From the IMG/VR virus record IMGVR_UViG_3300025313_000025, positions 1 to 49,536 of that record: a stretch of 49,536 nt of DNA; one strand, written 5' to 3'. This document shows, piece by piece, positions 1 through 49,536 of the stretch. The position numbers and the translations under genes are program-made. Every line of letters begins with the position of its first letter. The first letter of the stretch is position 1. Source of the stretch: a virus. The notes beneath the pieces are model-generated. The model saw nothing but the letters and a program-made list of their open reading frames with translations. It had not been told where the DNA came from and did no database searches.

Positions 1-101
1 CCGTCGTAGACCAAAGATGCGAGCTCATCCTCGATGGCCCGCAACGAACCATCCGCGCGGATGAGCTGGATGCGGCCCACGCCGTTCCCGATGTGTGTCA
101 T
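1..101 (-). CDS. Hypothetical protein, 3' end cut by window
   Basis: Leftward frame starting with ATG at 101-99 and open to the window edge (33 residues seen, beginning MTHIGNGVGRIQLIRADGS). The start is set by an AGGAG Shine-Dalgarno about 7 bases upstream. It is the last visible gene of the leftward block. The visible part has no motif I recognise, so no function is proposed. Confidence 0.6.
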   Translation of the reverse strand, partial: MTHIGNGVGRIQLIRADGSLRAIEDELASLVYD

Positions 102-168
102 CAGACACTCCTCATGCTAGGCCGCCAACGAGCGGCTGCTGCCAGTACGGTACGAGCCTGCACGCGCC

Positions 169-261
169 CTACCTGGGCGTGGTGCGGGCCTTGAGATCAG
201 AGCCGCTGATCAACGGATGGCGCAACCATCGCCACATGATCCACGCGAGGCGTTGCCTCAT
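169..261 (-). CDS. Small basic peptide, 30 aa, hypothetical
   Basis: A 30-residue frame, MRQRLAWIMWRWLRHPLISG onward, rich in Arg and Trp. Its ATG overlaps the stop of the upstream 31-residue frame in an ATGA arrangement, and a GGGGAG element lies upstream, so translational coupling is plausible. It could be an amphipathic membrane-active or nucleic-acid-binding peptide, but nothing proves function. The call rests on start context and coupling only. Confidence 0.4.
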   Translation of the reverse strand: MRQRLAWIMWRWLRHPLISGSDLKARTTPR

Positions 262-353
262 GCTGTGCTCTCCCCTGCTATGGGATACATGACACGTGCG
301 GCATCGATGAACGAGGCGCGCACGGCGGACGAACGTCGTCCATGCGTGAGCAT
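258..353 (-). CDS. Small hypothetical protein, 31 aa
   Basis: A 31-residue frame (MLTHGRRSSAVRASFIDAAR...) whose ATG follows a GGAG element at good spacing and whose TGA overlaps the next ATG by 4 bases. It lies downstream of the hairpin at 403-427 in the leftward direction. No homology is recognised. It is supported by ribosome site and coupling but is short enough to be chance. Confidence 0.4.
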   Translation of the reverse strand: MLTHGRRSSAVRASFIDAARVMYPIAGESTA

Positions 354-402
354 GTACTCCGAGTGTGCCCTCGGACCCTGGCACATGCCCACGCACGGAG
401 AA

Positions 403-427
403 GGGAGGCAGGCTCTCGCCGCCTCCC
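403..427 (-). terminator. Hairpin terminator after the 435-695 gene
   Basis: Perfect 7-bp stem, GGGAGGC at 403-409 with GCCTCCC at 421-427. It sits 8 bases beyond the stop of the leftward gene 435-695. On the minus strand it is followed by a short pyrimidine stretch (TTCTC), not a full U-tract. Confidence 0.5.
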
Positions 428-434
428 TGTCGTC

Positions 435-695
435 CTAGAACGTCAACGGAAGGTCGATACACGATGCGACATCACATGGAGAGGAAGGGTCACCGTGACA
501 GTCGCAGAGACAACCGGTGGTGGTGGGCCATGCACCGACGTGCGGGACGCGGACGAAGCCTGTGGCTGTGTTGTGTGTGTGCGCCGTGACCGGGGCAGAC
601 ACGGCGATGAGGGGTCGCTGTGAGCGTGCTTCCATCGCGCCTCCATCACGAACGACCGAACGTGCGTATGTGTCGCGGGCTAGCTGCAGTGACAT
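435..695 (-). CDS. Cys-rich small hypothetical protein, 86 aa
   Basis: Leftward 86-residue protein starting at ATG 695-693, chosen because AAGGAG sits 6 bases upstream. An internal ATG at 635 also has a GGAGG, so a 66-residue form is possible. The C-terminal third has four clustered cysteines (CLCDC then CDVASC), suggesting a small metal-binding knuckle. Terminator hairpins lie on both sides, at 727-758 and 403-427, so it may be an individually transcribed unit. Function unknown. Confidence 0.6.
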   Translation of the reverse strand: MSLQLARDTYARSVVRDGGAMEARSQRPLIAVSAPVTAHTHNTATGFVRVPHVGAWPTTTGCLCDCHGDPSSPCDVASCIDLPLTF

Positions 696-726
696 GGTGG
701 CTCCTTGTGTGCTTCGGGCAGACATG

Positions 727-758
727 ACGAGAGCCGACCCGTAGGCCGGCTCTCTCGT
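727..758 (-). terminator. Hairpin terminator after the 766-1011 gene
   Basis: Inverted repeat with GAGAGCCG pairing to CGGCTCTC across a short loop, placed just past the stop of the leftward gene 766-1011. There is no clear U-tract, so it may only attenuate transcription into the next gene. Confidence 0.5.
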
Positions 759-765
759 GCGTGGG

Positions 766-1011
766 CTACTTGGCGATGTGCCAACCGTGCTCGGTGCTCT
801 GCTCATGCGAGCCTGCGCCCGATGCCGTGCGCAGATCCGTACGCGTGCATGGCTCGGGTGCCGTGCATGGGAAGCCTTGGCCGGCCTCACGCTCGACGAG
901 CGTGCGGAACGTGCGCACCGTGGACTTGGCCTTGGCCTTGTGTGGGCGTGACGTGGGCGCGTCGATGAGCGCTATCAGCGCGTCGTACTGCGCTTGTGTG
1001 AGCGTGGGCAT
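766..1011 (-). CDS. Hypothetical protein, 81 aa, first leftward gene
   Basis: Leftward 81-residue protein opening MPTLTQAQYDALIALIDAPT. ATG at 1011-1009 is preceded by AGGAGGG at ideal spacing. It is the first gene downstream of a well-formed leftward promoter (1059-1086), and the leader carries a 6-bp hairpin. The N-terminus is helical and the middle basic (HKAKAKSTVRTFRTLV). No family recognised. Position opposite the rightward early operon suggests an early or regulatory role, which is inference. Confidence 0.7.
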   Translation of the reverse strand: MPTLTQAQYDALIALIDAPTSRPHKAKAKSTVRTFRTLVEREAGQGFPCTAPEPCTRTDLRTASGAGSHEQSTEHGWHIAK

Positions 1012-1031
1012 GATGCCCTCCTGATGCTGTC

Positions 1032-1050
1032 CGGGGCAGGGTTCGCCCCG
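1032..1050 (-). other. Leader hairpin before the 766-1011 gene
   Basis: CGGGGC at 1032-1037 pairs with GCCCCG at 1045-1050 around a 7-base loop. It would form at the extreme 5' end of the transcript from the 1059-1086 promoter and ends about a dozen bases before the ribosome site. It may stabilise the mRNA. Confidence 0.4.
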
Positions 1051-1058
1051 CTGAGAAG

Positions 1059-1086
1059 ACTATAGGCCGCCGGGGGTGGGTCCCAA
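1059..1086 (-). promoter_or_regulatory. Leftward sigma70-type promoter
   Basis: On the minus strand, TTGGGA (1086-1081) and TATAGT (1064-1059) are separated by 16 bases. The predicted start near 1052 gives a short leader before the 766-1011 gene. It is divergent from the rightward promoter at 1238-1266. Confidence 0.55.
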
Positions 1087-1176
1087 ACCAAGCGTGCTTG
1101 GGGATGCTCGAGTGATGTGCAGAGACACCCGCCGCACACCCGTTCTCCCCTCGCATCCACATAGCAAGCTGCCCTA

Positions 1177-1192
1177 CGATGTATATACATCG
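1177..1192. promoter_or_regulatory. Perfect 16-bp palindrome, operator candidate
   Basis: CGATGTATATACATCG is a perfect palindrome between the divergent promoters. Related half-sites (ACATCGTA, CATCGTA) recur at 1231-1248 and 1283-1290. This is typical of a dimeric repressor operator; the binding protein is not proven. Confidence 0.6.
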
Positions 1193-1237
1193 CGAGGACA
1201 CACGTGCTCAGCGTATAGACGACGTACGGTCATCGTA

Positions 1238-1266
1238 TGGACATCGTAGGTACGCCATGATATCCT
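1238..1266 (+). promoter_or_regulatory. Rightward early promoter
   Basis: TGGACA (1238-1243) and TATCCT (1261-1266) are separated by exactly 17 bases, a good sigma70-type match. It lies about 40 bases before the first early gene at 1306. The predicted start falls at the edge of the operator-like site 1274-1290. Confidence 0.55.
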
Positions 1267-1273
1267 GCCCACA

Positions 1274-1290
1274 GGTGTATCTACATCGTA
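1274..1290. promoter_or_regulatory. Second operator-like site at the transcription start
   Basis: GGTGTATCTACATCGTA is an imperfect copy of the palindrome at 1177-1192. Placed over the predicted start of the rightward promoter, bound protein would block transcription. The pair could also allow looping between the two sites, about 97 bases apart. Confidence 0.5.
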
Positions 1291-1305
1291 CTTACGGAGG
1301 TGCCC

Positions 1306-1599
1306 ATGCGTAGGGTCACGGCTAGAGAGTTCCAGAAGCGCTTCCAGAGACTCGATGAGCCGGTCCTGGTCGGAGAGGGCATCTGGTTCCCTGAAGCGAC
1401 AGCCGAGCTCATGGCCATCGCGGAAGGCGGGACGATGGGCCCGCTCATCCCCGTCGTCAAGGACGCTCCATCCAGGCCCCTCATCCGAAAGGAGCTCGTG
1501 GAGGCCATCGCCAAGACGACGGTGGGACGGAGCACCGCCAAGCGACCGTTGCCTGACTTCTCCAAGGAAGCTCAGGTGAAGGGCAAGATGAGGCGATGA
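1306..1599 (+). CDS. Phd-like antitoxin-fold DNA-binding protein
   Basis: A 97-residue protein. ATG 1306 is preferred because GGAGG ends 5 bases upstream; the earlier in-frame GTG overlaps that element. The N-terminus (VTAREFQKRFQRLDEPVLV ... IWFPE) resembles the Phd/YefM pattern of a short strand, an F-x3-F-x2-L helix and an EPV-x-V strand. The C-terminal half is basic and Pro-rich rather than a toxin-binding tail. First gene after a promoter with palindromic operators, it may autoregulate as Phd proteins do. No toxin gene is adjacent. A relative lies at 9275-9493. The family is inferred from pattern only. Confidence 0.6.
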   Translation: MRRVTAREFQKRFQRLDEPVLVGEGIWFPEATAELMAIAEGGTMGPLIPVVKDAPSRPLIRKELVEAIAKTTVGRSTAKRPLPDFSKEAQVKGKMRR

Positions 1600-1721
1600 A
1601 AGGGAGCTTCGAGGTCCCCCGACGAAGGGGCTTCGCGATCGCTTGGACCATCCTGAGGATCACCCTGATGGCATATCTGCAGGGCCATCGGGACATCACG
1701 TTCGAGATGGGTCACGACTAG
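1596..1721 (+). CDS. Small hypothetical protein, 41 aa
   Basis: A 41-residue frame (MKGSFEVPRRRGFAIAWTIL...) coupled to the upstream gene by an ATGA overlap; the next ATG follows its TAG immediately. A basic N-terminus is followed by a hydrophobic stretch of about 14 residues, too short for a confident membrane segment. Supported by gap-free packing between two genes. Confidence 0.6.
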   Translation: MKGSFEVPRRRGFAIAWTILRITLMAYLQGHRDITFEMGHD

Positions 1722-2018
1722 ATGTCCGGCTATCGTCCCGGTGCTCCGTGTTATCAGGCCTTCCTCGATGGCATCGACATGGGCCGGGCTTACGAGCGAC
1801 TCGAAGAGGACATATCACTAGTGAAGGAGACGGATATGGTCACCATCGATCGTGCAGCCATCTTCCATAGGCACCACCGGAAGCGGCTGGGCGTCTGCTG
1901 GCGCTGCCTGCGTCGCTACCCTTGCGGTGTCATCCGTGCCTTCGAGCACGGCTACGTCGTCGGATGGGACGCGGTGACCGCCCTCGCCGCTCTCGCGGCC
2001 CAGAAGGAAGGAGCATGA
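1722..2018 (+). CDS. Hypothetical early protein, 98 aa
   Basis: ATG directly abuts the previous stop. The protein is 98 residues with a His/Arg-rich centre (FHRHHRKRLGVCWRCLRRYP) containing a C-x2-C pair that could be half of a metal site. It ends AQKEGA because the last codons are the ribosome site (AGAAGGAAGGAG) of the next gene. The next ATG overlaps its stop. Confidence 0.75.
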   Translation: MSGYRPGAPCYQAFLDGIDMGRAYERLEEDISLVKETDMVTIDRAAIFHRHHRKRLGVCWRCLRRYPCGVIRAFEHGYVVGWDAVTALAALAAQKEGA

Positions 2019-2347
2019 GTAACAACCCAGCCTTCGCGGTCGATGGACTCGACCGTCCGATCGTCATCCAACATGTCAGTGGTGTGGAGGGCCCGAGCGT
2101 CTATCTCAACGGTCTTCGCATCGTTGGTCCCAAGCCTTGGGGCGGCGGTTCGCTCGTCGCCAGTTGGGAGACCACGATGCGCGACATCCTCCAGGGAGTG
2201 CTTCACGAACGAGTGGGTCATCCGACCCGTGTGGACATGACCGGTATCGACACGAACGACGCCATGCAGTACCACACCGAGACGCGACGACGCGAGACAC
2301 CCGTCTTGCTCGCCGCTCTATCCGAGTTGGCTTCGGAGATCGCATGA
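2015..2347 (+). CDS. Hypothetical early protein, 110 aa
   Basis: Start ATG 2015 overlaps the upstream stop and is served by AAGGAAGGAG inside the upstream gene. It has a beta-rich N-terminal half (IVIQHVSG, SVYLNGLRIV) and a helical C-terminal half. No family recognised. It is coupled to the next gene by an ATGA overlap at 2344. Confidence 0.75.
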   Translation: MSNNPAFAVDGLDRPIVIQHVSGVEGPSVYLNGLRIVGPKPWGGGSLVASWETTMRDILQGVLHERVGHPTRVDMTGIDTNDAMQYHTETRRRETPVLLAALSELASEIA

Positions 2348-2577
2348 GGACGGTCTACTCGGTCTCGTCAGGCAGCTATTCGGACTACCAGGTCGAGGCG
2401 CTCTTCGAGACTCGTGAGCTGGCCGAGCAGTACAGTGCTGCGTTCTTCGAAAAGGCGCGGGAGCGCTGGCGTGAGCTTCATCCCGGGGTGCCCATGGAGA
2501 CCATCGCTCGGTGGTATCCAGATGAACGTTTCATCGAGGAGTTCGATCTCTATGACTCCCTGCCCATCGTGGACTAG
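2344..2577 (+). CDS. Small phage protein of SGSYSDY type, 77 aa
   Basis: Begins MRTVYSVSSGSYSDYQVEAL and continues FETRELAEQYSAAF. This layout, a strand with a Ser-Gly-Ser-Tyr turn, a second strand and a helix starting TRELAEQY, is common in small proteins of actinobacterial phages (DUF7336-like). Function is unknown in that group. ATGA overlap with the upstream gene fixes the start. Family assignment is from pattern memory only. Confidence 0.75.
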   Translation: MRTVYSVSSGSYSDYQVEALFETRELAEQYSAAFFEKARERWRELHPGVPMETIARWYPDERFIEEFDLYDSLPIVD

Positions 2578-2603
2578 TCATGAGGCTCATGCCGGGAGAG
2601 AGC

Positions 2604-3149
2604 ATGAGCGTGGCTGACATCGAGGCCATCCGAGAGCGGGCTCGCGCCTACCCCGGTGTTTCAGATGACTCCCCGATGTTGTTCTTCATCGAGGCCATCG
2701 AGGCTTGGGATGGGTCCGGTAAGCCTCCAGAGACGCCCAAGGATGCGAATCTCTGGCGTTGGTATCACCGTGCCGCCCAGGATCGCCGGGCCCTCCTCAT
2801 AGCGCTGGACGCGATGACCACCGAACGTAACGGCTGGGGCGACACGGCCCAGGAGTACGAGGCTGAGCGTGACGCTGCCCGCGCCGCGCTGGACCGGATG
2901 ACCGCTTCCCGAGATGCTTACATCGAGACGACCAAGACACTGCAACGGGCCGAGCGGCAACGCAGCCTTGAGTGTGACGCTGCCCGCGCCGATGCCGAGG
3001 CGCTGGCCGAAGCTGGGCAACACGACCCGGCCTGCAAGTCGCGCTCTGCGGTCGGGTACGACGAGGCTGGCCGGATGCTGTATGGCCTCTGCGCTTGCGA
3101 TTGGGGACCCGCCATCGCCGCCCACGAGGCCCAGAAGGAGAAAGCATGA
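2604..3149 (+). CDS. Ea22-like coiled-coil early protein, 181 aa
   Basis: Start ATG 2604 (MSVADIEAIRERARAYPG) is chosen over ATG 2580 because GGGAGAG precedes it. The DIEAIRERA opening resembles Ead/Ea22-type phage proteins of unknown role. Residues ~85-135 form a charged coiled coil with two copies of an ERDAARA-type unit (DNA 2865-2884 and 2970-2989). The tail has a CACDWG segment and ends in AHEAQKEKA, the shared junction sequence. Part of this gene is duplicated in the small gene at 5550-5744. Confidence 0.75.
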   Translation: MSVADIEAIRERARAYPGVSDDSPMLFFIEAIEAWDGSGKPPETPKDANLWRWYHRAAQDRRALLIALDAMTTERNGWGDTAQEYEAERDAARAALDRMTASRDAYIETTKTLQRAERQRSLECDAARADAEALAEAGQHDPACKSRSAVGYDEAGRMLYGLCACDWGPAIAAHEAQKEKA

Positions 3150-3382
3150 GCATCTACGTCGTCGGCAGTTCCCCGGACGACTGGACCCCGCCCGCCCGGC
3201 GCAAGCGGCCACCATCGCGGTCCCTCTTGGCCGAGGAGGTCGAGCAGATGAGACGGGCCGTCGAGAACGTCAAGGATGTCGGATGGCGTCCCTTCGGGAC
3301 TGAGGGCAAGGCGTGGCAGGCAGCACTCGACTGGGCCATCAGCGAGATGGACCGCATCGTCGTCCAGAAGGAGGGAGTATGA
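3146..3382 (+). CDS. Hypothetical early protein, 78 aa
   Basis: ATG overlaps the upstream stop, with AAGGAG embedded in the upstream gene. The protein opens MSIYVVGSSPDDW, then has a basic Pro-rich stretch and a C-terminal helix with alternating charges (EEVEQMRRAVENVK). It ends VVQKEGV, again the embedded ribosome site of the next gene. No family recognised. Confidence 0.75.
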   Translation: MSIYVVGSSPDDWTPPARRKRPPSRSLLAEEVEQMRRAVENVKDVGWRPFGTEGKAWQAALDWAISEMDRIVVQKEGV

Positions 3383-3708
3383 GTGAGCCGCGTCGCTGGC
3401 AGGCCACGGCGGCTGTGATGAAGGCCCGCGGTTGGCGCATGGACGTCTGGTGGAACCCGAGTGGGAAGCCACGCGGGTGCTGGACGGCTCGCCTGCTCGG
3501 CGCTGACGGCGGGCTGGCGCCGCCGATGGAAGAGGGCCCCGTACTCGCGGCTACGTCTGATCACAGCCTTGTGGCCGCACTCGATGACCTCGCCCGGATG
3601 GCAGCTCCATACGCAGCTCTCGTCCACGAGGCCCGACGCATCGCTGAACTACAGGAGCGTGTCGAAGACATGCTGACCTACGAGCCACAGAAGGAGGAGT
3701 CCAGATGA
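3379..3708 (+). CDS. Hypothetical early protein, 109 aa
   Basis: ATG overlaps the upstream stop (TATGA). Trp-rich beta-like N-terminal half (WRMDVWWNPSGKPRGCW) followed by helices. It ends in EPQKEESR, a variant of the junction sequence supplying AAGGAGG to the lipoprotein gene. Function not recognised. Confidence 0.75.
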   Translation: MSEPRRWQATAAVMKARGWRMDVWWNPSGKPRGCWTARLLGADGGLAPPMEEGPVLAATSDHSLVAALDDLARMAAPYAALVHEARRIAELQERVEDMLTYEPQKEESR

Positions 3709-4091
3709 AGAAGTCCATCGTAGCGTTGGCGCTGTCCGCCTTCGCGATCGCAGCTTGCAGCTCTGATGCCGACGTGGCCTCCCAGAACCTGTCCGTGGCC
3801 GCGGAGCAGTTCGAGATCCAGCGCCGGGTCATCTTCATGAACGGCATCACCGACAAGTACCTCCTGGTGATCGAGGGCCGCTGCTCGGTCGAGACAGAGC
3901 ACGCGGCGCTCGGTGGCTCACTGGAGGTCACTTGCAAGACCCCGGAAGGGCAGTTCAAGAAGCACTTCCTGGGCCTGTCCGACAACGTGACCTACTTCGT
4001 GGAGCAGCTCGACGCGGCCGACGCGAGCACGCAGCAGTACCGGGTCATCTTCAAACCGTCCGTGATCGTCCCCGAGATCGATCTCCAGTGA
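3705..4091 (+). CDS. Beta-sandwich phage lipoprotein, 128 aa
   Basis: MKKSIVALALSAFAIAAC is a classic lipoprotein signal, with Cys18 as the predicted lipidated residue. The mature part (AAEQFEIQRRVIFMNGITDK, then RCSVE, LEVTCK, KKHFLGLSDNVTYFVEQLD, YRVIFKP) matches a beta-sandwich protein I know as widespread in actinobacteriophage early regions. Its role is unproven. Surface anchoring suggests superinfection exclusion, as for other phage lipoproteins; that is inference. Coupled to the previous gene by ATGA. Confidence 0.8.
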   Translation: MKKSIVALALSAFAIAACSSDADVASQNLSVAAEQFEIQRRVIFMNGITDKYLLVIEGRCSVETEHAALGGSLEVTCKTPEGQFKKHFLGLSDNVTYFVEQLDAADASTQQYRVIFKPSVIVPEIDLQ

Positions 4092-4119
4092 TCGCCGAGG
4101 CCTAGGGGGAAGGAGCGAA

Positions 4120-4314
4120 GTGAGGTTCCTTCGTTTGCGTCGTGACAGGGATGCCATCCACGAGTACGGCACCGTCGCTAGGTTGGACCCGACCAAGATG
4201 GATGACGATCGACCCTACCGCTTCCGGCTAGTCGGCCACCCCTTTGTCGTCGTGAGGCGAAGCGATGGCTTATTGGAGTTCTACACCGAGGCCCAGAAGG
4301 AGGGAGCGAAGTGA
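4120..4314 (+). CDS. Hypothetical early protein, 64 aa
   Basis: GTG start at 4120 with AAGGAG upstream. The 29-base gap before it contains a decayed copy of the junction sequence in which CCCAGAAG has become CCTAGGGG. It is a small basic, mostly beta protein (PYRFRLVGHPFVVVRRSDG) ending TEAQKEGAK at a standard junction. No family recognised. Confidence 0.7.
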   Translation: MRFLRLRRDRDAIHEYGTVARLDPTKMDDDRPYRFRLVGHPFVVVRRSDGLLEFYTEAQKEGAK

Positions 4315-4457
4315 TCGAGCGTCGTCATGTCTGGATCAGTAACACCGCGTTCACGAGGATCACCGGTGTGCGGAAGGTCTGCATGGACTGCGGACAGACG
4401 AACTTGACTGCTACGAAGGTCTGCCCGGGGAAGCGACAGGAGGAGACGCGTCGATGA
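4311..4457 (+). CDS. Small zinc-ribbon-like protein, 48 aa
   Basis: GTG start overlaps the upstream stop (GTGA) and its own stop overlaps the next ATG. The 48 residues contain C-M-D-C-G-Q and a later C-P-G, a possible treble-clef or ribbon fragment with three cysteines. It may bind nucleic acid or protein. The role is inferred only. Confidence 0.65.
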   Translation: MIERRHVWISNTAFTRITGVRKVCMDCGQTNLTATKVCPGKRQEETRR

Positions 4458-4894
4458 AGCGGTTCGCGGATGGCACGAAGGTCTCGGTCGAGAGCAGCCG
4501 AGGCGAGATCAGTGGCATCCTCGCCAAGCATGGCTGTGAGCGCATGGCCTGGGGTACGGAGCCGGTCGGCGACACGCTTCAGTTCGAACTCGGGGACCAG
4601 CGCTTCCGGTTCCGCATCATGAGGCCTACGGCTGATGAGATTCGAAAGCGTGACTCCGGTGACTACGTCTATTCGCATAACGTCGACTGGAAGACGAAAG
4701 CCGAGCAAGAGTGGCGCCGACGCTGGCGTGCCCACGTCCTGCTCATCAAAGCCAAACTCGAGTTCATCGATGGTGGGGATACCAGCCTCGAGCAGGAGTT
4801 CATGCCCTACCTGCTCATGCCGAACGGCAGGACGCTCGGTGAGTTCGTCGAAGATGGCGGCCTGGCTCGTATCGGGCCAGGCGGGAGTCGATAG
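4454..4894 (+). CDS. Conserved phage hypothetical protein, 146 aa
   Basis: Opens MKRFADGTKVSVESSRGEIS with a GILAKHGCERMAWGTEP segment, a beta strand pair (FRFRIMRP) and a helical region ending PYLLMPNGRTLGEFVEDGGL. This architecture, including the pairing of a KVSVExSRGEI start with the LMPNGRTLGEF end, is frequent in environmental phage genomes, where it has no assigned function. Start fixed by ATGA overlap. Confidence 0.8.
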   Translation: MKRFADGTKVSVESSRGEISGILAKHGCERMAWGTEPVGDTLQFELGDQRFRFRIMRPTADEIRKRDSGDYVYSHNVDWKTKAEQEWRRRWRAHVLLIKAKLEFIDGGDTSLEQEFMPYLLMPNGRTLGEFVEDGGLARIGPGGSR

Positions 4895-4946
4895 GGAGAT
4901 GACACATGGGTAGGGTCAACATCAGGCTACCGAGACCGGTGATCCG

Positions 4947-5048
4947 ATGAGCGACCAGACACGCTGGCTGATCCTGCTTCTGGTCATCATCATCTGCCTC
5001 ACGGTCACCGCCGTGGCGATGACCGTGTCGACGGCGTCGTGTCCATGA
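4947..5048 (+). CDS. Small single-span membrane protein, 33 aa
   Basis: MSDQTRWLILLLVIIICLTV begins a 33-residue peptide that is almost entirely one membrane helix. Its ATG overlaps the stop of a 14-codon mini-frame (4906-4950) that has its own AGGGAG element, and its TGA overlaps the next ATG. This suggests coupled translation across all three. Role unknown. Confidence 0.6.
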   Translation: MSDQTRWLILLLVIIICLTVTAVAMTVSTASCP

Positions 5049-5329
5049 CACTGCACGCGCTGCTCGCTGACGTGATATGGGACCTCGAGAAGGCGGGCCA
5101 GACGGTGCTGGCTTCGCGCATCCTCGAGGACTCACGAGGCAAGGTCCTGGCTGCGCTCGTCGAAGCCGCAGTGCGCATCGATGACTTCCTCGAGAACGAG
5201 TTGGTGATGTTCAGCGACCCGGACGACCCCATATCGACGATGGGTATCGGGATGCGGTTGCGGCTCGAGGACGAAGGCGATGACCTGCACGATGCCGTGG
5301 ATGCCTACCTCGCGCTGGAGAAGCCATGA
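5045..5329 (+). CDS. Hypothetical early protein, 94 aa
   Basis: ATG 5045 overlaps the previous stop. The protein is helical (LLADVIWDLEKAGQTVLASR), then strongly acidic (DDFLENEL, DEGDDLHDAVDAYL). Acidity and size would suit a DNA-mimic or protein-binding role, but no family is recognised. Coupled to the next gene by ATGA. Confidence 0.75.
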   Translation: MTLHALLADVIWDLEKAGQTVLASRILEDSRGKVLAALVEAAVRIDDFLENELVMFSDPDDPISTMGIGMRLRLEDEGDDLHDAVDAYLALEKP

Positions 5330-5553
5330 GCCCGTTGCCTGAGTCCTACCGCTACATGGTCGCCCTGAGCCCGGGCGTGTCCATCGCCCCGCGGCGGTTC
5401 ATCGAAGTGGTGACGGTCGAGCACCTCGATCCCTTCGCCGCCATCGAGGCAGCCATCATCATCTGGCGGGCAAGGGACGACGTGGAGGGCGAGCCCGAGA
5501 CGCATATCTGGCAGTCAGACAAAGCCAACATCCACGTGGAGCGAGTGCCATGA
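5326..5553 (+). CDS. Hypothetical early protein, 75 aa
   Basis: A 75-residue protein starting MSPLPESYRYMVALSPGVSI, with strands followed by an AAIEAAIIIWRARDD helix and a C-terminal strand. ATGA overlaps on both sides fix it within the operon. No family recognised. Confidence 0.75.
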   Translation: MSPLPESYRYMVALSPGVSIAPRRFIEVVTVEHLDPFAAIEAAIIIWRARDDVEGEPETHIWQSDKANIHVERVP

Positions 5554-5744
5554 CCCCCGAGCTGCAAGCCGAGCGTGACGCTGCCCGCGCTGATGCCGAC
5601 GCGCTGTACCGGGCGCTCTGGGACTACGAACTGGAGCATCGGACGCAGCACCGTGCCTGTGACGACAACCCGCTGCATGCAGACGGCATCGCTAACGCTC
5701 GTAAGGCCCTCGCCGCCCACGAGGCCCAGAAGGAGGGAGCATGA
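5550..5744 (+). CDS. Small coiled-coil protein related to the 2604 gene
   Basis: 64 residues. MTPELQAERDAARADADALY matches the coiled-coil unit of the 2604-3149 protein; a 20-base stretch at 5571-5590 is identical to 2865-2884. The last 26 bases up to the ribosome site (5710-5735) are identical to 3115-3140. The gene therefore looks like a cut-down copy of the 2604 protein that kept the coil and the C-terminal junction. An HRACDDNP segment may parallel the CACDWG of the larger copy. Confidence 0.75.
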   Translation: MTPELQAERDAARADADALYRALWDYELEHRTQHRACDDNPLHADGIANARKALAAHEAQKEGA

Positions 5745-6094
5745 CCCCCGAGGAGATGCTGGCCGAGGTCGAATACGACTGGATGTACTACTTCGAGCAC
5801 GGTCACTTCTCGGACTGTTCGATGCTCGACCCCGAGGCTGAGGCTCGCGAGTGCTCTTGCAGTGCTGAACGAGCCATGGAGGCCATCCCCTCCGACCTCG
5901 CCCGACAGGCTGCCATCGGCGCCGCGGTGGAGCGGCTGATCGAGTCGGACTTCTGGTGGGTGCTTGGTTACAACATCTCGGGTTACGAGGCGATGCTGTA
6001 TGCGGGCGACCAACTGGAGTTCCGGCGCAAGGCTGCGACGCTGGAGGGCGCTGTCGCCGCCGCCATCGACGCAGCTCTGGGGACGAAGCCATGA
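5741..6094 (+). CDS. Hypothetical early protein, 117 aa
   Basis: Acidic N-terminal half (MTPEEMLAEVEYDWMYYFEH) with a CSCS cluster, then helices. ATG overlaps the upstream stop and uses the embedded AAGGAGGG site. Function unknown. Confidence 0.75.
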   Translation: MTPEEMLAEVEYDWMYYFEHGHFSDCSMLDPEAEARECSCSAERAMEAIPSDLARQAAIGAAVERLIESDFWWVLGYNISGYEAMLYAGDQLEFRRKAATLEGAVAAAIDAALGTKP

Positions 6095-6411
6095 CCCCCG
6101 CCGAGGCCGCCCTGGCGGTGCTGGAGGCCACGATGGAGCATCACCGTCGCAGGCTCACCTCGACGTGGGAAGTGCTACACGACGCGACTCTTGCCTTGGA
6201 ACGGCTGGATCCCGACCTCAGCGCCATCAAGGCGCTGCTAGAGACGGGTGCCGCGGTCACGGTGGAGAGCCTGGCGGTACGTCAGCACGACCGCTGGGGA
6301 CCGGGCTTCTGCATCAGCGACCTTGGCGAGCACGACCTCGCCGGCTGCGATCACCAGCAGACGTGGCTCGACTTCGCCGCCAGCGACATCGAGGCGCTGC
6401 GCCGTGGCTAG
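6091..6411 (+). CDS. Hypothetical early protein, 106 aa
   Basis: Helical N-terminus (MTPAEAALAVLEATMEHHRR) and a C-terminal part with scattered His/Cys (FCISDLGEHDLAGCDHQQTW) that could bind a metal. ATGA overlap with the upstream gene; the downstream gene starts 8 bases before its stop. No family recognised. Confidence 0.75.
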   Translation: MTPAEAALAVLEATMEHHRRRLTSTWEVLHDATLALERLDPDLSAIKALLETGAAVTVESLAVRQHDRWGPGFCISDLGEHDLAGCDHQQTWLDFAASDIEALRRG

Positions 6412-6571
6412 CCCGACGACGCCGACCAGGACAGGCATCAGCATCGCGAAGGCCAAGCAGGAGTTGGAAGCTGCGGGACGGCGTTGGCACCGCGTCAGCA
6501 AGCATCGCGGCACCTATGGCGAGTGCAACGAACGAACGTGCTATCACACGAACAGGCTGGTGGCGGCATGA
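6404..6571 (+). CDS. Small basic hypothetical protein, 55 aa
   Basis: GTG 6404 start, overlapping the previous gene by 8 bases. Basic protein with a helix (ISIAKAKQELEAAGRRWHRV) and a C-terminal C-x4-C/H cluster (GECNERTCYHTNR) suggestive of a small metal site. Its stop overlaps the next ATG. Confidence 0.6.
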   Translation: MASPTTPTRTGISIAKAKQELEAAGRRWHRVSKHRGTYGECNERTCYHTNRLVAA

Positions 6572-6840
6572 TCCGCGCCGCCATCCTCCTGGCTCTCATC
6601 GCTAGGCTCGCCCATCGCCTGCTGCCGTTCCTGCATCGCTGGCAGGAGTGCGCGTGGGGCAGCTTGGTCTGGTTCGCGGTCCGCAAGTGCGGCTGCGGCC
6701 AGGTGGAGCTGAAGACCTGGGGAACGTGGCGCGCGATAGCCCCCACGAGCGTCATCGCCAGGGACGCTCGTCCCATCACACGGGCCGAGCTGTTCGCCTA
6801 TGTCGAGGGCAAGGGCCGCTGCCGAAGGTGCGTGCCATGA
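6568..6840 (+). CDS. Membrane-anchored small protein, 90 aa
   Basis: Starts MIRAAILLALIARLAHRLLP, an N-terminal membrane anchor, followed by a part with cysteine pairs (KCGCG, CRRC). The first 12 residues are nearly the same as those of the next gene, in protein and in DNA. ATGA overlaps on both sides. Probably inserted in the inner membrane with a possible metal site in the soluble part; role unknown. Confidence 0.7.
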   Translation: MIRAAILLALIARLAHRLLPFLHRWQECAWGSLVWFAVRKCGCGQVELKTWGTWRAIAPTSVIARDARPITRAELFAYVEGKGRCRRCVP

Positions 6841-7088
6841 CCCGCGCCGCCATCCTGCTGGCCCTCATCGCCGCCGCCGCGTACCTGGCGTGGTATCGAT
6901 GGGATCACCGCTGGCTGCACTTCGCGGACGCCGACGAGTGCATCGCGTGGCTGCGCGATGATGAGCCGCTACCGCCGGAGATCGGTACCTCAGACCTGCA
7001 TCTTGAAGGATTGGCGACGCCTCGTCTTCCGCCATGGATGCGATCGCCCATGACCATCCCATCGCGCCGCCACTTCGGTCTCGGATGA
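6837..7088 (+). CDS. Membrane-anchored small protein, 83 aa
   Basis: Starts MTRAAILLALIAAAAYLAWY, an N-terminal anchor sharing RAAILLALIA with the preceding gene. The rest is acidic and Trp-rich (WLHFADADECIAWLRDDEPL). The likely origin is duplication of a start-plus-anchor segment onto an unrelated body. ATGA overlaps both neighbours. Confidence 0.7.
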   Translation: MTRAAILLALIAAAAYLAWYRWDHRWLHFADADECIAWLRDDEPLPPEIGTSDLHLEGLATPRLPPWMRSPMTIPSRRHFGLG

Positions 7089-7606
7089 GGGAGACTAGCG
7101 GCGACAACAAAGAGGAGACGCGGCGATGGAGTCGTCTTCTTGACCGTGAGATGACGAAACGCGGATTGAGCAACGTCGCCCTGGCATCACTCAGCGGTAT
7201 CCAACGAGAGCGCATCTGGCGATGGCGGACAGGCTTTCGGTTGCCGTTGCTGGAGAACGCCAGCATCTTGGCTGAGGTGCTTTCGTGCCATGCCATCTTG
7301 ACCATGGTGGTGGCCATCAGGAGCAAGGATTGCGCGACCTGCGGAACGGGTTTCGTCGACGGCAGCAGTTGTATGACCGCTAAGTATTGCGGGAATCGTT
7401 GTCGGCTCGCGGCCGAGGCTCGTCGACAGAGAGCTACGCGTGGGAGCCTCGGTGTGTTCGCGCATGCACGTCTGGATATCTACAAGAAGACCATCGCGAA
7501 GTTCTGTCAGGAGTGTGAGCCAGAGGGCCTGTGTCGTGACGCGACCTGCCCCATCCAGGCTGCTGGTATCAGTCCCTTGCCACTGGTGAAGAGAAGGACG
7601 GCATGA
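7085..7606 (+). CDS. HTH and zinc-finger DNA-binding protein, 173 aa
   Basis: ATG 7085 overlaps the upstream stop. Residues ~15-70 (LLDREMTKRGLSNVALASLSG then IQRERIWRWRTG) read as an XRE/Cro-type helix-turn-helix. Residues ~80-110 hold C-x2-C-x8-C-x6-C-x3-C, a zinc-finger-like cluster, and a further C-x2-C ... C pattern lies near the C-terminus. This suggests a phage regulator near the end of the early train. No target is shown by sequence. Confidence 0.7.
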   Translation: MRETSGDNKEETRRWSRLLDREMTKRGLSNVALASLSGIQRERIWRWRTGFRLPLLENASILAEVLSCHAILTMVVAIRSKDCATCGTGFVDGSSCMTAKYCGNRCRLAAEARRQRATRGSLGVFAHARLDIYKKTIAKFCQECEPEGLCRDATCPIQAAGISPLPLVKRRTA

Positions 7607-8232
7607 AGTGGCGAGACGGCTGGGAGCCGTTCGACCCACTGCGTCCTTGCTATACCTGCGGGTCCCCGCCATCGCACTACTTCGACCGATACCGCAACGA
7701 GCCGGCATATGCCTGTCATCACGATGTCATCGACGATGACTACGCCTATGGATGTTGGTCGACTCGAGCCGAGTCGAGAGAGTCTGAGGAGGCTCTCCGA
7801 CGTGCCGTGAAGATCATCAAAGACAACACCGAGCATGGCTGGAAGTCCAAGTACATCCCACGCGAGGGCGAGCTCGCAGCCAAAGCCCGTGGCATCGTCG
7901 CTGAACTCGTGGCATCGCGCCTGACAGGCCTGCCGCACAACAAAGGTTACCTACGGTCCAGCTACCGACGCAGCCGCAAGAGAGCAGACATCGGCAAGAA
8001 CGTCGAGGTCCGCAACACGAAGGACCACACCGGACCTCTCGTCCTCTATGACAACGATCCCGATGAGCGTGTCGCCTTGCTCGTGACCGGTATCGATCCC
8101 TTCGTCTTACGTGGCTGGATCCGCGTCGAGCACGGCAAGCTGCGTCATCTCTACAAAAGGGATGGCGATCTTGAGAAGTGGATCGTGCCGCAGTCGATGC
8201 TGCATCCGATGCCACTGCCAGTCGACGCCTGA
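7603..8232 (+). CDS. Possible nuclease with N-terminal zinc site, 209 aa
   Basis: N-terminal C-Y-T-C-G and a later C/H pair suggest a small zinc site. The C-terminal half (RADIGKNVEVRNTKDHTGPL, LLVTGIDPFVLRGWI) resembles a minimal PD-(D/E)XK-like core: D, a strand with E-V-R, and a GWI strand common in phage accessory nucleases. The catalytic assignment is tentative. It is the last gene before the terminator at 8241-8261 and is coupled to the HTH protein by ATGA. Confidence 0.6.
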   Translation: MKWRDGWEPFDPLRPCYTCGSPPSHYFDRYRNEPAYACHHDVIDDDYAYGCWSTRAESRESEEALRRAVKIIKDNTEHGWKSKYIPREGELAAKARGIVAELVASRLTGLPHNKGYLRSSYRRSRKRADIGKNVEVRNTKDHTGPLVLYDNDPDERVALLVTGIDPFVLRGWIRVEHGKLRHLYKRDGDLEKWIVPQSMLHPMPLPVDA

Positions 8233-8240
8233 CACAGGAA

Positions 8241-8261
8241 GACCCCGGTCATCCCGGGGTC
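8241..8261 (+). terminator. Terminator of the early operon
   Basis: GACCCCGG (8241-8248) pairs perfectly with CCGGGGTC (8254-8261) around a 5-base loop, 8 bases after the stop of the 7603-8232 gene. It is followed by ATCTT, a weak U-rich tail. Confidence 0.75.
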
Positions 8262-8521
8262 ATCTTGCGGAAGGCGGGGCTCTCGTATACCCGCACGAGA
8301 CGTAATCACTACGTTCAAGAGTGCGACTCGACTCCTCGTTGGTTGCCACCTGGTGTTTCGGCCCTGGCTGGGCTTCCGGCCTCGTCACTCACCGGTCGGC
8401 CCTGTGACGTGGCACGTTACTCTGCACCCGAGGATACGTTGAGGGGCGTGGACCCCCCGTTTCCGTCATCTTCCTGTGAACGCTAGCTTGGCGTCCACGA
8501 GTGGCATCCTAGCACTCCATG

Positions 8522-8543
8522 TCGTGCCACGCAAGTGGCACGA
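8522..8543. promoter_or_regulatory. 9-bp inverted repeat over the -35 region
   Basis: TCGTGCCAC (8522-8530) and GTGGCACGA (8535-8543) form a perfect inverted repeat with a GCAA spacer. It covers the -35 of the promoter for the 8591 operon, so a bound regulator would block it. Single copies of CGTGGCAC(G/A) lie at 8408, 9004 and 9026. Confidence 0.6.
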
Positions 8544-8565
8544 TGGTGACACGTTGCGGTATAGT
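8536..8565 (+). promoter_or_regulatory. Promoter for the 8591-10459 operon
   Basis: TATAGT at 8560-8565 is a good -10 element. The best -35, TGGCAC at 8536-8541, gives an 18-base spacer and lies inside the inverted repeat. The gene at 8591 starts 25 bases beyond the -10. Confidence 0.5.
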
Positions 8566-8590
8566 TTAGAACCACACGAAAGGAGCAGTC

Positions 8591-8770
8591 ATGACGCTAG
8601 AGATGGAAGAACGAGGCAGGGATACGAGGATCCTCATGGTGGACAGGACGACTCGTGAGGAGATCATGAGCCAACTGGATACCCTACGGCTCTGGTATCA
8701 CTGGTTCATCTTGATGCTCGCGTTCTTGTTCGGTTGGCAGGTCGCCGAGGCTTTGGGCTGGAGCCTCTGA
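8591..8770 (+). CDS. Single-span membrane protein, 59 aa
   Basis: ATG follows AAGGAG at good spacing. A charged N-terminal half (MTLEMEERGRDTRILMVDRT) leads to one membrane segment at residues ~36-57 (HWFILMLAFLFGWQ). First gene behind the 8536-8565 promoter; its stop overlaps the next ATG (TGATG). Role unknown. Confidence 0.7.
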   Translation: MTLEMEERGRDTRILMVDRTTREEIMSQLDTLRLWYHWFILMLAFLFGWQVAEALGWSL

Positions 8771-9003
8771 TGGCCATCCGGGATCGACTCACGGTCGTCA
8801 CGAAGGAGGGCACCTGTGGACTCATCGTCGCGAGGCAGGGCGGATCCATCGAGGTCCTCGAGCCCAACAAGAACATCCCTTGGCTGATGGCCTGGGTGCT
8901 TGACAAGAACGGCAATCGCACGAGTGAGCGCGTGGCCGTCCCAGCCGACCAGATCGTCTACTTCATGCAGGACACCGCACCGAAGGACAAGCCCAAGAAG
9001 TAG
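8770..9003 (+). CDS. Hypothetical protein, 77 aa
   Basis: Starts MAIRDRLTVVTKEGTCGLIV; mostly beta with a Lys-rich tail (PKDKPKK). ATG overlaps the previous stop. No family recognised. The basic tail could bind nucleic acid. A CGTGGCACG site begins at its stop codon. Confidence 0.7.
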   Translation: MAIRDRLTVVTKEGTCGLIVARQGGSIEVLEPNKNIPWLMAWVLDKNGNRTSERVAVPADQIVYFMQDTAPKDKPKK

Positions 9004-9012
9004 CGTGGCACG

Positions 9013-9288
9013 ATGGTGTACCCTTCGTGGCACATGTACACAGAGCTCTTCAACCCCCTATACGGCACCGTCGACGGTTTGCCAGTGATCGTCGTCGGTG
9101 CCGTTTCCTCTGTCGAGCGTGTCGGCGAGTATCAGGGCCCTACGGCTATCGAGTGGGTCGCCATCGACGATGATGGCAAGTTGCGGACCATCAGCCTTTC
9201 CAGCTTCGTCGTCGATACACGTTTCCGCGATGGTAAGTGGCGTGATGTGTCTCCAGAAGCGACAGGAGCGACGAGTGAGGAAGGCTAA
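9013..9288 (+). CDS. Hypothetical protein, 91 aa (start uncertain)
   Basis: ATG 9013 gives 91 residues and ATG 9031 gives 85; neither has a ribosome site. Two CGTGGCAC(G/A) copies (9004-9012 and 9026-9034), 22 bases apart, straddle the first start, so regulation at this start is likely or the true start is downstream. The protein is beta-rich (LPVIVVGAVSSVERVGEYQG, SLSSFVVDTRFRDGKWRDV), like a small barrel. No family recognised. Confidence 0.55.
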   Translation: MVYPSWHMYTELFNPLYGTVDGLPVIVVGAVSSVERVGEYQGPTAIEWVAIDDDGKLRTISLSSFVVDTRFRDGKWRDVSPEATGATSEEG

Positions 9289-9493
9289 GCGCATCCTCAT
9301 CGTCCGTGACTTCCGCGCCAACTTCCAACGCCTCACAGAGCCGGTGCAAGTCATCCGCTCGCGTGGTCGCGTCGAGGTCCTGGGAACGTGGTATCCCGCA
9401 GAACGAGGTGCGGACAGCACGATCGTGCGCTATCCTGCAGAGCAACCGGACGCCGCGCTCGCGGGACCCGAACGGTCGGGGAAGGGTACCTAG
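9275..9493 (+). CDS. Second Phd-like protein, 72 aa
   Basis: GTG 9275 with AGGAG 8 bases upstream, overlapping the previous gene. Residues ~8-42 (ILIVRDFRANFQRLTEPVQV, then RGRVEVLGTWYP) match the same pattern as the 1306-1599 protein: F-x3-F-Q-R-L-x-E-P-V-x-V followed by a G-x-W-(F/Y)-P strand. The tail is short and disordered-looking. It is likely a DNA-binding Phd-fold protein without a partner toxin and could cross-regulate the early promoter. Inferred from pattern. Confidence 0.6.
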   Translation: MRKAKRILIVRDFRANFQRLTEPVQVIRSRGRVEVLGTWYPAERGADSTIVRYPAEQPDAALAGPERSGKGT

Positions 9494-9498
9494 CCCAC

Positions 9499-9846
9499 GT
9501 GCGGTACGAGCTTTCGACGACCCATCCGTTCCACTCCTCCCATCGTCTCGATGAGCCAGTGGTCTGTTCGCGGACGCACGGTCACGAATACCACATCCGT
9601 GCGACCGTGATCCATGAGGACATCGATAGCGGCGGCATGCCGAGGGGCTCGGCTGACCTTCGTCGAGTCGTCGGCATCATCACTGATGAACTCGACTACC
9701 GTGATCTCAGTGAGATGCTTCCTGGCATCCTGACCACCACGACCGGGCTCGCGGCCTGGTTCTTCGAGCGGCTGGCGGCGCACTTCCCGGGCCTCACAAG
9801 AGTGGATGTGTGGCATGAGTTCGAGCGCGGAACAGCTATCAAGTAG
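9499..9846 (+). CDS. QueD/6-pyruvoyl-tetrahydropterin synthase-like protein
   Basis: 115 residues, near the usual ~120 of QueD. QueD makes 6-carboxytetrahydropterin in the 7-deazaguanine pathway. H15 (FHSSHR) and H27-G-H29 match the three zinc histidines, and C23 in C-S-R-T-H-G-H matches the catalytic cysteine of C-x3-H-G-H. D66 and E107 are present, but the His normally following that Asp is Tyr67 (LDYRDL versus LDHxxL), and the usual N-P-T-x-E is TTTTG. It may be a divergent or altered enzyme. Start GTG 9499 is the best fit but has only a distant GGGAAGGG. No other queuosine or deazapurine gene is in the window. Confidence 0.7.
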   Translation: MRYELSTTHPFHSSHRLDEPVVCSRTHGHEYHIRATVIHEDIDSGGMPRGSADLRRVVGIITDELDYRDLSEMLPGILTTTTGLAAWFFERLAAHFPGLTRVDVWHEFERGTAIK

Positions 9847-10459
9847 CCTCGAGATCATCTGGGTCCCTTACGAACGGCTCACGCCGAATACGTGGAACCC
9901 CAACAGGATGAGTGAAGGGATGTTCGCACGCGAGCGGGCATCCATCCGGGAGTTCGGCTTCGTCGATCCGCTCACGGTGCGTAGCCTGGGCGGTGCTGAC
10001 TTTGAGATCATCGACGGCGAGCACCGCTGGCGGGCTGGCTATGCCGAGGACATCCATGTCTTCCCCTGCATCGTCCTCGATGTCGATGATGATGAGGCGC
10101 GAGAGCTGACCATCGTCCTCAACGATACGCGTGGCTCGATGCAGGAGGACCGCCTCTCGGCGCTGGTGAAGGATCTCGCATCTCGACGCGAGGCTTCACG
10201 ATTGGCGAACCTGTTGCCTTACGACAGGGGGCGCATGGAGCAGCTCCTCGAGCGCCGTGAGATCGACTGGGATGAGCTCGAGAAGAAGCGCCAGAAGATG
10301 GCACAGGGAGATGAGGAACGCTGGGTGGAGCGCGTCTTTCGCATGCCGATGACATCGGCGAAGGTCCTCGACCAGGCCATCACGCAGGTGCGTGAACAGG
10401 AAGAGATCGATCAGGACTGGCGGGCACTGGAGTACATCGCGGCCGACTTCCTGAGTTAG
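9815..10459 (+). CDS. ParB-like nuclease-domain protein
   Basis: ATG 9815 (an alternative ATG lies at 9806) overlaps the QueD-like gene. Residues ~12-100 carry the ParB/sulfiredoxin N-terminal fold: VPYERLTPNTWNPN, IREFGFVDPLTVRS, then the signature GEHRWRAGY. Helices follow. Such ParB-like proteins commonly sit directly upstream of phage terminase genes and may act in DNA transactions or regulation. 214 residues, typical for the family. No motif for NTP hydrolysis beyond the fold can be judged. Confidence 0.8.
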   Translation: MSSSAEQLSSSLEIIWVPYERLTPNTWNPNRMSEGMFARERASIREFGFVDPLTVRSLGGADFEIIDGEHRWRAGYAEDIHVFPCIVLDVDDDEARELTIVLNDTRGSMQEDRLSALVKDLASRREASRLANLLPYDRGRMEQLLERREIDWDELEKKRQKMAQGDEERWVERVFRMPMTSAKVLDQAITQVREQEEIDQDWRALEYIAADFLS

Positions 10460-10513
10460 ATTCAGTGGTGTCGCTCGTCGGATGCGACTCATCAAGTGCC
10501 GACTGGGGCCCCG

Positions 10514-10562
10514 ACGGAACGCGCCTCTCGTTTCCTGCTAAGTGACCGAGGCGCGTTTCCGT
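10514..10562 (+). terminator. Strong inverted repeat before terminase
   Basis: ACGGAACGCGCCTC (10514-10527) pairs with GAGGCGCGTTTCCGT (10548-10562) with one bulge and a 20-base loop. It follows the ParB-like gene and ends just before the TAGGAGG of the terminase small subunit. There is no U-tract after it. It may end the ParB transcript or control entry into the late genes. A smaller hairpin (GTCGC/GCGAC) lies at 10470-10488. Confidence 0.5.
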
Positions 10563-10577
10563 GTCTAGGAGGACATC

Positions 10578-11141
10578 GTGGCCAAGAAGTACGATCATCA
10601 GGATCTCGAGCGTCAGTTCGTGCATGGCACGATGTCGATGCGACAACTCTGCCGTGATAACGGCATCAGCACATGGTCGACCGTGAGCGTCTATGCCAAG
10701 CGCAACGGTTGGCTGGAGAAGCGCGAAGAGTTCCAGCAGAAGCTGAGGGAAGCCGAGTCGCGTGTCGTGGTCGAGAACAGGGCTGCGAAACTGGCCAGCG
10801 CGTTAGACGACGCCATCATGGTCGCCAATCAAGCGGTCTATACCTTTCTCGACTCGCTCAAGGATCGCTGGGTCAGCCTACCGGGCGCTAGTGAGCCAGT
10901 CCTCATCCCAGCACAGCAGATCGCCGCTGGTGACTTCGTCAAGATCCTCGAGAAGATCATGCTCCTCAACGGACAAGTCAGCAGTCGCGAAGCGCATCTC
11001 TCCATGGAGGTGAGCGCCGACCAGCTCACCATGGAGATGCTTCGTGACCTCGCCGACGCAGCCCGACAAGCAGGGGCTGACACCCGCCCAGTCATATCAA
11101 GTCCTCTCCCTCGCCTTGAGGGGGCTCGCTCGGTCAACTGA
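10578..11141 (+). CDS. terS: Terminase small subunit
   Basis: GTG start with TAGGAGG upstream. 187 residues. The N-terminus (SMRQLCRDNGISTWSTVSVY) is a helix-turn-helix typical of TerS DNA-binding domains that recognise the packaging site. A charged helical middle would serve oligomerisation. Its position directly before TerL supports the call. TerS and TerL overlap by 98 bases if the TerL GTG is right. Confidence 0.8.
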   Translation: MAKKYDHQDLERQFVHGTMSMRQLCRDNGISTWSTVSVYAKRNGWLEKREEFQQKLREAESRVVVENRAAKLASALDDAIMVANQAVYTFLDSLKDRWVSLPGASEPVLIPAQQIAAGDFVKILEKIMLLNGQVSSREAHLSMEVSADQLTMEMLRDLADAARQAGADTRPVISSPLPRLEGARSVN

Positions 11142-12477
11142 CGGTATCGAGGGGGTCACGGCGTACGGGGAGTACGTCTTCGGGTACTCGGCGGCGAAGC
11201 ATCATCGAGAGATGCTCGAGTTCATCTTCGAGGCCATGTACGCACGCCAGAACGCGGTCGTGCTCGAACCCCGAGGAGCAGCCAAGACGACATGGGGCAA
11301 CACGATCTCAGCCTCATGGCTGACGTCGATGTTCCCTGATCTCCGTATCGGCCTCATCAGCAACACGGCGACCCAGGCTCTTGACTTCTCCAGGGCCATC
11401 CGCTTCACGCTCGAGTCCAACGAGAAGCACCGTGAGATCTTCGGGGATTGCGTCAGTCCCTCGAAGTGGCGCGACATGGAGTGGCTCCACAGGCAGTCGA
11501 AGTGGCATGGCAGCAAGGACGTCACGCTCTACGCCGCTGGTTGCGGTGGCGCCATCATCAGCAAGCGCTTCGACATCATCCTCTGCGATGACATCCTCGA
11601 CGAGGAGAACACCCTCACCCCTGAGGCTCGCGAGAAGGTCGAGAAGTGGTTCTTCCAGACCCTCCTACCGTGCCTGACACCGGATGGCGTGGTCATCATC
11701 CTGGGCACACGCTGGGCCGAGGATGATCTGTACGAGAAACTCATCACCCCCGTGGAGAAGGGCGGACGAGGCTGGCGAAGCAAGGTCGTGAGCGCGCTTC
11801 GTCCGACTGGGAAGGATGATGAGGTCGAGAGCTATTGGGAGGAGCACTGGTCACGGAAGACGTTGCTCGCGAAGAGGGTGGAGCTGGGGACGCCGCTCTT
11901 CATGTGCGCGTATCAGAACGACATCAGCGGGCTCATGGAGGGTTCGGTCTTTCAGTCACGCCACTTCCAGTATTACGACGCCTTGCCCGAAGGCGCCTAC
12001 ACCACCGTCATGGGAGTCGACCTCGCGAGCTCGGAGAAGGAACGCGCCGATTACACCGCTCGCGTGACCACCTCGCGTGACCAGCAGGGGAACTACTACG
12101 TCAGGGCCTACTATCAGGATAGGCGCGAGACTGGACATGCGAAGTTCATCAGTGATGGTTACAACGCCTTCAATCCCGGCTTGGTGGTGGTAGAGAGCCA
12201 GCAGTTCCAGTCGACCCTCGTGCAGGAGGTGATGCGGGATTACCCGCACATCCCCATCGAAGGGAAGGCCTCTGACACTGACAAGACGACGCGAGCCAGG
12301 GCTGTTGCCGCCAAGTACGAGGCGCACAAGGTGTTCCATCACCGTTCGCTGGAGAAGTCTGACTTCGAGACCCAGCTCAAGACCTTCCCGAAGGGCCATG
12401 ACGACCTCGTCGATGCCCTCGGGTTCAGCATGGACTTCGGTGGCGGTGGGTTCGTCTTCGGGTCACTGCGGAGGTGA
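11044..12477 (+). CDS. terL: Terminase large subunit
   Basis: The packaging motor and headful nuclease. The ATPase has Walker A at residues ~75-82 (EPRGAAKTT), Walker B with the catalytic acid at ~178-184 (IILCDD) and a coupling motif IILGTRW at ~219. The RNase H-like nuclease has acidic residues in GVDLASS (~324), VVVESQQF (~381) and HDDLVDAL (~452). Length 477 is normal. GTG 11044 is supported by a GGAG 8 bases upstream but overlaps TerS; a later start cannot be excluded. Confidence 0.95.
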   Translation: MTSPTQPDKQGLTPAQSYQVLSLALRGLARSTDGIEGVTAYGEYVFGYSAAKHHREMLEFIFEAMYARQNAVVLEPRGAAKTTWGNTISASWLTSMFPDLRIGLISNTATQALDFSRAIRFTLESNEKHREIFGDCVSPSKWRDMEWLHRQSKWHGSKDVTLYAAGCGGAIISKRFDIILCDDILDEENTLTPEAREKVEKWFFQTLLPCLTPDGVVIILGTRWAEDDLYEKLITPVEKGGRGWRSKVVSALRPTGKDDEVESYWEEHWSRKTLLAKRVELGTPLFMCAYQNDISGLMEGSVFQSRHFQYYDALPEGAYTTVMGVDLASSEKERADYTARVTTSRDQQGNYYVRAYYQDRRETGHAKFISDGYNAFNPGLVVVESQQFQSTLVQEVMRDYPHIPIEGKASDTDKTTRARAVAAKYEAHKVFHHRSLEKSDFETQLKTFPKGHDDLVDALGFSMDFGGGGFVFGSLRR

Positions 12478-12478
12478 C

Positions 12479-12670
12479 ATGAAGGACATCGAGTTCCGGG
12501 ATGGCTGGCGCACCGTGCCCGACCATGTCGAGGTCATGGTGATCGGCCTCGACACCTACAAGATGACGTACGAAGAGGCCATCAAAGCCGCCGAGAAGCG
12601 GCTTCTCGATGAGCACATGTACAAGGCTCAGCAGGAGCTCCTGCGGTCCCACTTCGAGGCCTCCAGATGA
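12479..12670 (+). CDS. Small hypothetical protein, 63 aa
   Basis: ATG preceded by GGAGG inside the end of TerL. 63 residues, beta then helical (YKMTYEEAIKAAEKRLLDEH). Its stop overlaps the portal ATG. The role between TerL and portal is unknown. Confidence 0.75.
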   Translation: MKDIEFRDGWRTVPDHVEVMVIGLDTYKMTYEEAIKAAEKRLLDEHMYKAQQELLRSHFEASR

Positions 12671-14079
12671 TGACCCTCTTCGCGCGCGATCAATCGGGCG
12701 CCGAGATGCGCATGCGATTGCGTGGAGTCGGTACCGCCATCCAGAACGCCATGGTGACGAGCCCCAAGCGCGTCCCCAACGCACCGACAGCGACGCTCAC
12801 GACGCAGGACCGTGGACGTGTCGGGCTGCCCAACGCAAAGCTCTTCCGCCACTGGGCCGAACATGGGGAGTGGGTGCGCGCGGCCCTCAACATCCGTCGC
12901 GACCAGGTCGCCCAGGCCGAGTGGATCATCGACGCCGAGGACCACAAGAAGCCATGGAGTCGCTCGGCTGCCGAGGAGATCACGTGGCTCCTAAAAGAAC
13001 CCAACCCGGTCGACGAGATGTGGACGACCTTCATCCAGCAGGTCATCGAGGACACCCTCGTCATCGATGCCGGGTCGATCGAGAAGGAACGTACCCTCCG
13101 AGGTGACATCGCTTATCTCCATGTCGTTGACGGATCGACGATGCGTGTCAACAAGTACTGGGATGGCGACCCCGAAGAGCCACGCTACTTCTGGTATCCC
13201 GACTACCAGGAACGAGCCCAGTTCAAGAACGAAGACTTCATCTACATGCGTGCCAACCCGATGAGCTATCGGGTGGTCGGATTGGCCCCGCTCGAGACGT
13301 TGCGCATCGTCGTGGATGCCGAACTCACGGGCCAGAGCTACAACGTGCGCCAGATGAAGTCACCGGCTCCGGACGGCATCCTCGATCTTGGCGAGCAGGT
13401 GCGCCCCGACCAGGTCGAAGACTTCAAACGGTATTGGGATGCCGAAGTGGCCGGCAGGGGAGCCATGGCTTTCCTGGGCGGCACGAAAGGCAGCAAGTTC
13501 GTGCCCTTCCGGATGGGCAACCGGGAGATGCAGTTCCTGGAGTTCCAGATGTACCTCGCGCGCAAGACGGCAGCGGTCTTCGGGATGTCACTCCAGGACC
13601 TCGGTATCCCGCTCGATACCAACCGCGCTACGGCCTCTGTCACCAACGCGAACACCGAGGACCGGGGCCTGCGTCCGCTCCTCGATCTCACGGCTCGCTA
13701 CGTCACGAAGGGCGTCGTCCATGACAAGTCCTTCGGTGGTGCTCGCAACAACCTCATCTTCAAGTTCGCAGCACTGAACCTGAAGGAATCGATCACTCGT
13801 GCCCAACGTAACCGTTACGCGCTTGCAGGGATGTCCTGGATGGTCGTCGACGAAGCGCGGCGTGAGGATGGCCGACCGCCCCTTGGTGGGACGCTCGGCT
13901 CGTCCCTCCTGGCGATGGGTCCTTCTGGACCCGTCCTGCTCATGGAGGGTGAAGTACCGACCGCTCGAGAGGTCCTCGAGTCGAAGGCCAGCAAGCCGGC
14001 GCTCCCGAGTGGAAGCTCGTCCTCAGGATGGATGAGCGACCCCCTCCTCGAGGATGACGCGGGCGACATGATGGAGTAA
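12667..14079 (+). CDS. Portal protein
   Basis: 470 residues. It forms the dodecameric ring at the head vertex for DNA passage. The segments WIIDAEDHKKPWSRSAAEEI, FIQQVIEDTLVIDAGSIEKE, LHVVDGSTMRV, FIYMRANPMSYRVVGLAPLE and a C-terminal MQFLEFQMYLARKTAAVFGM fit the HK97/SPP1-type portal clip, wing and stem. ATGATG start overlaps the upstream stop; the second ATG is also possible. A Ser/Pro-rich tail precedes an acidic C-terminus. Confidence 0.93.
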   Translation: MMTLFARDQSGAEMRMRLRGVGTAIQNAMVTSPKRVPNAPTATLTTQDRGRVGLPNAKLFRHWAEHGEWVRAALNIRRDQVAQAEWIIDAEDHKKPWSRSAAEEITWLLKEPNPVDEMWTTFIQQVIEDTLVIDAGSIEKERTLRGDIAYLHVVDGSTMRVNKYWDGDPEEPRYFWYPDYQERAQFKNEDFIYMRANPMSYRVVGLAPLETLRIVVDAELTGQSYNVRQMKSPAPDGILDLGEQVRPDQVEDFKRYWDAEVAGRGAMAFLGGTKGSKFVPFRMGNREMQFLEFQMYLARKTAAVFGMSLQDLGIPLDTNRATASVTNANTEDRGLRPLLDLTARYVTKGVVHDKSFGGARNNLIFKFAALNLKESITRAQRNRYALAGMSWMVVDEARREDGRPPLGGTLGSSLLAMGPSGPVLLMEGEVPTAREVLESKASKPALPSGSSSSGWMSDPLLEDDAGDMME

Positions 14080-14085
14080 CCAGAG

Positions 14086-14574
14086 ATGGTCGCGACACTC
14101 ACGCTCCGTGTGTACACGGGAACCAACGCCGGGACCGAATCAGCGACGGTCACCGGTATCGACATGATCAGTGCCGACAACGCCACGAACTCGCTTGCCA
14201 ACAGGCAGGCGAACCCGATCAGCGTCGGCACCAAGAGCTATGACAAGTGGCTCAAGCTCAAGCTCAGCACCGCACCCGACAACGGCGTCACGAACTTCCT
14301 GGTCTGGGGTGATGGCGCGGTCGGCTCATCGACGACCCTCATGGTCGGCGCCAACCAGATCACAGGCGTCACGCCTGTGGCCACGACCTCCTCCGTCGCG
14401 ACCACGACGTTCGCTAACTACACCTCGGGCAACAAGCTGGCATGGGATGCTTCGTCGTACTCGGCTACCGATGCCACGACCCGCTACCTCGTGTTCCAGC
14501 TCGTCGTGGATGCCGATGCCAACCCGGGCAACTGGGGGCAGGAGACCGTCAGCTACTCGTTCGATGAGACCTAA
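14086..14574 (+). CDS. Beta-rich virion protein, possibly decoration
   Basis: 162 residues, Thr/Ser/Ala-rich beta pattern throughout (MVATLTLRVYTGTNAGTESA ... YLVFQLVVDADANPGNWGQE). It looks like a jelly-roll or Ig-like domain. Its place directly after portal with GGAGTAACC upstream suggests a structural role such as head decoration or neck fibre. No specific family recognised. Confidence 0.7.
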   Translation: MVATLTLRVYTGTNAGTESATVTGIDMISADNATNSLANRQANPISVGTKSYDKWLKLKLSTAPDNGVTNFLVWGDGAVGSSTTLMVGANQITGVTPVATTSSVATTTFANYTSGNKLAWDASSYSATDATTRYLVFQLVVDADANPGNWGQETVSYSFDET

Positions 14575-14579
14575 GGGTA

Positions 14580-14835
14580 GCAAAACACTAACTCTTGCCT
14601 TGTAAGGTAGGACCACTGCCTCCGAGGCAAGGCGCGCTGCGGCCGTGATGCGAACATGGGTGGAGTAGACTCTTGGTGCGGCCGAAGCAGAACTGACTGC
14701 TCAGACCATCGAGGGCGTGGGGCCCCATCAGGCACCACCGACTCCCTCGTACCCGAGACTAGCGGGTAGCTGACGAGCATGTCCGGACGGGCTGGGAGTT
14801 GATACCCCGGAGACACGTCCCGGTCGCACAACATC
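14580..14835 (+). ncRNA. Structured untranslated region, RNA candidate
   Basis: About 255 bases with no gene but dense pairing potential. Pairs include GCCTTG with CAAGGC near 14600-14635, two CGGCCG elements, AGCAG/CTGCT, CGAGGG with CCCTCG enclosing GGGGCCCC, TACCCG/CGGGTA with a 7-base loop, and GGACG with CGTCC near 14787-14820. It ends in a strong intrinsic terminator. It could be a leader controlling the glycan genes, a processed small RNA, or a structured 3' UTR. It matches no riboswitch class I can recall. Confidence 0.5.
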
Positions 14836-14880
14836 AAACGTCCTCGTGGAGCCTCAGCCCCTCCACGGGGACGTTTCTTT
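14836..14880 (+). terminator. Strong intrinsic terminator before the glycan island
   Basis: AAACGTCC-T-CGTGGAG pairs with CTCCACG-G-GGACGTTT, a 15-bp stem with one internal mismatch, followed by CTTT. The next gene starts 19 bases beyond. It is the strongest terminator in the window. Confidence 0.85.
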
Positions 14881-14898
14881 GTGTCACAATCGTGCATC

Positions 14899-15567
14899 AT
14901 GTCGATGATCGTCATCTGCCCTTCCAGGGGGCGACCCATCAAGGCACGAGAGGCGTATGACGCCTTCGAGGCGACGAGATCGCTGGATGACACGAAGATG
15001 GTCTTCGTCGTCGATGCCGACGACGACACGTTCATCGGATACGTGAAGCAACAAGTCCCTGTCGCGACATACAAGCATGAGGGTGGCGGGATGGGGCCCC
15101 CGCTCAACGTCGCGTCCGCAGAGTACTCACAGCTTCACGACATCGTCGGCTTCGTCGGTGATGACCATCGCTTCCGGACACAGGCCTGGGATGCGGCCAT
15201 CACGAAGGCGCTCGAGACGCCAGGTTTCGCTTATGGCGATGATCGCATCCGTCACGACATCCCTTCACAGGTCTTCATCAGCAGCGGCATCGTCAGGACC
15301 CTCGGGTGGATGAGCCTGCCGGGCGCTAAGCATCTCTATCTCGACGATGCGTGGCGAGTCCTCGCGCAGGGCGTCGATCGGTACTTCTACTTACCGGATG
15401 TCGTCATCGAGCACTGCCATCCGATTGCCGGTACGGCCGAGATGGATGAGGGCTACGCACGTGTGAACGCGCACTCGATGTACCTGCATGACAGCCGAGT
15501 CTTCAACGAGTGGGTCTCATCTGGGAGAGCAGCCATGGACATCGAGACGATCAGGGCTGTCCTGTGA
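14899..15567 (+). CDS. Glycosyltransferase-like protein (GT-A fold)
   Basis: Begins MSMIVICPSRGRPIKAREAY; the strand plus CPSRGRP is typical of GT-A enzymes. FVVDADDDTF, FVGDDHRF and YLDDAW supply Asp clusters able to bind a metal-nucleotide sugar. 222 residues, short and single-domain. ATG 14899 is chosen; it has no ribosome site, and a possible -10 (CACAAT, 14885-14890) lies close upstream, so leaderless initiation is possible. First gene of the glycan island. Acceptor unknown. Confidence 0.7.
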   Translation: MSMIVICPSRGRPIKAREAYDAFEATRSLDDTKMVFVVDADDDTFIGYVKQQVPVATYKHEGGGMGPPLNVASAEYSQLHDIVGFVGDDHRFRTQAWDAAITKALETPGFAYGDDRIRHDIPSQVFISSGIVRTLGWMSLPGAKHLYLDDAWRVLAQGVDRYFYLPDVVIEHCHPIAGTAEMDEGYARVNAHSMYLHDSRVFNEWVSSGRAAMDIETIRAVL

Positions 15568-16148
15568 GGCAGCGGACCGGAAACTCCCCCGGCTTCGACT
15601 ATCAGGTCGAGCGCCACAACAGCGCCTGGTGCGATCACATCGCCAGGACAAACGTCACTGCCGGCCTCATCGCCTGGCTCAAGCCTGACTCACTCATCGA
15701 TCCGGCTTGTGGCGATGGCAGCATCGTCTGTCTTGCCGAGACCATCCAGCCCATCCCTAGGCTCGTGCTCTCTGATGTCAGCACCCCTAACATCTTCTCG
15801 CTCCAGGAGATGGCGGGCGAGATCGGTATCGATATCCGGTGCGAGAGCCTCCAAGAGGCGCTCGACCGCGAAGAATACTTCGATGTCGTCGTCCTCACAG
15901 AGATCCTCGAACACCTCGAATATCCAGATGATGTCCTCAAGCTAGCTCGCTTGAAGGCGGGCAGGTTGATAGCCTCGTCGCCAGAGATGCGGGTCGGACA
16001 AGTCGATACGAACCCTGAGCACCTCTGGATGTTCGATAGCGATGGGTACATGAAGATGCTCGTCGAGGCAGGTTGGGAACCGATCCAGAAGACCGGACTA
16101 GCTTTCCTACATCTCGAGTACGACTTCCAGATCTGGGTCTGTCGGTGA
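15564..16148 (+). CDS. SAM-dependent methyltransferase
   Basis: GTG overlaps the upstream stop. 194 residues. Motif I LIDPACGDGSIV binds SAM, and FDVVVLTEILEHLEYPDDVL followed by GRLIASSP matches the Methyltransf_23-like core. There is no target-recognition domain or NPPY, so DNA methylation is unlikely. Among sugar genes it most likely methylates a glycan or sugar precursor; inferred from context. Confidence 0.8.
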   Translation: MRQRTGNSPGFDYQVERHNSAWCDHIARTNVTAGLIAWLKPDSLIDPACGDGSIVCLAETIQPIPRLVLSDVSTPNIFSLQEMAGEIGIDIRCESLQEALDREEYFDVVVLTEILEHLEYPDDVLKLARLKAGRLIASSPEMRVGQVDTNPEHLWMFDSDGYMKMLVEAGWEPIQKTGLAFLHLEYDFQIWVCR

Positions 16149-16735
16149 GGCGTATCCAGGGATGGACCCCAGAACAGATAATCGCCTACAACCTCCGTTA
16201 CGACGGGACGGCCGTGTCGATCTTCGCCGACACCCAGACGGAGCGAGTGAACAAAGCGAGAGACATCATCAGGGGTCTCCTGCCACGCATCCCGGGGCCA
16301 GCTAGGATCATCGAGCCTGGATGCAGTGCGGGTGATATCAGCGGTTGGTTCACCCCTGCTCATATCGTCACGGGCTACGACGTCGTCCCTGCTGCCGTGG
16401 CCGCGACCCGGGAACGCTATCCGAAGATGGCGGTGATAGAGGCGAAGATCGAGGACATCGAGCCTGCCGAGTGCGACATCCTCGTCCTCTGCGAGTTCCT
16501 CGAACACATCCATGACCCCGTGGGACTCGTGAAGGCATGGATGCCGCTGGCGAAGTTTGTGATCATCGGTCATCCACTCGTGCGGGATGGCTGGGACCCG
16601 GAAGAAGGGCACATCTGGGCCTACTATCCGGAAGACTTCGAGGCATGGTTCTCGATGGGTGGGCACAGGCTCGGAGAGGCTTGGAACTTTCCGATGGGTT
16701 ATGAGATGGTCATCGGCTGGGGGGAGCGGGAGTGA
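16145..16735 (+). CDS. Second SAM-dependent methyltransferase
   Basis: GTG overlaps the previous stop (GTGA). 196 residues. RIIEPGCSAGDISGWF is motif I, GYDVVP the acidic strand and CDILVLCEFLEHIHDPVGLV motif IV. It resembles the preceding gene in layout but is divergent in sequence. The two may methylate different positions of one sugar. Confidence 0.8.
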   Translation: MRRIQGWTPEQIIAYNLRYDGTAVSIFADTQTERVNKARDIIRGLLPRIPGPARIIEPGCSAGDISGWFTPAHIVTGYDVVPAAVAATRERYPKMAVIEAKIEDIEPAECDILVLCEFLEHIHDPVGLVKAWMPLAKFVIIGHPLVRDGWDPEEGHIWAYYPEDFEAWFSMGGHRLGEAWNFPMGYEMVIGWGERE

Positions 16736-17220
16736 GGGGCTATTGGGGAGAGCGCGTCCCGAAGGTCGAAGTGATTTGTCTATGCGGCGAGAAGTTCAGG
16801 GTGACTGAGGGGCGTATCGCCGCAGGTAGAGGACGTTATTGTAGTCAGCGGTGTCGAGCGCTCTACTCGAACATCGGGGTGAAACGCGGTCACTACACCA
16901 AGCGAGTCGTCAACACTGGCTGGTTCTTGCCCGGGAGGGTAGAGATGAAGGGCGAGGCATCCTCGCACTGGCGTGGTGGCGCCGTGGGTTATCGCACTCT
17001 CCATCTCTGGATAGCATCTGTACGCACTAAGCCTGAGACCTGCGTCGGATGTGGCGAGCGGGGCAAGTTGGATTGGGCCAACCTGAGCCATGAGTATCGA
17101 CGTGACCCCAGTGACTGGGTGGCCCTATGTCGCCCGTGCCATGGTCGTCATGACTCTGGAGCCGCTCGCGGGGCAGCTACGGCTAGGTTTGGAAGACGGG
17201 CCATGCAGGGTGGGCTATGA
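16732..17220 (+). CDS. HNH endonuclease-like protein in the glycan operon
   Basis: GTG overlaps the upstream stop and its own stop overlaps the epimerase ATG. 162 residues. A first cysteine set (CLCGEKF ... CSQRC) is followed by CVGCGERG and LSHEYRRDPSDWVALCRPCH plus GRHD, the zinc-braced H-N-H arrangement. It is probably a freestanding homing-type endonuclease that settled in the operon in sense orientation without breaking coupling. A host-DNA nuclease role is also possible. Confidence 0.75.
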   Translation: MRGYWGERVPKVEVICLCGEKFRVTEGRIAAGRGRYCSQRCRALYSNIGVKRGHYTKRVVNTGWFLPGRVEMKGEASSHWRGGAVGYRTLHLWIASVRTKPETCVGCGERGKLDWANLSHEYRRDPSDWVALCRPCHGRHDSGAARGAATARFGRRAMQGGL

Positions 17221-18140
17221 ACATCTTGGTACTCGGGGGCGCCGGATTTCTCGGGCGACACTTCGCCAAGCATCATCTCTATCTTGACCATCGTGTGACT
17301 GCGGTGGACGACATGTCCAGCCCATATGCCAGATGGGACCATGGCCCTGGTTTGCAGGTGGATGATGCTGCCTCTTTTCTCGGGCGATCAGGTCATCCGA
17401 GGTATGACATCGTCTATCACTTCGCAGCGCCCGTCGGAGGCAGGGAGAAGATCGAGGGCGACCCGCTTTTCAACGCTGACTCCCTAAGATTGGATGCGGC
17501 TCTCTTCCGTTGGGCCGCTAAGGCCAAGCCGAGGGTCATCGTCTACCCCAGTTCGTCAGCGGTCTACCCGACGTCTCTTCAGAAGGATGCGGGTACTGCG
17601 CCGCTCCAAGAAGCCGACTTCAGCCCCAAGAACGGACAGTTCTGGGTTGGCGCTGATGAGATGTATGGCTTCACGAAGGTCGTTGGCGAATATCTCGCCT
17701 GGAAGGCCGCGAAGTATGGCGTGAGGACGCTCTGTATCCGTCCGTTCAGCGGGTATGGTGAGGACCAGTCGCCTGAGTATCCGGTGCCTTCCATAGTCGC
17801 TCGCGCGCGCGCGCGCGAGGACCCACTCATAGTCTGGGGCCCGGGGACACAGACACGTGACTTCATCCATGTCGACGATGTCGTGGGGGCCACCATCGCT
17901 CGGGTCAAGAACGGCATCGACGGCTATGTAGCCATGAACATCGGGTGCGGAGAGCCTGTCAGTTTCAACGAACTTGCCTTACGGGTGGCATCGATCGTCG
18001 ATTACGAGCCCAAGATAGTCAATCTTGCCGACAAGCCGTTCGGGGTCATGCAACGTTATTGCGACCCGACGCTGATGAAGACGTACTACGAGCCGAAGAT
18101 ATCTCTCGAGGAGGGACTGGCGAGGATGCTGCGTGGCTAG
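17217..18140 (+). CDS. NAD-dependent sugar epimerase/dehydratase
   Basis: Extended SDR of 307 residues that would modify a nucleotide sugar. GGAGFLG at residues 7-13 is the NAD-binding loop; YPSSSAVYP carries the catalytic Ser; Y150-G-F-T-K154 is the YxxxK pair; RDFIHVDDVV and NIGCGEPVS are the usual substrate-side motifs. The closest general pattern is the GDP/UDP-sugar epimerase group; substrate cannot be told. The gene contains an uninterrupted (CG)8 tract at 17802-17817. Confidence 0.9.
   Translation: MNILVLGGAGFLGRHFAKHHLYLDHRVTAVDDMSSPYARWDHGPGLQVDDAASFLGRSGHPRYDIVYHFAAPVGGREKIEGDPLFNADSLRLDAALFRWAAKAKPRVIVYPSSSAVYPTSLQKDAGTAPLQEADFSPKNGQFWVGADEMYGFTKVVGEYLAWKAAKYGVRTLCIRPFSGYGEDQSPEYPVPSIVARARAREDPLIVWGPGTQTRDFIHVDDVVGATIARVKNGIDGYVAMNIGCGEPVSFNELALRVASIVDYEPKIVNLADKPFGVMQRYCDPTLMKTYYEPKISLEEGLARMLRG
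17802..17817. repeat. (CG)8 dinucleotide tract inside the epimerase
   Basis: Eight CG units in a row encode the ARARARE region of the epimerase. Gain or loss of one unit would shift the frame and switch the gene off, a possible phase-variation site. Confidence 0.9.
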
Positions 18141-18777
18141 GGTCAGCATCATCATCCCGACGCACCATCGTCCCAGGCTACTGCTTGAGCGCGCTCTTCC
18201 TTCTGTCCTTCGTCAGAAGACACAGCATGAGCTCGAGGTCCTCGTCGTTGGTGACGGGACCGATGACGAGACGACGGAGGGCGTGCTTGCCATCGCGGAA
18301 GACGACGCCAGGGTCCACTACTGGAACCTCCCTAAGCAGCCGCTCCCTGATGACCCGCATGTGCGTTGGGGTGTCATCGGGCTCGAGGCTCGGAACTGGG
18401 GCCACGATCATGCTACCGGGGACTACGTCGGCGGACTCGATGATGACGATGAGTTCACGCCGGATCATGTCGAGGTGCTCGTCAGGGGTCTTGAGTGGAA
18501 CGATGTCGACTTCGCCTATGGCAAGTCCATCGCGTTCAAGAGCGGCGGGCGCATCCAGCACTACGGTCGCTGGCCACCTGGCTTCGGGGCCTTCTGTGAT
18601 GGAGCCGCTATCTGGAAGCGTTCGCTTGGCTATCGATATGATCTGGAGTGCTTGCAGCGAGGGATGCCAGAGGATGGCGACCTCTGGACGCGGATGATCG
18701 CTGGCGGCGTGAGGTTCTTCTTCGTCGAGCAGGTGGTCCATCACTACTATCCGAATCCAGAGGGCGGATCGGCATGA
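18133..18777 (+). CDS. Family 2-like glycosyltransferase
   Basis: GTG 18133 overlaps the epimerase stop. 214 residues. MARVSIIIPTHHRPRLLLER is the classic GT2 opening; VVGDGTDDETTE and GGLDDDDEFTPDHV hold the Asp motifs for metal and nucleotide sugar, and EDGDLWTRM supplies the catalytic acid/base region (ED). It transfers a sugar to an unknown acceptor, in an operon with epimerase and methyltransferases. Confidence 0.88.
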   Translation: MARVSIIIPTHHRPRLLLERALPSVLRQKTQHELEVLVVGDGTDDETTEGVLAIAEDDARVHYWNLPKQPLPDDPHVRWGVIGLEARNWGHDHATGDYVGGLDDDDEFTPDHVEVLVRGLEWNDVDFAYGKSIAFKSGGRIQHYGRWPPGFGAFCDGAAIWKRSLGYRYDLECLQRGMPEDGDLWTRMIAGGVRFFFVEQVVHHYYPNPEGGSA

Positions 18778-18917
18778 TCGCGTCATGGTTCATCTTCGGT
18801 GAGTTGTGTGATCAGATCGAGTGCGAGGGCCAGCCGCTCGAGGCCATCATCATCGGGATACTCGTCGTCCTCATGGGCTTCTTGGTATTGCGATGGCTCC
18901 TCGGTAGAGTCAAGTGA
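18774..18917 (+). CDS. Small membrane protein, 47 aa
   Basis: One membrane segment at residues ~22-42 (LEAIIIGILVVLMGFLVLRW) with a basic end (LLGRVK). ATGA overlap with the upstream glycosyltransferase and GTGA with the next. It might tether glycan enzymes to the membrane; inference from context. Confidence 0.7.
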   Translation: MIASWFIFGELCDQIECEGQPLEAIIIGILVVLMGFLVLRWLLGRVK

Positions 18918-19612
18918 TCCCAGTCATCGGCATCCCCTACCTATCGAACCCGGACCTGCTATTCGAGTGCCTCGAGTCGATCTCTCAAGACCAATATGGC
19001 TTCATCCACATCATCGACAACAGCCCGACGAAGGATCCGCTCGTATTGCCCATGGGCGTGCGCATGAAGCCACGACTGCTCGTCACGCGTGGCCATCGCA
19101 ACCTCGGTGTCTCAGCTTCATGGAACCTCCTCATCAAACTCCACTCCGATGCACCATGGTGGGCCATCGCGAATAGCGATCTCATCCTCGGTGAAGGCGA
19201 TCTCGAGCGACTCGAGGAGAATATCGCTGGCTACGGGCTCGTGGCCTTCCAGGGTATGCATCTCTTCGGCATCAGGGCTTCGACGATCAAGACCGTCGGC
19301 TGGTTCGACGAGAACTTCGTGCCTGGCTACTTCGAGGACAACGACTACCACTATCGTTGTGGGCTGCTGGGCTCCACGATCTACCAACTCGACATGGCTG
19401 GGACGCATGTGATGAGCTCGACGCTCTTGCGTTCCGATAGGTACAAAGCTGAGAACGCACGAACGTTCCCCCTGAACGCCCGGTACTATGTCGAGAAGTG
19501 GGGCGGACCGGTAGGCCAAGAGACCTACAAGACGCCTTTCGACCAGGGCAGCAGTCCTCGTGACTGGACCCTGGATATCACCAGGCTGGCCAGCCAGTCT
19601 TGGAAGGAGTGA
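18914..19612 (+). CDS. Glycosyltransferase, GT2-like
   Basis: GTG 18914 overlaps the upstream stop. 232 residues. VIGIPYLSNPDLLFECLESI, then IIDNSP, RNLGVSASWN and WWAIANSDLILGEGDLERLE follow the rhamnosyltransferase-type GT2 layout with NSD in place of DxD. Later FDENFVPGYFEDNDYHYR matches the family's ExD region. Confidence 0.85.
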   Translation: MIPVIGIPYLSNPDLLFECLESISQDQYGFIHIIDNSPTKDPLVLPMGVRMKPRLLVTRGHRNLGVSASWNLLIKLHSDAPWWAIANSDLILGEGDLERLEENIAGYGLVAFQGMHLFGIRASTIKTVGWFDENFVPGYFEDNDYHYRCGLLGSTIYQLDMAGTHVMSSTLLRSDRYKAENARTFPLNARYYVEKWGGPVGQETYKTPFDQGSSPRDWTLDITRLASQSWKE

Positions 19613-19615
19613 GAG

Positions 19616-19900
19616 ATGGCAACGATCTCACGCCGGACGACCGGCGATGTCACGGCGAAGGTCACCGTGCTCCACATCTTGGCGAACGACGTCGACTCGG
19701 TCGACGAGACGACGGACGCTGAGATCAGGTATTACATGACCGCCGAGGCCTCCGGAGAGGACACGCTGACCAGCCCCGTCTTCTCGGGTGACTATGAGTG
19801 GGAAGGCCTGATCATCCCTGCCGCTGGTAGCTGGACGCTACATCTGCGTCAGGTATCGGACGACGCTTCGGTCGCGAACTTGGCTGTCACCGTCGCATAA
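19616..19900 (+). CDS. Small beta-rich protein, 94 aa
   Basis: ATG preceded by AAGGAG inside the upstream gene. Predicted beta sandwich (EIRYYMTAEASGEDTLTS, SWTLHLRQVSDDASVANLAV). A small structural or head-fibre component is plausible because similar Ig-like proteins accompany capsid genes. No specific family recognised. Confidence 0.65.
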   Translation: MATISRRTTGDVTAKVTVLHILANDVDSVDETTDAEIRYYMTAEASGEDTLTSPVFSGDYEWEGLIIPAAGSWTLHLRQVSDDASVANLAVTVA

Positions 19901-19935
19901 ACGCTCAGGGGCATGCCCCGGCGAGGAAGAGGGAG

Positions 19936-20748
19936 ATGAGCGACCTCACCATCTTCAAAGAGATCTACCAGGACCCCATCGGGACGATCGCTACACCGTT
20001 CCGTGATCGCATCGCAGCCGAGACCCACGTCTCACACATGAAGACGGACTACCGCTGGGCCGCCGGTAAGCCTGTCAACCGGATCTACATCCAGGGCTCG
20101 CAGTTGCCGTTGCAGCGCAACGAAGCTGTCCGCATGATGGATGGCGAGTGGCTGCTCTTCATCGATGACGACATGGTCTTCGAGGCTGAGGCGGTCGGTA
20201 GTCTTGTGGCCTCGTACCACGAGCTGAAGGCGCAGATCAGCGAGCCCATCATCGTGGGCGGGCTCTGTGTCCGCCGCTATCCGCCCTATCAGCCGACCCT
20301 CTTCCGGGCCCGTGACATGGCAGAGGGACCCTTCAACTTCATCGAAGACTGGCAGGGCATGGATTACGTGGAGGTGGACGCGACCGGCGCGGCGTTCTAT
20401 CTCATCGAGCCAGATGTCTTCTCGGCCATCATGGGCGGTCCTTTCCCCTCACTGATGATCCGTGCTGGTCTGCATCCGTGGCCGTTCTACGAGTGGACCG
20501 GCACGATGGGGGAGGACCTCCGTTTCTGCCTGAACGCACGCAGGGCAGGTGTTCGCATCTTCGTCGATACGCGTATCCAGATCGGGCATATCGGCCAGAA
20601 GGTCCTCGGTATCTCTGACTTCTACGATCAAGTGGCCAGACGTCCCGAAGAGGTGCAGACCGCTGTCCGGGAGATGAACGATGCCGTCGGGCTCCATACC
20701 CTGTCCCAAGAGGAGGCCAGACGGCGGGAGGGGCTGGATGGCCTGTGA
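19936..20748 (+). CDS. Glycosyltransferase-like protein, 270 aa
   Basis: ATG 19936 with AGAGGGAG upstream. QGSQLPLQRNEAVRMMDGEW then LLFIDDDMVFEAEAV is the GT-A core with a D-D-D metal motif; DATGAAFYLIEPDVF and WTGTMGEDLRFCLNARRAGV give the acceptor and general-base region. It differs from the other enzymes in the island, so several sugars may be added. Ends coupled to the next gene (GTGA). Confidence 0.82.
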   Translation: MSDLTIFKEIYQDPIGTIATPFRDRIAAETHVSHMKTDYRWAAGKPVNRIYIQGSQLPLQRNEAVRMMDGEWLLFIDDDMVFEAEAVGSLVASYHELKAQISEPIIVGGLCVRRYPPYQPTLFRARDMAEGPFNFIEDWQGMDYVEVDATGAAFYLIEPDVFSAIMGGPFPSLMIRAGLHPWPFYEWTGTMGEDLRFCLNARRAGVRIFVDTRIQIGHIGQKVLGISDFYDQVARRPEEVQTAVREMNDAVGLHTLSQEEARRREGLDGL

Positions 20749-21206
20749 TATGGCCCTTCGCCTTCATCATGGCTGACTATGAGTGGCAGGGGCCCAATCC
20801 CTTCTTCCTTGTCATCCGGACGTATGCCATGTCAGATGGTCAGCGCTCAGCAGCGTCGACGGTCATCGACCTCAACGAGAGGGGCTGGATCGCGAAGCAT
20901 CAGGGCCTCATGCGTGTGCCTGGCATCTGGATGCTTTGCAGCAAAGAGCGCTCGAACGCAGAGGGCGTCCTGGTTCCGGTACTCATCCAGACCGTCGATG
21001 ATGGTGACCAGCCGTACTACGTGGCCAAGCATGTGGGCGTCATGTCGTTCAGCGACGAGGAGAGCCAGGAAGTGGTCTGCTATGGTATCGGCAAGAAGCT
21101 ACCTGGTGGACAGGTGCAGCGGCTCTGGGTCATGCCCAACGGTATGACCTGTGGCGGAGAAGACGTCTACCAGCTAGGCAGCGATATGGTGAAGGGTCAG
21201 CTCTAA
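20745..21206 (+). CDS. Hypothetical protein, 153 aa
   Basis: GTG 20745 overlaps the glycosyltransferase stop; ATG 20769 (MADYEWQGPN) is an alternative. Beta-rich with hydrophobic strands (PYYVAKHVGVMSFSDEESQE). No family recognised. It is the last gene before the hairpins at 21227-21322, so it probably ends the sugar transcript. Confidence 0.65.
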   Translation: MIWPFAFIMADYEWQGPNPFFLVIRTYAMSDGQRSAASTVIDLNERGWIAKHQGLMRVPGIWMLCSKERSNAEGVLVPVLIQTVDDGDQPYYVAKHVGVMSFSDEESQEVVCYGIGKKLPGGQVQRLWVMPNGMTCGGEDVYQLGSDMVKGQL

Positions 21207-21226
21207 GCGCCCTGAAGCCCCGATCC

Positions 21227-21259
21227 CACGGGGTAGATCATAGGGGATCCCACCCCGTG
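21227..21259 (+). terminator. Hairpin after the glycosyltransferase operon
   Basis: CACGGGGT (21227-21234) pairs perfectly with ACCCCGTG (21252-21259); the loop holds GGGATCCC, which could fold further. It lies 20 bases after the 20745-21206 gene. Confidence 0.55.
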
Positions 21260-21279
21260 AAGAAGACACCTTTTGGACG

Positions 21280-21322
21280 GAAGACCCGGAGAGTCGCCCA
21301 TGAAGCGGCCCTCCGGGTCTTC
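21280..21322 (+). terminator. Second hairpin terminator
   Basis: GAAGACCCGGAG (21280-21291) pairs with CTCCGGGTCTTC (21311-21322), 12 perfect base pairs. Together with the hairpin at 21227-21259 it separates the sugar genes from the repeat-protein genes. No U-tract follows. Confidence 0.65.
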
Positions 21323-21360
21323 ATGTGTCCAACGCACCACGACTGGCACATGGCTGACTG

Positions 21361-21588
21361 ATGGCCGAGTTCGTCCGTATCGTGCAGGTCCGCTCCAACG
21401 GGACGGAGCGGCGCATCCGTGACATCCCCATCGCCAGCCTGACCGATTCGCAGGTCGAGCGCGCCGAGGCCTACGCCGAGGCGCGGGCTACATGGGATGC
21501 CGGCCAGCATATCCGCGTCTACACGTCCAGCAACGAGACCATCAGCTCGGGCGATCTCGTCTGGGACTCTGACATCGACTACGGCTGA
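21361..21588 (+). CDS. Small hypothetical protein, 75 aa
   Basis: 75 residues (MAEFVRIVQVRSNGTERRIR ...). It has a strand, a helix and a C-terminal DLVWDSDIDYG. Its stop overlaps the ATG of the giant repeat protein (TGATG), so it is probably made with that protein and could be a chaperone or partner. There is no clear ribosome site. Family unknown. Confidence 0.65.
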   Translation: MAEFVRIVQVRSNGTERRIRDIPIASLTDSQVERAEAYAEARATWDAGQHIRVYTSSNETISSGDLVWDSDIDYG

Positions 21589-24500
21589 TGGCTGCGCCGG
21601 TCTACCTAGACAGAAGTAGTGGCGCCACTGATGCCGGTGGTGCGTGGACCGCTACCTGTCACGCCCCCGGTGCGGCGGGCCGCATCGTCATCCTGCAAGT
21701 CCTCCAGGATGGCACGACGGATGGCGCGGTCACCTTCACCAGCGCCACCAACATCGAGAACCTCGCTGGCACGGATAACGCCTGGACCTACATCGGCGCC
21801 TTCGATGTGGGTGACAGCAACGAGGCCATCCAGCATCTTTGGATCGGCCGCTCGCTCTCCACCAGCGCCCCGACGTTCACGGGCGGCAACAGCACCTCGG
21901 AAGACCTGTATTGGCGCTTCTACGAGTTCACCGATGTCTCGACCGGCACGACGATCGAGACCGTCATCGAGAACGCCACGGCGGGCGCCACGGTCAACAG
22001 CAAGGGCACGAGTGCTACGGCCGCCGATGCCAGCGTCCAGACACTTGGGGCGGATCGGCTCGTCCTCAATTTCTTGGCCATCAACGACGATAACGCAGCG
22101 GCCCGCTTCACGGGTCAGTCCGGCGGGCGATGGTGGCACCAGCTCGGTGGCTATGCCGAGAGTTCCGGCACTGATGGTGCTATCTACCTGCAGGCGTCCT
22201 ATCTATGTGACGCCTTCGAGCTCCTAGGGCTGTCACAGGATGAGGAGCTCTTCGGGACCACGGCATCGGAGCGCCTGGCCCAGCCCTTCACGCCGTCCGG
22301 GGCCGTGACCGTCGCTAGGGGCTTCGTCTATCTACAGAAGTTCGGCTCTCCTGCTGATGACGTGGTGGTCGAGATCCAGTCCGATAGCAGCGGCGTGCCC
22401 TCGGGGACCGTCCTTGGCTCGGCCACGATCCCCAACGCCTCCATATCGACCAGCATCACCCTGTTCAGCGTCGCTCTCTCGGCATCGCTGACCGGCGGCA
22501 CCCCCTATTGGGTCGTCCTGCGGCGGACGGGTTCGCTGGACGCGTCGAACTACTTCCGCTGTTCGCGGGGCGCCATCGGGGCCGAGGCGGGACCCTATGT
22601 CTATACCAGCGGCAGTTGGTCCGCCATCGGGACCACCAATCCGATGCTGGTCGCCGTGGGGAGCGCCTCGGCTGCGGGCACCATCGACGGCGGTACGGGC
22701 TCGATCACCGACTCCGATGCCTGGGGCGTCGTGGGCTTCGCGCTCATCGGCACGACGGCGGGCGGCACCACCGTCCCCGGTTCTCTCACTGCGAACGCCG
22801 TCATCAAGAAGACCAGGTCTTTGTCGTTCACAGTCAACGCTGTACTCAAGGCTGGTAGCGGCACCAAGACCCTCACGGCGGACGCTGCGATTAAGCGAGC
22901 GCGGTCTGGGTCGTTCCTCTCGGATGCTGTCATCAAGAGAGCGGCACCGACATCGTTCACGTCGGCTGCGGTCCTGAAAAAGACCCAGGCGAGTTCGTTC
23001 ACGGTCGACGCGATCATCAAGAAGACTAGCTCTACCTCGTTCTTGATCGATGCCATCACCAAGAGGACGCAGTCGGTATCGCTTGGCACCGACGCCATCA
23101 TCAAGGGGACTCAGACTGGGTCCCTCTCTGGCGATGCCGTCTTCAGGAAGACACAGACTGCGTCCTTCACTGTCGATGCGTTCATAAGTGCGCTGAGGAT
23201 CGCCTCGTTCAGCGCGGACGCGGTCATCGAAAAGACCGCCATCGCGTCACTGCTGGTCGATGCTGTCGCTCGCAAGACCCAGGCAGCCTCACTCACCATC
23301 GATGCCTGGTTGTCGCTGACGCGGTCTGGTTCCCTCACTGTCGATGCTTCGCTGCAGAAGACAAGTGTCGGGTCCTTCTCTGTCGACGCCATCTGCAAGA
23401 GGACCTGGGTCTTTAGCGATGTGCAAGCGCGTACCTCAGCGTTGGGTGAGATCACGCTCGGCGACACGACTCTTGGGGATGTCGTGGTGGAGGCCGCCGG
23501 GTTCACGGTCGATGCCGTGATCATCGCGACGATCCCTGGCTCTCTCACTGCAGATGCGGTCATCCGAAGAACCATCGCTGGTTCGTTCACGATCGATGCC
23601 TGGGTCGCGGGCATCAACGTCGAGGGCTTCGCTGTCGACGCCATCATCCTGACGACGAGGTCTGACTCGACGGTCGTCGATGCTGTCTTGCGCAAGACAC
23701 AAGTCGGGGCGTTCACGGCTGATGCATGCCTGAAGCGGACGGTCACATCGAGCTTCACGCTAGATGCGATCGTCAAGAAGGTCCAGTCAGCGTCCTTCTT
23801 GATCGACGCGGTAGCCATGGCTTCGCGAGCAGGGTCGCTCACCGTCGACGCCTATCTCCTGGCTGTTCGGCAAGGATCGCTGACGGTCGATGCGATCGCC
23901 CGAGCCACTATCGGTGGTGCGTTCACGGTCGACGCTTTCATCGAGGGAGTGAACGTCGCCGCGTTCAGCGTCGACGCGACCATCCTGGCGGCTAGGACAG
24001 GCTCTGCGACGGTCGATGCAGTCGTGCGCAGGACACAGGCTGGGTCTTTCTCCATCGATGCCTACATCCTTGCGACGCGCACAGACTCGTTCGCCGCCGA
24101 TGCCATCGTCCTGAGGGCACAGGCAGGCTCGTTCAGTATCGATGCTTGGGTCGAGGGGACCGGGATCGCGGCCTTCACGATCGACGCGATCATCGCCGCG
24201 ACCAGGGCGGCATCAGCCAGCATCGATGCGATCGTCACGAGGACGGCCCTTGCGACTCTCACGGTCGATGCGTGGCTGCAGCGCACATCTTCAGCCAGCC
24301 TCTCCATCGATGCGGTCATCCGTGCTGCGGGGACTGACTCGGCGACCATCGATGCGATCCTGCTGGCCACGCGCAGCGGGTCGTTCTCCATCGATGCGGT
24401 CATCTCTGCGACGACCACGGCGTCGTTCGGCACGGACGCCATCCTCGCGAGGACCCAAACCGGGTCCTTCCTCATCGACGCGGACCTGCATGCAGTTCAA

Positions 24501-25895
24501 GCAGCGTCGTTCAGCGTCGATGCCTACCTTCTTGCGACCCGGACGGCTTCGTTCACGACTGATGCCATCGTTCGCAAGACGCAGGTCGGGGCGTTCACGG
24601 TCGATGCCTTCATCGAGGGAGAGGGTGTCGGGGCGTTCTCCATCGATGCCGTCATATCGAAGACGACCCCAGATGGGTTCCTGGTCGATGCGATCATATC
24701 GAAGGGGCAGGCCGATACCTTCGATGTAGATGCCATCGTCGAGCGGACAGCGGTCAGCGTCATCACCATCGACGCTGTCATCGCCAAGAGCGCGACGGCT
24801 TCGTTCACCGCAGACGCCGTCCTCTTCGAGACGAACACGGCTTCGTTCACGATCGATGCATGGCTTCTTCTGCCGACCATCACCGACTCCTTCGTCATCG
24901 ACGCGATCGTCAGACGGTCGTCGTCCGCGTCGTTCAGTGTCAACGCTTGGATCGAAGGAGCAGGTGTCGGGGCGTTCACTATCGATGCGGTCATCGCGGC
25001 CGGCAGGACGGGTTCCTTCACGATCGATGCTCTCGCGAGTGTCCCGCGTGCTGGCTCGTTCACGACGGACGCGATCATCCGTGCTGTCGTGTTCGGTGCG
25101 CTATCGGTCGATGCTATCTTGCTCACGACGAGAGATGCATCACTCTCAGCCGACGCTGTCATGGCAGGGCAACAGACCGCCTCGTTCGCGGTCGATGCCT
25201 ACATCGTCCGCACGATCGTTGACTCGTTCAGCACAGATGCTGTACTTCTCAGCACGAGTTCTGCTACCGTAACGCTCAACGCGGTCATCGAAGCGACCGC
25301 TGGCGATGCGTTCACAGTGGACGCGTTCATCGCGAAGACAGGTGTCGCAGCCTTCGCCGTAGATGCGGTGATCGGTGCAACCCGAACGGTCGGGTTCAGT
25401 GCAGACGCCATCTTGGCGACCCAAGAGACCGGGTCGTTCTCGATCGATGCCTCGATCTCACCGCTCCTGCCGGACCATCTCGATTGGATAGACACGACCC
25501 GGTATCTCGATTGGGCGGATACGACGCGGTTCCTAGACTGGGCCGACTCGACGCGGTTCCTAGACTGGACAAGGAGCGGTTACATGGGCTCGTTCATCAC
25601 GGGTGACACCGGCCCGGACCTCACAGGCACCATCCATGCTCTCGGTGATGCCACCGACGTTGAAACGTTGACTGGGGCGACGGTCCGCTTCCAGATGCGC
25701 AAGGACAACGACAAGTCGTATCGAGTCAACGGATCCGCCACCATCATCAACGCGACATCCGGGACCGTGCGCTACCAGTGGTCAGTGAACGATCTCAACC
25801 TGAAGGGCTCCTACAAGGGTCGCTGGGAAGTCACCTATCCGGGCGGCAGGGTCGTCACCACCGCTGCGAAGGACATCGTCGTCGACCGTCAGTAG
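21588..25895 (+). CDS. Giant 14-residue-repeat virion protein, 1435 aa
   Basis: Three parts. Residues 1-~395 are beta-rich, with a section resembling phage-surface or choice-of-anchor domains (LAQPFTPSGAVTVARGFVYL, then VVLRRTGSLD). Residues ~398-1296 are about 62 tandem copies of a 14-residue unit, consensus GSFTVDAVIKKTQT, with D-A nearly invariant, broken once after unit 15 by ~28 residues containing LGEITLGDTTLGD. Residues ~1300-1328 have four LDW repeats at 9-residue spacing. Residues ~1332-1435 (FITGDTGPDLTGTIH, GATVRFQMRK, GRWEVTYPGG) resemble the BppU N-terminal domain of baseplate upper proteins. It is likely an elongated beta-solenoid-like appendage, rich in Ser/Thr and surrounded by glycosyltransferase genes. 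Virion location is inferred. Confidence 0.8.
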   Translation: MAAPVYLDRSSGATDAGGAWTATCHAPGAAGRIVILQVLQDGTTDGAVTFTSATNIENLAGTDNAWTYIGAFDVGDSNEAIQHLWIGRSLSTSAPTFTGGNSTSEDLYWRFYEFTDVSTGTTIETVIENATAGATVNSKGTSATAADASVQTLGADRLVLNFLAINDDNAAARFTGQSGGRWWHQLGGYAESSGTDGAIYLQASYLCDAFELLGLSQDEELFGTTASERLAQPFTPSGAVTVARGFVYLQKFGSPADDVVVEIQSDSSGVPSGTVLGSATIPNASISTSITLFSVALSASLTGGTPYWVVLRRTGSLDASNYFRCSRGAIGAEAGPYVYTSGSWSAIGTTNPMLVAVGSASAAGTIDGGTGSITDSDAWGVVGFALIGTTAGGTTVPGSLTANAVIKKTRSLSFTVNAVLKAGSGTKTLTADAAIKRARSGSFLSDAVIKRAAPTSFTSAAVLKKTQASSFTVDAIIKKTSSTSFLIDAITKRTQSVSLGTDAIIKGTQTGSLSGDAVFRKTQTASFTVDAFISALRIASFSADAVIEKTAIASLLVDAVARKTQAASLTIDAWLSLTRSGSLTVDASLQKTSVGSFSVDAICKRTWVFSDVQARTSALGEITLGDTTLGDVVVEAAGFTVDAVIIATIPGSLTADAVIRRTIAGSFTIDAWVAGINVEGFAVDAIILTTRSDSTVVDAVLRKTQVGAFTADACLKRTVTSSFTLDAIVKKVQSASFLIDAVAMASRAGSLTVDAYLLAVRQGSLTVDAIARATIGGAFTVDAFIEGVNVAAFSVDATILAARTGSATVDAVVRRTQAGSFSIDAYILATRTDSFAADAIVLRAQAGSFSIDAWVEGTGIAAFTIDAIIAATRAASASIDAIVTRTALATLTVDAWLQRTSSASLSIDAVIRAAGTDSATIDAILLATRSGSFSIDAVISATTTASFGTDAILARTQTGSFLIDADLHAVQAASFSVDAYLLATRTASFTTDAIVRKTQVGAFTVDAFIEGEGVGAFSIDAVISKTTPDGFLVDAIISKGQADTFDVDAIVERTAVSVITIDAVIAKSATASFTADAVLFETNTASFTIDAWLLLPTITDSFVIDAIVRRSSSASFSVNAWIEGAGVGAFTIDAVIAAGRTGSFTIDALASVPRAGSFTTDAIIRAVVFGALSVDAILLTTRDASLSADAVMAGQQTASFAVDAYIVRTIVDSFSTDAVLLSTSSATVTLNAVIEATAGDAFTVDAFIAKTGVAAFAVDAVIGATRTVGFSADAILATQETGSFSIDASISPLLPDHLDWIDTTRYLDWADTTRFLDWADSTRFLDWTRSGYMGSFITGDTGPDLTGTIHALGDATDVETLTGATVRFQMRKDNDKSYRVNGSATIINATSGTVRYQWSVNDLNLKGSYKGRWEVTYPGGRVVTTAAKDIVVDRQ
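22779..25474 (+). repeat. About 62 tandem 42-base units coding GSFTVDAVIKKTQT-type repeats
   Basis: Hand segmentation gives 62 units of 14 codons. Common residues are Ser2, Phe/Leu3, Asp6 and Ala7, with hydrophobic residues at 5, 8 and 9 and Lys/Arg/Thr at 10-12. Units differ in codons but often share long stretches such as TTCACGGTCGATGC. The only break is at about 23410-23500. Confidence 0.9.
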
Positions 25896-25928
25896 TCGAC
25901 ATCACGCCTCATCCTTTCGGGAGGGCTC

Positions 25929-27203
25929 ATGGCCAAGATCCTCTGGCATGGTGATGCTGGCTGCCACACGGGCTTCGGGCGTGTCACCCACTCTCTCGCT
26001 GAGCGCCTCGTGCGCGACTATGGGCATGACATCACCGTACTTGCCGTCAACCATGAAGGTGACTATTGGCCATCGCTCCTTGATCCATCACAAGCGACGC
26101 CTCTCAAGCTCTATCGACCGACCCGCTTCCTGGGGCACGACACGTTCGGCTATTCGAGGGTCGTCGAGATGCTCGGACGAGTGGCGCCTGAGGTGGTGGT
26201 CGAGTTCCATGACCCCGACACCCTCCTCGACATGCTCTATGAGAATCAGTACGACCGGGCGCGCATGTTGCTCCAACTCCGACCCATCCTCACGTATCTG
26301 CCGTGTGATGGCTACAACCTGCCGGCCGAGTGGCAGAGGCTCCTGACGGTCACCAACGTCGTGACCATGAGCAAGTTCGGACAGTCGCAGTATCCGGGCT
26401 CGAAGATGGTCTATCACGGGGTCGACACCAATCTGTTCTGGCCGGTCAGCGAGAAGCCCATCACGACGTCGACGGGCATCACCTGCAAGACGAAGAAGGA
26501 CTGCAAGGAGATGTTCGGGTTCGACCGCAAGGGCTTCCTTGTCCTGCGGGTCGACAAGAACAGCGGACGGAAGGATTTCGGAGCGACGTTCCAGGCGCTG
26601 ATTCCGTTCATGCGTCGGCACTCGAACGTACAGGTCCACTTCCATACACAAAGCAAGCAGCAGACCAGCGGCGTACCCATCGAGAAACTCATCCGCAAGG
26701 TGCCGGATATCGACCACAAGCGGTTCTTCTTGCCAGGGCTAAGCAACTCCTGGGAGGGTTGGGCGCAAGAGGATTTGAACTGCTTGTACAACGCAGCCGA
26801 CCTATTCATCTCGACCAGTCGAGGCGAGGGTTTCGGATTGACGTTGGCAGAGAGTCTCGCGGTCGGAGTGCCGGTCATCGCACAGGATGTCAGCGCCATC
26901 ACCGAGGTCGTCGGGCCCGGCGGCAAGCTCATCGAACCACAACGTCTCATCACCGTCCCATCAGGTGAGGATGTCTGGCTCTCTGACGTCGAGGCTTTCA
27001 CTGAGGCGCTCGAGTATCTCTATGAGAGCGCAGGGGCCAGAAGGTCACTCGGCGAAGCCGGGTTGAAGCACGTGCGGGAGAACTTCCGCTGGGACGTCGC
27101 AGCCGAGCGCTTCGACCACTACCTGCGGGCTCTCGCGACCGTGGGCTCAGGAGGGCAGGATGCCGTACAGCTCGACACAGGGACTGCCGAAGTCGGTACG
27201 TGA
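25929..27203 (+). CDS. Family 4-like glycosyltransferase
   Basis: 424 residues, GT-B fold, retaining type. ILWHGDAGCHTGFGRVTHSL is the N-terminal Gly-rich acceptor loop; VYHGVDTNLFWP and RVDKNSGRKDF fit the linker; RGEGFGLTLAESLAVGVPVI is the E-x7-E nucleotide-sugar motif. Clear GGGAGG before ATG 25929. It follows the repeat protein directly, suggesting that it acts on it or on the same glycan. Its end overlaps the prohead protease by 44 bases. Confidence 0.9.
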   Translation: MAKILWHGDAGCHTGFGRVTHSLAERLVRDYGHDITVLAVNHEGDYWPSLLDPSQATPLKLYRPTRFLGHDTFGYSRVVEMLGRVAPEVVVEFHDPDTLLDMLYENQYDRARMLLQLRPILTYLPCDGYNLPAEWQRLLTVTNVVTMSKFGQSQYPGSKMVYHGVDTNLFWPVSEKPITTSTGITCKTKKDCKEMFGFDRKGFLVLRVDKNSGRKDFGATFQALIPFMRRHSNVQVHFHTQSKQQTSGVPIEKLIRKVPDIDHKRFFLPGLSNSWEGWAQEDLNCLYNAADLFISTSRGEGFGLTLAESLAVGVPVIAQDVSAITEVVGPGGKLIEPQRLITVPSGEDVWLSDVEAFTEALEYLYESAGARRSLGEAGLKHVRENFRWDVAAERFDHYLRALATVGSGGQDAVQLDTGTAEVGT

Positions 27204-28539
27204 CCGTTACTCGAGCAGATGTCAGCGTGCCTTCATGCACGCCTTCAACAGCACCCACGAGAAGACGGGCGATGAAGGACGCGCCATGGCCTCAGGTCAT
27301 GCGGCAGCGCAACGATGTGAGGGAAGCAAGACCATGGACGACATCATGACCACGCAGGCGATCCCGTCGGCTAGGTTCGATATCTTCACCGGCATCCTGA
27401 AGGCTGGCGGTGGTGACGGAGAGCCGATGACGCTCTCAGGCGTCGCCTCCTCTTCCGTCGAAGACCTCCATGGCGATCACATCGAGCGGTCTGCCCTGAA
27501 GGACATGGAGAAGCAGATCGCGACCGGCGGTCTGGCCATCTTCCTGAACCACTCCTACAAGGTGCCAGAAGACGTCGCTGGCTACTCATCGTCTGGCAAG
27601 ATCGCCAAGCGTGGCGAGGACGCTGAGGGCAACGCCGTGTGGGATCTCGACATCGAGATCGAGATTAACGACGAGAACCCTCGGGCCGTCGAGGCATGGC
27701 GCGGCATCCAGAAGAAGAAGGCCAAGATCGGTCTCTCCATCGGCGCCAACATCCCACCTGGTGGGTATGAAGAGGATCGCAAGACCGGCGCCAAGACAAT
27801 CAAGCACATCAATCTCCTCGAGACCTCGATGGTGGGTATCCCGGCCAATCCGAGATCATGGATTGCGAAAGCCCTCGAATCGTTGACCCCGAGCGATCCG
27901 CTCCCTCTATCTACGAACGGGACCGGGACCGTAGTCTTCACGTTGACACCCGAAGAGGTCGAAGGGGCGCCTCCTGCCGATGATCGGGACATCGAGCCCG
28001 AGTTGCTCGAGGCTTGCCCGACATGCGGCAAGGGCCGCAACGCTGGTGGCTGTGATGATGGCTACCATAAGCAGACGAGTCCGGACCAGCCGGACACATC
28101 CATCCAAGACGACTCAGAGCCGGAAGCTGTCTCCAGCGACCCCGGCCCCGAGGAAAGCCTCCAGGCTGACCCCTCGGAAGTCGCCCCCCTTGAAAGCGAC
28201 ACCGCCGCCATCGTGCTGGAGTCGCTCGACCAGGTCGACGGAGAGGTCACCGCGACCCACCTCCAGTCGGCTGTGGACATCGGACTTGCGCTGGTCGCGC
28301 AGGTCACGAAGGCCCGGGCCGAGCGAGATGCCGCACTGACCGCGCAGGCGGAAGCCGAACGGGAGCGAGACGAGGTGATCGAGCGGACCGGCAGGATCCT
28401 TGCCGACACCGCACAGGTCATCGAGGCCGTGGGCGATATGCCCCTCGGTCGCAAGACGGCCATCCGAGAGCAGGGATCCAAGATCTCGCATCTCGTGTCC
28501 GTCTATGGGACCGAGTTCATGAAGATGTTGGAGAAGTGA
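27160..28539 (+). CDS. Prohead protease with ChaB-like N-terminus and scaffold-like C-terminus
   Basis: 459 residues. Residues 1-~60 (MPYSSTQGLPKSVRDRYSSR, then AFMHAFNST) resemble the ChaB family. Residues ~65-245 are an HK97-type S78 protease: H131 in FLNHSYKVP, S193 in IGLSIGA and the end motif ETSMVGIPANPRS. Residues ~270-459 are acidic and then coiled-coil (RAERDAALTAQAEAERERDE), fitting a scaffold that the protease removes during head maturation. It directly precedes the major capsid protein. ATG 27160 keeps the ChaB part and overlaps the glycosyltransferase gene. Confidence 0.88.
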   Translation: MPYSSTQGLPKSVRDRYSSRCQRAFMHAFNSTHEKTGDEGRAMASGHAAAQRCEGSKTMDDIMTTQAIPSARFDIFTGILKAGGGDGEPMTLSGVASSSVEDLHGDHIERSALKDMEKQIATGGLAIFLNHSYKVPEDVAGYSSSGKIAKRGEDAEGNAVWDLDIEIEINDENPRAVEAWRGIQKKKAKIGLSIGANIPPGGYEEDRKTGAKTIKHINLLETSMVGIPANPRSWIAKALESLTPSDPLPLSTNGTGTVVFTLTPEEVEGAPPADDRDIEPELLEACPTCGKGRNAGGCDDGYHKQTSPDQPDTSIQDDSEPEAVSSDPGPEESLQADPSEVAPLESDTAAIVLESLDQVDGEVTATHLQSAVDIGLALVAQVTKARAERDAALTAQAEAERERDEVIERTGRILADTAQVIEAVGDMPLGRKTAIREQGSKISHLVSVYGTEFMKMLEK

Positions 28540-28540
28540 G

Positions 28541-29872
28541 ATGTCAGTGACACTCGAAGCGCTCCAGCGGTCCCTTGACGAACTCAAGGAACTGATTGGA
28601 GCGCAGGCGAGCACTCCGACACCACTCGTGGCCCCTGCGGTGACGCAGGGAGTCGAGGACGGGGCCATGCAGGCCTCTCCATCGCGGTCGATCATGTCCC
28701 CTTCGGACATGTTCGCGATGCGCGAGATGTTGTCGAAGAAGAGCTTGCCAGAACTGCACGCGATGTTCGCGTTGCAGGCAGCCAAGCGCGGATCCGGGAT
28801 CCCCTACGAAGCCTGGCTCATGGCCGGTGGACAGGCTCGGGCCGCCGCATATGGAAACCTAGCGACCTCGGGGATCGACCCCGAGATTCAGAAGTTGCTC
28901 GACACGAGCGGTGGTGCTGCCCTCATCCGGCAGGACCTCGAGCCGGTCCTGTACGAACTCTTCGTCCGCGAGATGCCTGCCTGGGACAGGATGCCCAAGG
29001 AGCCGGCCAACGGCCTCGTGCATACCTACCAGCAGATCACCTCGTTCGGTGGCGCTTCGTTCATCGGCGAGCTGGGGACCGTGCCGGACGACCAGGCCAC
29101 CTACGTTCGCCAGACCGCGAACGTCGCCATCGTGGCGACACGACGTGGTGTCTCGCTGAAGAACCAGTTCGCTGCTCTTCAGTCGGGCTCTGGCTTCAAC
29201 CCTCTGAACCTCGAACTCCAGCAGGGCCTTCGCGCCATGGCGAAGACCATGCAGGACCAGATCTTCTCGGGTCACTCGACAGACTCGGGTGGCACGGCAG
29301 CCAACGAGCTCGGCCTCTACGACGCCAACGCGTTCACAGGCCTCCGCTCGATCCTCAACACCGCCCGTGCGGTCAACGTCGATCCGGCAACGGACCCGAC
29401 CACGACAGGGTCACTCCGTCGTGCGTTCGCCGATGCTGCGACAGAGATCATGCAGCAGGGTGGTGGGAAGCCGGAGATCATCTGGGCCAACCCACTGGAC
29501 ATCGATACGTTCAGCGAGCAGCAGGAAGCCCTGCAGCGTTGGCCTGGCCAGCAGCTTGCCGTGGCTCCTGGTGTCATCGTGGATGGCGTGATGACGTCCT
29601 TCGGACGCTTGCCCTTCGGGCCGGTGCCGGGAAACTCCATCGCCTCATACACGGCGACGGATACGTACAGTGGCAACACGGTGCGTGACGCCTACCTGTG
29701 CGACGAGTCGACCATGTCGTTGCCGTATCTCGGGAGTGAGGGCCCCACGGTCCTGGACATCCCCATCGGCATCGCCGGGCAGTTGACGCACCTGTACGTG
29801 ATCTTCGGGATGTGGGGATTCGCAGTCAAGGCTATCCCGTTTTCTAACAAGGTCAGAATCAAGGTAGCGTAA
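28541..29872 (+). CDS. Major capsid protein (HK97 fold)
   Basis: 443 residues. The N-terminal ~75 residues are helical and charged (LEALQRSLDELKELIGAQ), a likely delta-domain cleaved by the protease. The body has LIRQDLEPVLYELFVREMPA (N-arm and E-loop region), VAIVATRRGVSLKNQ, the helix LELQQGLRAMAKTMQDQIFS and GKPEIIWANPLDIDTFSEQ, all usual in HK97-like shells. GGAGAAGTGAG precedes ATG 28541. Confidence 0.92.
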   Translation: MSVTLEALQRSLDELKELIGAQASTPTPLVAPAVTQGVEDGAMQASPSRSIMSPSDMFAMREMLSKKSLPELHAMFALQAAKRGSGIPYEAWLMAGGQARAAAYGNLATSGIDPEIQKLLDTSGGAALIRQDLEPVLYELFVREMPAWDRMPKEPANGLVHTYQQITSFGGASFIGELGTVPDDQATYVRQTANVAIVATRRGVSLKNQFAALQSGSGFNPLNLELQQGLRAMAKTMQDQIFSGHSTDSGGTAANELGLYDANAFTGLRSILNTARAVNVDPATDPTTTGSLRRAFADAATEIMQQGGGKPEIIWANPLDIDTFSEQQEALQRWPGQQLAVAPGVIVDGVMTSFGRLPFGPVPGNSIASYTATDTYSGNTVRDAYLCDESTMSLPYLGSEGPTVLDIPIGIAGQLTHLYVIFGMWGFAVKAIPFSNKVRIKVA

Positions 29873-29886
29873 TATCCCTAAGACAG

Positions 29887-30432
29887 TCAGCCAAGGTGCC
29901 GCCACGTCTTGCGGTGAACCACGTTGTTGATCGTAGTGACGGAAACACCGTAGGAACGGGCGGCACCAGACTGGTTGATCAGCCCGCGGGCGTAAAGGTC
30001 CCTGACCTCTGCGACTTGGGCCTCGGTCAACTTCGACTGTGAGATATCAACACCACGCCGTTGGCGTGATTTCGCCACCTTGTCAGCCATGTTGTCAGCG
30101 GGGCCCCCATCAAAGAGGTGCGACCTTCTGACGCATCTCTTGTTATCGCAGTGATGAAGGATGTGCCGAGGGGGATCGACTCCCTCGGCCAATCTCCAGG
30201 CCAAGCGATGAGCAGATACCAGCCTTGGCGCAGCGAGTGTGCCAAGTTGCAACTTTCCATATCCCCGGCCGTCTATGGCGGCGGTCCAGACCCAACATGG
30301 TCCGATGGTCTCGTCGACCACTGGGCCGTTCTTGTCCACCTTCGCCCAGAACCGATCTTGCCAAGGGACTCGTTCTCGATGAGGAAAGTTGGTGGCTGGG
30401 TTATAGGTACGTTGATACACACCTTTGGGCAT
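29887..30432 (-). CDS. HNH homing-type endonuclease, antisense
   Basis: 181 residues. ATG 30432-30430 with GGAGGTAAAGCC upstream is chosen over longer frames. CWVWTAAIDGRGYGKLQLG, AHRLAWRLAEG and HILHHCDNKRCVRRSHLFDG follow the HNH_3 pattern with the H-N-H metal site; DNMADKVAKSRQ completes it. The C-terminus (LTEAQVAEVRDLYARGLINQ then YGVSVTTINNVV) is a helix-turn-helix DNA-recognition segment. It lies opposite to all structural genes between capsid and connector, a classic freestanding homing gene position. A promoter was not identified. Confidence 0.9.
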   Translation of the reverse strand: MPKGVYQRTYNPATNFPHRERVPWQDRFWAKVDKNGPVVDETIGPCWVWTAAIDGRGYGKLQLGTLAAPRLVSAHRLAWRLAEGVDPPRHILHHCDNKRCVRRSHLFDGGPADNMADKVAKSRQRRGVDISQSKLTEAQVAEVRDLYARGLINQSGAARSYGVSVTTINNVVHRKTWRHLG

Positions 30433-30475
30433 GGCTTTACCTCCATCCCCATATCGTACATCCTGCGGAGGAGAC

Positions 30476-31357
30476 ATGCTTCCGTACCTGACGCCTGAGC
30501 GATATCGCTCGATGGGCTTCGGGACCTCGGATCTCGATGACGAGTACCTTCTCTCGCTCATCAACCGAGCGACCCTGGCCGTGGACCGCTACTGTGCCAT
30601 CCCCGTGGTCCCCGACAGGTATTCCTTCAGGGGCGGGACGGTCACCGATGAAGAGCACCAGTTCCGTCTTGGTGACGGTATCTCTGAGATGCCTACCCGT
30701 GTCATCTGGGTGCGGTCCAAGCCGCTACGTTCGATCTCATCCTTGCGTGTCTACATCACCAACACTCAGTACGTCGAGCTTGACGTCGACGAACTCTTCG
30801 TCACCAGGAACAACGTCCAGATCATCAGCCTGGCCCAGACGTCCATCGGGCTTTTCGGGGCCTTCGCCATCCCGGTCGTCGGTCTCGAGACAGCCATCGC
30901 CAGGATCTCTTACGCCTACAACTACGACTTCGATGCCGTCGATGAGGTGCTCGCCAACACCGAAGGCATGGTGTACCGAGCCCAGAACCAGTTCTGGAAC
31001 GCCGATGCAGTCACTGTCAAGAAGGATGGCGTGACACAGACGACAGGGTTCTCCGTCGACAAGAACGAGGGCATCGTCACGATGACGACCCAGCAGGCTG
31101 AGGCCTCCGTCATCACGGTCTCTTATGGCTACACCTTGCCGAGCGAGGTCGCGCAAGCCTCTGGCCTCACGGTCGCCAGATCGGTCGGTGACAAAGAACT
31201 CATCGAGAAGGGCATGAGTGGTGTCGAAGCCCTCCGAGTCGGGGAGATCTCCATCGAGCGGCCCCGTGCCCGGGCCGCTATCAGCAATCAGTCCGTCGAC
31301 CTGCCCAACGAAGCCAAGCAGCTTCTCGACGGCTATCACTTCATCACCGTCCGGTGA
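30476..31357 (+). CDS. Head-tail connector/adaptor protein
   Basis: 293 residues. ATG 30476 follows GGAGGAG. The N-terminal LTPERYRSMGFGTSDLDDEY then LLSLINRATLAVDRYC is the helical Phage_connect/gp6-like motif that docks beneath the portal. A beta domain with VTVKKDGVTQTTGFSVDKNE and VITVSYGYTLP is inserted, making it larger than the ~100-residue minimal adaptors. It precedes the stopper and gp10-like genes, as expected for neck genes. Confidence 0.8.
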   Translation: MLPYLTPERYRSMGFGTSDLDDEYLLSLINRATLAVDRYCAIPVVPDRYSFRGGTVTDEEHQFRLGDGISEMPTRVIWVRSKPLRSISSLRVYITNTQYVELDVDELFVTRNNVQIISLAQTSIGLFGAFAIPVVGLETAIARISYAYNYDFDAVDEVLANTEGMVYRAQNQFWNADAVTVKKDGVTQTTGFSVDKNEGIVTMTTQQAEASVITVSYGYTLPSEVAQASGLTVARSVGDKELIEKGMSGVEALRVGEISIERPRARAAISNQSVDLPNEAKQLLDGYHFITVR

Positions 31358-31734
31358 GCCTTCTCACGGCCTCACAGATGGCCGCCATCCGCTCTCTTGG
31401 CGAGAAGGGCATGACCGTCGATGTGACGATCAGGCGCTCTGTCGGCATCGATGGCTCCGACGACTCGAACCCCTTCGGGGCAGCCGAGCCATCGTTCGCT
31501 ACGACGACCACGACGGTGAAGGGCTGGCTCATCAGCACGATGGATCGTTCCTTCGATGAGGACGGGCAACGGATCGTGGCCATCCATGACTTCACGTTAC
31601 GAGTCCCGGTGGGGACAGTCATCGAGACCCGAGACCAGGTGACCATCGCTGGTGCTGAGTACACGGTGATGGAGGCCAACACCGAAGACACGTGGCCAGA
31701 GTGGACAGAGGTCTATCTCAAGAGGGTCACATGA
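31354..31734 (+). CDS. Head closure/stopper-like protein, 126 aa
   Basis: GTG 31354 overlaps the previous stop. Beta-barrel pattern (MTVDVTIRRSVGIDG, FTLRVPVGTVIETRDQVTIA, EYTVMEANTEDTWPEWTEVY) matches the small head-closure proteins found between adaptor and gp10-like proteins. Assigned from fold pattern and position. Confidence 0.7.
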   Translation: MSLLTASQMAAIRSLGEKGMTVDVTIRRSVGIDGSDDSNPFGAAEPSFATTTTTVKGWLISTMDRSFDEDGQRIVAIHDFTLRVPVGTVIETRDQVTIAGAEYTVMEANTEDTWPEWTEVYLKRVT

Positions 31735-32615
31735 GCTTCGACTTCGCACGAGTCAAGACGTATATCGAGGACCGGGCACTGGCTGGTCTTCGGGCGACAA
31801 CCGAGTATGCCCTCGGACGAGCCCAGCATCATGCTCCTGTCCGAGCCGTCTTCGAGAGGGGGCGCAGAGGGCCAGAAGTCCCACGCTCTTGGGTGACGAT
31901 GCGCTCGAGGCAACGGTACCAAGCGTTCCTGCGCTCGAAGGAGCGACGCATCAGGGTCACCGATATCGCCGACGCCCCAGCCCCTCCGGCAAGAACGTCT
32001 GAGGGCCGAAGGGCACAAGGACCGACACAACTCGAATCGCTCCAGCATGAAAGCCTCCAGCAACTCTCAGCACGCGGACAGAGGGGGTCACGACTGGGTC
32101 GACGCGGGGCCTTCTCCGGTCATCTGAACACGCTCATCCCGGTCCTAAGACAGGGTCACTTTCGCGCCATCGGTGATTATCGACGTTTCGATCCGAGCAC
32201 GAGAAGCCTGCTTCCGGTCCCGGGATACACACAAGGCTCCAGTGTGACTGCCATACCGAAGATCCTCAGTGCTAGGCGCGGAGCCGCCATCCAGGGTTCG
32301 CACCTTTCGACAAGGGGTCGATATGAGGTCAAGCGTGCTCGCAGTAGGGGGCTCTTCGAGGGTCGGGTTGGCGGTCGGCTGCGTGGCGAGCTTCGCATCA
32401 GGGGTCCTGAGAAGCACAGCGGGTCATGGTGGATGTACGTCGAGTCGCCGACTCCGTATGCGCCATACCAGGAGTTCGGGACACGCCACAACCGAGCCCA
32501 GCCGTTCCTGAGGCCCGCACTATATGAGAGCAGGAACGTCCTGCGATTCGAGGTCAGCAAAGCTGTGGACAAGCGCTTCAACGCCCTCCCGGCCGGGACT
32601 GCGGAAGGAGACTGA
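31731..32615 (+). CDS. HK97 gp10-like neck/tail completion protein
   Basis: 294 residues. The C-terminal YVESPTPYAPYQEFGTRHNR and AQPFLRPAL is the hallmark of HK97 gp10-type proteins. The N-terminal VKTYIEDRALAGLRATTEYA is the family's helix. The middle 150 residues are Arg-rich and low complexity, much longer than the family norm. ATG 31731 overlaps the previous stop. Confidence 0.8.
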   Translation: MSFDFARVKTYIEDRALAGLRATTEYALGRAQHHAPVRAVFERGRRGPEVPRSWVTMRSRQRYQAFLRSKERRIRVTDIADAPAPPARTSEGRRAQGPTQLESLQHESLQQLSARGQRGSRLGRRGAFSGHLNTLIPVLRQGHFRAIGDYRRFDPSTRSLLPVPGYTQGSSVTAIPKILSARRGAAIQGSHLSTRGRYEVKRARSRGLFEGRVGGRLRGELRIRGPEKHSGSWWMYVESPTPYAPYQEFGTRHNRAQPFLRPALYESRNVLRFEVSKAVDKRFNALPAGTAEGD

Positions 32616-33082
32616 TGCAGCCGAACTATCTGACCTCGCAGAACATCTGGCGCGCCCTCGTGGCGCGTATCAGGTCCAACGCGACCCTTCGTGCCGCCAT
32701 CGTCGGCGACATCCACGAAGCGATCGCTGCCGAGAAGGTGCCATACCCGCACTGCGTTTGGACGCCCGTCGTCCCTGGTGTCAACGAAGACACGTGGGGC
32801 GAGCGGACGATCGTCGCGCTGGGAGATGTGGTCATCGTCTCGAGGTCATCGGTCGAGGCCAGTAACCTCGACCAGCTCATGAACGAGGAGCTCGACGAGG
32901 CTCCGCTCAACGTCATCGGGCAACACACCCTTATCTGCTACCGGGTCGGTGACATCCGTCTGACCGAGTCCGACGAAGAGGGGAAGAAGATCTATCGCAC
33001 TGGTGGCTCGTATGAGATCCAGACGAGCCAAGTCAAGGGCAAGCGTGAACATCGGTTCACGGTCGATGCCGTGATCGCATAG
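32615..33082 (+). CDS. Tail terminator protein
   Basis: 155 residues. LTSQNIWRALVARIRSNATL and the following strand/helix order with a C-terminal strand pair fit the tail-terminator (gpU/DUF3168-like) fold that caps the tail tube. The last residues, HRFTVDAVIA, match the 14-residue repeat unit; 22 bases (33058-33079) match a unit of the giant repeat gene near 23503-23524. Confidence 0.75.
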   Translation: MQPNYLTSQNIWRALVARIRSNATLRAAIVGDIHEAIAAEKVPYPHCVWTPVVPGVNEDTWGERTIVALGDVVIVSRSSVEASNLDQLMNEELDEAPLNVIGQHTLICYRVGDIRLTESDEEGKKIYRTGGSYEIQTSQVKGKREHRFTVDAVIA

Positions 33083-33092
33083 GAGTCCCCTC

Positions 33093-33515
33093 ATGGCAGC
33101 CAACGCCGGCACGAAACTCCACGGAAAGAACGGCGCCATCTACGTGAACGGCCCGAAGGGCACGGGCACGAAAGTGGCCACCAAGTCCCAGTGGGACCTC
33201 AACCTCGCACGCGACTACGTCGAGGTGACAACGTTCGGCGACACGAACAAGACGTATGTCGCCGGCCTGAAGGACATCACTGGCACCTTCAACGGTGTCC
33301 TCGACGTCTCGGGCGACCTCATGGTCAACAACACATCCATCGACGATGTGCCGCTCTACCTGTACGCGGATGACGGAGCATCTGCTGTGCTCGTCGCGTC
33401 TGGGCTCGCGCTCATCGACTCATCCATCACGGTCAGCAACGCGGATGCTGTCCGTGTCAGCGGCAACTTCCGCGCCAGCGCCGCATGGGCAGTCTTCTCA
33501 GCCGGTAGCCTGTAA
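33093..33515 (+). CDS. Major tail (tube) protein, 140 aa
   Basis: MAANAGTKLHGKNGAIYVNG opens a compact beta protein. WDLNLARDYVEVTTFGDTNK, LKDITGTFNGVLD and VSGNFRASAAWAV match the short tail-tube proteins of siphoviruses. A strong terminator follows immediately, typical of a highly expressed tube gene. Confidence 0.88.
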   Translation: MAANAGTKLHGKNGAIYVNGPKGTGTKVATKSQWDLNLARDYVEVTTFGDTNKTYVAGLKDITGTFNGVLDVSGDLMVNNTSIDDVPLYLYADDGASAVLVASGLALIDSSITVSNADAVRVSGNFRASAAWAVFSAGSL

Positions 33516-33523
33516 CCTCTAGG

Positions 33524-33558
33524 GAGGGGGGCGGTCAACGATCACACCCGCCCCCCTC
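33524..33558 (+). terminator. Strong terminator after the tail tube gene
   Basis: GAGGGGGGCGG (33524-33534) pairs perfectly with CCGCCCCCCTC (33548-33558). No U-tract follows. It would set high tube expression against lower downstream expression. Confidence 0.8.
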
Positions 33559-33571
33559 TCATGAGGGAGAC

Positions 33572-33889
33572 ATGGCGAAAGGCATCTTCCAACGCGTATC
33601 CGGCAAGACCGGAGAGATACGCATCGAATCGCTCGGCGTCCTCGTGGGGACGTTCTCGAGCTGGACGCTCACACGGCGTGGAGACGACGGTCCGAGGGAG
33701 GACTTGTACGATCTCCACGCCGTCTTTTCTTATGTCAACCCACATCTGTGGGGCGACGACGATTACGTGAAGACCATCACGGTCGGTCTGGGGAAAGAGA
33801 CTTTCTTCCTCGAGCAGGCAGAGGGCTTCCCTATCAGCCTCGATGGTCGACGTACCCTACACATGCAAGGAGTCAGGCTATGCCAGTAG
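33572..33889 (+). CDS. Tail-region hypothetical protein, 105 aa
   Basis: ATG 33572 with GAGGGAG upstream. Beta-rich (GEIRIESLGVLVGTFSSWTL, KTITVGLGKETFFLEQAEG). It sits between the tube and the chaperones. It may be a second tube-like or tail-assembly protein; no family recognised. Confidence 0.7.
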   Translation: MAKGIFQRVSGKTGEIRIESLGVLVGTFSSWTLTRRGDDGPREDLYDLHAVFSYVNPHLWGDDDYVKTITVGLGKETFFLEQAEGFPISLDGRRTLHMQGVRLCQ

Positions 33890-34251
33890 TGAAGCCGCCC
33901 AGTGAACCATCCGTCGAGAGCATGGATGGTGAGTTCAAGACCCGTCGCGCGACGATGCGCGGGGTGACCTACGTCCTCCGAGAGCTCGATGCCACCGAGT
34001 ATGAGAAGTGCTTGAAAGCTGCGACGACCGATGGCGAGAACGGTCGCTCGACCGTCGACAACGCACTGATGTTCAAACTCATGCTCGACAAGTCACTCGT
34101 CGAGCCGAAGATGGCTGGTGGCGAGCTATGGAAGAAGCCCTACCCGGTCATCCGCAAACTCAACGACCTCATCGACGAACTCCACTACTCGCCAGAGATG
34201 AGCGAGGAGGAGAAGAGTGAGGAGGAGGACGCGGGGGAAGCGAAGGCCTGA
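33880..34251 (+). CDS. Tail assembly chaperone (G-like)
   Basis: 123 residues; ATG 33880 with AAGGAG upstream. RGVTYVLRELDATEYEKCLK and a helical core, then an acidic, low-complexity end (SEEEKSEEEDAGEAKA), are typical of gpG-type chaperones that wrap the tape measure. The next frame opens at 34221 and reads to 34478, fitting the -1 frameshift seen in this gene pair across siphoviruses. Confidence 0.85.
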   Translation: MPVVKPPSEPSVESMDGEFKTRRATMRGVTYVLRELDATEYEKCLKAATTDGENGRSTVDNALMFKLMLDKSLVEPKMAGGELWKKPYPVIRKLNDLIDELHYSPEMSEEEKSEEEDAGEAKA

Positions 34252-34478
34252 CCTGGATGTTCCAGGACATGTGCGGTGCGATCGCACATGAGTGGCCAGC
34301 GTACACTCCAGCGCAGGTAGCTCGGCTACCACATACATACTTCCGGGCCCTTCGGGCGCTGTTGCTCAGGGCTCACTACACACCACCACGGCATGGTGGT
34401 GTGGGCGACGACAGTGATCTGAAGTCTGTCGACGTGGATGTACTCCTCGGGATCAAGGAGAAGGGCGATGCCAGGTAG
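34221..34478 (+). CDS. Tail assembly chaperone frameshift extension (T-like)
   Basis: The -1 frame relative to the upstream chaperone is open from 34221 and ends at 34478. The run GGGGGAA at 34233-34239 would allow a slip, giving a fusion of about 199 residues. The extension begins GLTWMFQDMCGAIAHEW, a common start for this part of the fusion. An internal ATG (34257) has no ribosome site, which favours the fusion reading. Confidence 0.75.
   Translation, partial: GGGRGGSEGLTWMFQDMCGAIAHEWPAYTPAQVARLPHTYFRALRALLLRAHYTPPRHGGVGDDSDLKSVDVDVLLGIKEKGDAR
34233..34239 (+). other. Slippery sequence candidate GGGGGAA
   Basis: Five G then AA in the chaperone gene, 10 bases before its stop codon, where a -1 shift leads into the open frame ending at 34478. 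Such G-rich heptamers are common in phage tail chaperone genes. Confidence 0.65.
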
Positions 34479-37400
34479 ATCAGGCACGATCGACAGCATC
34501 AAGGTCGGACTTGGCATCGACATGAGCCAGCTTGAGAAAGACATCGGCGTGATGACGAAGAGCCTCCAGCGTGATGTCATCGTCACCCCCAAGATCAACG
34601 CGCCTTCCGACACGGCCGTCAAGACATGGCTGAGGGATCTCAACACTGCTGTCGAGCGAAGCAATCAGAAGGGCGTGAGGGTCCCGCTCGAGTTCAACAC
34701 GGACGATGCCGTCCGTAAGTTCAAGGCTGTCATCCATCAGGTGCAGGGGGCCGTCGAGCCCATCGTCGTGCCCGTCCACTTCCAGCGTGGTGATATGCCC
34801 GGTGGCCCTGCCGGCGGACCCTCTTCCACTCAGCCTCCTACTGGTGGTGGTAGTAGGCGTGAACCGACACAGGGTGCCCCTGCACGTGGCGGTGTGACTA
34901 CGACGACCGGGGCTGTCTTGGCAGCGGAGGTTTCCGGACGTGCAGAGCAGCCACCTGCTGTCTCAGCACGACCAGCCGCTCATCCTCCTGCTACTACTCC
35001 AGTAGCTGCGGTCGCTCCTCGCCCAGCACCACGACACCAGCGTGTCGCGCCAGAGTCGCGTCCACTCGGACCATCTCAGCCCATCCAGCCGCTCACATGG
35101 GATGAGCGTATGGGCTCCATGATCGGTGGACGGCAGGAACAGGATGTCACCGGTCGTACCATCCGGACAAGACGTCCGGCAGCCACGGTACGGGCTGAGC
35201 AGCAGCAAGCCGCGCTATTCTTCAACGCATGGGAGGGTGGCGACCTTAGCGCCATAGAGGCGATGTTCCCCGGCATGGAGGCCGCCGTCACTGCCAAGAG
35301 CCCGAGCCAGATGAAGACGGCCTATGCACGGGCCATCGGTGGCAAGCGCCCACAGAACATCATCAGGCGTCTAGGTAAGTTCGGTGAGGGCAGCAGGCGA
35401 GACGTCTACGAGCAGTCCGAGCAGTATCCGATGGACTTTGCTATGGCCGAAGCCATGGGAGCCCTCAACTTCTTCGGCAAGCCATGGTTGAAGAAGGTCG
35501 GCGGTATCGCAGCTATCCAGGGTGGCACCACACCCAGTACGCAAGGACGTATCAGTCAGACTGGAGCGCGCCCCAAAACGACACCACCTCCAGCCGCTTC
35601 CGTCAAAGCCGCTATCTCAGAGGCAGCGAGGCTGCAGGCTGGATACACGGCTCTTGAGAAGCGCATCGCAGACATGCCGATCGACATCGGTGAGTCCGCA
35701 TGGGCTGGTCCCACGTCGTTCGGTCCGCTGGCTCGTCCATGGGATATCGCTACCAAGCGACCTATCACCGGGTCCATCGTTGATCGACTCAAGGGCGTGG
35801 CCGGTGGTGGTGGCCTGCGCGCCAGCCTCAGCAAGTCTGACTGGGCCAAACCCTCTTCTCTCAACGATCTTCCTGGTATCGCTGCTAACGCTCTGAACCT
35901 CACGAAGGTCGGTGAACATGGGCCAGAGGGAATCGTCGATCTCCCCGGTGGCTCCCAGTTCGTCGTGCCTGCTCATCAGATGAGCCCGTTCATGAAGTTG
36001 CTGCAGGAGGGGCGGCTGCCTGCGAAGGATCTGACCGGAAGGGCCATGGGCGGTGTGGGCCCGGCTGGTCTACAGATCCTCGGTGGTGGTGCTGGTACAT
36101 ATGCCACCCGGCGTTTCCGTGCTGGTGAGATCGCATACCAAGAGGGTCGAGCCGCGAACATCGGCACGATGAGCAATAACATCCAGCGCGTCCATGTCGT
36201 CAACATGCCAGGGACAGGCTTCGGTGGTGACACGAAGAAGGAGTTCAAAGAGGCGCTCGAAGAGAAGGGTCGTGTCGCGAGGTCCATGCCTGCTGGCAGG
36301 ATGGCTGCTGAGACTCAGGCTGGTGAGCTGGGCACAGAGGTATCGCCGTTTGGTGGTGGACTCCCACGTCAAGGATATGGGGTACCAAGTGGTCGCCAGA
36401 CCACCACCGGGTCAAGGGCCAAGTTCGCTGCTGAAGATGCGGTGAGCGAACTCCAACTGACACTCGACCAGGTCGGCGTCAATATCAGCGAGGCTTTCCA
36501 GAAGAGTCCTGTCCGAGCCCTGTCTGTGGCCATGGGCCAGATCTCACAGATCATGATCGGCGGTCGTCAGGGGATCCTGGAGCGTGCTTCGCAGGCTCGT
36601 GCGCTCGAGCGTAGGGCGCAAGGTGCTTTGGGCGAGGTACGTGGCGCCACGGAGATCGCTGATAGGGCGCAGTTCGATCTCGAGACCATGGCTGGCACCA
36701 CTGATAGAGGGAAGTGGGCCGAGGCCAGGGATCGGATGTCGGCGGTGCAGGGCAAGGCGTTCGACAAGCTCTTCGGGGTCTGGGAGGAGCAGACTCAGAG
36801 GATCGCGGACATCAGGCCTGTCGTAGAGGAGAAGGTGGCTGCGGCCAAGACCGCCTCAGAGACGATCTTGTCACCAGGGCAGCAGGTCCGGTCTCAGGCT
36901 GCAGGCCTGGTGGGCATCGTGGGCGGCACCATGTTGTTCACGGCTGCCATGAATCTTTCCCAGGTGGCCATAGAGAATCTCGGGAAGATAGCCACGGATG
37001 CTGGGGATCGATTGTCTGGCTTTGCTTTCACGGCCAGACGTGTCACCAGTGAGATGGCACCAGAGGTGATCCAGCGAAGCGGCGATATCAACGCCGTCAT
37101 CGCAGAGAGGATGGCCGCACTTGGTGTCAGCGGGGTCGAGACAGGCGGCCTCGCGAGGATGACCGCCATCACGGCTGGTGCCCAGCAGTTCCAGCAGCAG
37201 CAGGCGTTCCTTCGGGCCACTCAGGTCTTCGAGGGCCAGCGTGGCAATCAAATCCCTGGCTTGGGTGTCGGCGTTGGGAACGGCCTATTCGGGACATGGA
37301 TCGGCCAGACACCGGGCATCGCAGAGAGTCTGGGTGGGACGTTCGGTAATCCTGTTTCAGCGGTCGCAGCCACGACGATCGCGCCTGCTGTCAAGGACCC

Positions 37401-39201
37401 CCTGACGCAGTGGCTTGAGACAGTCCAGAACGCTGAGGACATCGCTTTCGGCCGCGCTCCACGGAACGAGCAACTCCTTGGCCTGACAGACATGATCGAA
37501 AGGCAGCAGCGGGCTGCTGCCTCAGCAAACGCCCTGACAGGCAAGGCTGTTGCTTCGTTCAACGAGGGTGTCGATCGTTGGGTCAAGTTCAACGGTGAGT
37601 TGAGTCCCGGACGACTGATCACGACCACAGATGCGAGTCTCATCGAGAGATCGACGAAGGCGTTGAGCGACATCGGAGCCAGTCGGGAGGTCCGGGAGGC
37701 TTGGGCTGGTGCTGGTGTCGCGGCGCTTGGTCCCGGTGACCGTCAACTCACTGGCATGGAGTTGAATCGTCTGCTTGAGTTGGGTGGCCGAGGGGCGACC
37801 ACGCCAGATGTCAACCAGTTGTTGACAGTGAGTCGTCGACAGATGGAAGCATCCTTCCGGGCCCAGGCCCGCCAGTTCGAGTTGCAGCGCGAACTCATCC
37901 CTGCGGCTGCAGCAGAGCAACTCATCGCGCGCCCCTTCCCGACCAACGCTATGACAGGCATCACGGCCACGAGTGGTGTCGACCCGATTGCCGCTGCGGC
38001 CGCTGGCAAGTACGAAGGCGCCATCACGCGCTCGCGCGATGCGCTCGCCGACATCCGAGATGAAGGCCTGACCGAACTCCGGAATCTTGGTGTCCCCGAT
38101 GTTGCTATCCAGAGTGTCGCCAAGTTGGGTGCATCCATCACGGCCTTGCGAACGGATGCTGAAGACTTGCAACTCGGCCTCGAGCAAGCTCAGTACAACG
38201 AGCAGATCCGCATCAGCGTCCGCTCCATCGGAGACCTCGTCGCTCTGAACCAGCGACAGGCCGTATCGATCGGCGACCAAGTCGTCGGGGCCACACAGCT
38301 TGGTGAACTGCAGCGTGCCCAGATCAACGATGGCCGCGAACTCACGCGTATCCAGTTGGCGCGCTCACAGCGCGAGTTGAACCTGCAACTCTCCCTGTCT
38401 CGACTGCGCTCTCCGGGTGAGACGCCAGAAGAGCGGGCAGTCCGCCGACGTGAGGCCGAGTTGCTCGTGCGCGAGCAGCAGCGTGAACTCGACATCGGTA
38501 AACGCACGGCTCAGCGTGGCTTCCGCATCGAAGACATCGGGTTCGGTCGTCAGTTGACTGATGCTGTGAAGCAGCTCGGACTGCTCCAGCGGGCACGTGC
38601 TGTGACCATCGAGGTCAGAGGCATCCAGAAGGTCATCGAAGCGAAAGAGCAGTTGCTGCAGGTCAAGCAGGCTGCCCTCGACCTCGCTCGTGACATGGGC
38701 GTGGCTGCACGTCAAGGGTCCATCCGTATCGCCGAGACACTCGAGCAGCGTCTTGGAAGGGTCACCGAGATCAGCCTCAAGGCGCTCGATACCTACGTCA
38801 CTGGATGGCTACACGGACTCGAGCCTGTCTTGCCCATCGTGGGGCTCGCAGAGAAGCAAGGGACAGCACAACCGCGTACTGGCAGCAACGTCGGACGAGG
38901 CACGCTAGATGAAGATCTGCCGCTATTCGTCGAGAGAGGGAAGCGTCGTGCTTCTGGCGGGATCGACCTGGTCTCTCGACCGACCAGCTTCCTCGCAGGT
39001 GAGATCGGGAACGAGGCTGTCGTCGTCATGCGCAACCCACGTATGAACGGAGCCCCTGGTGGTCTCGGACGTGGTGGTGGCAGTCCCATCAACATCAACG
39101 TCAACGTGAAGGCCGATGTACGCGGCGAGGCTGACGAGGACCGTATGGTCCGCAAGGTGGTGCGAGCGCTTCACGACGAAGTCGCGATGCTGGTGGGCTG
39201 A
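34468..39201 (+). CDS. Tape measure protein, 1577 aa
   Basis: It sets tail length and is ejected with DNA; at ~1.5 angstrom per residue this predicts a tail near 235 nm. ATG 34468 follows AAGGAGAAGG. Helical N-terminus (VGLGIDMSQLEKDIGVMTKS), a Pro/Ala/Thr-rich segment (residues ~110-220), long coiled coils, a hydrophobic segment near residues 808-830 (LVGIVGGTMLFTAAMN), a Gln/Arg-rich coil (~1240-1400), and a C-terminal SPININVNVKADVRGE typical of the family. No lysozyme or peptidase domain seen. Position after the chaperones fixes the call. Confidence 0.93.
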   Translation: MPGRSGTIDSIKVGLGIDMSQLEKDIGVMTKSLQRDVIVTPKINAPSDTAVKTWLRDLNTAVERSNQKGVRVPLEFNTDDAVRKFKAVIHQVQGAVEPIVVPVHFQRGDMPGGPAGGPSSTQPPTGGGSRREPTQGAPARGGVTTTTGAVLAAEVSGRAEQPPAVSARPAAHPPATTPVAAVAPRPAPRHQRVAPESRPLGPSQPIQPLTWDERMGSMIGGRQEQDVTGRTIRTRRPAATVRAEQQQAALFFNAWEGGDLSAIEAMFPGMEAAVTAKSPSQMKTAYARAIGGKRPQNIIRRLGKFGEGSRRDVYEQSEQYPMDFAMAEAMGALNFFGKPWLKKVGGIAAIQGGTTPSTQGRISQTGARPKTTPPPAASVKAAISEAARLQAGYTALEKRIADMPIDIGESAWAGPTSFGPLARPWDIATKRPITGSIVDRLKGVAGGGGLRASLSKSDWAKPSSLNDLPGIAANALNLTKVGEHGPEGIVDLPGGSQFVVPAHQMSPFMKLLQEGRLPAKDLTGRAMGGVGPAGLQILGGGAGTYATRRFRAGEIAYQEGRAANIGTMSNNIQRVHVVNMPGTGFGGDTKKEFKEALEEKGRVARSMPAGRMAAETQAGELGTEVSPFGGGLPRQGYGVPSGRQTTTGSRAKFAAEDAVSELQLTLDQVGVNISEAFQKSPVRALSVAMGQISQIMIGGRQGILERASQARALERRAQGALGEVRGATEIADRAQFDLETMAGTTDRGKWAEARDRMSAVQGKAFDKLFGVWEEQTQRIADIRPVVEEKVAAAKTASETILSPGQQVRSQAAGLVGIVGGTMLFTAAMNLSQVAIENLGKIATDAGDRLSGFAFTARRVTSEMAPEVIQRSGDINAVIAERMAALGVSGVETGGLARMTAITAGAQQFQQQQAFLRATQVFEGQRGNQIPGLGVGVGNGLFGTWIGQTPGIAESLGGTFGNPVSAVAATTIAPAVKDPLTQWLETVQNAEDIAFGRAPRNEQLLGLTDMIERQQRAAASANALTGKAVASFNEGVDRWVKFNGELSPGRLITTTDASLIERSTKALSDIGASREVREAWAGAGVAALGPGDRQLTGMELNRLLELGGRGATTPDVNQLLTVSRRQMEASFRAQARQFELQRELIPAAAAEQLIARPFPTNAMTGITATSGVDPIAAAAAGKYEGAITRSRDALADIRDEGLTELRNLGVPDVAIQSVAKLGASITALRTDAEDLQLGLEQAQYNEQIRISVRSIGDLVALNQRQAVSIGDQVVGATQLGELQRAQINDGRELTRIQLARSQRELNLQLSLSRLRSPGETPEERAVRRREAELLVREQQRELDIGKRTAQRGFRIEDIGFGRQLTDAVKQLGLLQRARAVTIEVRGIQKVIEAKEQLLQVKQAALDLARDMGVAARQGSIRIAETLEQRLGRVTEISLKALDTYVTGWLHGLEPVLPIVGLAEKQGTAQPRTGSNVGRGTLDEDLPLFVERGKRRASGGIDLVSRPTSFLAGEIGNEAVVVMRNPRMNGAPGGLGRGGGSPININVNVKADVRGEADEDRMVRKVVRALHDEVAMLVG

Positions 39202-42200
39202 TGGCTACCGTCGTCATCAAGCTCGATGGCGTCGACATCACCTCGGATGTGGTCTTTGCCCAACCCACCAACTTCAGGGGTCTTGCTGACGGGCAGCCCG
39301 GGACGGCTGTCGTCCTCATCGATGATGAGCAGCAGGCTTACACCCCTGACGACATCCGAACCGGGATGACGCTCGAGCTGTTCATCGATGGACAGCGCGA
39401 GTGGGATGGCTGGGCGTTCAAGGTCCGGCGTGCATGGCCGCTGCCGGTCGACGACACCTCACAGCCAGTCACCGTGCCGCGCTTCTGGATCATCGAGGGT
39501 TACGACCGGAACATCCTCTTCCAGAAGCGTTTCATGTATCGGATCGACGACCCTGCCAATAACGAGGGCTTCACGATCTGGCCCACGGACACGTCTGACA
39601 AGCAGGCCATCGACTTCGCCCTGAACAACTACGTCGATCTCTCTGGCGATGATTTGGACATCGAGTCAGGCATCGAGCAAGTCGCCTCTCCGGGCCCTTT
39701 CGAGGAGTTCACGCTGGGGTACGTCAGCGCCCCGCTAGGAGTGCTCTTCGATGACGCCGCGAAGATCACGGGAGCCGTCTTCTACATCGACCCGGACCGC
39801 GTCCTCCGCTACATCGATGACAGGACCGTCACAGCGCCGTTCGTCCTCTCCGATGCCCCCACTGCAGGTCAGGTCGGCTACCGCGAGGCTGAGGCCGCGA
39901 GAGACTACACCGACGCTGGCAACGAAGCCCTCATCTGGGGCGCCGGGTTGGGTTCTGCGGACCCTGTCTTCGCGAAGTACACCGACACCGATCGCGTGGC
40001 ACTGCATGGACTCTGGCAGTACGGAGAGGTCTACGTCGGTGCGTGGAAGCAACAGACTGTCAACCGCCGTGCTCGCACGTATGTCGAGGGCTCACCAAGC
40101 CATCGGCGTGGTCATAACGATCCAGTCCCGGTCGTGACCTGCAGTCTCTTCACCCCGGGCATCCGGGTCGGGCACGTCGTCGACTTTCGCATGACGACGT
40201 TCGACTACCAAGAGGACTTGCCCGTCCGTTCATCGACCATCACGTTCCTCACCCCGACAGAACCGCGCTGGGACATCGAACTGACGCTTCGGGTCGATAC
40301 ACCCTTCGGCGTTCCCGACCTGTGGAAGTTCGCTTTTCCGTCCCCCTTCGATATCTCAGAGACCATCCCGCCCGAGGGGCCTGGTGGCATCGGTGGGGCG
40401 TCACCGATGACCTATGTCTTGGGCACGTTCTTCAGCGATGGGGCGAACGGACCAACGTTCGAGGGGCTCTATGCCCAGTCCGCTGGAGACAGGGCCTTCA
40501 TCTCCGCCTTTGCAGACGATGGACCGCCCACATGGAATCTGTTGATGAACGACGACATGCTTGGTGCGGTCGGCACTTATCGACACCCTGACGATGATCC
40601 CTATCCTTCGGGACCGTTCCCTGCGACAGAGGAGCTGGAGGTGTGGAGCGCGGCGGCTGACGCCACTGGCTTATACGTCAACTCTTTTGCCCAGGTCGCC
40701 TCAGCGGGTTGGGATAGTTCATGGGTAGGTATCCATAAGTATTCTCCCGATGGGACTCCACTCTGGACCACGTTCATGAGCCAAAGTTTCTTCTCTGGCG
40801 ATGGGCAGATGGTGCTCGCTGACGGATACCTTTACCTGTTCTGGGGTGGGGATGGCAACCTGCTCCAGTTGGATCCCGGGACCGGCTCTGTCATGTTCTT
40901 CCGTGAACTCTTGACGGGTCCGGATTCCGGGCTTGGGCACGTGGAAACAAGTTATGGTTATTGGCCGAACACGCCGCCAGCTTCTCCATACAACTATCTA
41001 GTTGGTAGCGGTTATCGCATCAACGCCTACAACGAGAGCCCCTGGCGGTATTACGGGTTCACCGTTGGCGTATGGCCCTTATGGTTGTGGGATCCTAGCG
41101 CTGGTGTGAACGGTTTCGAACAACGTGAGTGGGTGGGGGTCGGGCCCAGGCTCGACCAGTATGGGATCCGAGCGAAGATCGAGTTCGGAAACGCCGACAC
41201 TGTCCAAATCTTCGACTTCACTACCCTTCCTGGATATACAGGCAGTGGTTCTATCCCTGCCTATTCCGTCGACTGTCCGATAGAGGGCGCTGACGCATCC
41301 TTGGTCGGACAGCATGCGAGTGGCGAGTGGTTCGACATCTCGGATGACTCGAACATAAGGATGGCGTCTCCTGGCGGCATCACCGTCGATCACACGACTG
41401 CTGCGAGCGCGATCTGGGAAGATCTCGATGATCCGACTACTGAGTGGCTGATCACTACAGAGGAGTTCTTCCACGATCGCAGTTTCTATGCTGGGCTCGC
41501 CAAGGGGCCAGGTGACACGTACTACATGGTGTCGCGCCCGATAGCCCGGACCGGCGTAACGGTCACTGGTTTCTATCAAGTCCACCGATACGGACCGACT
41601 GGTGGACCACAAGCTACGGCTGACGTTTCGGTGTTCTCGACCTCCACCCGATCGTTTCGGCTTGTCACCCATCCGGACCGAGGAAAGTTCTACTTAATCC
41701 GACGGGAAGCATCGACGTGGTACTTGGACGAGTGGGACGGGTCGACCATGACGTTCATCAAGAATATCGTCACCAAGACGTCTGGTGCTTCTCAGGCCAT
41801 CGCCGATGGTGTCGGTGTCGATGAGTCCACAGGCAACATCATCGTGTATTCGGGCTCCGGTCAGTACGGTGGTTATAGTCCTGATGGCGCCGCTCTTTGG
41901 ACGCTGGCGCCGGCCTTCACGTATACCGGGGCTTCGATGGCAGCCTTCTCTGGGAAGGCCTCCGTAGCTGGGTCTGAGTTCCATGGAAGTCCCGATTTCT
42001 TCGACTCACCCGTGCTGCTGGAGATCGACGGAGCCACGGGTGGCGTCATCGTGGCGCCTCGCGGCTGGGCTGCTGATGCTGTCTGGGACGCCCTTCCGAC
42101 CGCCGTGGCCTCATCCAGTGGTGGCGGTGGGACGGGACAACTTGTCACCAACATCCCTATCTATGACAACGCTGAGCATGCTGGGGCGCAGTACTACATC

Positions 42201-42938
42201 ACTCAGTACCCATACGCTGCGGGTTCGCTGGTGGTCTATTTCCAGGGCATCCGCTTGCGACCGAACGTCGACTATATCGAGACAGACCCGACGACCGGTG
42301 AGTTTCGCATCCTTGGTGACAGGGACATCTCATCATCGTTGCTCGTGAAGTACACGCGAGCAGGGAGTGTCCCGACTTCATCTGGTGGTGAGGTCTATCG
42401 CCCGGCTCCACAACTCCAGTACGGCTGGGGCACGCCGATGGACGGCTACAACGCGATCTTCGCTTGCTCGGCGATGGCCCTTGACCGGCATACGCTAGGA
42501 GCGAACACGGCGTTCGCGGGAACCCCTCGCAACACGCCACCCAATCATCGTGGCTTCCAGTCCGACCAGTCGACTGGAGGCGGATTGGACGATGTCGAGA
42601 CTGCATGGTCTGCCGGCTGGGGCGAGACGTTCTATGGCTGGGGCATCCAGAGTTGGAGCGCGTTCGTCACGCATATCGACGCCAGGCAGGGAGCCGTCCT
42701 GCAAGGCATCTACAGCAACCTGCCTGCCTCGAAGCGACTCAGCAACTTCACAGGCGCTCATGCCATCTACATCAACGAACGCTTCGCGAACGGCAACTTC
42801 TGGGGCATCGATCCGCTCTATCGTTACCCCACTCTCTACACCACCGATGAGTTGAAAGCGTATGCCGCTGGCATCGTCATCGGAGCCGACACGGTGGGCT
42901 ACGGGTCGGTCAGCGCTGGCTACACGAAGGTGACCTGA
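39201..42938 (+). CDS. Tail hub protein with propeller-like insert and C39-like peptidase
   Basis: 1245 residues. Residues 1-~390 form a hub domain (VVIKLDGVDITSDVVFAQPT, GYDRNILFQKRF, VFYIDPDRVLRYIDDR) shared with the next gene. Residues ~400-970 show repeated KYSPDGTPLW and GYSPDGAALWTL strands, as in a beta propeller. Residues ~975-1055 are a small adhesin-type beta domain. Residues ~1075-1245 look like a cysteine peptidase: C1089 in FACSAMALDRHTLG and H1187 in FTGAHAIYINE, then DPLYR. That pattern is frequent in actinophage tail proteins and would open the cell wall. The ATG directly adjoins the tape measure stop. Confidence 0.82.
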   Translation: MATVVIKLDGVDITSDVVFAQPTNFRGLADGQPGTAVVLIDDEQQAYTPDDIRTGMTLELFIDGQREWDGWAFKVRRAWPLPVDDTSQPVTVPRFWIIEGYDRNILFQKRFMYRIDDPANNEGFTIWPTDTSDKQAIDFALNNYVDLSGDDLDIESGIEQVASPGPFEEFTLGYVSAPLGVLFDDAAKITGAVFYIDPDRVLRYIDDRTVTAPFVLSDAPTAGQVGYREAEAARDYTDAGNEALIWGAGLGSADPVFAKYTDTDRVALHGLWQYGEVYVGAWKQQTVNRRARTYVEGSPSHRRGHNDPVPVVTCSLFTPGIRVGHVVDFRMTTFDYQEDLPVRSSTITFLTPTEPRWDIELTLRVDTPFGVPDLWKFAFPSPFDISETIPPEGPGGIGGASPMTYVLGTFFSDGANGPTFEGLYAQSAGDRAFISAFADDGPPTWNLLMNDDMLGAVGTYRHPDDDPYPSGPFPATEELEVWSAAADATGLYVNSFAQVASAGWDSSWVGIHKYSPDGTPLWTTFMSQSFFSGDGQMVLADGYLYLFWGGDGNLLQLDPGTGSVMFFRELLTGPDSGLGHVETSYGYWPNTPPASPYNYLVGSGYRINAYNESPWRYYGFTVGVWPLWLWDPSAGVNGFEQREWVGVGPRLDQYGIRAKIEFGNADTVQIFDFTTLPGYTGSGSIPAYSVDCPIEGADASLVGQHASGEWFDISDDSNIRMASPGGITVDHTTAASAIWEDLDDPTTEWLITTEEFFHDRSFYAGLAKGPGDTYYMVSRPIARTGVTVTGFYQVHRYGPTGGPQATADVSVFSTSTRSFRLVTHPDRGKFYLIRREASTWYLDEWDGSTMTFIKNIVTKTSGASQAIADGVGVDESTGNIIVYSGSGQYGGYSPDGAALWTLAPAFTYTGASMAAFSGKASVAGSEFHGSPDFFDSPVLLEIDGATGGVIVAPRGWAADAVWDALPTAVASSSGGGGTGQLVTNIPIYDNAEHAGAQYYITQYPYAAGSLVVYFQGIRLRPNVDYIETDPTTGEFRILGDRDISSSLLVKYTRAGSVPTSSGGEVYRPAPQLQYGWGTPMDGYNAIFACSAMALDRHTLGANTAFAGTPRNTPPNHRGFQSDQSTGGGLDDVETAWSAGWGETFYGWGIQSWSAFVTHIDARQGAVLQGIYSNLPASKRLSNFTGAHAIYINERFANGNFWGIDPLYRYPTLYTTDELKAYAAGIVIGADTVGYGSVSAGYTKVT

Positions 42939-44527
42939 TGGCGACACCATCCGACATCTCCATCACGCTCGACGGGACAGAGATCAGCGACCGTGTCGTC
43001 TATCAGGAGACGATGTTCACGAGTCAGGCCAACCCTGTCCAGGGTTCGTTCAAGCTAGCTGCTCGGGACCTCTCTCAGAACTTCTCGCCGACAGCGGGCG
43101 AAAAGCTGGCGTTCCATCTCGATAGCATGCCGCTCTTCGGTGGCTATCTCATGCGCATCGGACGTGGCAACTTCCTCGCCGCAGATGACACATCCGTGCC
43201 GTCCGCGGTCCGTTCGAGGAAGTGGATCCTGACAGGGCCAGACTTCAACATCCTCTTCGATAAGCGTGTGCTCTACGACTCAGCGGACCCCACGAGCGCG
43301 CTCGAGGTGCCCTCTGGCTCGCGCACCATCAGCGAGGCCTTCAAGTACCTGATGGAGAACTTCATCGACGTCCCTGCCGGACTCGACTTCGCGACGTTCC
43401 GTGATGTCATCACGACCTCGTATGGGACAGAGGAGAACGGTGGACTCTTCGTCGGACAGGGCAAGACATGGCGCGAACAGATGGACGACTTCTCAGACAA
43501 CGGTGGGGTCATCTACTACATCGACGCCGACTTCAGGGTCCATCTCCATGAATACGAGACGCTGCTATCGCCGTGGGCGTTCACAGACTCGAACCCCAAC
43601 GGCGTCACGACCATCGGCTTCCGTGAGGGCGAGTACTCAGAGAACTTCGAGCAGGTCGTGACCGATGCGCTCGTCTGGGGTGGCTCTTCGATCCGCAATC
43701 CCGGTGGACCAGCAGGCGACATCGTCTTCGCTCGCTATCCTGACCCGCCAGCCGTGGATGCGACATGGCACGGAAGGCTACAGCCCGCTGACCGAGAGCA
43801 GGCCGCCATCGACCGTCGCAACCTGTATGGGCGCTGGCAGTATGCCGAGGAACGGGCTGGGCAGGAGAACTACCTGACCCAGGGATCGGTGAAAAACCGC
43901 GCCTTCGTCATCATCAACGGCCCGCCAGGGACTGTCCCGACACAAGGCATCGAGGGCGGACTCTCACGACCCACCGAGACGATGAACGTAGTGTGGTTCG
44001 CCCATGATGTCCCTGGCGGCGCACATGTCGTCCCGGGTATGCTCATGAACTTCATCCTCTACACCCAAGGACCGAGTCCAGGAGTCCCACTGGTCACGAC
44101 GCTGCCATGCCGCAGCATCCGTGTCTCGTTCCCGACCCTGCCGACCGAAAATCCTGGTGGCCAGACGTATGTCCGCTTTGAGGGTGAGTTCGGGACCTCG
44201 TTCTCGGACTCTCGGCATCTCTGGAGGGCGTTGCGGCGACAGAAGGGCACCATCGGCCAAACGACCGTCTTGGTGGATAACTCAAGCGCTGGCGTGCCTG
44301 CAGGGTCGTTCGCGACCGTCTATCCAGATGAGACCGCCAACGGGACGCGAACCTCGTTCACGTTCCCATACACGTTCTATCAGGGTCAGTTCGACCTCTT
44401 CCTCAACGGCCTCTTCCAGCGTCCGACCATCGATTACACCTATGACCCGACGAGCAAGCAGGTGACGTTCATCACCGCGCCAGGAACGGGTGATCAGATG
44501 TGGGCCATCGGATACGTGAGCGAGTGA
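42938..44527 (+). CDS. Second tail hub/baseplate protein, 529 aa
   Basis: Paralogous to the N-terminal domain of the preceding gene: DISITLDGTEISDRVVYQET, GPDFNILFDKR, GGVIYYIDADFRVHLHEYET, GFREGEYSENF and TDALVWGG all have counterparts there. The C-terminal ~95 residues (TVYPDETANGTRTSFTFPYT, FLNGLFQRPTIDYTYDP) are the same small beta domain found before the peptidase in the neighbour. No propeller or peptidase. Likely hub or distal tail ring subunit. ATG 42938 overlaps the previous stop. Confidence 0.78.
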   Translation: MATPSDISITLDGTEISDRVVYQETMFTSQANPVQGSFKLAARDLSQNFSPTAGEKLAFHLDSMPLFGGYLMRIGRGNFLAADDTSVPSAVRSRKWILTGPDFNILFDKRVLYDSADPTSALEVPSGSRTISEAFKYLMENFIDVPAGLDFATFRDVITTSYGTEENGGLFVGQGKTWREQMDDFSDNGGVIYYIDADFRVHLHEYETLLSPWAFTDSNPNGVTTIGFREGEYSENFEQVVTDALVWGGSSIRNPGGPAGDIVFARYPDPPAVDATWHGRLQPADREQAAIDRRNLYGRWQYAEERAGQENYLTQGSVKNRAFVIINGPPGTVPTQGIEGGLSRPTETMNVVWFAHDVPGGAHVVPGMLMNFILYTQGPSPGVPLVTTLPCRSIRVSFPTLPTENPGGQTYVRFEGEFGTSFSDSRHLWRALRRQKGTIGQTTVLVDNSSAGVPAGSFATVYPDETANGTRTSFTFPYTFYQGQFDLFLNGLFQRPTIDYTYDPTSKQVTFITAPGTGDQMWAIGYVSE

Positions 44528-44528
44528 G

Positions 44529-44987
44529 ATGCCAGCCTCCTCGTTCGTCGTCGACGCTGTCATCTTCAAGACGGCGCTGCCCGCCTTCGCCATCGATGCC
44601 GTCATCACTGCTCGCTCGTTCACCATCGACGCATGGATCATCGGTGAGCGCTGGAAGCATCATCGCGTCAGGGATCACTTCGGACCAGAGAGCGATCTCT
44701 ACGTAGTCCTCTCGGAGAAGGTCGGGAAGTACGAAGCGTTCACACCGATCCACTGGGTGCTGGCAGACATGGCCCAGCGTCTGGTCTATCTCGAGGACTA
44801 CACGCGCACGAAGGCGACGTTCGCGGTCGACGCGTGGATCAGCGACCAGGTCATCGTCATGGATGCTGTCATCAAGAGGACGTTCTCCGGGTCGTTCCTG
44901 GTCGATGCTGTGCTCAGCAAGGGTGGCATCTTCACTGTCGATGCCTGCATCGCTGGCATCTTCACCATCAACGCCTTCATCGTATGA
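44529..44987 (+). CDS. Tail-tip protein with 14-residue repeats, 152 aa
   Basis: Three units at the N-terminus (SSFVVDAVIFKTAL, PAFAIDAVITA, RSFTIDAWIIG), a helical centre (residues ~40-95: VRDHFGPESDLYVVLSEKVG, LADMAQRLVYLEDY) and five more units at the end, finishing TINAFIV. The repeat is the same as in the 21588-25895 protein. The centre is a counterpart of the N-terminal part of the next gene. Probably an appendage or linker at the tail tip. Confidence 0.75.
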   Translation: MPASSFVVDAVIFKTALPAFAIDAVITARSFTIDAWIIGERWKHHRVRDHFGPESDLYVVLSEKVGKYEAFTPIHWVLADMAQRLVYLEDYTRTKATFAVDAWISDQVIVMDAVIKRTFSGSFLVDAVLSKGGIFTVDACIAGIFTINAFIV

Positions 44988-45598
44988 GCCATACGACCTA
45001 CCGCAATCGACATGAGCGCGGGACAGAGCATCACTTCGGCGATCTATCAACGACGTTCGTGGAGCTCACAGAGGCTATCGGAGCCCTACCTGCCGGCTCG
45101 ACGGTCGAAGCCCTTCTCACGATCCTCGACTCCAGACTGTCCGTACTTGAGAACACCTACCGGATCAGCGGCTCGTTCTCGGCGAGCGCCATCATCATGC
45201 GTACCCGCCTGGAATCTTGGGTCATCGACGCGTGGCTTGAAAGTGACACCGTGCCTGGATCCTTCACGGTCGACAGCATCATCAGGATCGGCCAGATAGG
45301 TTCTTTCACAGCCAGTGCCGTCGCGAAGAGGACGCTGTCAGGCCTCCTCACAGTAGATGCCATCGCCAAGAGAGTGATCAGTGGGTCGGCTTCCGCGGAT
45401 GCGATCATCCGCGCTCTTACAAGTGGTTCACTGACGGTCGATGCTTGGCTTTTGGGCAAGAGTTTCAGCATCGAAGCCATCCTCACTGATACCTTGATGG
45501 GTTCCTTCACGATCGATGCTGTGATAGGCGATAGTGAGGCACGAAGCAACCTCGGCGAGATCACACTGGGTGACGATACCCTCGGAGATACGACATGA
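44984..45598 (+). CDS. Tail-tip protein with 14-residue repeats, 204 aa
   Basis: ATG 44984 overlaps the previous stop. The N-terminal ~65 residues (HERGTEHHFGDLSTTFVELT, LLTILDSRLSVLENTY) are helical, likely an oligomerisation stalk. About nine repeat units follow (GSFTVDSIIRIGQI, GSLTVDAWLLGKS, GSFTIDAVIGDSEA), and the end is NLGEITLGDDTLGD, the same motif that interrupts the repeats of the giant protein. Its stop overlaps the fibre gene. Confidence 0.78.
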   Translation: MSHTTYRNRHERGTEHHFGDLSTTFVELTEAIGALPAGSTVEALLTILDSRLSVLENTYRISGSFSASAIIMRTRLESWVIDAWLESDTVPGSFTVDSIIRIGQIGSFTASAVAKRTLSGLLTVDAIAKRVISGSASADAIIRALTSGSLTVDAWLLGKSFSIEAILTDTLMGSFTIDAVIGDSEARSNLGEITLGDDTLGDTT

Positions 45599-46278
45599 CA
45601 GAGCAGCTCGCTAACTTTGGCCACACGACACTCGCGGAGCCTCTCGATGACAACGAGACAGGGGTGGATGTCGCCTCTGGTGCTGTCTTCCCATCGTCAG
45701 GTAACTTCCGCGTCAAGGTTGACGACGAACTCATGCTCGTTACCTCACGAGCTACGAATACCCTGACGGTCCAACGAGGAGCAGAGGGAACGACACCTGC
45801 CACCCATGACGACGGAGCCGCCATCGACGCGGTCCTCACGGCGGCTGGGCTGGCACAGGCGATCGCGGAGATCGCGCCAGGCCGTGAATACAGCTACGTC
45901 GAGTTCACTTCGCCAGTCGCCGTCTCGGCGACGACCGAGGCGGGGGCCGACGTGATCGTCACGGCGGCAGAGATCACGTTCAACGGCAGCACCGCAATCA
46001 TCGTCGAGTTGTGGGCGCCTTACATCGTGACGGGCAGCGGCACCGCCAGTGTGCTCATCGACCTGTTCGACGGCTCGACTGCTCTTGGCATCACGGCGCA
46101 GCTTACTCAGTCGAGCGGGCGCACCGCGGGGCTCATCACGGTGCGCCTGACACCATCGGCTGCGGCGCACACCTACTCATGGCGCGCATGGCGAGCGGAC
46201 TCCAACGGAACTATCCAGGCCGGGGCAGGCGGGGCGGGTAACTACATGCCCGGATACATCCGTATCATCAAAGCCTAG
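45595..46278 (+). CDS. Tail fibre/receptor-binding protein, 227 aa
   Basis: N-terminal LANFGHTTLAEPLDDNETGV and FRVKVDDELMLVTSRATNTL with VQRGAEGTTPATHDDGAAI form the small attachment domain common at the base of phage fibres. The C-terminal ~130 residues are a beta jelly-roll (AEITFNGSTAIIVELWAPYI, LLIT-type strands, YMPGYIRIIKA), likely the receptor-binding head. Last structural gene before the lysis cassette. Confidence 0.78.
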   Translation: MTEQLANFGHTTLAEPLDDNETGVDVASGAVFPSSGNFRVKVDDELMLVTSRATNTLTVQRGAEGTTPATHDDGAAIDAVLTAAGLAQAIAEIAPGREYSYVEFTSPVAVSATTEAGADVIVTAAEITFNGSTAIIVELWAPYIVTGSGTASVLIDLFDGSTALGITAQLTQSSGRTAGLITVRLTPSAAAHTYSWRAWRADSNGTIQAGAGGAGNYMPGYIRIIKA

Positions 46279-46398
46279 ATCGGCTGGATGGCTGGTATAG
46301 ATAGAAAGCAGGAGGTCGGCCACCAAGACCGGGGGTTGTCATCGATATGGGTGAGGTGCAGTGCGCCGCTCGCAGACAAGACCATGAACGGAGCACGC

Positions 46399-46623
46399 AT
46401 GTCGAAGCCGACGCCAGAGGAACAGCGCCTACTCGCCAAGATCAGGGCTGTCTCGGTCGCCGTCATCGTCGGGACCATGGTCTTCGTCATCGTCGCGGTC
46501 GTGTTGCTTCCGCTCATCCAGAAGGACTATGCTCTGAGCGAAGGGACTTTGGTGGCACTCCTGGCCACACTGACGACATCCGCTCTCACGCTAGCCGGGG
46601 TCGCGAGACTGAAAGATGGATGA
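46399..46623 (+). CDS. Holin-like membrane protein, 74 aa
   Basis: ATG 46399 is preferred because CGGAG lies 5 bases upstream; an earlier in-frame ATG (46384) has none. Two membrane segments (IRAVSVAVIVGTMVFVIVAV, then LVALLATLTTSALTLAGVA) with a charged N-terminus. It fits a class II holin or antiholin. The 120-base gap before it holds a small GTCGG/CCG hairpin only. Confidence 0.65.
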   Translation: MSKPTPEEQRLLAKIRAVSVAVIVGTMVFVIVAVVLLPLIQKDYALSEGTLVALLATLTTSALTLAGVARLKDG

Positions 46624-46927
46624 CCTGATCACGATCAACGATGGGTTGATGTCTCTCAACATCCTCGTCGCCATCCACATCATCTTGATGGTCATCTTGG
46701 TGGTCAGATTCTGGGATGGACGGTCGAACATACTCGCAGCCAAGATGGCTTTGGTCATGTTCGCGATCCTCGGCCTCTGGACGCTTTTCGCTCGACATCT
46801 CCTCACGTTGGATGGTGCGGTCATAGAGGTGATGGTGTCGTTCGTGTCCCTCTCCCTGAGGGTGGCGTCAGCGATCATCGTGACGGCATGGGCGTGGGAT
46901 GAGTTGACGCTACGGAGGACAGCGTGA
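46616..46927 (+). CDS. Membrane protein of the lysis cassette, 103 aa
   Basis: ATG 46616 lies inside the end of the previous gene. Three hydrophobic segments (LNILVAIHIILMVILVVRFW, MALVMFAILGLWTLFARHLL, SLSLRVASAIIVTAWAW). Possible holin, antiholin or accessory lysis protein. Not assigned to a family. Confidence 0.65.
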   Translation: MDDLITINDGLMSLNILVAIHIILMVILVVRFWDGRSNILAAKMALVMFAILGLWTLFARHLLTLDGAVIEVMVSFVSLSLRVASAIIVTAWAWDELTLRRTA

Positions 46928-47052
46928 CGAGATTCTATGGTGGTCCGCGCGTCGCCGGCACCCTCTTGGCCTTCGTCGGCGCGCTGGCGGTGGCGCCCGT
47001 GCTTGCCGGGAACGCCACGGTGTGGCGCTGGCCAGCGGGCCCGATGGGCTAG
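46924..47052 (+). CDS. Small signal-like protein, 42 aa
   Basis: GTG 46924 overlaps the previous stop (GTGA). A signal-like N-terminus (RVAGTLLAFVGALAVAPVLA) is followed by a short Trp-rich tail. It could be a secreted peptide or membrane anchor in lysis. Its stop overlaps the AGGAGG of the endolysin gene. Confidence 0.55.
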   Translation: MTRFYGGPRVAGTLLAFVGALAVAPVLAGNATVWRWPAGPMG

Positions 47053-47061
47053 GAGGATGTG

Positions 47062-47814
47062 ATGCGTTTTTACTTGCCGCACTTCGAGAAGCAACTCACT
47101 GGCAGTCCGCTGCAGTCCACCAACTGCGGTGCCGCTTCGGGAGCCATGCTTACCGACCAGGCCACGCTAGGCCTGAAGGACCCCACCCCAGAGCACTTCC
47201 GTCGACTCACAGGCGACATGGAGGGTGGGCTGACGATCAGCGGCATCACCAACGCCATGGAGAGACTGGGTGTCCCCGTCGAATCCTTCGACTTCACCGA
47301 TGCCCTCCACTGGCCCGCACTGCTCTCGATGCTGAAGGCAGGACGCTTCGCGGTCGTGAGCGGTGATTACGACTCACTGCCACAGAACCTCAAGGGCGAC
47401 AAGGACTTCAAGGGGCTGCACAGCGTCATGTATCAGGCTGTCCAGCCGGACAAAGTGCGCGTCGGCGACCCACTCAACGATGGCAGACGTCCTGGTATCC
47501 CCAAAGGTTGGATCACTTGGCCGATCCATGAAGCCGAACAGTATGTCGAGCGCTTCGCGAGTCAGTTCTCAGGTGGCATCTATGCCGTGGTCATGCGCGT
47601 CCAGAGGGTGGAGGCCAGGATCAAGGCCAACGTACGACTCCATCCTGACCGCACGGCGTTCGTCATCGCCACGATCGCAGGGCGCCAACGACTCACATCT
47701 GGTGGCACCGAACAAGGCGAGGCCATCGGAGGGAACAAGACATGGTTCCGTGTCTGGGTCCCTTCAGCTAGCCAAGTGGGATATGTCCACTCGAGCGTCG
47801 TGCGCCGTACATAG
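47062..47814 (+). CDS. Endolysin: C39-like peptidase with SH3-like end
   Basis: 250 residues, cutting host peptidoglycan. ATG 47062 is 5 bases after AGGAGG; the GTG at 47059 is less likely. Residues 1-~170: C22 in STNCGAASGAML, H120 in GLHSVMYQ and D in VGDPLNDG form the papain/C39-like triad. Residues ~180-250 (ANVRLHPDRTAFVIATIAGR, TWFRVWVPSASQVGYVHSSV) read as an SH3-like wall-binding domain. No signal peptide, so release needs a holin. Related in fold to the peptidase in the tail hub protein. Confidence 0.83.
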   Translation: MRFYLPHFEKQLTGSPLQSTNCGAASGAMLTDQATLGLKDPTPEHFRRLTGDMEGGLTISGITNAMERLGVPVESFDFTDALHWPALLSMLKAGRFAVVSGDYDSLPQNLKGDKDFKGLHSVMYQAVQPDKVRVGDPLNDGRRPGIPKGWITWPIHEAEQYVERFASQFSGGIYAVVMRVQRVEARIKANVRLHPDRTAFVIATIAGRQRLTSGGTEQGEAIGGNKTWFRVWVPSASQVGYVHSSVVRRT

Positions 47815-47826
47815 GGAGATATCGTC

Positions 47827-48210
47827 ATGCCGGAAGCCATCAAGGCGTTCTTCGACTCAGAAGCGGGGCAACTGGCTATCTGGGTCATCGTCCTTCCACT
47901 CTTGGACTTCGCCCTAGGAGTCGCGGCAGCTATCCGCGATCAGACCCTCGAACTCGACGTCGTAGCCGCCTTCTTGCGCACCCACATCATGGGTCGCGTC
48001 ATCCCCATCTGGCTGTTGCTCTTCGCGGGCTACTTCGCTGACAATATCGTCATCCCAGTCGCCAACGTGCCAGCCCTGCTCTCGATCGGTGTCGCAGCGG
48101 CAGGCCTCTACGTGGTCGAGACCGCAGGCTCGATACTTAGATCGTGGGGGCCCCAGAGTGGCCCGCGGCTTCTGACGCGAGATCCACAGCAACCTGTCCC
48201 GGAGGGCTAA
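47827..48210 (+). CDS. Holin, 127 aa
   Basis: ATG 47827 with AGGGAGAT upstream. Membrane segments (LAIWVIVLPLLDFALGVAAA, VIPIWLLLFAGYFADNIVIP, LLSIGVAAAGLYVVETAGSI) with a charged C-terminal tail fit a phage holin of the three-segment type. It lies directly after the endolysin. Would form the membrane lesion that releases or activates the endolysin. Confidence 0.8.
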   Translation: MPEAIKAFFDSEAGQLAIWVIVLPLLDFALGVAAAIRDQTLELDVVAAFLRTHIMGRVIPIWLLLFAGYFADNIVIPVANVPALLSIGVAAAGLYVVETAGSILRSWGPQSGPRLLTRDPQQPVPEG

Positions 48211-48246
48211 GAGCATGGAGGACTGGGACGGCCATAACGGGGGGCC

Positions 48247-48435
48247 ATGACCGTCGGGGGATATGGGATCCCCCTCATCTGTCCTCGATGTCCACGAGAG
48301 ACGGCTCATCGGGCTCTCAAGACACCCCGCATCAAGGTTCCCAAGTGTCCTGATTGTGGTGCGCTCCTCGTGCCGACCGATCCTATACGGCGAGCGGCAT
48401 GGGAGGAGAAGAGCCACCATGGTCCGCAGACTTGA
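48247..48435 (+). CDS. Small zinc-ribbon protein, 62 aa
   Basis: ATG 48247 overlaps the stop of an 11-codon mini-frame (48215-48250), which could be a translational leader. C-P-R-C-P and C-P-D-C-G frame a 20-residue basic loop, a four-cysteine zinc ribbon. Possible DNA-binding or RNA-polymerase-interacting protein. Role unproven. Confidence 0.7.
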   Translation: MTVGGYGIPLICPRCPRETAHRALKTPRIKVPKCPDCGALLVPTDPIRRAAWEEKSHHGPQT

Positions 48436-48447
48436 TACCGTGTATCG

Positions 48448-48837
48448 ATGCCGATCACTCCAGATGTCGTCGAACACACCGCCAAGTGGATGGTCATCCT
48501 TCGTGATGACTGGACGAAGGACATCCCGATCCGGATGCACTCGGTCGCACTCGATGCTGGTGGGGCACCTCAGTGGAGTCCGGAGCTCAAGTCATGGCTT
48601 GCTGATAAAGACGGGCCGCGCTATCGGATGACCAAAGCCATGCGGCGTTTACGCCGAGTGTCGGTGAGGGAGTTCGAGGTCGCCTACAGGATGATCATCC
48701 TGTCTGAGCCGATAGATCATACGACGGCATGGCTCAACGACCGAGCCATCCGTAACGCCAAGCCAGAACGTTATTCGGTCACCGACACCAGAACGATCAT
48801 CGTGTCGGCCGTAGATAAGTTGCTCGCTTGGTATTGA
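48448..48837 (+). CDS. Hypothetical protein, possible regulator, 129 aa
   Basis: 129 residues, no ribosome site before ATG 48448. VVEHTAKWMVILRDDWTKDI, then a basic helical region (MTKAMRRLRRVSVREFEVAY) and C-terminal helices. The pattern resembles sigma-like or ArpU-type late regulators only loosely. No firm family. Confidence 0.6.
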   Translation: MPITPDVVEHTAKWMVILRDDWTKDIPIRMHSVALDAGGAPQWSPELKSWLADKDGPRYRMTKAMRRLRRVSVREFEVAYRMIILSEPIDHTTAWLNDRAIRNAKPERYSVTDTRTIIVSAVDKLLAWY

Positions 48838-48840
48838 TAG

Positions 48841-49215
48841 ATGCGGTGCCAGTATTGCAACTGGACACCCCATGACGTCAGCGTCCATGAGGACCTTTGC
48901 CCAAAGGGTCATCCCACAGAGATCGTCGGTCTTTATGTGGCAGGTCAGCAGTGGCCGGTCTGTCGAGCCTGCCAACGTGATCGCCAGAGGCGCTATGAGC
49001 TCCGTCGCTCCGATCCATCATGGACCGCTCCGGTACGACGCCTGCGTGATGGAGCGGTCAAACGAGCCTTCCTGAAGTATCCACGTGGCTGGCGATCAAA
49101 GCAGATGGTGCGACTAGCCAACATGCTCTCAGATGCGCGACAATCACAGCGGTCTATTTCGACCCTCGACACAGGGGGGCCGGATGGTAGGACCAAGTCC
49201 GCCGGGGGGCGATAG
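48841..49215 (+). CDS. Zinc-binding hypothetical protein, 124 aa
   Basis: C-x2-C (CQYCNW), CPKGHP and VCRACQRDRQRRY make a Cys/His pattern like the small HNH-associated zinc proteins of phages, but no full H-N-H core is seen. The C-terminal half is Arg-rich and basic. Its stop codon (49213-49215) lies in the first arm of the interlocked repeat at 49201-49254. Confidence 0.65.
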   Translation: MRCQYCNWTPHDVSVHEDLCPKGHPTEIVGLYVAGQQWPVCRACQRDRQRRYELRRSDPSWTAPVRRLRDGAVKRAFLKYPRGWRSKQMVRLANMLSDARQSQRSISTLDTGGPDGRTKSAGGR

Positions 49216-49254
49216 AGCAGTGCCTTTGTCGGGTCAGCCCCCCGGCGCTCTATC
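49201..49254. terminator. Interlocked inverted repeats between convergent genes
   Basis: GCCGGGGGGC (49201-49210) pairs with GCCCCCCGGC (49237-49246); GATAGAGC (49211-49218) pairs with GCTCTATC (49247-49254). The order A1-B1-A2-B2 is an H-type pseudoknot topology, or two exclusive hairpins. Stops of both convergent genes lie inside it. Likely bidirectional terminator. Confidence 0.7.
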
Positions 49255-49536
49255 CTGGGACTGATCGACCCCATGCGTCATGCGAATCATGCTCACCGAC
49301 ACGCATAAAGCCATCTCCGGTGAAGCCATATGCATAGACCGGTGTCTCCAAGTCCATCGCCTTCTCGACGACGTGTGCTGTCCCGCCGATCAGCGTGGTG
49401 GTGGAGAAATATGTCAACACCAGATCGACTGAGCGCACCAACTCGATATCTCGAAGGAACGTCGCCCCCTTCCCCCCTATCGGGTCAGGACGGAACCACT
49501 CCACGTCAAGCCACAGACTGATGGCCAGCTTGGCCA
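49250..49536 (-). CDS. Rossmann-like nucleotide-binding protein, 5' end cut
   Basis: Leftward frame open to the window edge, 95 codons seen; the start is outside. FLRDIELVRSVDLVLTYFST, then GGTAHVVEKAMDLETPVYAY resembles the SLOG/DprA-like and 2-deoxyribosyltransferase-like phage proteins, in which a G-T-x-H-V-V-E-K-A helix follows a phosphate-binding turn. In this family the helix lies next to the nucleotide. Tentative. It may belong to another leftward early block that would continue past the window. Confidence 0.6.
   Translation of the reverse strand, partial: AKLAISLWLDVEWFRPDPIGGKGATFLRDIELVRSVDLVLTYFSTTTLIGGTAHVVEKAMDLETPVYAYGFTGDGFMRVGEHDSHDAWGRSVPG

Follow-up and report, generated by a model that had tools for sequence, protein, structure and literature searches.

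Phage morons are extra genes that lie between conserved genes and are flanked by a promoter and a terminator (PMC3029335). The window, by which we mean the whole 49,536-base IMG/VR virus record analyzed here, has a comparable layout, with extra genes placed between otherwise neighboring structural genes and terminator-like hairpins at 14837 and 21280. Unlike a moron, it carries a multi-gene glycosylation cassette instead of one gene, with a noncoding block before the first hairpin. The terminase large subunit (11044-12477) and portal (12667-14079) are followed, after a spacer, by glycosyltransferases (GTs), methyltransferases and a sugar epimerase, with the prohead protease and the major capsid protein further on; given this gene order, the head-gene block encloses the glycan island. 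The terminase-portal unit ends with a gene (14086-14574, + strand) for a conserved 162-aa protein to which family searches assigned no function, and the stop codon of this gene (14572-14574) and the GT start codon at 14899 bound a spacer of 324 nt (14575-14898). The first GT of the island (14899-15567, + strand; phrog_14945, PHROG match with an E-value of 3.5e-41; ATG at 14899 or 14905) has its nearest named relatives in Streptomyces phages, at 37-38% identity. In many relatives a GT likewise follows the 162-aa gene and in others different gene types do.

The 162-aa protein shows 63-72% identity in 9 diverged relatives (about 70% in L007, L012, L014 and L016). Searches assigned it to neither a Pfam nor a PHROG family and returned no match among named phages, and its AlphaFold model (pLDDT 56) was too poor for searching. 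Its gene (14086-14574; A2, L061-L140) adjoins the portal gene, occurs in 143 IMG/VR stretches, and specifies a C-terminus with an invariant DET, usually YDET.

The first-pass annotation had described about 255 untranslated bases and then a 15-bp terminator with CTTT before the first GT, and this observation was confirmed. The stem arms lie at 14837-14851 and 14861-14875 (+ strand), forming 15 bp (16 with A14836-U14876) around a loop of 9 nt, and are followed by the T-rich tail TTTCTTTGTG (UUUCUUU; 14876-14882). Folded alone, the hairpin reaches -26.8 kcal/mol (z -5.9); a consensus terminator scan, whose loop limit is 8 nt, reported no terminator. At the same place, the sister phage L004 has the arms ACACCCCCCGTGGAG/CTCCACGGGGGGTGT, in which 4 of the 15 pairs are changed on both sides relative to the window (compensatory pairs) and one on one side, with none broken, at about 8.5% fourfold-site divergence in the flanking genes. 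In other words, the covariation that had been proposed as a check is present in the terminator stem, and it is not found in the upstream RNA. The more distant relatives L007, L012, L014 and L016 carry 14-16-bp hairpins of unrelated sequence at this position. Across nonredundant relatives, a hairpin of -24 kcal/mol or lower occurs within 200 nt of the stop codon in 24 of 57 (42%), versus 8 of 204 control segments (4%) drawn at random from the same loci (Fisher p 5e-12), a count in which some hairpins lie in downstream coding sequence. The tail is more variable: TTTCTTTGTG in the window corresponds to TTTCGTTGTG in L004, the U-tract is almost absent in L007, L012 and L014, and canonical U-tracts follow the hairpins of L090, L117, L128 and L133. 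Judged by sequence comparison, the hairpin is a genuine conserved element, and its annotation as an intrinsic-type terminator bordering the GT island gains support from its z-score, its stem covariation and its enrichment in relatives. The terminator itself is ordinary, a boundary mark in many of these phages.

The relatives also indicate how GT expression might begin beyond this boundary. In L007, L012 and L014 the hairpin is directly followed by TGTACTATGTNCGNNATG, whose ATG is the GT start; a -10-like TACTAT lies 7 nt upstream of that ATG and there is no Shine-Dalgarno sequence, which suggests a leaderless restart after the terminator. Strong Shine-Dalgarno sequences precede the GT in several relatives without a hairpin at the junction, and L016 has both hairpin and Shine-Dalgarno. 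From these patterns we infer that one clade would combine a terminator with a leaderless restart, while the other would translate the GT from a continuing transcript. The GT of the window shows no anti-Shine-Dalgarno pairing and no Shine-Dalgarno, and because its best -10 match is only CACAAT, a leaderless promoter is weakly supported there. A consensus search of 13500-16500 returned no sigma-70-type promoter, although the promoters of the host may be of another type.

Taken together, we consider it likely that the locus combines a boundary terminator, a separately started GT cassette and an inserted RNA that does not act as a switch. The hairpin (14837-14875) would be an intrinsic terminator ending the late terminase/portal/162-aa transcript, and the GT island downstream would be a moron-like cassette whose expression starts separately, probably, in related phages, from the leaderless promoter with TACTAT 7 nt before the ATG. 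The RNA upstream of the hairpin, which we call module B, would be a lineage-specific noncoding insertion, released either as a small RNA of its own or as the 3'-terminal part of the terminated transcript; it would occupy the slot that holds tRNA genes in relatives, leaving the terminator unswitched. The interrupted U-tract of the window counts against strong intrinsic termination. Considering this interruption and the near absence of the U-tract in L007, L012 and L014, the hairpin may terminate weakly or with the help of a factor, or it may serve in processing or stabilization.

Several further elements were seen in passing. The hairpin at 21280-21322 (+ strand; -33.0 kcal/mol), at the 3' end of the GT/methyltransferase/epimerase run, resembles a terminator and closes the first part of the GT island, which fits the boundary reading; it is the second of two strong hairpins in 21207-21330, downstream of the 153-aa ORF with which the first GT run ends, and itself ends in CTCCGGGTCTTCATG. 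Two more terminator-like hairpins lie in intergenic gaps at 10515-10560 and 33522-33566; one precedes the likely terminase small subunit, and the other follows the likely major tail protein. A 1435-aa ORF (21588-25895) is built from imperfect repeats, numbering in the dozens, of a motif like SFTVDAIIKKTQ and belongs to no clear family. In L095 (L095:3511-3850), the 162-aa gene is followed by a consensus-like promoter (TTGACT, 17 nt, TAAGGT) and then by about 300 nt that are rich in hairpins, are apparently not translated and match no Rfam family.

Upstream of the hairpin, the whole stretch 14575-14882 folds with a z-score of -3.3, and it divides into two parts. Module A (14575-14675, + strand) starts with GGGTAGCAAAACACTAACT, which it shares with L007, is missing in L004, and has no significant fold (z -1.5). 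From the stop codon onward, 14572-14593 (TARGGGTAGCAMAACACTARCT) is identical at 19 of 22 positions in L007:5487-5508, with similar sequences in L016 and L099; in the gene before it, fourfold sites differ at 55% between the window and L007. Module B (14676-14831, + strand) is a 156-nt candidate structured RNA with a closed multibranch fold, consisting of a 9-bp closing stem and five arms (z -3.3), and L004 adopts the same fold. An equal or lower z-score was reached by 8 of 407 other 156-nt windows of the same genome (about 2%), so the fold is unusual, not unique. The two variants differ by seven transitions and one indel over the first 154 nt. Their 46-pair consensus, built from these two variants only, contains four one-sided, G-U-compatible changes and no two-sided ones. 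All four paired-site transitions keep pairing on the + strand (G-C to G-U or the reverse); since random transitions would do so about half the time, this amounts to weak support (p about 0.07). The substitution rate of module B is likewise marginally below that of fourfold sites (p 0.07). A long-range pairing between 14547-14559 and 14763-14775 was set aside, being partly lost in L004.

Searches for further copies or a known identity gave little. When IMG/VR was scanned for exact patterns taken from module B, only near-identical contigs of the window and L004, its one 95%-identical sister, were recovered; a covariance model run over 87 sources and 14 whole records found no distant homolog, and in the diverged relatives covered by the searches the GT was not preceded by module B. 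L141 was rejected as a homolog, since it matches by chance over 21 nt, in an AT-rich region that is unrelated. A blastn search of the spacer against named phages gave short chance matches only, and both a 162-aa profile scan and one exact module B pattern scan of species genomes were without a match. The annotated lack of a recognizable RNA class also stood, as no Rfam 15 family reached its gathering score, and at E<=10 there was one chance-level match, on the other strand; a tRNA search of the spacer found none. A group I intron, considered for GAGACTA, was rejected with no Rfam match. As for coding capacity, the open forward frame, read by eye, differs between the window and L004 by nonsynonymous changes, which argues against protein selection on it; in tblastn with the six frames, the 40 best rows were all the window's own copies, and a minus-strand ORF over the spacer had no family. 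As it is found only in the window phage and one close sister, module B is an unproven orphan RNA.

Two explanations of module B survive best, and on present evidence a neutral insertion and a small RNA cargo or 3' UTR-derived RNA are about equally likely. Under the first, which is a real possibility short of probable, the terminator is the only element that matters, and the GC-rich fold of module B belongs to neutral noncoding filler or to gene debris. Its absence from all relatives but L004, a conservation only marginally above that of synonymous sites and a z-score matched by about 2% of genome windows fit such an origin; against it, both variants keep the fold, every paired-site change is neutral to pairing, and no protein relic was found among the relatives' loci compared. 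The second explanation, which we regard as tentative, is that module B is a functional small noncoding RNA, with its own promoter or processed from the 3' UTR, carried as a hairpin-terminated phage cargo gene. The same fold and pairing data (z -3.3, an unchanged fold in L004 and four substitutions that preserve pairing, p about 0.07) count in its favor, as do the deficit of changes relative to fourfold sites (p 0.07) and the retention of module B in L004 although module A is missing there. Relatives furnish a precedent for cargo, with tRNA-Gln genes between the 162-aa gene and the GT at L070:1319-1394 and L074:3700-3774 (anticodons TTG and CTG), each flanked upstream by a similar hairpin and by the motif ACGCCAGCGGCAA and downstream by a terminator-like hairpin; their presence in this slot makes small RNA cargo or a 3' UTR-derived RNA plausible for module B. 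This explanation is weakened by the small number of variants found (two in IMG/VR, none in named phages, and none in species genomes, which were scanned with one exact pattern), by the lack of two-sided changes, by the 8 of 407 genome windows that fold as unusually, and by the empty promoter search. The more specific idea that module B is the first seen member of an uncharacterized five-arm phage RNA class of ~155 nt, released by the terminator in a slot that swaps RNA cargo, is doubtful at present.

The remaining alternatives concern the hairpin. Instead of terminating, it might stabilize a single mRNA or serve as an RNase processing site at the junction of that mRNA's portal and GT parts, which the poor U-tracts of several relatives would favor; the canonical U-tracts of L090, L117, L128 and L133 and the TTTCTTT tail of the window speak against this, and the GTs of the window's clade lack a Shine-Dalgarno, which makes a downstream translation start on a processed mRNA hard to explain. 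We therefore hold this alternative to be unlikely. Finally, the annotated layout of structured leader, terminator and ORF invites the reading of a terminator-type riboswitch or attenuator, in which read-through into the GT genes would depend on a ligand or protein sensed by the upstream RNA. In the window, a module B segment can indeed pair with the 5' arm of the terminator (-20.2 kcal/mol; 5 of 200 shuffles as good), but this pairing is lost in L004, where the arms changed and module B did not, and a second one, 14 nt long, between 14811-14824 and the 3' arm does not beat shuffled sequences. Forbidding the terminator pairs costs 27.9 kcal/mol in the window and 33.3 kcal/mol in L004 and leaves the fold of module B unchanged, so there is no competing antiterminator. 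With no conserved antiterminator pairing, no known aptamer class (Rfam 15, at gathering scores and at E<=10), an upstream RNA that directly follows the 162-aa gene and not a recognizable promoter, and relatives that keep the hairpin behind a 59-104 nt spacer with no leader fold, this part of the annotation is not supported and a switch is very improbable.

A boundary terminator with a separately started GT cassette and a non-switching insertion, the reading we prefer, would show a means by which an uncultured lineage of phages may keep an inserted glycosylation cassette apart from packaging and capsid transcription, at a variable slot where terminators, tRNA genes and an orphan RNA replace one another; if functional, module B would represent a new phage RNA class. 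Beyond the morons, two known systems offer a comparison. Like tRNA genes in phage late-gene spacers, module B occupies the slot after the 162-aa gene (as in L070 and L074) and is followed by a terminator-like hairpin, but the RNA of the window is not a tRNA. Like terminator-type riboswitches and attenuators, the window has a structured RNA, then an intrinsic terminator, then a gene; unlike them, it has no alternative antiterminator fold, and its relatives have the terminator without the leader.
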